29,373 nt of DNA, taken from the IMG/VR virus record IMGVR_UViG_3300017598_000418, positions 1 to 29,373 of that record. One strand, given 5' to 3'. Both the position numbers and the translations under genes were made by a program. This DNA is from a virus. The notes under the pieces are model-generated. The model saw nothing but the letters and a program-made list of their open reading frames with translations, was not told the origin of the DNA and did not search any database. This document shows, one piece after another, positions 1 to 29,373 of the stretch (the first letter of the stretch is position 1; each line of letters begins with the position of its first letter).

Positions 1-1148
1 ACATTGTCATTTCCATCTTGGACGATGATGCCCCAGTACCCAACATCCTGAATTACGTTATTGTATATTTTATTTCCTGACGTTTCCCCAGTAGACGTGG
101 CATTAGTCGTTATTTGGATACCATGACCGTTAGTGGCGTCATTACCATAGATAACGTTATTGTAGATTAAATTATCTATGTTTGTAGCAGAGCTTCCAGC
201 GCTCGCTATGATTCCCCAACAACCCTGATAATTATACGGAGTGGGATTTGTAGCAGAATCACAACGAGTAACATTTCCATAAAATTCGTTATAGTCGCCA
301 CCATATATCTCGATAGCCTGTCCATGATTCAGAATATAATTAAATCGAATAATGTTAGATTCAGCGTTGGCGTTAAAACCCACCCCGAAGTCTTCATGAC
401 CATTTGACTCAAAAAAGTAGTTGTATTCAACCGTGTTGCTATCACCACCATAAATATTAACAGCACCGTGGTCGGCTCCTGTAATGTGGTTGTATCGAAC
501 CAGGTTGTTCTGTGCTCGATAATTCAACTCAATACCATCGCTTGCTGGTAGAGTCTCATCAGCCGAATCATTAGAATCAATATAATTATATTCAAATGTA
601 TTATAATCGGCATCTTCAGCACCCGCTGCCAAACCAACAGAGATTGATTCAGAGATAAAATAGAAATAGCAATACTGAACTTTATTATAGCTGCTTCTAA
701 TTCTGGCTCCATACTGCGCCGTGTCTAATCTCATAGAGTTTAGATAAATATATGTGCTGCCGCCTATGGGAGTTCTGAATAGAGTATTCGTGTCATCTGT
801 TTGGCTTATGATAGGCTTGGCTAATCCGCCTGAACAAAGATTACCAAAAGTCTCATTACCGCCATCTTCATGGCTTCCATCAGCATTGTAAGCGCTAATG
901 ATAATTGGATTCTCTGAAATTCCTGATTCTGTAACATCTAAAAATGTGGTAGTACTTGTGGTGCCACATTTTTGTCGATAATCATCACCAGAATCCCACG
1001 TGACATCCGCCCAAGAGTGAAAAGCGTTGGCGGGAGTTAATCCGTCTTCTGTGCCACCACCCAGACTTGGATCAATATAATAATCCGCCCCAAAAGCAGA
1101 TCCCGCAATCAGCAAAACAGCTATTATGTAAAAAAAGGCTTTAATCAC
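1..1148 (-). CDS. Secreted right-handed beta-helix protein, 3' end beyond window (partial)
   Basis: The reading frame is open from a GTG at 1148 to the window edge (382 codons, no stop seen), so the C-terminus is missing. The GTG overlaps the TGA of the upstream gene (GTGA). The N-terminus is a typical Sec signal peptide: Met-Ile-Lys, a hydrophobic core of about 13 residues (AFFYIIAVLLIAG), then SAFGA before DYYIDP. The remainder is rich in short Asn/Gly turns such as NTFEYNYI, NTVEYNYF, NIIRFNYIL and NKIYNNVI, spaced about 20-30 residues apart. This is the signature of parallel beta-helix (pectate-lyase/NosD-like) folds. In phages this fold is common in tailspikes and depolymerases that bind or cut surface polysaccharide. 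Catalytic residues cannot be assigned. It is the last visible gene of the tail-fibre block, so a receptor-binding or depolymerase role is an inference; a secreted, non-virion role is the alternative. Confidence 0.8.
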   Translation of the reverse strand, partial: MIKAFFYIIAVLLIAGSAFGADYYIDPSLGGGTEDGLTPANAFHSWADVTWDSGDDYRQKCGTTSTTTFLDVTESGISENPIIISAYNADGSHEDGGNETFGNLCSGGLAKPIISQTDDTNTLFRTPIGGSTYIYLNSMRLDTAQYGARIRSSYNKVQYCYFYFISESISVGLAAGAEDADYNTFEYNYIDSNDSADETLPASDGIELNYRAQNNLVRYNHITGADHGAVNIYGGDSNTVEYNYFFESNGHEDFGVGFNANAESNIIRFNYILNHGQAIEIYGGDYNEFYGNVTRCDSATNPTPYNYQGCWGIIASAGSSATNIDNLIYNNVIYGNDATNGHGIQITTNATSTGETSGNKIYNNVIQDVGYWGIIVQDGNDN

Positions 1149-1495
1149 GGTTTTGCTTCCCACGTTCTTTGAGTTTTAAGATGGTCGCTCATAATCACAT
1201 TAGTCCGAGAAAGCATTGTTGAAGCATACCCGGCTGTAAGGTCAATTAAATCCTGTCCTGTTACAATAGTAGCATACTCGTCGAGCAAAATAGTTCTGTC
1301 GTTATTCCATATCTCGTATGCCAGCTCACACTTAGCCCCTTCCCCGTCCCAAAAGAATTTTATATATACCCTTTCCGCTTTATCTGTTAAAGGATCTCCA
1401 ACTACAACGTTATAAGGTAATGTGACAGGATCTCCTGCATATAACGGTATTGTCGTAAATCCAACCAATAGTAAAACTGCAATTAATATCTTCAT
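1145..1495 (-). CDS. Small secreted protein of unknown function (116 aa)
   Basis: Not recognised as a known family. The N-terminus is a clear signal peptide: MK, hydrophobic core ILIAVLLLVGFTTI, then PLYA before GDPV. There is no lipobox cysteine. The mature part is about 96 residues with one Cys, mixed beta-type sequence and an aromatic stretch (IKFFWDGEGAKCELAYEIW). An AGGAG-type ribosome binding site lies just before the ATG at 1495, and the gene follows the large fibre gene by about 15 bases. It overlaps the next gene by GTGA. Position between a tail fibre and a beta-helix protein, all three carrying signal peptides, suggests an exported accessory or fibre-associated factor. This is inference only. 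Confidence 0.72.
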   Translation of the reverse strand: MKILIAVLLLVGFTTIPLYAGDPVTLPYNVVVGDPLTDKAERVYIKFFWDGEGAKCELAYEIWNNDRTILLDEYATIVTGQDLIDLTAGYASTMLSRTNVIMSDHLKTQRTWEAKP

Positions 1496-1510
1496 TTTTT
1501 CTTCTCCTAT

Positions 1511-4483
1511 TTAATCTGCTGCACCACCATCAGCAAAAGTGCCTCTATAGTTGTAAGCGGTCCAGATACCTGCTCCACCAGAGGCGTAATCGCAAACGAG
1601 CCAGACAAATTCTCTATATGTTGCTCCGGTAACATCCAATTCATCGTCGGCATCTAAGATGGTGCCAGCCCATGAGATCTTATCTAATGCGTCTGTAACT
1701 CCTATTGAAATAGTTTCGGTATCTGTGCTTTTTACGATATATACATGCCGAAGATTATCTTCATCGTATGTATCACAAACATCAGGCAGTAGTATATCGT
1801 CTGTTCCGGCGCTCCTTTCAACCCTATATTGTTCTCCATAACATCCGGTGGCAGGGATAGTATAATCGGCACCTATAACATCTAAGTCCACATTATTTTG
1901 TTTGAGCCCGAGACTTACTGTTGAAACATACCAGGCCCCGTCCTCGTCAAATAAGGCAACATAATCAGCACCGTCATAAATAGCGTAATAAGCCGCACTC
2001 CCAGACAACGTAGCAGGGTTCCAAGTCGTGTTATCGGCATAGTAAATCTGCCCCGCAACCGGAGACCCAGGAGCGCCTGTTAATTTGTCAAGTTCCAGGG
2101 TGGCAAGCGATACCCCAACTCCTGTGTCATCTGTTTCAACAAACTCAGTTACATCGGACAGTGCAGAATAAAGTCCCGCCTCGTTTGTCAGGGCGTCCTG
2201 TTTTGTGCTTGTATTATCATCGACATACTTTTTATTGGCCACTTCGTAATCCGCGTCCGGGGCAGCGGAAGCCGTAATCGGGAAAGCTGAGAACGTCCAT
2301 TCAACTGAAATGGTTTCACCTTCGTCTGATTTCACTATAGCGGCGTCAAGTGGTTCATATGCAACATCGCCAATAGCGTCGATAGCCTGTTTCACCCTTT
2401 CTGCCGTCCACACTCTTTCTGTAGTGGCACTGCCGGCTTCTGCCTCGGCTTGTGAAGGAACTGCAAGGTCTGCCTGAACGTCTGTGCCGATTACAAGACC
2501 CAAGTAAACCAACATAGCGGCTTTATTAGCAGCGGCGAGAAGGAGTTGAATGTCAGCAGAAGGGGTTATTCCTGCGTAGGTCGTTAGGTCGGCATCGTAA
2601 GCGTTAAAATCAACATCGGCTTCAAGGTTAAAGTCGCCCTTAAATTCTGATTCGGTTCTACCCTCAATCCCGTTTGCAGTAAACCTTGCATATTCATCAT
2701 CATTCGGAGAGCCATCTACTTCGACAAGGTTATCATCTGCGATACCGATTGTTTGTTCGGCTAATACATCCGTACCAATAACAAGGCCCAAATACGTAGG
2801 ATCAATCAATACCCATTGATAATTTGATGTGTCAGCTTCGTAAGTCAAAGCATATTCATCTGTCTCAGCATTAGCAATGTTTAAATGTGCAGGGTCTATT
2901 GAACCATCATTGTAATGCTCGCTATCGATACCATCATCAGCAATTTTAGTTTCATCTATGATGTCGGCTGCCAAATGTTCTGCATCAATTGACCCAGCAG
3001 CATAATGTTCGGATTCTACTATATCATCCCCTATGTCAGAGCCGTCTATGAAATCGTCTGTACAATCTCCCGTGGTGCACCCGCCAACCATTGTAATGTC
3101 GCCGCCTCCCGCCAACTCAACCCACTGGAAATTTGATGTGTCAGTCTCATATGTGAGGACATACTCATCAGTCTCGGCGTTGGCAATGTTTAAATGTGCA
3201 GGATCAATTGACCCATCTGTATAATGCTCACTGTCAACGGCATCGTCGGCCATTTTAGTTCCGTTAACTGAGTCTGCGGCCAAATGCGCCAAATCAATAC
3301 TTCCGTCTGTATAATGTTCACTGTCAATAGCATCGTCAGCTATGTCTGTCCCATCAACAAAATCATCGGTGCAGTCACCAGTGGTGCAGGTGCCAACTGT
3401 GGTAATGTCCCCGCCCGCGGTTAACTCAATCCACTGAAAATTAGTGGTATCAGCCTCATAGCTCAAAACATATTCGTCAGTCTCGGCGTTGGCTATATTA
3501 AGGTGCGCAGGGTCTATACTGGCATCATTGTAATGCTCCGAGTCTACGCCATCATCAGCAATTTTGGTTTCCTCTATGATATCAGCCGCAAGGTGCTCGG
3601 CATCGATACTGCCAGCGCCATAGTGCTCGCTCTCAATAACATCGTCAGCTATATCCGTCCCATCAACAAAATCATCAGTACAATCCCCGGTAGTGCATCC
3701 CCCAACAGTGGTAATATCGCCACCCGCCGCATGTTCCACCCATTGAAAATTTGTGGTATCAGCTTCGTAGCTCAAAACGTATTCATCGGTTTCCGCGTTA
3801 GCGATATCAAGGTGTTCTGGGTCAATGCTGCCGTCATTATAATGCTCCGAATCGATACCTTCATCAGCAATTTTGGTTTCATCAACAATATCTGCCGCCA
3901 TGTGCTCGGCATCAATAGACCCGGCTGCATAGTGTTCAGATTCCACGACATCATCGCCGATATCGGTGCCATCAATGAAATCGTCCGTGCAATCTCCCGT
4001 AGTGCAATCACCGACCGTAGTGATGTCACCGCCGCCAGGGATATCGACCCACTGGAAATTGCCAGTATCGGCCTCGTAGGTCAACGCATATTCATCGGTT
4101 TCAGAGTTTGCTATATTAAGATGTTCCGGGTCAATGCTGCCGTCAACATAGTGATCAGAATCAACTTCATTATCGGGCATGTCCTGACGAATCCATACTC
4201 CCGATGTAGTATAATTTTTACATCGAATATAATCAGGAGAACTTGTAGCATTGGTGGCGCTCTGATCAAAATAATAAAAATATCGCGAACCAGAGCTGGT
4301 CACCACATACCCCGTTCCATCATCAGTTGAAGAACCTGTGCCATAAACATCATCACAATCTATATTATCAACACTACCGGGCACCTCACCGGTAAGCGAA
4401 GTAAAAAATCTTGTGAAAATTCCGGCATAACCGTATGGTGATAAAACCAATATAAATAAAAAAGCTATTAAAAATCGTTTCAT
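1511..4483 (-). CDS. Large repeat-rich tail fibre with N-terminal signal peptide (990 aa)
   Basis: The protein opens with a Sec-type signal peptide (MKR, core FLIAFLFILVLS, then PYGYA before GIF). Residues 150-561 are four tandem copies of a 103-residue module. Each copy carries a GDITTVG-type motif, a CTTGDC cysteine pair and two SEHYxxGSID-type sub-repeats; SID-x-x-H repeats of this kind are common in phage tail fibres. The region after residue 600 has other fibre hallmarks: SQAEAEAGSATTERVWT and NKKYVDDN, which recur in fibre stalks. The C-terminus is beta-rich and contains further cysteines. The ATG at 4483 overlaps the upstream stop (ATGA). The likely role is receptor binding at the tail tip. 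The signal peptide is the odd feature, because tail fibres normally fold and assemble in the cytoplasm. Fibre identity is well supported; export is inferred. Confidence 0.85.
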   Translation of the reverse strand: MKRFLIAFLFILVLSPYGYAGIFTRFFTSLTGEVPGSVDNIDCDDVYGTGSSTDDGTGYVVTSSGSRYFYYFDQSATNATSSPDYIRCKNYTTSGVWIRQDMPDNEVDSDHYVDGSIDPEHLNIANSETDEYALTYEADTGNFQWVDIPGGGDITTVGDCTTGDCTDDFIDGTDIGDDVVESEHYAAGSIDAEHMAADIVDETKIADEGIDSEHYNDGSIDPEHLDIANAETDEYVLSYEADTTNFQWVEHAAGGDITTVGGCTTGDCTDDFVDGTDIADDVIESEHYGAGSIDAEHLAADIIEETKIADDGVDSEHYNDASIDPAHLNIANAETDEYVLSYEADTTNFQWIELTAGGDITTVGTCTTGDCTDDFVDGTDIADDAIDSEHYTDGSIDLAHLAADSVNGTKMADDAVDSEHYTDGSIDPAHLNIANAETDEYVLTYETDTSNFQWVELAGGGDITMVGGCTTGDCTDDFIDGSDIGDDIVESEHYAAGSIDAEHLAADIIDETKIADDGIDSEHYNDGSIDPAHLNIANAETDEYALTYEADTSNYQWVLIDPTYLGLVIGTDVLAEQTIGIADDNLVEVDGSPNDDEYARFTANGIEGRTESEFKGDFNLEADVDFNAYDADLTTYAGITPSADIQLLLAAANKAAMLVYLGLVIGTDVQADLAVPSQAEAEAGSATTERVWTAERVKQAIDAIGDVAYEPLDAAIVKSDEGETISVEWTFSAFPITASAAPDADYEVANKKYVDDNTSTKQDALTNEAGLYSALSDVTEFVETDDTGVGVSLATLELDKLTGAPGSPVAGQIYYADNTTWNPATLSGSAAYYAIYDGADYVALFDEDGAWYVSTVSLGLKQNNVDLDVIGADYTIPATGCYGEQYRVERSAGTDDILLPDVCDTYDEDNLRHVYIVKSTDTETISIGVTDALDKISWAGTILDADDELDVTGATYREFVWLVCDYASGGAGIWTAYNYRGTFADGGAAD
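2801..4036 (-). repeat. Four tandem 309-bp coding repeats in the tail fibre gene
   Basis: Four head-to-tail units of exactly 103 codons each code for residues 150-561 of the fibre. All four copies are in register without insertions or deletions, while third codon positions have drifted widely. A fifth half unit (the SIDPEHLNIANSETDEY part) precedes the first full copy, at residues 107-149. The pattern indicates old internal duplication kept under protein-level selection, and such arrays allow fibre length to change by unequal recombination. Confidence 0.9.
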
Positions 4484-4821
4484 TTCTTACTCCGGATTAA
4501 TTTTAAATCTGATCTATCTTGAACAATCCCCTGAAAAGCCAAGAGCACATCCCGCACTTCGGTTGCTCTGTTACGTGCCTTGGCACTATCGGACTGACAA
4601 CCCCGGATAGCACCCTCAACATAGGGTAGGTATTCGGCTATCGTGTCCAGCACATTGCGCCGTTCTGTTTTTTCTATCACACGCCCTGGTTTACTCTTGC
4701 CGTCTTCTATTGTGATGTCTCGCGTCAGCGCGACGTTGACAACGTTTAGCATTATCTGCCCAATAAGGTTTTCGCCAACCTCACTTTCAAAAAATGTTTT
4801 TAATTCCTTTTGCATGTTCAT
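4480..4821 (-). CDS. Hypothetical phage protein (113 aa), possible fibre-assembly or tail-region protein
   Basis: No family recognised. The sequence is predicted mostly helical and charged, with no signal peptide or membrane segment and one cysteine. It lies between a collar-type fibre and the large repeat fibre. It starts directly after the upstream stop (TAA then ATG at 4821; a second in-frame ATG at 4815 is also possible) and overlaps the large fibre start by ATGA. A small helical protein next to fibre genes could be a fibre chaperone or an adaptor, but nothing in the sequence proves that. Confidence 0.65.
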   Translation of the reverse strand: MNMQKELKTFFESEVGENLIGQIMLNVVNVALTRDITIEDGKSKPGRVIEKTERRNVLDTIAEYLPYVEGAIRGCQSDSAKARNRATEVRDVLLAFQGIVQDRSDLKLIRSKK

Positions 4822-5508
4822 TTATATATCCGGATACTGTAGGGTCCCTACTGCTGCCGCTGGTCTGACATCTGATGTTGACTGTGCGCCCGTATTGGCC
4901 GAGCTTGCGGCCGTGGCATCAGTTTTAGAATATGAATCGCCCAACGGCACATCACCAGTTGAAATGCTACGAGCGATATGGACATAAGACGAAGATTTAG
5001 TTGAACCCGATGTTAAATTGGTACTAGAACCTCCGCTGTTATACGTCTTATCACTGTCGTCTGCGCCCTGGGTAGAATACCACTGGTGATTGTGGCTGTG
5101 GGTGTGCGCTGAGCCGGTGTGGACATGCGCTTTCAGAAGGTCCCAGGTCTCGCCGGCATTGGTGCCGCCGTTGGCATTGTATAAATCACTGCCACCCTTG
5201 AGTGCCAAAACCCGATCCGTGACACTGCTATCGATTGCCCATCCGTCGTCGGTATCGTTTCGATAGATCCACAGCTTTTGACTTGTGGTTCCGGTAAGAA
5301 TTGCAAGCCATGCGCTATTTGCATTATTCCTTATCTTCGGCAAATTTTGCGTGCTATCAAACCAGACATGACCCTTGAGTGTATTACTTGGCGCCGAAGC
5401 GCCCGAAAAGAAAGATCGCAGACACTCAAGATTTTTTTCTATGTTGGCAAGATTCACCTGCCCAACATGGTCGGCTGCATAACTGTTTACGGTATAGTCC
5501 TGGCTCAT
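4822..5508 (-). CDS. Short tail fibre / collar-domain receptor-binding protein (228 aa)
   Basis: The central part holds a histidine-rich stretch, AHVHTGSAHTHSHNHQW, around residues 128-144. HxH motifs like this bind metal ions in the needle or collar domains of short tail fibres such as T4 gp12. The C-terminus has a Ser/Thr/Gly-rich low-complexity run followed by DVRPAAAVGTLQYPDI, resembling the closing strand of phage tail-collar domains. The N-terminal half contains a KGHVWFDSTQNLPKIRNN segment typical of tail-tip fibre proteins. Its ATG overlaps the upstream stop (ATGA). It likely forms part of the tail-tip adhesin set with the larger fibre downstream. The exact receptor cannot be read from the sequence. 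Confidence 0.72.
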   Translation of the reverse strand: MSQDYTVNSYAADHVGQVNLANIEKNLECLRSFFSGASAPSNTLKGHVWFDSTQNLPKIRNNANSAWLAILTGTTSQKLWIYRNDTDDGWAIDSSVTDRVLALKGGSDLYNANGGTNAGETWDLLKAHVHTGSAHTHSHNHQWYSTQGADDSDKTYNSGGSSTNLTSGSTKSSSYVHIARSISTGDVPLGDSYSKTDATAASSANTGAQSTSDVRPAAAVGTLQYPDI

Positions 5509-5759
5509 TGTGTTACCTCTACCATTATTTCGTCAATAACGCCCTGGGCGATTCCCCGGACAGCTTCTTTGTTTTTTTCAGCCTTGACTAAGGCCTCGAA
5601 TATCGGCTTTACCATGGCCTTTAGCTGTGCCGGTCCGGTCACATTAAACAACCTGTTTTTAGATACAGCTTCTCCGTTGTCCCGAATAGCCCTAAGATAA
5701 ACGTCATAGGTACCGTCATCTTTTTTAGTAGTCTGGCCCAGCTCGATTGTCAGCGCCAT
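5505..5759 (-). CDS. Small conserved-type tail-region protein (84 aa), function unknown
   Basis: The N-terminal half looks like beta strands (TIELGQTTKKDDGTYDVYLRAI) and the C-terminal half like a long amphipathic helix rich in Lys, Glu and Ala. No domain is recognised. The ATG overlaps the J-like gene stop by one base (TAATG) and its own stop overlaps the next start by ATGA, so it is translated as part of the tail-tip set. A small adaptor linking the tip to fibres is a reasonable guess, not more. Confidence 0.68.
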   Translation of the reverse strand: MALTIELGQTTKKDDGTYDVYLRAIRDNGEAVSKNRLFNVTGPAQLKAMVKPIFEALVKAEKNKEAVRGIAQGVIDEIMVEVTQ

Positions 5760-8731
5760 TATTGCGGTCCCTCATATGCAAGCATGTTTAATTCTTTTAA
5801 ATACAAATTGCTATCCAGTGTCGGGTCGGTGATTGTAACAACCACAGAAACATAACGAGCTTCAACCTCCGCGCATAACAGTTCAAAATAATCAATTTCA
5901 CTCCACGGATCACCAACCAATTCTTTGTATCGTAATGTGGCCCGTAATTGTGCTGCTGTGGTTGCTGAAAATATTTCCTGCCAGCTCATATCTGTGTCCG
6001 GATCAACATCCTCCCAAGTCGTCGAATTGGCTTCGTCAATTTTTAAAAGACTTACGGTATCAAACCAGACGATATCACCGTTGGTTTTGCCCGATAGCCA
6101 TATCCGGATTGATATACAACTGGCCGGCGTCTTAAAAAGATAATTAAAGGCTGTAAATGACGCCGTCTCATCGGCCAAATCCAAATTAGGCGGCGCTGAG
6201 ATATAGCCGCCATTAGTAAGATCGTTAATCCAAATCTGGGCAGTATCACCAACTGTATTTTTGTAATAGCCGCGCAGCATGTACCAGGTTTCAGCCGTAA
6301 CTGTAATGTTCTGGTAGATGCCGAATCCGTCTGATGTTACTGTCACCTGTGCGGCGCTACCGGTTTCGCCCGACACATCTTCTGCTGCATCACAATTAGA
6401 CTCTGTCCAATCATCTAAATCATCACCTGTCCAATTGTCCATGGCGCCATCAGTGATCAAGTCCGAGCCTGTGGTGGCCAACGGGAAAACACCATCCCAG
6501 GTCGTGTCAGAGGACTCAAATACAACACGAAAATCACCCCATATTCGAACCTTCTCAAGGGAATTTAAATCGTAGGTTGCGCTGGTCCAGTCGCCTGTGA
6601 GCACACCTGACGTGTGGGAGCATTTCATGGCGTCTTCAGCATCATAGGTATCATGTTCGGTATTATCATGTGTCCCGCTCGTAAAGTCCCAGGCCCATGA
6701 ACCATAGGTTGCCAGTTCTGAAAATCCGGGCGGCACAAAAACAGTGACGGTTGCAGAAACAGGGGTACCGGAATAAAGTCCGTTGTTGCCTTTTGCTGCG
6801 GCCCAAAAAGTATGGGTCCCGGGACGGACACCATTCAGGCGAAGTGAAATATTCATGTTGTAGCTGATAAATATTCCGCCATCCCAGGAAGCGCCTAACC
6901 GGATTTCAAATCCTTCCCTGTCCGGATCGTCTGCTGGCGTGCCGTATATCGTCACGCTGTCGCCGTTTGCTATTGCTGTGATCGCAGAAAGGCTTGACGG
7001 TGCGCTGGTATCGCCTATGATAGTTTGAGACACGGTGGTGCAAGAATCAAAATCTTCTTTTACGCCAAATACGGAAATAGAGCGAATTTTTAAGTAATAC
7101 GTTTCACCTTCTTCAACCGGATCAACTTGATAATTCGTGTCACAGCGGGTCATGTAACGCCAATCTCCACCGCTGCCTATTTTAAGCCAGATCTCGGCGT
7201 AATCCCACCAGGGATAGTCCGTGGCAGCCGGTGCATCAAAATCTATTTCCCACCGGGTAAATGATCGGTTGCGGTAATAATAAACCACTTCGGCGTGGCT
7301 GACATCGACAACTGAAGGCACGGGATCAAGCGGGCCGGGGAGGTCTGTCGAATCGTAATCATGGGCTGTCAGGTTGTAGGTATCATCATAAAAAGTGTCG
7401 TCTTCTTCGATCAGCGATAACGAGACGGTATGGTCGCCATTGATAGGACAGCCATCTACTCGCAGCACCTTATCTGTCCAGCCCGGCATGGTGTGATCAA
7501 ACTCGATCAAGTCCATGGCTTCGAGCGCCATGGCCTTTGATCCTGCTATAAATGAGACAGCTTTATTTAGCCTGCCACGCTCTAAGTGATAGTTGCTCAT
7601 TTTCTGCACAAGCTCTGGCTCCGATAGCCCCAGCACTTCCAACTTTTGCTCTCGCAAATCGCCTTCGGCTGTGATCGCCGTTGCATCTGATGTGATGACA
7701 TCATCGGCTTTATATTGTTTCTCTGTGCTCAAATGCGTGGCCCGAATCGCGTTGGGCCGCCTGGCTGCATCCGGCTGCACGATTTCAAGAGTTGAAAAGC
7801 CATCGTTGTTTCTAATTACATCGCCTTCCCCCAGGGACATCACCACAGACTCATAATTAAGATCACGGAACTTGATCTTAAATTCGTCACCGCTTTGGAT
7901 TATATCGCCCCTAAAATTATTAAATATCAACCCCAGGTTATCAGCCACGGCCTGGTTTTGATTAATCGGCATGTTGCACGTCCAACCCTTGGCGTCACAA
8001 TAATCGATTGCCGTTGATAATGATGCTATGCTGATCCTATCTGCACTGATACCGATACCGCCCCGGCTCGACGGCCTCGTAAGGTAATCATAAGCACATA
8101 GCGCCGGGTTGTTAGAATAAGCAGTTACAGGAGGCGTAGCAGCAGGATTATAAATTTTCTGGCCCTGAATCTCGGCTGTGATATTCGGTTCGCTGTTAAA
8201 CTCAGCCGGGTCATATTCTAGCCGGACATACAGATAAGCGGTATATCGTAAGAGCTGATCCCATTTGCTGGTCGCACTTTCCAGCGTGCTACATATCGAC
8301 TGGTCAGAGGCACCATTAAAAAACTGAATACGGACATTATCGGAATTATACTTCGTGAAAAGTATGTCATCTAAATAGACTTTAGGCGGGTTGCTGGTAG
8401 GTAAATTGCTGCCGGTGGTCGTATAAACTGTGTCATCTTCGCGCACGATACCGTTTATCGGGCCTTCTCCTAATTCGCAGATCATGTGCAAATAGGGATT
8501 TTTAACGTGCAAAAAGGTTTTGTTGACCCCTGGTCTGCTGAGTCCATAAGGAATCGGTAAAGGTTCCCGGCTGGATCTTGTATTAATTTGATAGCCTTTT
8601 AACGGGTCTGCACCTGATACTGCCTTCGGACTCCTTTGTGTAGCTGCTGAATAAATACCATAGGCAGTAGAAACAGCTGCTATAACGTATGGCATATATG
8701 TTGCTGCTGTTACACCTCCAATAACCGGCAT
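5759..8731 (-). CDS. J-like central tail fibre / tip attachment protein with embedded carbohydrate-binding-like module (990 aa)
   Basis: The size, position after an NlpC-like gene and sequence (ADPLKGYQINTRSSREPLPIPYG, GLIFNNFRGDIIQSGDEFKIKF, VLRVDGCPI) fit phage tail proteins of the lambda J / GTA gp15 group, which close the tail tip and contact the receptor. Residues 9-28 form a hydrophobic stretch. After about residue 460 come one or two fibronectin-III-like segments. Residues about 760-895 (ITDGAMDNWTGDDLDDWTE to IVWFDTVSLLKI) look like a CBM4/9-type jelly roll, flanked by two similar TTWDGVFP / TTWEDVDP strands, as if inserted within a C-terminal domain. The start overlaps the upstream stop by one base (TAATG). 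The J-like role is well supported; the sugar-binding role is inferred. Confidence 0.85.
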   Translation of the reverse strand: MPVIGGVTAATYMPYVIAAVSTAYGIYSAATQRSPKAVSGADPLKGYQINTRSSREPLPIPYGLSRPGVNKTFLHVKNPYLHMICELGEGPINGIVREDDTVYTTTGSNLPTSNPPKVYLDDILFTKYNSDNVRIQFFNGASDQSICSTLESATSKWDQLLRYTAYLYVRLEYDPAEFNSEPNITAEIQGQKIYNPAATPPVTAYSNNPALCAYDYLTRPSSRGGIGISADRISIASLSTAIDYCDAKGWTCNMPINQNQAVADNLGLIFNNFRGDIIQSGDEFKIKFRDLNYESVVMSLGEGDVIRNNDGFSTLEIVQPDAARRPNAIRATHLSTEKQYKADDVITSDATAITAEGDLREQKLEVLGLSEPELVQKMSNYHLERGRLNKAVSFIAGSKAMALEAMDLIEFDHTMPGWTDKVLRVDGCPINGDHTVSLSLIEEDDTFYDDTYNLTAHDYDSTDLPGPLDPVPSVVDVSHAEVVYYYRNRSFTRWEIDFDAPAATDYPWWDYAEIWLKIGSGGDWRYMTRCDTNYQVDPVEEGETYYLKIRSISVFGVKEDFDSCTTVSQTIIGDTSAPSSLSAITAIANGDSVTIYGTPADDPDREGFEIRLGASWDGGIFISYNMNISLRLNGVRPGTHTFWAAAKGNNGLYSGTPVSATVTVFVPPGFSELATYGSWAWDFTSGTHDNTEHDTYDAEDAMKCSHTSGVLTGDWTSATYDLNSLEKVRIWGDFRVVFESSDTTWDGVFPLATTGSDLITDGAMDNWTGDDLDDWTESNCDAAEDVSGETGSAAQVTVTSDGFGIYQNITVTAETWYMLRGYYKNTVGDTAQIWINDLTNGGYISAPPNLDLADETASFTAFNYLFKTPASCISIRIWLSGKTNGDIVWFDTVSLLKIDEANSTTWEDVDPDTDMSWQEIFSATTAAQLRATLRYKELVGDPWSEIDYFELLCAEVEARYVSVVVTITDPTLDSNLYLKELNMLAYEGPQ

Positions 8732-9126
8732 TAGCTAATCCTCCGTGACATAATCGGCCTATTATATTTATCCAGCGAAAAGACACTGACCCCTGTACGA
8801 ATAAAAGATGCCAATCCCATGCCGCCACCTACCGCCACTGCAGGGAACAAGGCACACCCGGATTGCATGACGATAAGCAAGTCGCAGATGGCTGGGTATT
8901 TCGTGCTGCCTGGTTTTCCTATTTTGCGAAATGCTTTCAACATGGCCACCTGCGCATATTTAATATCAGCGGCCACCAAATCGCGGTAGTTAACCGCATT
9001 AATGCCGTCCACGCTATCGGGTAACGGACGCCCCATATCGGCCATGACGCTAACCACCAGCTCAATGCATCCGTATTCTACAAATGGTTTGCCGATATAT
9101 TTTTTAGTTATGGCTGATAGGTTCAT
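8731..9126 (-). CDS. NlpC/P60-like tail-tip protein, probably catalytically inactive (131 aa)
   Basis: The gene sits exactly where lambda-like phages and gene transfer agents encode an NlpC/P60 cell-wall peptidase, between the DUF2163 hub and the J-like gene. The fold outline is recognisable: GKPFVEYGCIELV places a Cys at residue 20 at the usual nucleophile position, and CDLLIVMQSG with VSVFSLDKYNRPIM resembles the end of such domains. The expected HVGIY-type histidine is absent (the segment reads FPAVAVGGGMGLASF), and the whole protein contains no histidine at all. It is therefore likely a structural plug or pseudo-enzyme. Start overlaps the DUF2163 stop. Confidence 0.7.
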   Translation of the reverse strand: MNLSAITKKYIGKPFVEYGCIELVVSVMADMGRPLPDSVDGINAVNYRDLVAADIKYAQVAMLKAFRKIGKPGSTKYPAICDLLIVMQSGCALFPAVAVGGGMGLASFIRTGVSVFSLDKYNRPIMSRRIS

Positions 9127-9866
9127 CCGGCACCGCCCTTGTATCCCTTAATTCCCCACCAAAGTTTTTTATCTTCAATAGCTGCAATGTATCGTCGGCC
9201 ACCGAAACTATCATAATTTGATAATGCCTTGCACCTCTCAACGCTCTGGTCACACCACGATTCACCGCCGCTATATCCGCATTCGTCCCCTTTAAAGCTC
9301 CATGGACACGACGGCGTGGGAAGTCTGAGCGCCTTTTTGCGCCATAACATAAACTCGGTTGATAGACTCAACGCTGCTGATTTTTCGTTCAGTTTCCAGT
9401 CAGTGACAAATCCGTCAAACAATATCGGTGGCTCTCCGATCAAGCTGTAAAACTCGCCGCCACCAAGAGGGGTCACATCGCCGTCCAGCGGGGTCACTTC
9501 CCCAGTAATTATCGTCACACCTGCTGCGAATTCACCACCAGCGACAACCGGAAGCTCAGCCGAATACATGATATATTTAACCACTACCCGATCATTTGCT
9601 ACGTCCTCGTTTAGCACTATGCTACTCATCCAAAGCCCGACATTGCCAAATTCTAACGTTGCCTTATCAACCGAAAATCCTGATCCCTGAATAATATTGC
9701 TTACTTTTAATCCCTGATCAGACTGATAAGGATTGCCATTGTAAACAAGATCAATATCGCAGTCTGTAAAACGATACGTTGTATCGAAATAACATTCGAC
9801 CAACCAAAAGGCCCGAGCCTCAACTGCTGCAAGCGCTGTTATTATGTCAGCGTCAAAGGATCTCAA
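9123..9866 (-). CDS. DUF2163/lambda gpL-like tail hub protein with four-Cys cluster (247 aa)
   Basis: The sequence begins MRSFDADIITALAAVEARAFWLVECYF, typical of DUF2163 (BR0599-type) hub proteins that cap the tail tube. The C-terminal domain carries four cysteines at residues 187, 196, 205 and 212 (CPWSFKGDEC and CDQSVERC). In lambda gpL and in the GTA hub, C-terminal cysteines hold an iron-sulfur cluster, so the same is expected here. The best start is TTG at 9866, which overlaps the upstream TGA (TTGA) and is preceded by AGGA. The order DUF2460, DUF2163, NlpC-like, J-like is the standard tip module. Confidence 0.85.
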   Translation of the reverse strand: MRSFDADIITALAAVEARAFWLVECYFDTTYRFTDCDIDLVYNGNPYQSDQGLKVSNIIQGSGFSVDKATLEFGNVGLWMSSIVLNEDVANDRVVVKYIMYSAELPVVAGGEFAAGVTIITGEVTPLDGDVTPLGGGEFYSLIGEPPILFDGFVTDWKLNEKSAALSLSTEFMLWRKKALRLPTPSCPWSFKGDECGYSGGESWCDQSVERCKALSNYDSFGGRRYIAAIEDKKLWWGIKGYKGGAG

Positions 9867-10453
9867 TTTCCTGCTAACCCCTTGAGTTCAATCCCAAATC
9901 GGAATAAGAATCTAATAAATAATTCTTTTGATAATTTATCCTGAGCAAATCGACAATTTATCCGCAACCTTCCAGTAAAGTCGCAAGTTATTGCCTTACC
10001 TGTTGTTGGTGCTGTAACAAAATCAACCCTATCGGCGCTACCGTCCCCGCCACCGGTTAAAATTACATAATCAGTTGTCAATGTTTGCGTGGCACCATCC
10101 AAATAAATCACTTGGCTTGATGTTGATTTGCCAGGTATATCCCAAACTTCTGTTGACCCATCTCCAGTACCGATAAACAGATCATCATAACTGGTCACTA
10201 TGCCACCATCAAGGGCAGGGTCGAAAAAATAAAAACTTTCAAACATACCCTTACGCGCCATATAAAAATCCCATACCGTTTGTGCATCGGTAGCTGAATA
10301 TCCATTCAACCGAAACCTTACATTAAAGCGAGGGTACAATGATTTCTGTCGCCGCTGTTCAGCACCACTGTCAAATGTGCTCACCAGCGTATCCCACTCA
10401 GGCTCAATAATAATCGGGAATGAAAGGTCGATATCTTCCGGGAATACCGCCAT
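9863..10453 (-). CDS. DUF2460-family distal tail protein (196 aa)
   Basis: The N-terminus, FPEDIDLSFPIIIEPEWDTLVSTFDSG, and the segment FRLNGYSATDAQTVWDFYMARKGMFESFYFFDP match the DUF2460 family, which forms the distal tail ring below the tube in gene transfer agents and many siphophages. Length is about normal. It directly follows the tape measure gene and shares a one-base stop/start overlap (TAATG) with it; its own stop overlaps the TTG start of the hub gene. No unusual domain is seen. Confidence 0.87.
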   Translation of the reverse strand: MAVFPEDIDLSFPIIIEPEWDTLVSTFDSGAEQRRQKSLYPRFNVRFRLNGYSATDAQTVWDFYMARKGMFESFYFFDPALDGGIVTSYDDLFIGTGDGSTEVWDIPGKSTSSQVIYLDGATQTLTTDYVILTGGGDGSADRVDFVTAPTTGKAITCDFTGRLRINCRFAQDKLSKELFIRFLFRFGIELKGLAGN

Positions 10454-12468
10454 TACATATTCTCCAACATGGCTTGCCTTAACATACCATTATCTGATAA
10501 ATTTTCAGATGCCAAAATAGGCACCGCCCCAGACCTACGCACAAGTTCAACCACGCTTGGCGCATCCAATGCCGTAATATTATAAACGTTGTATGTATCA
10601 CCGCCAGAACCTCCGGAGGCTGCTGTCAAATCTTTATCTGGAATTACAGTCTCATTCGGATGGAATTCATATGACTTGCCAGATTGCATCCCAAAGCCCT
10701 TGACTGGTTCACCGATGTGGCCCCCGCTATCGAAGCCATAACCTCCACCTTCACCGCCCCGGATCGTAGTGCCAGAGGTGGTGCCACCCAAACTCGATGC
10801 ACTACCGATAAGGGAAAAAAGACCGCTAATTGCGGCTCTCGCCTGTATCCTGATTATCTCCTGTATCATTGAATCTGCAAGGCTCTTAAAATCCAGCTTG
10901 CCTTGAGATACGAAGTTCGCAAGCCCATCGCTCATGTGCGAATTCAATGCATCAACTTGCTGGTCAATCGTACCATACGCATCTATGGTATCATCGACCC
11001 AGTGGTCACGATATGCACCCATCTTTTTATAAGTGTCTTCAGTGGATTTAATCTGTTCATCCGTGGCTGTCCGTTCATCAGATACTTGCCATGAATCCCG
11101 ATACATTTGCATTGTCGGTAAAGTGGCTACATATGCGGCATTGACTTTTTTTATTTGCGCCTCATGCTCTTTTTCAGCGGCAGCAGCGGCAGCGGCAGCA
11201 GAGACAACGGATTGCGAGGCAGCTTTAACAGCAACCCCTCTTTTCTCATACGCTATTATATGTGCATCCATTTTCGGCAATTCTTGGCCTGAAGGCACTT
11301 TCTTACGAACAACAAGCCTATCGGTGCTAAAAAAAAGTTTATTTGTCCAATCATTCAATTCTTTGTAAGCATCTATAAGCTTCCCGATATCAGACCTGGC
11401 GAAAGCCTCCTTTGTTATTTCAGGGAATCTCGCCAGGTGCTGCGCTGTAAATGCAAGTGCTGATACAATAGCAGCGGCCCCGCCAGTCCCTGCGCCAAAT
11501 ATCACACGCCATAAAATACCAACTCCCGCCGCCCCGGTTATACCATCCGGCAATTTATCATAAATCTTAACCATCTTCCCCAAACCAAGTACCAGATCCT
11601 CCATCTTTACCGCAACCCGACCCACATATCCGGGAATGTCTTGAGTAAGTAATTTATCATTTTCAACCACCCACGTATTAAACTGCGCAACCGCTTTGGT
11701 TGCCATTGGTAACAATCCCGATCCTATTTTCCCAGCAGCTTCCTCAACATTTGCTCTAACCTTTTTCATCTGATTTGCATAACCGCCAGCAGTTCGTGCT
11801 GCATCCCCTATGGCGAATGTGCTTCCTTCAACAATTAACTGGTATGCTGTTTGTGCTCTCGTTGTGGCATTCAGTTCTTTTTTGTTTCTAATAAGCCCAA
11901 GATCCAAAGCTTTCTGTGTTATCACAGCTTGATTTAAAACCACCCCATATTTTTTCATGGTTTCAAAGTTACCGACAAGGGCCGATTGGATATCCCGCAT
12001 CACATCTTCGGTTCTCAAATTATTAAAAGAACCAAGGTCGGCGGCTAACTTAACAACCGAATTTGACATCTTCCCCGCAGCAACGGCATTCATGCCCATA
12101 GGCACAAGCAAGTCCTGCATTTCTGAAAGATATTTCTTTGCCTCCCTCGTAGACATCATGTAACTTTTGACAAGCTCCGCTGCCCACATATTAGCGATGC
12201 CAACTTGATCACCGAAAACAGTTCCAAACTTCGACGTGACTTCCTCAAGGTCACTGGCTGCATCAATCGCCTTTTTTGCTGCAAGTGCAATGACGCCACC
12301 CATGGCAGCAGCACCCAAACCAATAGCCTTAAAATTGATTTTATTTAAAGCTGTCTGAATTCGTTTCGCACCCTTGACCGCTTCGCCACGAGCCTTGACA
12401 AGCCCACGTTTTAATGGCTTGTCGTCTGCTGTAATCAAAGTATATATGGACGATATTTTAGTTGCCAT
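10453..12468 (-). CDS. Tail tape measure protein (671 aa)
   Basis: This is the longest gene of the tail-shaft region and follows the frameshifted chaperone, overlapping its extension by 11 bases. The N-terminal part is helical with a hydrophobic segment at residues about 48-66 (AIGLGAAAMGGVIALAAKK), followed by a tape-measure core (SDLEEVTSKFGTVFGDQ, LVKLAAD-like and GNFETMKKYGVVLNQAVIT). A second hydrophobic, Gly/Ala-rich region lies around residues 310-350. The C-terminus is Gly-rich and ends in ILASENLSDNGMLRQAMLENM. Tape measures set tail length at roughly 0.15 nm per residue, so a tail near 100 nm is expected (inference from family behaviour). No lytic enzyme domain is visible. Confidence 0.92.
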   Translation of the reverse strand: MATKISSIYTLITADDKPLKRGLVKARGEAVKGAKRIQTALNKINFKAIGLGAAAMGGVIALAAKKAIDAASDLEEVTSKFGTVFGDQVGIANMWAAELVKSYMMSTREAKKYLSEMQDLLVPMGMNAVAAGKMSNSVVKLAADLGSFNNLRTEDVMRDIQSALVGNFETMKKYGVVLNQAVITQKALDLGLIRNKKELNATTRAQTAYQLIVEGSTFAIGDAARTAGGYANQMKKVRANVEEAAGKIGSGLLPMATKAVAQFNTWVVENDKLLTQDIPGYVGRVAVKMEDLVLGLGKMVKIYDKLPDGITGAAGVGILWRVIFGAGTGGAAAIVSALAFTAQHLARFPEITKEAFARSDIGKLIDAYKELNDWTNKLFFSTDRLVVRKKVPSGQELPKMDAHIIAYEKRGVAVKAASQSVVSAAAAAAAAEKEHEAQIKKVNAAYVATLPTMQMYRDSWQVSDERTATDEQIKSTEDTYKKMGAYRDHWVDDTIDAYGTIDQQVDALNSHMSDGLANFVSQGKLDFKSLADSMIQEIIRIQARAAISGLFSLIGSASSLGGTTSGTTIRGGEGGGYGFDSGGHIGEPVKGFGMQSGKSYEFHPNETVIPDKDLTAASGGSGGDTYNVYNITALDAPSVVELVRRSGAVPILASENLSDNGMLRQAMLENM

Positions 12469-12766
12469 TTTGTATCAACTCTCTTGATAATAGCATCGTT
12501 TTTTCAATCGTATCAAGCGGGTTAGCATCGCCTGATAACTTAACTAATTCAATCACTGTGTTAAGATCAACACCCATCGGCTGACCATTAGGCGCATATC
12601 GAATGCGCTGTAAAGACATCATAAAAACCTCGACCGCCTGTTTATGCTCTGGCAATAAATACGGAACGCAAGTTCGACATGGTGTAGGCAATCCTTTCCG
12701 GCTTGAAAATAATTTGCATGCCCGGCATGAAGGCTTTTTTAATAAAGCCCTCGCATGCTCGATTAG
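12458..12766 (-). CDS. Frameshift extension of the tail assembly chaperone (gpT-like part, 102 codons)
   Basis: This frame is -1 relative to the upstream chaperone and is open from the slippery site to a TAA at 12458. Ribosomes shifting at 12766-12772 would add 102 residues, giving a 233-aa fusion, analogous to lambda gpGT. The added part begins LIEHARALLKKPSCRACK and contains CRAC and CRTC (CXXC-X12-CXXC), a possible zinc knuckle, followed by a helical tail ending in TIEKTMLLSRELIQNGN. Independent translation is unlikely: the only plausible local start is TTG at 12691 with its GGAAAGGA touching the start codon. The extension overlaps the tape measure start by 11 bases. In characterised phages the G and GT forms bind the tape measure during tail assembly. 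Confidence 0.82.
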   Translation of the reverse strand, partial: LIEHARALLKKPSCRACKLFSSRKGLPTPCRTCVPYLLPEHKQAVEVFMMSLQRIRYAPNGQPMGVDLNTVIELVKLSGDANPLDTIEKTMLLSRELIQNGN

Positions 12767-12772
12767 TTTTTT
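12725..12772 (-). promoter_or_regulatory. Programmed -1 ribosomal frameshift signal: A AAA AAC slippery site plus hairpin
   Basis: In the chaperone frame the last codons read GAA AAA AAC TAA, which gives the canonical heptamer A AAA AAC at 12766-12772, directly followed by the stop. After a 7-base spacer comes a hairpin at 12725-12758: outer stem GCAT/ATGC, a two-base GC bulge, then a nine-pair stem GAGGGCTTT/AAAGCCTTC (one G-U) and loop ATTAAA. Spacing and design match known -1 frameshift stimulators. The run of seven A residues could also allow polymerase slippage. Confidence 0.85.
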
Positions 12773-13158
12773 TCCGAAAACTCCCGAAACTTTTCATTTT
12801 CTTTGTTCAGCTTTTCAAGACAAGCCTCGATAAATGTTGAAAATCCGATATGGCCGTTCATTAGCTTAATCTTATTATCTGTGGTACACTCAATCGGAAC
12901 ATCGTCATCATCGACAAGACCTTCCCACTCGATAATACAGTAATCCCAAATGATACGGTCCCTGGCAGCGTTATCAATTTCCTGGTACTCAAAGCGGTTG
13001 TCTGCATGATATTCGACTTTGTTTGTCATTGTGGTATCACGAATTTCTGTCAGCTTTTGCGCATTTAAAACCCGGAGCCTTATCCTACCGGTTTCCGGGT
13101 CATCAACATCAAAATTAAACCACGCACCGGGGTTTAAGTCCTGTAAACGAAATTTCAT
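12763..13158 (-). CDS. Tail assembly chaperone, short form (gpG-like, 131 aa)
   Basis: The gene lies between the tail tube and tape measure, the fixed place for the chaperone pair. The sequence (KFRLQDLNPGAWFNFDV, GRIRLRVLNAQKLTEIRD, RIIWDYCIIEWEGL) resembles siphophage tail assembly chaperones, with a beta-type N-terminal part and a helical, charged C-terminus (FIEACLEKLNKENEKF). The frame ends immediately after an A AAA AAC slippery heptamer, so the gene makes a short form by termination and a long form by -1 shift. The start is the ATG at 13158, preceded by AGGGGG. A gap of 68 bases separates it from the tube gene and holds no gene. Confidence 0.85.
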   Translation of the reverse strand: MKFRLQDLNPGAWFNFDVDDPETGRIRLRVLNAQKLTEIRDTTMTNKVEYHADNRFEYQEIDNAARDRIIWDYCIIEWEGLVDDDDVPIECTTDNKIKLMNGHIGFSTFIEACLEKLNKENEKFREFSEKN

Positions 13159-13226
13159 ATTGCCCCCTATAGGTTACCATTAGTTTTAAAAGATCGTTTA
13201 ACCAGCGGCCACCGACAGCCCCCAGG

Positions 13227-13637
13227 TTATACAAATGTAATGGGGCCAGATCCAGACAGTGTGAAACTAATCCCGGCGACTGCATCATGGGCCTGGTTCA
13301 GCGTATAACTGGTAACTCTGCCACCGGCATCCGAATCGGTTGTTACATCCGGAATCCAATAGCTTGCAGAATCAACATATAGTTTAATTGTGTTGACCAG
13401 ACTGCCGCCGGCCCAAGCAGCTTCAATTGGACCTTGCCCATCAGAATCGCTCGGATCGTAATTACCATCGACAGACAGAGACCATCCACGCATCCCAACA
13501 TCTGATTTTTTCCATGTACTGCCAAAAGCAGTGGTATCGATCTCATCATTTGAAAGATCCAAAGACCAGCTTGCCAGCTCAGCGACCGTGTACGTACCAT
13601 ATTTTACTGTTGCATTCCTGCCATTATAAGTGGACAT
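13227..13637 (-). CDS. Major tail tube protein (136 aa)
   Basis: The sequence STYNGRNATVKYGTYTVAELASWSLDLSNDEIDTTAFGS is typical of phage major tail (tube) proteins, which begin with a strand pair followed by a DTTAFGS-type loop. The later WSLSVDGNYDPSD and ISFTLSGSGPITF fit the same beta-barrel fold, which hexamerises around the tape measure. It has the strongest ribosome binding site of the region (GGAGGG before the ATG at 13637), consistent with a highly made protein. It directly follows a glycosyltransferase gene and precedes the chaperone, so the six-gene modification cassette ends right beside it. Confidence 0.88.
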   Translation of the reverse strand: MSTYNGRNATVKYGTYTVAELASWSLDLSNDEIDTTAFGSTWKKSDVGMRGWSLSVDGNYDPSDSDGQGPIEAAWAGGSLVNTIKLYVDSASYWIPDVTTDSDAGGRVTSYTLNQAHDAVAGISFTLSGSGPITFV

Positions 13638-13656
13638 TTGTTATCCCTCCAAAAAG

Positions 13657-14280
13657 TTAAAATGAAAAACCCTTCAACCCCTGGTTAAGCATATCCTGCT
13701 GCATCGCCCAAAGGTTGTAGTTTACTCTTGTCATTGTTAAGTGCTCGGTTCTAACCGTTGTATCAACATAAATCTTAAATCCTGCATCCCCAGCCCTATA
13801 ACAAAAAGCAATGTCTTCTCCGACTGGTTTGTTATCATGCATCCCAAACTCAAACCACGGCATTTCCATGACATCAAACACAGATGTTTTAATCAATAAG
13901 CACCCCGTTCCGGTTGCTGTCACCTCTACAAGCCCATCGGGTATCGGATCAATCGGAGTCATTTTATAATGATCCCCAGTAAATAGGATTGGATCAAAAT
14001 TAGGGAGTCTCTTAAAGGTCATCGCCCCTACAATATCCTTATCATGTTCCAACAGTCTTGAAATTGTATCAGGTGGATACACCATATCCGCATCCAGAAA
14101 AAGCAAGTGAGTGCATTCCAGCGAAAGCGCCTCAAGCACTATTGCATTTCGCATTGCGTGTATTGGACCACTTTCTCCACGAATCACTTGCGCCCCATGC
14201 TTGTCCATCATTAACAAACTATGCATGAAATCTGATGGAACATAATTCCAATTCAATGGTATCCCTAATGCCAGCCTCAT
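13657..14280 (-). CDS. Glycosyltransferase, GT-A-like, paralogue of the head-side enzyme (207 aa)
   Basis: The N-terminus LALGIPLNWNYVPSDFMHSLL and the motifs GPIHAMRNAIV, HLLFLDADMVYPPDTI (DxD metal site) and PVGEDIAFCYRAGDAGFKIYVD indicate a GT-A fold nucleotide-sugar transferase. The protein at 21449-22108 has the same layout (GPIDAIRND, TDTDQVYPQD, PVGEDIGFYIKAREAGFRVFVD), so the two are distant paralogues. The ATG at 14280 overlaps the upstream gene by ATGA and has a GGGGGAGA leader; an in-frame TTG at 14292 is less likely. It is the last gene before the tail tube. The likely substrate is a virion protein or a surface glycan; the donor sugar is unknown. Confidence 0.83.
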   Translation of the reverse strand: MRLALGIPLNWNYVPSDFMHSLLMMDKHGAQVIRGESGPIHAMRNAIVLEALSLECTHLLFLDADMVYPPDTISRLLEHDKDIVGAMTFKRLPNFDPILFTGDHYKMTPIDPIPDGLVEVTATGTGCLLIKTSVFDVMEMPWFEFGMHDNKPVGEDIAFCYRAGDAGFKIYVDTTVRTEHLTMTRVNYNLWAMQQDMLNQGLKGFSF

Positions 14281-14876
14281 TCTCTCCCCCAATTACTTTT
14301 TAATCGTTTCCGATATAACAAAATATCATGCGCCAACCAATCCTGACTATACACCCGACGATAATCAGAATCATCAGACTTGATATCAACTATCGGGTGA
14401 TCGTGATATACAAAGGCATCTTTGCAAAACACATATCGACCCAATATGGATGCCCGTACTGTGAGTTCGTTATCACACCAGCAATGCTTATATCCCGTAT
14501 GGAAAAACTCGCCATCAAGAAATGGGAGCAACCGTTTATCAGCGAGCCAGTGTGCTGCTGCCTTTTTTTGTCCTTTGAGTCGTATATTATCGTCAAATCC
14601 AACCAGCCCCCAACCATCAGGCAAAGTCGCCATCGCTTCGATAGCATGTTTTAAAAACCCCTTTTGCGGTATTGTATCATCACCGAGAAAGCAGACTAAC
14701 TCCCCCTGGCAGGAATCAGTCATCTTTTTAACCATCTTCGGCGCACCGATTCTTTCGGTATCTTCCTCGGTGATGATTTCATACTGGCTGGCGAGTATCC
14801 CGCTATTCTCAATAACAGCGTTCCTACAACGCTCAGCCTTTTCCGGCCGTATGACCGGAATGATGATTGATATCAT
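14277..14876 (-). CDS. Glycosyltransferase family 2-like protein (199 aa)
   Basis: The sequence starts ISIIIPVIRPEKAERC, the nucleotide-binding first strand of GT2 enzymes, and continues to ELVCFLGDDTIPQKGFLKHA, where GDD takes the place of the DxD metal site. Later residues (FHTGYKHCWCDNELTVRA and FVYHDHP) sit where acceptor-binding elements are expected. The protein is short, without membrane segments, so it is a soluble cytoplasmic enzyme. Both ends overlap neighbouring glycosyltransferase genes by ATGA, implying coupled translation of three transferases. Donor and acceptor cannot be assigned. Confidence 0.82.
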   Translation of the reverse strand: MISIIIPVIRPEKAERCRNAVIENSGILASQYEIITEEDTERIGAPKMVKKMTDSCQGELVCFLGDDTIPQKGFLKHAIEAMATLPDGWGLVGFDDNIRLKGQKKAAAHWLADKRLLPFLDGEFFHTGYKHCWCDNELTVRASILGRYVFCKDAFVYHDHPIVDIKSDDSDYRRVYSQDWLAHDILLYRKRLKSNWGRE

Positions 14877-15616
14877 TCAAATACCTTCGGACAATTTTTA
14901 TTGATATCGCATAGAAAAAATAAATCATCTGCTGTGACATCAAAATTATGAGCCGATAGATTTGCCGCTTTATTCTCGTCACTCATCCGGTTTTTGCGGC
15001 CCTTTATCCTGCGTTCAATCGCAAGAGATAAATCAGCCATAGCCCAATGAGCACCTTGCAACATAGTCGGATGATACTGTTTTGCCATCGCATCTATTTC
15101 ATGATGCCCAACTGACCAGCTAAACTCCTTGCCGGCCCTGGCAACCGCTGGCTTCATCCACCTGAAAAGCCCATTCCGCTGCCCATGTTTACGTTGGTCA
15201 AATACCGGAGTGCCTCGGTTTAATGCCAACTCGTTTCTGTGCTGAAACATCTGGAAATAATCAACTTTAACCACATCAACAGATACAGAATTTAAAAAAT
15301 GTTTTAAGCCGCCCCTTGGAGGATAAATATACTCATCAGCATCAGCAATTATTACCCACCCGTCAGTGATCTTCATATACTCAATATTGATTTGTCTCTG
15401 CTTTAATTTATCATCCATGCCTTTTGGCATATCAAGTTGTTTGACAATGATATCCGGACACTGATACCGGAACGCAAAATCCTTAATGCAATCCTCTGTA
15501 CTATCATTTGTTGACTCATCCAACAAGACTATGATCTTGTCAGCAAATTTATAATGGTACAAAAACAGATTTGATAAAAATTCTTCATTGTACCAAGCTG
15601 TTATGACTGTGATCAT
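14873..15616 (-). CDS. Glycosyltransferase family 2-like protein (247 aa)
   Basis: The start ITVITAWYNEEFLSNLFLYHYKFADKIIVLLDESTNDST is the hallmark of GT2-like proteins that begin with an AWYNEE strand. The metal-binding motif appears in GWVIIADADEYIYP. The C-terminal half has several histidines and tryptophans (SWSVGHHEID, LQGAHWAMAD). It is soluble with no membrane helix. The ATG at 15616 has an AAGGAT leader, and only eight bases separate it from the radical SAM gene. It opens the three-transferase half of the cassette. Confidence 0.83.
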   Translation of the reverse strand: MITVITAWYNEEFLSNLFLYHYKFADKIIVLLDESTNDSTEDCIKDFAFRYQCPDIIVKQLDMPKGMDDKLKQRQINIEYMKITDGWVIIADADEYIYPPRGGLKHFLNSVSVDVVKVDYFQMFQHRNELALNRGTPVFDQRKHGQRNGLFRWMKPAVARAGKEFSWSVGHHEIDAMAKQYHPTMLQGAHWAMADLSLAIERRIKGRKNRMSDENKAANLSAHNFDVTADDLFFLCDINKNCPKVFE

Positions 15617-15624
15617 ATTTATCC

Positions 15625-16512
15625 TTATAAGATATTATATCTTGCAGGATTATCAGAGCAATTGTCTCCCCGATAATTACGGGGGTCCCAGGTTTTCAAA
15701 TTTTCTTTTATTCGTTCAATATCAAATTTATCATTAAATTCTGTTGCCCACTTACTATCAGTAAATTTAAGATCGCTATCTTTCATCATGGCAAGCAAAT
15801 TGGGAGTGATCAACTCTTTCTTGTCATTTAAAAGTTGTCGTTCCATCGGTATCGCCATCCCGCAAAGGTGGCAACACGCCGCAACCTGATCATTAAATTC
15901 TCCCGGTTCTTTAATGAACCATTCATAATCTAACGGCCAACCGGAATTTAAATCAAATAGCCGGTCGATCCCGTACCCCACTTCACAAAAGTAAGCCTTG
16001 TCCTCAGCAATCGAAGGACACCAGTTGAGCTGTACCCAGCAGTTGTCAATCAACTTATCCCGCAATGCTTTATCCGGGACAGCCTCGCCTATTGCCACGG
16101 TAGCCGGTTGATGTTTACAAGTCTGACGCTGGTTCTCATTATGCTCATTATAAGCTAATAATCCGAAAGTTTTATCAATCAAGCTTTTATGTTCTTGAAA
16201 TTGCTTGCCCCCGTATGTCCATAAACCATATCTTGCCCTCGTGCCCCGCTTTAAAAGTAATTTACAGATGGCCTCAAATTCCGGATGCAAAGTTGGCTCG
16301 CCACCAATGATGCCTATTCGGTTGGGCCATTGACGAGCACTTTTCTTTTTGGGCATCAATGTTTCCAAGGCATAATCTATTTCATCCAGCGTCATGTAAA
16401 AATACTGATCGCCTCGCAAGTGCCTTGTCCACCGGCTGCAATATACACACGATTTTTCACAGTAATTGGTCACCTCAATATGGCAAAACCATGCTTTATA
16501 AATTGGTCTCAT
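15625..16512 (-). CDS. Radical SAM protein with extra C-terminal cysteines (295 aa)
   Basis: The CEKSCVYC motif at residues 18-25 is the CX3CX2C ligand set for the [4Fe-4S] cluster that cleaves S-adenosylmethionine. It is preceded by FCHIEVTNY and followed by the GGEPTLHPEF motif at residues 70-79, which binds the SAM amino group. The C-terminal half holds more cysteines at residues 132, 158, 165, 176, 213, 214 and 217, suggesting a second, SPASM-like auxiliary cluster. Its start overlaps the cytidylyltransferase stop (ATGA). The neighbours suggest it modifies a sugar, an alcohol phosphate or a protein side chain, but the reaction is unknown. It is not a QueE-type enzyme, since that family has a different cysteine spacing. 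Confidence 0.85.
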   Translation of the reverse strand: MRPIYKAWFCHIEVTNYCEKSCVYCSRWTRHLRGDQYFYMTLDEIDYALETLMPKKKSARQWPNRIGIIGGEPTLHPEFEAICKLLLKRGTRARYGLWTYGGKQFQEHKSLIDKTFGLLAYNEHNENQRQTCKHQPATVAIGEAVPDKALRDKLIDNCWVQLNWCPSIAEDKAYFCEVGYGIDRLFDLNSGWPLDYEWFIKEPGEFNDQVAACCHLCGMAIPMERQLLNDKKELITPNLLAMMKDSDLKFTDSKWATEFNDKFDIERIKENLKTWDPRNYRGDNCSDNPARYNIL

Positions 16513-16928
16513 TCCGTGTTCACCCTTAAATATTCCTTCCGCAGTAGTGTTGATGAGATACCCTCCGTGTACGGTATCTCAATTAAAATGCCATCCCATC
16601 TTCTTATAGTTTCGACCACCTCGCGCCGAGCATGTGCCTGTTTCCCGGTCTGCCAATTATCAGCATGTATCACGTACTCTGGACGAATGATTTCAAGATT
16701 GTTTTTATAGCTCAATGTTTTCTGTGGATAAACAGATTGCACCATCCGAAGACTTTCCACCACCACCTTCCTTTGCTCATATGTCATGGCTGGTGGATTT
16801 TTGTATGTTGCAATTGCCTCATCAGTGAGAAGGCCCACGATCACATCCCCGTATTTTTCCGCATGAGTGAGTAAATTAATATGACCATGATGGAGCAAAT
16901 CGGCACACATACCGGCATAAATTCTCAT
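16509..16928 (-). CDS. Cytidylyltransferase-like nucleotidyltransferase (139 aa)
   Basis: The HxGH signature is present at residues 13-16 (ADLLHHGHINLL), and the C-terminal ISSTLLR at about residues 126-132 matches the second conserved motif of the small cytidylyltransferase family (glycerol-3-phosphate, phosphoethanolamine or phosphonate activating enzymes). Such enzymes join CMP to a phospho-alcohol or phosphonate head group. The start chosen is ATG at 16928, which overlaps the LicD-like stop (ATGA); a longer in-frame start would cut into that gene. Pairing with a LicD-like transferase directly upstream implies that it makes the CDP-activated donor for that enzyme. The substrate itself is unknown. 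Confidence 0.85.
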   Translation of the reverse strand: MRIYAGMCADLLHHGHINLLTHAEKYGDVIVGLLTDEAIATYKNPPAMTYEQRKVVVESLRMVQSVYPQKTLSYKNNLEIIRPEYVIHADNWQTGKQAHARREVVETIRRWDGILIEIPYTEGISSTLLRKEYLRVNTE

Positions 16929-17449
16929 GCGGCCCTCTCTGTATAGATACCCTTTGATTTCCTCGGTGTTCTCCAATCTGGCCCATAACGAAAAGCGAGG
17001 TAATCTTTCACCGGCCCCGGCGCCCGATAGATGCCATATTTTGTTTCTATGATTTCCGGATTTAAATAGAACTTGGCTGGCACCTGCATAATGCCCATAT
17101 CATTATGATTAACTACAAAATTTTCTTTCATCCATAATATCCAAACATCAAATATCGTGCCTTGGTACATGAACGCCAGTTGATGTGGTAGCTCCCAATG
17201 AAATCCTGTTCTGATCAAGTCCATATGCCCTAAAGCTTTAAACACGTCATACTCGATGCCATCATAGCCGATCATGTCAATATCAATGTCGGAGTCTCCT
17301 GGTATGAAGTCACCATCCCGGTAGAGTCCGAGCAATGTTCCAGCGCTGATAAAAGATTTTTGTAGCAAATGCGCCTGTATCAATACACGAGGCGCAACGT
17401 CCATGTTCAACGGGTCCATTCTAAATTGTCTATGATTAATTATTCTCAT
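16925..17449 (-). CDS. LicD-like phosphotransferase (174 aa)
   Basis: The sequence ISAGTLLGLYRDGDFIPGDSDIDIDM is the nucleotidyltransferase-fold signature of the LicD/fukutin family, with the Asp pair in DSDIDID as metal ligands. The C-terminus ends DYLAFRYGPDWRTPR, also conserved in that family. LicD enzymes transfer phosphocholine or related phospho-groups from a CDP donor onto sugars. The protein is near the minimum size for the family. It is the first gene of the six-gene cassette and directly follows the tail terminator gene. It overlaps the cytidylyltransferase start by ATGA, a strong hint that the two work together. Confidence 0.84.
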   Translation of the reverse strand: MRIINHRQFRMDPLNMDVAPRVLIQAHLLQKSFISAGTLLGLYRDGDFIPGDSDIDIDMIGYDGIEYDVFKALGHMDLIRTGFHWELPHQLAFMYQGTIFDVWILWMKENFVVNHNDMGIMQVPAKFYLNPEIIETKYGIYRAPGPVKDYLAFRYGPDWRTPRKSKGIYTERAA

Positions 17450-17457
17450 TCGCCCCC

Positions 17458-17853
17458 CTAACTATCCTTGCGAGTCCATATACTATATTGAACGGTGTAT
17501 CGTTGAATTTCTTCAGTAGGATCTTCAGTCAAACTGTTCCAATCCCGTTCCATTCTTAAAAATTGGTATCCTGCAACAGTCAATGTGCAATCATCAAAGT
17601 CCGTCATGCATTTATCAGCAAGAGTTAATATATTGCTTGAAGTATTGACATCGATGATATCAATTTGAATTTCAGATACATCAAATGTGGATGTGAAATT
17701 ATAATCAGCAGCATTGGTTATAAGCTGAAAAACAGCATACGGCTTATCAATGCTTTGTGGTGCTGAATTGAGATAAAACTGATCCGAAAGCGCGTCCATG
17801 AAATTATCTTCAGCCACCGCTTGATCATATATCGCTTTTAATACGTCTTTCAT
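17458..17853 (-). CDS. Tail terminator / DUF3168-like tail completion protein (131 aa)
   Basis: The protein has the DUF3168 outline: an N-terminal helix (VLKAIYDQAVAEDNFMDALSDQFYLNSAP), then KPYAVFQLI and a beta strand VSEIQIDIIDVNTSSN, ending in TVQYSIWTRK. Members form the ring that stops tail growth and docks the tail to the head (lambda gpU-like role). The gene follows the gp10-like gene with an ATGA overlap, the standard order. Downstream lies the modification cassette rather than the usual tail tube gene. Confidence 0.82.
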   Translation of the reverse strand: MKDVLKAIYDQAVAEDNFMDALSDQFYLNSAPQSIDKPYAVFQLITNAADYNFTSTFDVSEIQIDIIDVNTSSNILTLADKCMTDFDDCTLTVAGYQFLRMERDWNSLTEDPTEEIQRYTVQYSIWTRKDS

Positions 17854-18317
17854 CTCAACGCTCGCCTGATTGCTTCTTTCATTCTTGGTCTAAGCCACTT
17901 TCGAGTTTTTGCTGCTGCCGATCTCATATAGGGAACTGCGGGAACTCTTGTCCCAGCATCTTTAAAATATCGCCCAAGTTCAACATGCCCCGCATAATCA
18001 ATGTTTTCATTGCCTGCCCATACAACCCACTTGATCATGACTTTTTTCTGATACGAAACAGATGCGCTATATCCAAACTTTGATGGAGCTGCGGTTATTG
18101 ATCGCATCAATGCTCCTGTATCATACGCCTGTTGCTTCACTATCATCCGAGCATTGCCCATGAGTTTATAAGCACCCCGTTTATTCTCCCTGGCAATCGC
18201 TTTTTCAATTTTTTCAACTACTGGACCTGAGTTCCAATCAACAACTGCGCCACCAGCGAGTTTATCAATTTTGCGCTTAAAAAGCCATTGTTCAAACCCA
18301 AGACCTACTAATGCCAT
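17850..18317 (-). CDS. HK97 gp10-like neck / tail completion protein (155 aa)
   Basis: The segments VKQQAYDTGALMRSI and VELGRYFKDAGTRVPAVPYMRSAAAK are the two conserved blocks of the HK97 gp10 family (DTGxLRxS and the PxxPFLRPA-type end). The protein is highly basic at its C-terminus (KTRKWLRPRMKEAIRRALR). It probably joins the head-tail interface. The start overlaps the head-closure stop by one base (TAATG). Confidence 0.85.
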   Translation of the reverse strand: MALVGLGFEQWLFKRKIDKLAGGAVVDWNSGPVVEKIEKAIARENKRGAYKLMGNARMIVKQQAYDTGALMRSITAAPSKFGYSASVSYQKKVMIKWVVWAGNENIDYAGHVELGRYFKDAGTRVPAVPYMRSAAAKTRKWLRPRMKEAIRRALR

Positions 18318-18634
18318 TAAATCTCCTCACTCGCCATGATCTCTTGATAAATGTCTCGCTCATCTACATTAATAATTGCCAGAATATTAAAGTATCGAAA
18401 ACCAAATTTTATCCTCATTTTTGGATGCACATCTTTGTTGTACCGAATCCGAATCTTGTGGGTATTTTCATTATCAAGCTTCATGCCCTCCATACGCTCA
18501 ACACCCCGTAACGGCCAAATGGCAGCGGATGTAATTACCTGGTCCGTCCATGTTTCAGCGCTGTGCCCCCAGGTATCATTGGCAACTGTGAGTTGCTGAA
18601 AAATTATTTTGTGCCTTAATGTCCCTGCTCTCAT
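18317..18634 (-). CDS. Head closure / head-tail adaptor protein (SPP1 gp16-like, 105 aa)
   Basis: The N-terminus RAGTLRHKIIFQQLTVANDTWGHSAETW and the later THKIRIRYNKDVHPKMRIKF with YFNILAIINVDER are typical of the phage head-tail adaptor family (SPP1 gp16, HK97 gp7-type). This small beta-barrel seals the portal after DNA packaging. Its start overlaps the connector stop by ATGA, and size is normal for the family. Confidence 0.88.
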   Translation of the reverse strand: MRAGTLRHKIIFQQLTVANDTWGHSAETWTDQVITSAAIWPLRGVERMEGMKLDNENTHKIRIRYNKDVHPKMRIKFGFRYFNILAIINVDERDIYQEIMASEEI

Positions 18635-19215
18635 AGTTGATTCAGCCTGTATGGGGCAATTAGATTAGCAACTGTATCCATTTTTGAAAAAGTAATTCCA
18701 ACAATCGAATCTTCTCTATTCTCAAATCGTTCAGCACACAATACCTTAATCGCTTGACGAAGTGGTTCAGGCACACTATTCCTTGCGGCCCCATATCCAC
18801 AAGTCATATCGATTTCGATTGGATTAGATGGATACAGTGTCTCATTCGGCCATGTATACCCATAGGCCAGGGTAACCCTGCCCCTCTGATAATCCGTACC
18901 TACAATATATTCATCGCTATCCCATGTGGTCTGATCGCCATCAGTGTCTTTGTGCTTTATGGTGGTAACAGAAGATAGGCTGCCAAACGGTAACTCAATA
19001 TAATCGATGGATGGCCACCCTGGTATAAACACATACCACGATTGGGTAATAAGCTTGCGCCATGTTAGTTCCTCGATCTCTTTGCGAACCGATGAAATAA
19101 GCCCTGTCAGGTAATCGTCATGGTCAACTATTTCAAGATCAAGTCGCATATGATTCTTTACCTCATCCAAGGTAACAGGCTCTAATACCGGAGCAGTCTT
19201 TAATGTAGTTTCCAT
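18631..19215 (-). CDS. Head-tail connector protein, gp6-like (194 aa)
   Basis: The N-terminal APVLEPVTLDEVKNHMRLD followed by DHDDYLTGLISSVRKEIEELTWRKLI is the characteristic helix region of the gp6-like connector family (HK97 gp6), which forms a dodecameric ring beneath the portal. The C-terminus is helical (PLRQAIKVLCAERFENRED). The ATG at 19215 has a GGAT-type leader, and a 107-base non-coding gap lies upstream. It begins the connector module. Confidence 0.87.
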   Translation of the reverse strand: METTLKTAPVLEPVTLDEVKNHMRLDLEIVDHDDYLTGLISSVRKEIEELTWRKLITQSWYVFIPGWPSIDYIELPFGSLSSVTTIKHKDTDGDQTTWDSDEYIVGTDYQRGRVTLAYGYTWPNETLYPSNPIEIDMTCGYGAARNSVPEPLRQAIKVLCAERFENREDSIVGITFSKMDTVANLIAPYRLNQL

Positions 19216-19239
19216 CTACAATCCTTATGAATAAATGGG

Positions 19240-19268
19240 AAGGCGGCGAAGGGGGCGCAAACCGCCTT
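19240..19268 (-). other. Hairpin in the 107-base gap before the connector gene
   Basis: In the non-coding gap 19216-19322 the minus strand can form a seven-pair stem AAGGCGG/CCGCCTT with a 15-base GC-rich loop. No T-run follows, so it is not a convincing terminator. It could be an RNA processing or attenuation site that separates expression of the accessory block from the connector genes. Nothing else is seen in this gap. Confidence 0.35.
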
Positions 19269-19322
19269 ATCAGACAAAGATCGGGGGTTACCTACTAATG
19301 CCTAAGTCCTATCCCAAGCTGA

Positions 19323-19484
19323 TTATTGTTTTCCACTTCCCTTCGGAAACCAATTTAGAACATACGGCGTTGCTATTTTGTCTTGAACATACCGCAACGC
19401 TAATTTGACAGAAGATATAGCGATAACATCACCTTTTTTATAGCCTTCAAAGTCCTGCAAAAGCTGTAGGTGTATGTGCTCCAT
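19323..19484 (-). CDS. Small hypothetical protein (53 aa)
   Basis: The start chosen is ATG at 19484 because AAAGGGGG lies at a good distance upstream; a longer in-frame start would overlap the previous gene. The sequence MEHIHLQLLQDFEGYKKGDVIAI resembles the short phage proteins with a 'F-x-x-Y-K-x-G-D-x-I' core found near head genes, where the motif suggests a small beta-barrel. Function is unknown. It ends the accessory block between capsid and connector genes. Confidence 0.6.
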   Translation of the reverse strand: MEHIHLQLLQDFEGYKKGDVIAISSVKLALRYVQDKIATPYVLNWFPKGSGKQ

Positions 19485-19498
19485 CGTAATAACCCCCT

Positions 19499-19846
19499 TT
19501 ACTCGATAACTCCCTGAGCGAATACACAAATTACGCCAGCACCATCAGCATCGACCGATAACAAGGTGTTAGTTGTTAATTCCATCGGAGGATTAAAATC
19601 CCACTTTCTTGTTTCCAGCGCTCCAAATTCAAGCGGCCCGATCAGCGCTGTGTCAACAGCGCTGCCGGTCTCACCTTCGCCAATGGTTATGGCAATAGCA
19701 CTGGTCGAGTTGACAGTTAAATGCCGAATCTTTATTTTCTTACCAGTTACCGCTGCCTTCAAGACCTCACAGCCCGAAGCATCTGCCGATGTTGCATTGA
19801 TTATAAAACCGACTTTCGTGCCCGGTGTCGTTATTGCTATTGCCAT
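19499..19846 (-). CDS. Small beta-rich protein, possible capsid decoration or head fibre part (115 aa)
   Basis: The sequence is Ala/Thr/Ile/Val-rich with alternating strands (KKIKIRHLTVNSTSAIAITIGEG, TRKWDFNPPMELTTNTLLSVDA, VICVFAQGVIE). This is a jelly-roll or Ig-like pattern, with no signal peptide. It follows the second lectin-like gene by only 12 bases and has an AAGGAG-type leader. Position in the head block suggests a virion surface protein. No specific family is recognised. Confidence 0.66.
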   Translation of the reverse strand: MAIAITTPGTKVGFIINATSADASGCEVLKAAVTGKKIKIRHLTVNSTSAIAITIGEGETGSAVDTALIGPLEFGALETRKWDFNPPMELTTNTLLSVDADGAGVICVFAQGVIE

Positions 19847-19858
19847 TTGTTAAACTCC

Positions 19859-20602
19859 TTATGAACTTCTATTACTAAGAATCTTGACATAGTCAATATT
19901 CATGTCGCCAAGACCAGTTCCGGTTGCTTTATCAAGTGAAAAATAAGGTTGCATTTGCTGCTCACCAGCAGTCAAGTTTGACATATCAAACGTTGTGCTC
20001 GCCGCTACCCTGACACCATCGATGAAGAACTTGACATCCGCAATGGTTGTAAAGTCAATTCTGAAAATATTATAAGTCCCGGCAACAACGGTCACTCCGG
20101 TTGTAGCTGCGGTGTCATTCGTTGTGTCGTCTGACTCGACACTCGTAGCCATCGATGCGGCCCAACTAAACCATGCTGCATTTGCAACACTGTCCTTTGC
20201 CAAATTATGAGGCCCCGCCATACCAGCCACCGCTCGGACTCCGGACCCAGGAGCAACTGCCATGTTAATTCTGGCTTCGAAAATAAGACCATTACCGACA
20301 TCAAAATTCATGTTGTCGTTATGATCCAGCACCACATCCTCGGCTTCACTGTCAGCCGCCAGGTGCAGCAAAAACTGCCCGTTGCTCGAATCCGCAACGA
20401 TTTCAACAGTAGGATTAGTAGAGGTTCCAACCTCAAGGATACCCCAAATCATCGTATCATCAAATACACTCCCACCAGCCGCCCCCAAGAAATCATCATA
20501 AAACTGTAAGGGATACGTGCTCTGAAGGGTCTCAAAAGTTGAACCATCATACCAAACCTGATGGCCCGTGTTTTGCCAATTCCAATCACATTTTATCGTC
20601 AT
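19859..20602 (-). CDS. Lectin-like (concanavalin A-like fold) protein, duplicate copy 2 (247 aa)
   Basis: The protein is a close paralogue of the neighbouring gene at 20660-21397: both share NWQNTGHQVWYD, FYDDFLGAAGGSVFD, IVADSSNGQFLLHLAA, DVGNG-IFEARINMAV, AGTYNI-RIDFTT and the C-terminus LGDMNIDYVKI-SNRSS. The pattern of an early FYDDF strand, an IFEARI strand and late YNIFRIDFTT, VKFFIDGVRV strands matches concanavalin A-like/LamG sugar-binding domains. It is soluble, with no signal peptide, and is preceded by AAAGGAA. Likely a head fibre or decoration protein that binds carbohydrate; this role is inferred from fold pattern and place. Confidence 0.75.
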   Translation of the reverse strand: MTIKCDWNWQNTGHQVWYDGSTFETLQSTYPLQFYDDFLGAAGGSVFDDTMIWGILEVGTSTNPTVEIVADSSNGQFLLHLAADSEAEDVVLDHNDNMNFDVGNGLIFEARINMAVAPGSGVRAVAGMAGPHNLAKDSVANAAWFSWAASMATSVESDDTTNDTAATTGVTVVAGTYNIFRIDFTTIADVKFFIDGVRVAASTTFDMSNLTAGEQQMQPYFSLDKATGTGLGDMNIDYVKILSNRSS

Positions 20603-20627
20603 TTGTTAATTCCTTTCAGCCATTGCT

Positions 20628-20652
20628 GACCACTGCATGAAGCAGCAAAAGG
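20628..20652 (-). repeat. Intergenic duplicate copy 2 (25 bp) with small hairpin
   Basis: This 25-base stretch before the copy 2 gene matches 23 of 25 bases with 21423-21447 before copy 1. On the minus strand it contains CTGC and GCAG arms that can pair (CTGCTTCATGCAG). It shows that the leader was duplicated together with the gene. Confidence 0.8.
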
Positions 20653-20659
20653 GTTATTG

Positions 20660-21397
20660 TTATGAACTTCTATTGCTCCAAATTTTTACATAATCAATGT
20701 TCATATCGCCGAGGCCGGTTCCGGATGCCTTGTCTAAAGAAAAATAAGGCTGCATTTGTTGCTCTGCCGCAGTTAAGTTCGACATATCAAACGTGGTCGA
20801 AGTACAAACCCGGACACCATCAACATAAAATTTCACATCGGCAAGAGTTGTGAAGTCAATCCTATAGATATTATAGGTTCCCGCAACTGCCGTTAATCCG
20901 GTTGATGTATCATCATTGTCATTTGTGGTGTCATCAGACTCGCACAAAGTCGCCAAGCTCGCTTGCCATCTAAACCAGGCATGAGCAGCAACAGTATCTT
21001 TATCTAAATTGTGATCATTTGCCAACCCCGCAACAGCAGCCACACCGGTTCCCGGCGATACTGCCATATTAATACGAGCCTCAAATATCACCCCATTGCC
21101 AACGTCGAAGGTTCTGTTATTGCTATGATATAGCACAGCATCTTCAGCCTGTGACGTTGCTGCCAAGTGGAGCAAAAACTGACCATTACTCGAATCCGCT
21201 ACGATCGCTTCAGTAGCATCGTTGACATCGACAACATTCCAAATTTGTGTTCCATCAAATACAGATCCACCCGCCGCACCAAGAAAATCGTCATAAAAAT
21301 ATAACGGATAGCTGGTCTTCAGAGTCTCGAAAGTCGATTTATCATACCATACCTGGTGGCCTGTATTCTGCCAATTCCATTTACATCCTATAGCCAT
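20660..21397 (-). CDS. Lectin-like (concanavalin A-like fold) protein, duplicate copy 1 (245 aa)
   Basis: It is the upstream member of a tandem pair with 19859-20602; most positions are identical over the full length, with differences clustered at residues about 49-66, 88-95 and 125-165. Those clusters probably mark surface loops, including the region after VAGLANDHNLDKD. Concanavalin A-like strand pattern as in its twin (FYDDFLG, VIFEARINMAV, VKFYVDGVRV). It has a good AAAGGAAA leader. Because it sits between a glycosyltransferase and its own copy in the head block, a capsid-bound adhesin or glycan-bearing fibre is possible. No enzyme active site is evident. Confidence 0.75.
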   Translation of the reverse strand: MAIGCKWNWQNTGHQVWYDKSTFETLKTSYPLYFYDDFLGAAGGSVFDGTQIWNVVDVNDATEAIVADSSNGQFLLHLAATSQAEDAVLYHSNNRTFDVGNGVIFEARINMAVSPGTGVAAVAGLANDHNLDKDTVAAHAWFRWQASLATLCESDDTTNDNDDTSTGLTAVAGTYNIYRIDFTTLADVKFYVDGVRVCTSTTFDMSNLTAAEQQMQPYFSLDKASGTGLGDMNIDYVKIWSNRSS

Positions 21398-21422
21398 GTC
21401 TATTTCCTTTCAGTCAATATAT

Positions 21423-21447
21423 GACCACTGCTCGAAGCAGCAAAAGG
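21423..21447 (-). repeat. Intergenic duplicate copy 1 (25 bp) with small hairpin
   Basis: Near-identical partner of 20628-20652. On the minus strand the arms CTGCT and AGCAG surround a TCG loop, giving a five-pair hairpin just before the ribosome binding site of copy 1. It may affect mRNA stability or simply be the scar of the gene duplication. Confidence 0.8.
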
Positions 21448-21448
21448 T

Positions 21449-22108
21449 TCAAATGTTTATCCCGCTGTTACCGGCCAAGACAGCCTTGTAAGCAAAATAG
21501 CTTTCTTCAGTAACAACCATGCGGGTCAGATGCCCAATCTTAATTGAGCAATCCACGAAAACTCGAAAGCCAGCCTCCCGAGCCTTTATATAAAATCCAA
21601 TATCCTCGCCCACGGGGTTATCAAAATCATACAGATTAAAATCAAACCAAGGAGCAGGTATTTTTTCAAAAACTTCCATGCTGAGCAAAACCGAACCGAA
21701 CCCCGTTGCATCAACTTCGACCAATTGCCCACCGTCTATCGACCACTCTGCATCAGGCACAGTATTAAAATTATCAAGTGTCCCTCGTAGCAAAATGGGA
21801 TCATACGGAGGTGTCCGGCGATGCACTTTTGCAGCAACAATTTTTTCATCATGTTCTAATAACCGCATCAAAACATCTTGGGGATATACCTGGTCAGTAT
21901 CCGTCATCCAAATATGAGTACAGCCCGTTAATATCGCTTTCTGCACAAGATCATTTCTGATCGCATCAATCGGACCACCACCTGTCGGCAATAATTGTAC
22001 ATGCCGGGGCTTGGTGATAATATTAAACGAATTCACATATTCTGACGGATACGTGTCTTGGACATTCGGAATTCCTATCCCTAATTTAATACCGCTTAAA
22101 TCTCTCAT
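21449..22108 (-). CDS. Glycosyltransferase, GT-A-like, in the head gene block (219 aa)
   Basis: The layout matches the tail-side paralogue at 13657-14280: LGIGIPNVQDTYPSEYVNSF, GPIDAIRNDLV, HIWMTDTDQVYPQDVLMRLLEHDE (DxD-type metal site) and NPVGEDIGFYIKAREAGFRVFVD. These point to a soluble GT-A nucleotide-sugar transferase. Its neighbours are a capsid-adjacent protein upstream and the two lectin-like proteins downstream, so head proteins are the likeliest acceptors if it modifies the virion. Host surface glycan remodelling is the alternative. Confidence 0.83.
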   Translation of the reverse strand: MRDLSGIKLGIGIPNVQDTYPSEYVNSFNIITKPRHVQLLPTGGGPIDAIRNDLVQKAILTGCTHIWMTDTDQVYPQDVLMRLLEHDEKIVAAKVHRRTPPYDPILLRGTLDNFNTVPDAEWSIDGGQLVEVDATGFGSVLLSMEVFEKIPAPWFDFNLYDFDNPVGEDIGFYIKAREAGFRVFVDCSIKIGHLTRMVVTEESYFAYKAVLAGNSGINI

Positions 22109-22139
22109 AATAATAGCCCCCTTCAGCTAAAATTAATGT

Positions 22140-22637
22140 TTAAGCTACCTGAGTTCCGGCATCATCTTCTTTATAGCGAAGACCGGTCAGAAAGCCACAA
22201 AGTGCGCCATCAACAGCCTGGTTCGTCACCTCGTCAATTACAAGTTGCAGAAACTCGTAACCCTGCTCAGCGACCTTGGCAGCATCGACTTCGAACACAT
22301 AAACGACATCGGCAGCGGTGGAGGTCAAATAATCTTTAGACTCACCGGTTGCGATAATCGTGTTCGGAGCAGCCACCTGCATATAACGGAAGGAAACCGC
22401 CACAGTCGTAGTGGGACTGGTATCATCACAGGCGCACATATATACGCTTGAGTTGCCACCAGAAGCATTTGCCATAGTGGTAAGGATGAAGACAGCGCCA
22501 TCAGCGTTTGCCAGTGAAACAACATCCGTTTTCACGCAAGCACCCGCAGCACCATCATAGAAGTCCTCGCCAGCAGCAACAGAAGCTGTCGGGGCAACGT
22601 GGACCATGTGGTTGTTTTCAAGAAAGTTCGTTTTCAT
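22140..22637 (-). CDS. Capsid-adjacent structural-type protein, possible decoration protein (165 aa)
   Basis: No named family is recognised. The protein lies directly after the major capsid gene with an AAAGAGGT leader, the usual place for a capsid decoration or stabilising protein. The sequence is Ala/Val/Thr-rich and beta-like (VVSLANADGAVFILTTMANASG, TTTVAVSFRYMQVAAPN, VVYVFEVDAAKVAEQGYEFLQLVID), with four cysteines, including a CAC pair near the middle. No signal peptide. Structural role is inferred from position and composition. Confidence 0.7.
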   Translation of the reverse strand: MKTNFLENNHMVHVAPTASVAAGEDFYDGAAGACVKTDVVSLANADGAVFILTTMANASGGNSSVYMCACDDTSPTTTVAVSFRYMQVAAPNTIIATGESKDYLTSTAADVVYVFEVDAAKVAEQGYEFLQLVIDEVTNQAVDGALCGFLTGLRYKEDDAGTQVA

Positions 22638-22677
22638 TTTTATACCTCTTTAATGGTTATCGGTTATTGGTTGCCAG

Positions 22678-24012
22678 TTAATCCCTTGAGTTCAGCTTCA
22701 CGAAATGGGACAGGTCGTTGTTTCCCTTATAAGGAGTGATGGCCGTTCTCATCAGCGGTTGCCCGTCAATTCTGAGCACAAAACGGAATACCGATTCATC
22801 GTATATGAACCTCACATGGATGCTCATATCGCTCTGAATCCCGCCCTTCTGCGAATAGATATAGCCACGCCCGAAGGATGCCAGATAAATATCACCGGTA
22901 GTTCCAACAGTCTGACAATGTTCAATCGGCATAACTGGCCGACCCATCAGAGTAGAATACGGACTGTTACTTGCGCCACCAGCCGGGAGGTACACGGGTG
23001 CCCCTCCAGTGCCCACGGCCAAACTCATAAGTCCTAATTGCGGCTCACAGTCCTGGTTTATGAGCCACCGAGCATCGCCACGAGCATTGGCAACCAGCCG
23101 AGCATACATTTTCAGGATATTCTCGTAAACGATGGTATCCGCTGCCTGGCCTGTTTCCTTTGATACGGAAACGACACAACCTGCGTTTAAAATTCCGAGT
23201 GGCTGGCCGGCGCCAGTACCATTGATAATGGCATCATCGATCAGGAATCCAAACTCATCTGCGAACGCCTCCCGGATATAGGACTCAAGCGCACGAGCAT
23301 CTTGCATCAGCTCGTCGGTTGCGTAACAGAGGCCGATCAACTTATGCAAATTCAATTCAATCTGACGAAACTTGGGCTTGCTGGCCGTTTTTTCAGTGGC
23401 TTCATCAGCCCAATAGCCACGAACACCTCCCCAACGACTTCCAGCAACTCGGCTTGTTTCATCAATGCCGGGGATCTTCATGTTGACGCCGACGCTGATT
23501 GGCATCTGGCGACAAAGCTGAGCCAACAGACCGGTTTCATAAATCTTTTCAATCATGGCAGCCGCAAAGTTATCCTGAATAAGAAATCCACCATCCGAGG
23601 ACACACCTTCGCCGAGGCCGGTTGCCCGGTTTTCAGGTTGCAGCAAGCGGGGATCGGTTCTGCCACCGGGAGTGGCTGCTCGCATAACACTGGCAAGCTG
23701 TTCACCCAAAGAGCCAAACTGATCCTGCGGACGCGCACCGGTTTTGGTTCTGGAAGTACCACCGGCGGGTTCATTCTCCGGTTTAGTCTCAGGGGTAGAC
23801 GTAGACTTTTTCAGGTTATAGAGCTTGGCCTGGGTACGTTCCTCGGTCTTGATCAGTTTTTCCAGTTCCTCGATCTGGTCCAGCAGGGCGTCCATCTTAT
23901 CGGCCTCGTCCATGGTCATGTCTCTGTTTTCATTAACCGCCAGATCCCTCAAGTTGTTGATGTTTTCCACCAGGATTTTAATTTCTTCCTGGTATTGGGT
24001 AACTGTTTTCAT
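22678..24012 (-). CDS. HK97-type major capsid protein with N-terminal delta (scaffold) domain (444 aa)
   Basis: Residues 1-70 form a charged coiled coil (YQEEIKILVENINNLRDLA, MDALLDQIEELEKLIKTEE), the delta domain that acts as built-in scaffold in HK97. A Pro/Thr/Gly-rich linker follows at residues about 70-115. The capsid fold begins near SSDGGFLIQDNFAAAMIEKI and includes the conserved FGFLIDDAIINGTGAGQPLGIL block, ending FRFVLRIDGQPLMRTAITP. The protease encoded upstream would remove the N-terminal part in the linker or near ENRATGLGEG. The start overlaps the protease stop by ATGA. Confidence 0.93.
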   Translation of the reverse strand: MKTVTQYQEEIKILVENINNLRDLAVNENRDMTMDEADKMDALLDQIEELEKLIKTEERTQAKLYNLKKSTSTPETKPENEPAGGTSRTKTGARPQDQFGSLGEQLASVMRAATPGGRTDPRLLQPENRATGLGEGVSSDGGFLIQDNFAAAMIEKIYETGLLAQLCRQMPISVGVNMKIPGIDETSRVAGSRWGGVRGYWADEATEKTASKPKFRQIELNLHKLIGLCYATDELMQDARALESYIREAFADEFGFLIDDAIINGTGAGQPLGILNAGCVVSVSKETGQAADTIVYENILKMYARLVANARGDARWLINQDCEPQLGLMSLAVGTGGAPVYLPAGGASNSPYSTLMGRPVMPIEHCQTVGTTGDIYLASFGRGYIYSQKGGIQSDMSIHVRFIYDESVFRFVLRIDGQPLMRTAITPYKGNNDLSHFVKLNSRD

Positions 24013-24854
24013 CTTTTTACCTCATATTTTTTAAATCTTTCGTTTAATTGTGCCACCCTTTCCCTTGCCTCTGGTTCGGCTTTCGTAGGATCGCCGGTTA
24101 ATGGGGCTTGCGTAGGCTCGCCCTCTGGTTTCGCTTCGTCTTGCGTAGGCTCGACATCGGCAGATTTAAATCGTTCTGTAAATTCAGCTAAAATAGCTGA
24201 AGATAATTGTTCTAATAAAGCATCCTTTTCTTCAGTATTTTTTTCAGCTATGTCCCACGTTTCGGCATAGTTGCGTAGCATTTCAGGTATTGTCAAAGGC
24301 ACAAACGGTGGTGCATCCATCTTTTCTTTTGCCGCTTCAAGGCTTCTGACTCCAACCTCAGTGTCAGGGTATGCGGGATAAGTGACCGGTGAAACATCAA
24401 ATAACTGTGCCACCCTGGTAATCGTTCTGACGGGCAGCTCGTTAGAGTTCTTTTCATCCAGCCCCTCCCACTTGTCGGCTTCAACCGTAAATGCGAAGCT
24501 CTGCTCGCGGATATCACCCCGTTCTATCGGTGATAATACCAAATCACGGATAATTTGAGTGTTAGGTGGATCCACTTCCATATACAAGCCCTTTTTATCC
24601 TCACTCAACCGCAGGGTATCATTGGATTGTCTGCCAAGAACAAAGTTGGGGTCATGGTTAAATAGTGCCCTGGTATCTGAAACACCTATCGCTGCCTTGA
24701 ACGCACCGGGGTCTATTTTTTCTCGAAAAGCGCCCAGATCCTCAGACAAAGAATTAAACACCGCAGCATATCCGGTAATCATCGGCTTCTCATCTTCCTT
24801 GCCAAACCTAACCCGCAACTCACTTACATTTAATACCCTGAATTCTTTTTCCAT
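24009..24854 (-). CDS. HK97-family prohead protease with C-terminal acidic helical extension (281 aa)
   Basis: The N-terminal 170 residues have the U35/HK97 protease pattern: GYAAVFNSLSEDLGAFREKIDPGAF, catalytic His67 in ALFNHDPNFVLGR, and catalytic Ser119 in GDIREQSFAFTV, ending in the LFDVSPVTYPAYPDTEV block. Residues about 190-281 are an added helical and acidic Pro/Glu-rich tail that could serve as an assembly or scaffold-like segment. The start chosen is ATG at 24854, with AAAGGA inside the end of the upstream gene; a longer in-frame start would overlap that gene. The family cleaves capsid delta domains during maturation. Confidence 0.9.
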   Translation of the reverse strand: MEKEFRVLNVSELRVRFGKEDEKPMITGYAAVFNSLSEDLGAFREKIDPGAFKAAIGVSDTRALFNHDPNFVLGRQSNDTLRLSEDKKGLYMEVDPPNTQIIRDLVLSPIERGDIREQSFAFTVEADKWEGLDEKNSNELPVRTITRVAQLFDVSPVTYPAYPDTEVGVRSLEAAKEKMDAPPFVPLTIPEMLRNYAETWDIAEKNTEEKDALLEQLSSAILAEFTERFKSADVEPTQDEAKPEGEPTQAPLTGDPTKAEPEARERVAQLNERFKKYEVKR

Positions 24855-24856
24855 GA

Positions 24857-25102
24857 TTATTTTCCTTTTATCGGAGACATTCCAGCGACCAACCAAGTTG
24901 GCCGAGGGTCATAATTGATTTCCGGTATCCTGCCCTTGCCTGATGCAGACATAGACTTGACCGGTAAGTTCTCACCTTCAAGGATAATGTCCACATAGTC
25001 CTTGCCTTTTTCGTAAGTTGCCGATACTAAATCGACATTAAACGGAAGTTTTAAAATTTGTCTGAATAAATCCGCATTGATTCTCGCTTTTGCTTTTTTC
25101 AT
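24857..25102 (-). CDS. Hypothetical phage protein between portal and protease (81 aa)
   Basis: The sequence MKKAKARINADLFRQILKLP followed by short strands (DLVSATYEKGKDYVDIILEGENLPV) suggests a small alpha/beta protein; no family is recognised. It has an AAAGGGGG leader at the ATG 25102. Its last codons supply the AAAGGA ribosome binding site of the protease gene. Small genes at this place occur in many HK97-like phages without known function. Confidence 0.68.
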   Translation of the reverse strand: MKKAKARINADLFRQILKLPFNVDLVSATYEKGKDYVDIILEGENLPVKSMSASGKGRIPEINYDPRPTWLVAGMSPIKGK

Positions 25103-25120
25103 GAAGCCCCCTTTATGGTT

Positions 25121-27208
25121 TTATCGATGCGACACGTAGCAATCGCAGCCCTGATGTAATGGTGGATGAGATAACCCACCTCGAATTTTCATAGGCCCAT
25201 TCTTTGCGCCCTTCGGCTCGAATTCTGCATCACTGGTAAATAATGATTGCCCTGGTTTAACCTTGCGCCCGTTTAGTTCCTGGCAATACGGACAGGTTTC
25301 AGCGCCACGAATACGCCAAACAGATGAAAAGCCAGCAGACCAAAAAACGAATTGAGTGGCCGAATTAGCGGCCCTGACACTTTCTTCAACCGCTATTTTT
25401 TCAGGGCGTCTTTCAATCCATTCGTCCATGCGTTGAGTTACTGCATCTACAATTAAGGTTCCCTCATTAGTGGCATTATCGACTAAAACGTTGATCTGAC
25501 CAGTTGACCGGCCAACATGACGCAATACATAAATATCAAAATACTCGTCTATCCATTTTCGTGCATCGCCGATGATATCATCCACATCCAGGCTTACCTC
25601 GGATGCCGCCTGATCCATTATCGCCTCCTGATATGTGGAAATAACCCCTTGTAGCTGTTTGCGTATATAGGCTGGCATGTGCTTGTAGAATTCATCAAGC
25701 CACTGTCTGCCGGAGTCGATATTCTTTTTAATCGCTTTAGCCTCTTTTAAAACGATGCGTTCAGCAGCATCTAATATTAGCGAATAATACCTTGAAGATA
25801 TTTTATCACGACCAATCACACTACGATGCTCGATTAATTTCACCTGTTCGGCATCCCGGTCTAGAATCCTGCGCCAATAGCTCCGATTGTCCTCACCTAT
25901 TTTTTCCGGTTCAGGTGGCTGCTCCCCAGGAAGATTCTTGTCGGCAGCAGGCATCACGGGCTCTTTGTCAATGTCGTCCAGCGGCGTTAGATTCATTTGG
26001 ATATAGGTCTTGTCGGCATAGTCTGTATCCAGCGGTTCCTCATCTTCAAAGGCCCGGATTTCATTTGGTGTTATTGTGCCGAGGAAAAAGCGCTTTGTGT
26101 AATAATCAGCCCTGGCATTGCTGTTACCACGCAAAACAGCTTTTAAAGAATGCTTGAAATAATAGCCTAATCTGTGTTCATTTTCCGTTAAAAGCTGATT
26201 ATTATAGTTTTGTTCAAGAACATTTGTCCAGGGGGTAATAGTACCGGTATAATACTCTATTTCCTGCTCTTCAATGTTGGAGAATGTCGAGCGAATTAAA
26301 TCCTTTAGCTTGTGAGGTGGCATGTTAAGCCACCGAGCTATTTCTGAAACCTGAAACTGGCGTGTCTGCAAAAATTGGGAATCATCCGGCGAAAAGCCAA
26401 GCTGCTCAACTTCCATGCCCTGCTCGAGTAGCATCCATCGATGAGACTTATCGCCCCCTTGATATTTTGCCATCGATTGCCGGAGGTTTTTCTGAGCAGG
26501 CTCGCTCATCGCCCGTGGGTACTTAACCACACCGCCGATATTGGTATTGGCACCGAAATATCGTGCCCCGAATTTTTCAGATGCCATCGATAGACCGATA
26601 GACTCAGCAGCCTTTCTGACAACCGAATAACCTATGATGCCATCATAGCCAAGACCGGCAACATGCAAAACCTTTTCCCGGTTCAGCCAAACATCAGGTT
26701 GACCACCTACCACAATCCTATATTTTAAATCGCCGCCAACCCATTCAGGAAAAACTTTATGAGGTGGAATCGGCCACAACTCGGTAACCTGGCCCATTGA
26801 ATCCTTACCGATCTCCGCATACATATTGCCCCAGGATAGAATATGAGCCATCGTAGCTTGCCTGAAGTTCACCGCTGGCATATAAGGATTGGCCCGATAA
26901 TTTAAACGCTCTAAAGAGTTATGGTTGGTGATGAGTTTTCGTTTACCGTCAGATCTTTTTTTATATAGATGTATCGGAAGGCTTGCGATGTCACTTGATA
27001 TGATATTAATTCCCGCATAAAGCGAGGATAGGTTCAGTGCGGTTTCTTCTGTTACCTGTACCCCGGACTCAGTTTCACTCATGCCGTATAAATTCCAGAG
27101 CGAAGGGTTCCAGGCTTTGGGATCAGATAACTTTAAATTACGTTTTATTTTATCGGCAAAATACCATGTTGCTAATTGGAGCTTGTGTGCAAATGTATAT
27201 TCACTCAT
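25121..27208 (-). CDS. HK97-type portal protein fused to a MuF-like head morphogenesis domain (695 aa)
   Basis: Residues 1 to about 410 are a typical HK97 portal: ALNLSSLYAGINIISSDIASLPIHLYKK, WGNMYAEIGKDSMGQVTELWPI and FQVSEIARWLNMPPHKL. A Pro-rich linker near residues 415-440 (LPGEQPPEPEKIGED) leads into a helical segment and then a MuF/SPP1 gp7-like C-terminal domain. That domain ends with Cys639, Cys642, His681, His685, Cys688 and Cys690 (CPYC and HPPLHQGCDC), a likely zinc site. Portal and MuF are usually separate neighbouring genes; here they form one chain, so the MuF part would be present in 12 copies per portal. The start overlaps the large terminase stop by ATGA. Confidence 0.9.
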   Translation of the reverse strand: MSEYTFAHKLQLATWYFADKIKRNLKLSDPKAWNPSLWNLYGMSETESGVQVTEETALNLSSLYAGINIISSDIASLPIHLYKKRSDGKRKLITNHNSLERLNYRANPYMPAVNFRQATMAHILSWGNMYAEIGKDSMGQVTELWPIPPHKVFPEWVGGDLKYRIVVGGQPDVWLNREKVLHVAGLGYDGIIGYSVVRKAAESIGLSMASEKFGARYFGANTNIGGVVKYPRAMSEPAQKNLRQSMAKYQGGDKSHRWMLLEQGMEVEQLGFSPDDSQFLQTRQFQVSEIARWLNMPPHKLKDLIRSTFSNIEEQEIEYYTGTITPWTNVLEQNYNNQLLTENEHRLGYYFKHSLKAVLRGNSNARADYYTKRFFLGTITPNEIRAFEDEEPLDTDYADKTYIQMNLTPLDDIDKEPVMPAADKNLPGEQPPEPEKIGEDNRSYWRRILDRDAEQVKLIEHRSVIGRDKISSRYYSLILDAAERIVLKEAKAIKKNIDSGRQWLDEFYKHMPAYIRKQLQGVISTYQEAIMDQAASEVSLDVDDIIGDARKWIDEYFDIYVLRHVGRSTGQINVLVDNATNEGTLIVDAVTQRMDEWIERRPEKIAVEESVRAANSATQFVFWSAGFSSVWRIRGAETCPYCQELNGRKVKPGQSLFTSDAEFEPKGAKNGPMKIRGGLSHPPLHQGCDCYVSHR

Positions 27209-28818
27209 ATGAATATAATTCCTCTTTCATCATACACAGAATGTAAATTAGGATCTGCAAGGCATCGCCCCAATGCCATGATTAAAGCCACTATACCATC
27301 TATCCGTTCTCTCGATTCTTTCTTGTCACATTTAAAATTCTCCGCAGGATCTTGTTTAACTGCTAAATTATCTGCGTTCCATCTTAACACGGGATGGCCA
27401 CCGTGTGCAAGGTTGTGTTCTAAAACGATATCAAGTAGTTGTTTCGTTGGTGCCGACATACTGGCAAACCCTTGACCATGCTGCACCATCTCAACCCCTA
27501 TATTATCCAGTATATCATTAACGATTTGAATCGACCCCCATCGGTCAAACGCAATTTCTCGTATGTCATAAAGTGCCTTTGACTCGGCAATATCTTTTTT
27601 CACGAATTCAAAATCAATCGTATGGCCAGGGGTTGCGGTGATAAACCCTTCACGCTCCCAGACATCATACGGCACTTTGTCCATTCTCGATCTTTCAATT
27701 ATATTTTCTTTCGGGACATACAAAAACGGCAGCACTTTATATTTTTTTTCTTTTTCGGTCATCGGTGGGAACACTAAAACAAATGCAGTTAAGTCCTGGC
27801 TATTGGATAAATCTAAACCACCATAGCAGGGTTTTCCGATCAGCGAATGTTTATCTATTTTTTTTGAGCATAGATCCCAATGCTCCATAGGGATATATCT
27901 ATCAATCTGGCCTACCCATTTATTAAGAGTGAACCTTAAAAAATTGTTCCAACGTTTTGGATTCGCTTTGGATTGAGTGTAATGAGTTTTAAGTTTATCG
28001 AACTCGAATATCTCACCCAATGCCGGGTTGACCCTGCGCCACACTTTTTCATCATCCGGACTATCCTTGGGGTTCCCGTCCTCGTCTTTCTCATCGTCTA
28101 TGGCATACACAATAGGTAAAAAAGTTTCGTCTTTAATAATACCATCCCGCACCTGGCAGGCGTAATTATGAACCTCCCAACCGATAGATTCTTTATCGTA
28201 TATACCGGCAGTGGTAAGGATAATCACAAGCTGCTGATCACGGGCCCTATCGGTTCCCTCGGTCAGAACGTCATAAAGATCACGGTTGGGTTGAGAGTGT
28301 AACTCATCGAATATTATTATCGACGGATTTAGGCCATGTTTGGTATACACCTCATTCGATAAAACCTGTAAAAAGCTATTTGTTTTGCGATAAACGAGCC
28401 TCTTTCTGCTAACTATCGGTTTTAAATGCTTTTTTAAGCCTCTTTGTTCGACCATACTGGTTGCGGCTTTATAAACCAGTCCGGCTTGCTCACGGTCACC
28501 GGCTGCGCAATACACCTCGGCCCCGTATTCGTCATCGGCCACCAAACCAAAAAGGGCAAGACCGGCGGCGAACTCTGTCTTGCCATTCTTTTTCGGTATC
28601 TCAATATACGCTGTTCGGTACTGGCGCATCCCATCTTTTTTCAGCGTACCGAATATTTTCTTAATTGCGTGTCTTTGCCAGGATATCAGATTGAACGGAA
28701 CACCGCGCCATTTATTACCGGCAGTATGGCAACAGTAATGGGTGAAGAATTCCTCAACCCTTTCAACTTTGGCCTTACCGATCTTTTTCAGATCACGTTG
28801 TGAGTAGGTAGTCGTCAT
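27205..28818 (-). CDS. terL: Terminase large subunit (537 aa)
   Basis: The ATPase part has a Walker A-like motif IPKKNGKTE at residues 74-82 and Walker B SIIIFDELH at 166-174, after an ISWQRHAIKKIFG helix typical of the Terminase_1/COG4626 family. The nuclease part follows, with GGLDLSNSQDLTAF, REIAFDRWGS and a final acidic site in DGIVALIMALGR, as expected for an RNase H-like fold. The enzyme pumps and cuts phage DNA at the portal. The start chosen is ATG at 28818 (MTTTYSQRDLKK), which overlaps the small subunit gene by 26 bases; the longer in-frame alternative would overlap it by 86 bases. Confidence 0.94.
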   Translation of the reverse strand: MTTTYSQRDLKKIGKAKVERVEEFFTHYCCHTAGNKWRGVPFNLISWQRHAIKKIFGTLKKDGMRQYRTAYIEIPKKNGKTEFAAGLALFGLVADDEYGAEVYCAAGDREQAGLVYKAATSMVEQRGLKKHLKPIVSRKRLVYRKTNSFLQVLSNEVYTKHGLNPSIIIFDELHSQPNRDLYDVLTEGTDRARDQQLVIILTTAGIYDKESIGWEVHNYACQVRDGIIKDETFLPIVYAIDDEKDEDGNPKDSPDDEKVWRRVNPALGEIFEFDKLKTHYTQSKANPKRWNNFLRFTLNKWVGQIDRYIPMEHWDLCSKKIDKHSLIGKPCYGGLDLSNSQDLTAFVLVFPPMTEKEKKYKVLPFLYVPKENIIERSRMDKVPYDVWEREGFITATPGHTIDFEFVKKDIAESKALYDIREIAFDRWGSIQIVNDILDNIGVEMVQHGQGFASMSAPTKQLLDIVLEHNLAHGGHPVLRWNADNLAVKQDPAENFKCDKKESRERIDGIVALIMALGRCLADPNLHSVYDERGIIFI

Positions 28819-29350
28819 CGTGCGTATCTTCGACCTTGATACGGGTCCGGCTGCTCGGCGATAGGCCGAACTCGGCACCGAAACTGCGCAGCTGCTCTAA
28901 ACTTTTATTATAGATCCAGACATACGGCAGGGTGTTATATTTGCCGGTTGATATTGCTTTGCCATCTTTATCAAGCGCCTTTACCCCGGCTATCATACCA
29001 CCCATCATAGGGTGATCAGCTATCTTTAGTCCCTTTCCTTTGGCGGCCCTCAATTCGAGTCGCCGCATTTTTTTAATTTCTTTTTCAGCCCATTCCAGTT
29101 TACCCACCGCCGAACAATAGGATGCGAACATCGCCATATCAGCGCCGGTCAATAAGCCGAGTCTTTCAAGCTCAGGTGCCAGCCGGTTCCATTCGTGCTT
29201 TGCCTCGATGCTTAACCAGCTCGGACACTTGGGCGCTTTGGGCTTGAACTTTGGCTCGTCGAAATTTATCCGATTCTTATTCGGTTCACCCTCGAGCAAT
29301 TTTAAATGAGTCGGCTTCGGCTTTCTGCCCTGGCCTGGGTTGTTTGGCAT
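28793..29350 (-). CDS. terS: Terminase small subunit, P27 family (185 aa)
   Basis: The N-terminus GRKPKPTHLKLLEGEPNKNRIN and the block PSWLSIEAKHEWNRLAPELERLGLLT with MAMFASYCSAVGKLEWAEKEI are the defining features of P27-type (Terminase_4) small subunits, which recognise packaging sites. The ATG at 29350 has an AAAGG leader. It is the first gene of the visible operon; 23 bases upstream show no other feature. The packaging site usually lies in or just before this gene but cannot be located by eye. Confidence 0.9.
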   Translation of the reverse strand: MPNNPGQGRKPKPTHLKLLEGEPNKNRINFDEPKFKPKAPKCPSWLSIEAKHEWNRLAPELERLGLLTGADMAMFASYCSAVGKLEWAEKEIKKMRRLELRAAKGKGLKIADHPMMGGMIAGVKALDKDGKAISTGKYNTLPYVWIYNKSLEQLRSFGAEFGLSPSSRTRIKVEDTHDDDYLLTT

Positions 29351-29373
29351 TTCTGGCCTTTCTGTTAAATCAT

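Follow-up and report, generated by a model that had tools for sequence, protein, structure and literature searches.

A phage tail-operon cassette that may glycosylate a virion protein and cap the glycan with a CMP-activated phosphonate or phosphate

To our knowledge, virion glycosylation is known in only a few phages, and with plain sugars only. In the fosfomycin pathway of Streptomyces, the cytidylyltransferase (CyTase) domain of Fom1 makes CMP-2-hydroxyethylphosphonate (HEP), and FKRP is a CDP-ribitol-dependent transferase that acts on sugars. Phosphonyl tailoring of surface glycans has been described in bacteria, where it depends on PntC and a LicD-like enzyme (Rice 2019, PMC6697681), and the glycan-bound phosphonates of marine environments have so far been assigned to bacterial surfaces (PMC8931226). 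In mycobacteriophages, the subunits of capsid and tail tube are reported to bear glycans (Freeman 2023, cited in PMC12619734). In the literature, no report was found of viral phosphonate synthesis nor, in those parts of the mycobacteriophage work that were accessible, of radical SAM, LicD or CMP-phosphonate steps.

The locus described here has features of each of these systems. It shares cytidylyl activation, a LicD-like transferase and glycosyltransferases (GTs) with bacterial phosphonyl tailoring, but the bacterial system employs AEP and a LicC-like PntC (PF12804) at the cell surface, whereas the phage has a PF01467 cytidylyltransferase (CyT) encoded in a tail operon. With mycobacteriophage virion glycosylation, as far as the accessible sources describe it, it has phage-encoded GTs in common, including the GT3 family. 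The window that was analysed is the whole stretch of 29,373 nucleotides of an IMG/VR virus record, which is probably a genome fragment. All six enzyme ORFs named in the preliminary description (LicD, CyT, a radical SAM enzyme (rSAM) and three GTs) were found between the genes for the tail terminator and the tail tube; all are on the - strand and form one operon (Table 1). The reported coupling is also visible in the sequence: four ATGA overlaps join LicD/CyT, CyT/rSAM, GT1/GT2 and GT2/GT3, and 8 bases (15617-15624) lie between the two groups. A gap of the same length lies between gp17 and LicD (17450-17457). Two start codons were refined, to ATG 16928 for CyT (TTG 16976 being the longer reading) and to ATG 14280 for GT3 (longer reading, TTG 14292).

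Table 1. Cassette genes, bordering tail genes and the GT3 paralogue, with positions in the window.
Feature	Position	Strand	Characteristics
Tail tube protein, proposed glycan acceptor	13227..13637	-	PF06199
GT3 glycosyltransferase	13657..14280	-	Anp1 / PHROG 1574 family; DADMVYP
GT2 glycosyltransferase	14277..14876	-	GT-A type; PHROG 14775
GT1 glycosyltransferase	14873..15616	-	PF13704-like; WYNEE, DADEY
Radical SAM enzyme (rSAM)	15625..16512	-	295 aa; CEKSCVYC; C-terminal half rich in Cys
CyT, stand-alone Fom1-type cytidylyltransferase	16509..16928	-	139 aa; HHGH, YTEGISST
LicD-family phosphotransferase	16925..17449	-	174 aa; motif GTLLGLYRDGDFIPGDSDIDID
Tail terminator (gp17 family), bordering the cassette upstream	17458..17853	-	PF11367
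GT3 paralogue, beside capsid/decoration genes	21449..22108	-	41% identical to GT3

CyT matches PF01467 at 49.3 bits, and the HxGH motif and the C-terminal (Y/R)TxGISST signature are present in the alignment. Its best PDB match is the Fom1 CyTase (5x3d, E 1.9e-49; next family, E 7.6e-18), to which it is 57-58% identical, as compared to about 28-35% for TagD, TarD, ECT and CCT. The careful version of the tree places it as sister to the CyT of another phage, L020 (96/91), which likewise has LicD neighbours; both belong to a clade of 14 rows (96/87) nested in the clade of PepM-fused phosphonate enzymes. The phage protein retains 14 of 17 clade-specific residues and differs at the other three. Among its best 80 relatives in GTDB, nearly all with a called gene represent the N-terminal domain of a CyT-PepM fusion, and these fusions mostly adjoin Ppd and Fe-ADH, corresponding to the HEP route. 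These sequence comparisons strengthen the assignment of CyT to the phosphonate (Fom1/HEP) type rather than to TagD, ECT or CCT. While identity, motifs and tree position are shared with Fom1 and the CyT-PepM fusions, the phage enzyme, which is known from sequence, is stand-alone, has no PepM partner and shares a tail locus with LicD and GTs. CyTs from AEP-transaminase operons are on average less similar to the phage CyT (42% vs 53%). One AEP-labelled row is just as close (53%), however, and for this reason we retain AEP as a substrate that CyT may use. A scan of viral contigs with the single CyT sequence gave no match, and an alignment query was required.

PepM, Ppd and Fe-ADH are absent from the 29 kb window, and PepM is absent from the records of the other phages with a stand-alone CyT; a PF13714 search of 15 related viral records returned one match. 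The phosphonate source is thus something we infer, namely that the host, or genes beyond the recovered contig, would supply the phosphonate, and the substrate may have shifted.

LicD exceeds the PF04991 cut-off (26.4 bits versus 22.6) with a match that covers just 29 of 227 profile positions. The catalytic motif GTLLGxxR...DxDxD (as DxDID) is kept, and G, LG, R and three D are invariant in the family alignment. Foldseek matched an AF2 model (pLDDT 78.5) to FKRP (prob 1.0, E 5.5e-7), and the alignment profile matches FKRP in the PDB (E 1.1e-14). The predicted model thereby strengthens the view that in its fold and motif LicD corresponds to transferases with a CDP/CMP donor. It resembles the LicD/FKRP phosphotransferases that use CDP-choline or CDP-ribitol in motif and fold, but differs from them in being short, in matching the Pfam profile with its N-terminal part only, and in being paired with a phosphonate-type CyT. 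Neither LicD nor GT2 had a tblastn match among 50,697 isolate phage records. Since LicD enzymes normally take CDP-choline-like donors, FKRP as the nearest fold uses CDP-ribitol, PF01467 also covers G3P and ethanolamine-P enzymes, and phosphonate synthesis genes are missing from the records searched, CyT and LicD might move a phosphate ester (phosphocholine, phosphoethanolamine, glycerol- or ribitol-phosphate) within the same virion module. We consider this rather unlikely in view of the closeness of CyT to Fom1 and its position inside the PepM-fused clade.

In viruses, LicD and CyT are repeatedly linked. LicD is found at most two genes away from six of the eight stand-alone viral CyTs in the HEP clade. 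In 12 other viral contigs (L047, L175, L178-L187), GT-LicD-CyT-GT is encoded as a single chain, flanked by both tail terminator and tail tube in nine cases and by one of them in three. These fusions from uncultured phages have the same LicD, CyT and GT enzymes at the same kind of site, but unlike the cassette they are one polypeptide, have a DegT aminotransferase, GNAT and further GTs as neighbours, and no rSAM was seen with them. The CyT part of the fusion proteins does not fall within the HEP clade, and the head group that it handles may therefore be a different one. The preliminary description had proposed a phospho-glycan pathway, and for LicD and CyT this proposal gains from the Fom1-type assignment, the transferase fold and motif and the viral linkage.

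The exact six-gene order occurs in no other contig, while parts of it recur in other combinations. In the related phages L018 and L019, rSAM-GT1-GT2-GT3 occupies the same site and sulfotransferases replace LicD-CyT. Front ends vary: besides LicD-CyT, a kinase-like gene occurs together with a sulfotransferase, and a sulfotransferase together with GT17 and a second rSAM. The idea that all six genes form one pathway unit had to be abandoned: the core is common to relatives and LicD-CyT is exchangeable, so that rSAM need not tailor the phospho-group. This exchange of front ends would also fit LicD-CyT and the rSAM-GT core being functionally unrelated morons at one permissive insertion site. That is quite improbable: the twelve other contigs encode LicD, CyT and GTs as a single chain, ATGA overlaps couple the genes of the cassette, and the sulfotransferases that take the place of LicD-CyT are likewise typical enzymes of glycan capping. 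The tail tube protein is 81-82% identical to those of L018 and L019 at the amino acid level, compared to 50-57% for capsid and portal. Recent transfer of the tail tube gene was rejected because 4-fold sites are saturated, and the conservation could reflect ordinary structural constraint. A scan anchored on the tail tube retrieved only the two known relatives and remote ones without the cassette.

A PF04055 domain with the CxxxCxxC motif (35.1 bits, residues 12-90) is the sole Pfam domain of rSAM, and a predicted model from a three-sequence alignment has a pLDDT of 38. A Fom3-type B12 radical SAM methylase, which acts on CMP-HEP, was considered because CyT is Fom1-like. It was rejected, as rSAM is without a cobalamin-binding domain; nor was a Fom3-like linkage to a phosphonate CyT found, since rSAM accompanies GT1 in phages and in bacteria lacking CyT. 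A GT1 homologue adjoins rSAM in L004 and L018 and in L205 and L214-L218; in Desulfobacterota, five loci have the two side by side and one has them fused, and rSAM homologues were not detected in 398 genomes of Pseudomonadota. A flagellin gene lies within 6 kb of an rSAM-family gene in four of 14 genomes, where genome sizes and the number of flagellin genes predict about 0.1, although general glycan clusters are often near flagellar loci and the five bacterial homologues nearest to rSAM (46-51%) have no flagellin within 20 kb. The occurrence of the pair at flagellin loci points to protein glycosylation, and to that extent the cassette role that had been suggested stands, without the six genes as a single unit. 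Together with the fusion proteins at tail loci, it is one of two lines of sequence evidence that point to a virion acceptor.

Bacterial LicD and phosphonate transferases usually target cell-surface glycans (PMC6697681), and polysaccharide-like clusters include several of the viral CyT loci. The enzymes might accordingly remodel a host surface polysaccharide, with serotype conversion, receptor masking or superinfection exclusion as the outcome. This is improbable, because the six proteins have no membrane-span-like segment (maximal 19-residue hydrophobic mean 1.42), the cassette has no flippase or lipid-linked GT, the genes sit inside the tail operon, a position by tail terminator and tail tube that is seen again in a second group of phages, and rSAM homologues lie near flagellin genes. 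GtrA, GtrB and an integral-membrane Gtr, as in Gtr-type O-antigen conversion, are not among the six cassette proteins. Viral GTs that act on modified bases exist (Pyle 2024, as cited in PMC12619734), and the early region of the phage is outside the contig; the GTs could thus hypermodify phage DNA, with LicD and CyT adding a phospho-group to DNA-linked sugars. We regard this as very improbable, as there is no base-modification gene within the window, the cassette adjoins the tail tube gene within a late structural operon, and homologues of rSAM occur near flagellin.

Glycosylation of a virion protein, probably the tail tube, with capping by a CMP-activated phosphonate or possibly a phosphate is the reading that we prefer, and we give it about an even chance; donor, acceptor, rSAM chemistry and benefit are what we infer from the genes. 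The cassette would be a late-expressed virion-glycosylation module. On a virion protein, for which the neighbouring tail tube is the likeliest candidate, GT1 and its rSAM partner would start or shape an unusual sugar, and GT2 and GT3 would lengthen the glycan. CyT would use CTP to activate a phosphorus acid, most likely 2-hydroxyethylphosphonate, to its CMP form, and LicD would move the group from CMP onto a sugar hydroxyl of the glycan, resulting in an anionic, hydrolysis-resistant cap that might provide shielding or alter adsorption. The more specific version, in which a tail tube glycan is capped with C-P-bonded HEP by a phage CMP-phosphonate synthase and LicD, assisted by the rSAM-GT pair with its relatives close to flagellin genes in bacteria, is put forward tentatively. 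If true, this would be the first virion phosphonoglycoprotein, as far as the literature shows. Tails bearing a phospho- or phosphonoglycan would represent a new virus surface chemistry, help to explain how phage particles escape binding or attack, and tie phages to the marine phosphonate cycle. Protein glycosylation also provides a testable role for the uncharacterised rSAM-GT pair of Desulfobacterota.

GT1 has a weak match to PF13704 (E 1.5e-4, below the Pfam threshold). GT2, below threshold in Pfam, weakly matches a glycosyltransferase PHROG (14775, E 7.6e-6) and has relatives with 68-74% identity that are encoded at the same structural locus or at a neighbouring one. GT3 matches Anp1 (PF03452, 31.2 bits) and PHROG 1574 (E 2.9e-21), and relatives of its family occur in mycobacteriophages and cyanophages. 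GT genes adjoin those of putative acceptors, GT3 being beside the tail tube and its paralogue beside the capsid. The paralogue, which had been missed in the earlier reading, is possibly the capsid counterpart of GT3, and the same arrangement is found in L019.

ORF and Pfam calls on this single IMG/VR virus record of 29,373 bases, whose morphogenesis module is on the minus strand, confirmed the placement of six genes, with the tail terminator (PF11367) on one side and the tail tube (PF06199) on the other. They are LicD, a cytidylyltransferase (CyT), a radical SAM gene (rSAM) and three glycosyltransferases (GT1-GT3). The ATGA overlaps of the preliminary description (LicD/CyT, CyT/rSAM, GT1/GT2, GT2/GT3) and the 8-base gap between rSAM and GT1 could also be read from the sequence. 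With a GC content of 40-44% against 44.9% for the whole record, the cassette is no outlier. A paralogue of GT3 (41% identity) adjoins the capsid genes.

By its sequence relationships, the CyT is assigned to the phosphonate type. The top PDB match is 5x3d (E 1.9e-49), deposited as phosphoenolpyruvate phosphomutase; this structure is the CyTase domain of Fom1 with its product, CMP-2-hydroxyethylphosphonate (CMP-HEP). The two top-scoring matches in the isolate collection are fusions of CyT to the phosphonate synthesis gene PepM (Ppm) beside phosphonopyruvate decarboxylase, one of them also with a gene resembling an AEP transaminase. CMP-HEP is made by Fom1, and 23.6% of Ppm enzymes carry a fused PF01467 domain (Rice et al., PMC6697681). 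An alignment scan of viral contigs with CyT returned 40 loci, 21 of which are CyT-PepM fusions; after most of these come split Ppd and an iron alcohol dehydrogenase, the genes of the HEP route. Among the 80 best relatives retained from GTDB genomes (48-57%), nearly all of those where gene calling recovered the CyT are PepM fusions in operons of HEP-route type. A carefully built tree puts the window CyT into a clade of 14 rows, mostly viral (96/87), that is nested inside the PepM-fused clade; the sister of the window CyT (96/91) comes from the phage L020, where LicD genes flank the CyT. The window CyT keeps 14 of the 17 residues that separate the PepM-fused clade from other cytidylyltransferases. 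No ORF for PepM occurs in the window, nor was PepM found in the records of seven phages with a stand-alone CyT.

Operons of CyT-PepM, split Ppd and iron alcohol dehydrogenase, which constitute a complete CMP-HEP route, occur in L025, L030 and about 20 further IMG/VR viral contigs. Two contigs with this route (106 and 96 kb) also encode a T4-type Gp23 capsid and terminase, so that at least some are real phages. These hallmarks are absent from most of the 20 others tested, and the hallmark-free contigs may be fragments or host DNA. Contig L054 carries a HEP-type route in unfused form. Stand-alone viral CyTs (L049-L053) form a separate, non-HEP clade; they adjoin a LicD or LicD-like gene, with a radical SAM-like gene downstream.

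Coordinates of features in the window and in compared loci
Sequence	Positions	Feature	Detail
L025	9974-13000	CyT-PepM, split Ppd, iron alcohol dehydrogenase operon	
L030	10043-14000	CyT-PepM, split Ppd, iron alcohol dehydrogenase operon	
L054	6372-10420	separate PepM, Ppd and Fe-ADH genes, LicD on one side, stand-alone CyT on the other	77 kb viral contig
L218	6777-8501	rSAM-GT1 fusion	single ORF, 574 aa
Window	1511-4483	fibre-like gene	990 aa
Window	3324-4145	internal tandem repeat of fibre-like gene	309 bases, 2.7 copies
Window	14280	GT3 start codon	ATG
Window	16928	CyT start codon	ATG
Window	19859-21397	tandem paralogue pair between head and connector genes	247 + 245 aa, 75% identical

The Pfam match of the window LicD is short. 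Its AF2 model (pLDDT 78.5) matches FKRP with a Foldseek probability of 1.0, and a profile from 19 LicD-like proteins also matches FKRP (E 1.1e-14). FKRP moves ribitol-phosphate from CDP-ribitol onto a sugar; titles of FKRP PDB entries mention CDP-ribitol and a sugar acceptor. In all 28 distinct cases in viral loci, LicD is at most four genes from CyT, and in 24 it is within two genes or on the same chain; as these loci were fetched mainly via CyT, the counts describe linkage inside them and no general frequency. LicD is at most two genes away in six of eight stand-alone viral CyTs of the HEP clade. LicD and CyT are very likely a donor-transferase pair.

Profile searches found rSAM homologues in Desulfobacterota, and neighbourhoods were fetched for 14 genomes. 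A GT1 homologue adjoins the rSAM homologue in five loci (L205, L214, L215, L216, L217) and is fused to it in L218. Flagellin is less than 6 kb from the rSAM gene in 4 of the 14 genomes (two of these loci are related), while the number of flagellin genes and the genome sizes predict about 0.1, and FliD is close in two genomes. This association, which suggests that filament subunits are the proteins being glycosylated, holds for the rSAM family and not for every member, since flagellin is not close to the five nearest homologues of the window rSAM. A role of rSAM as a Fom3-like CMP-HEP methylase was rejected: it has no match to a cobalamin-binding domain, and it occurs without CyT.

The series rSAM-GT1-GT2-GT3 is retained between terminator and tube in L018 and L019 (the same contigs as L004 and L005). 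LicD-CyT is replaced by a protein-kinase-like gene, a sulfotransferase and an epimerase in L018, and by a sulfotransferase-like gene, a GT17 and a second radical SAM of SPASM type in L019. GT2 relatives adjoin the terminator or tube in L009 and L012-L015, and lie elsewhere in the head/connector region in L010 and L011; L017 is an exception. The tail tube of the window is 81-82% identical to those of L018 and L019; capsid and portal reach 50-57% (L019). Its 4-fold sites are saturated (33-43%), which rules out recent transfer, so that the identity reflects constraint on the protein. This could be ordinary structural constraint.

In L047 and L175, one polypeptide of 852-853 aa has the domain order GT, LicD, CyT, GT, confirmed by Pfam for L175. 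A scan with this protein yielded ten additional contigs (L178-L187; 55-60% identity). Tail terminator and tail tube are both directly downstream of the fusion gene in 9 of the 12 contigs; of the remaining ones, L047 has the terminator and L185/L186 have the tube. Thus, a second phage group with another gene architecture has LicD-CyT-GT at the tail locus. Where longer sequence was available, these islands contain DegT aminotransferase, GNAT acetyltransferase and methyltransferase-like genes and further GTs. The CyT of the fusions falls outside the HEP clade, so the head group in these phages may differ.

The most economical reading of the cassette is a virion-glycosylation module. GT1 with rSAM, then GT2 and GT3, would assemble a glycan on one of the virion proteins, and CyT and LicD would cap that glycan with a phosphorus acid, most likely HEP, in CMP-activated form. 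The acceptor is probably a virion protein, and the head group is more likely than not a phosphonate. The enzymes might instead act on the host surface, but the cassette proteins have no membrane spans and their genes lie inside the tail operon, and we favour this less. As glycan acceptor we favour the tail tube: two phage groups share this position, and mycobacteriophages are reported to carry glycans on their tail tubes (Freeman 2023, as cited in PMC12619734). Glycosylated virions and phosphonate-tailored bacterial surfaces are both known already; a literature search of limited scope did not find them joined in a phage tail operon. The phosphonate step, if shown, would almost amount to a novel type of virion chemistry.

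Two further features of the window lie outside the cassette. The tandem paralogues, one of which was tested and had no Pfam match, are possibly decoration proteins. The internal repeat of the fibre-like gene gives repeated protein units.
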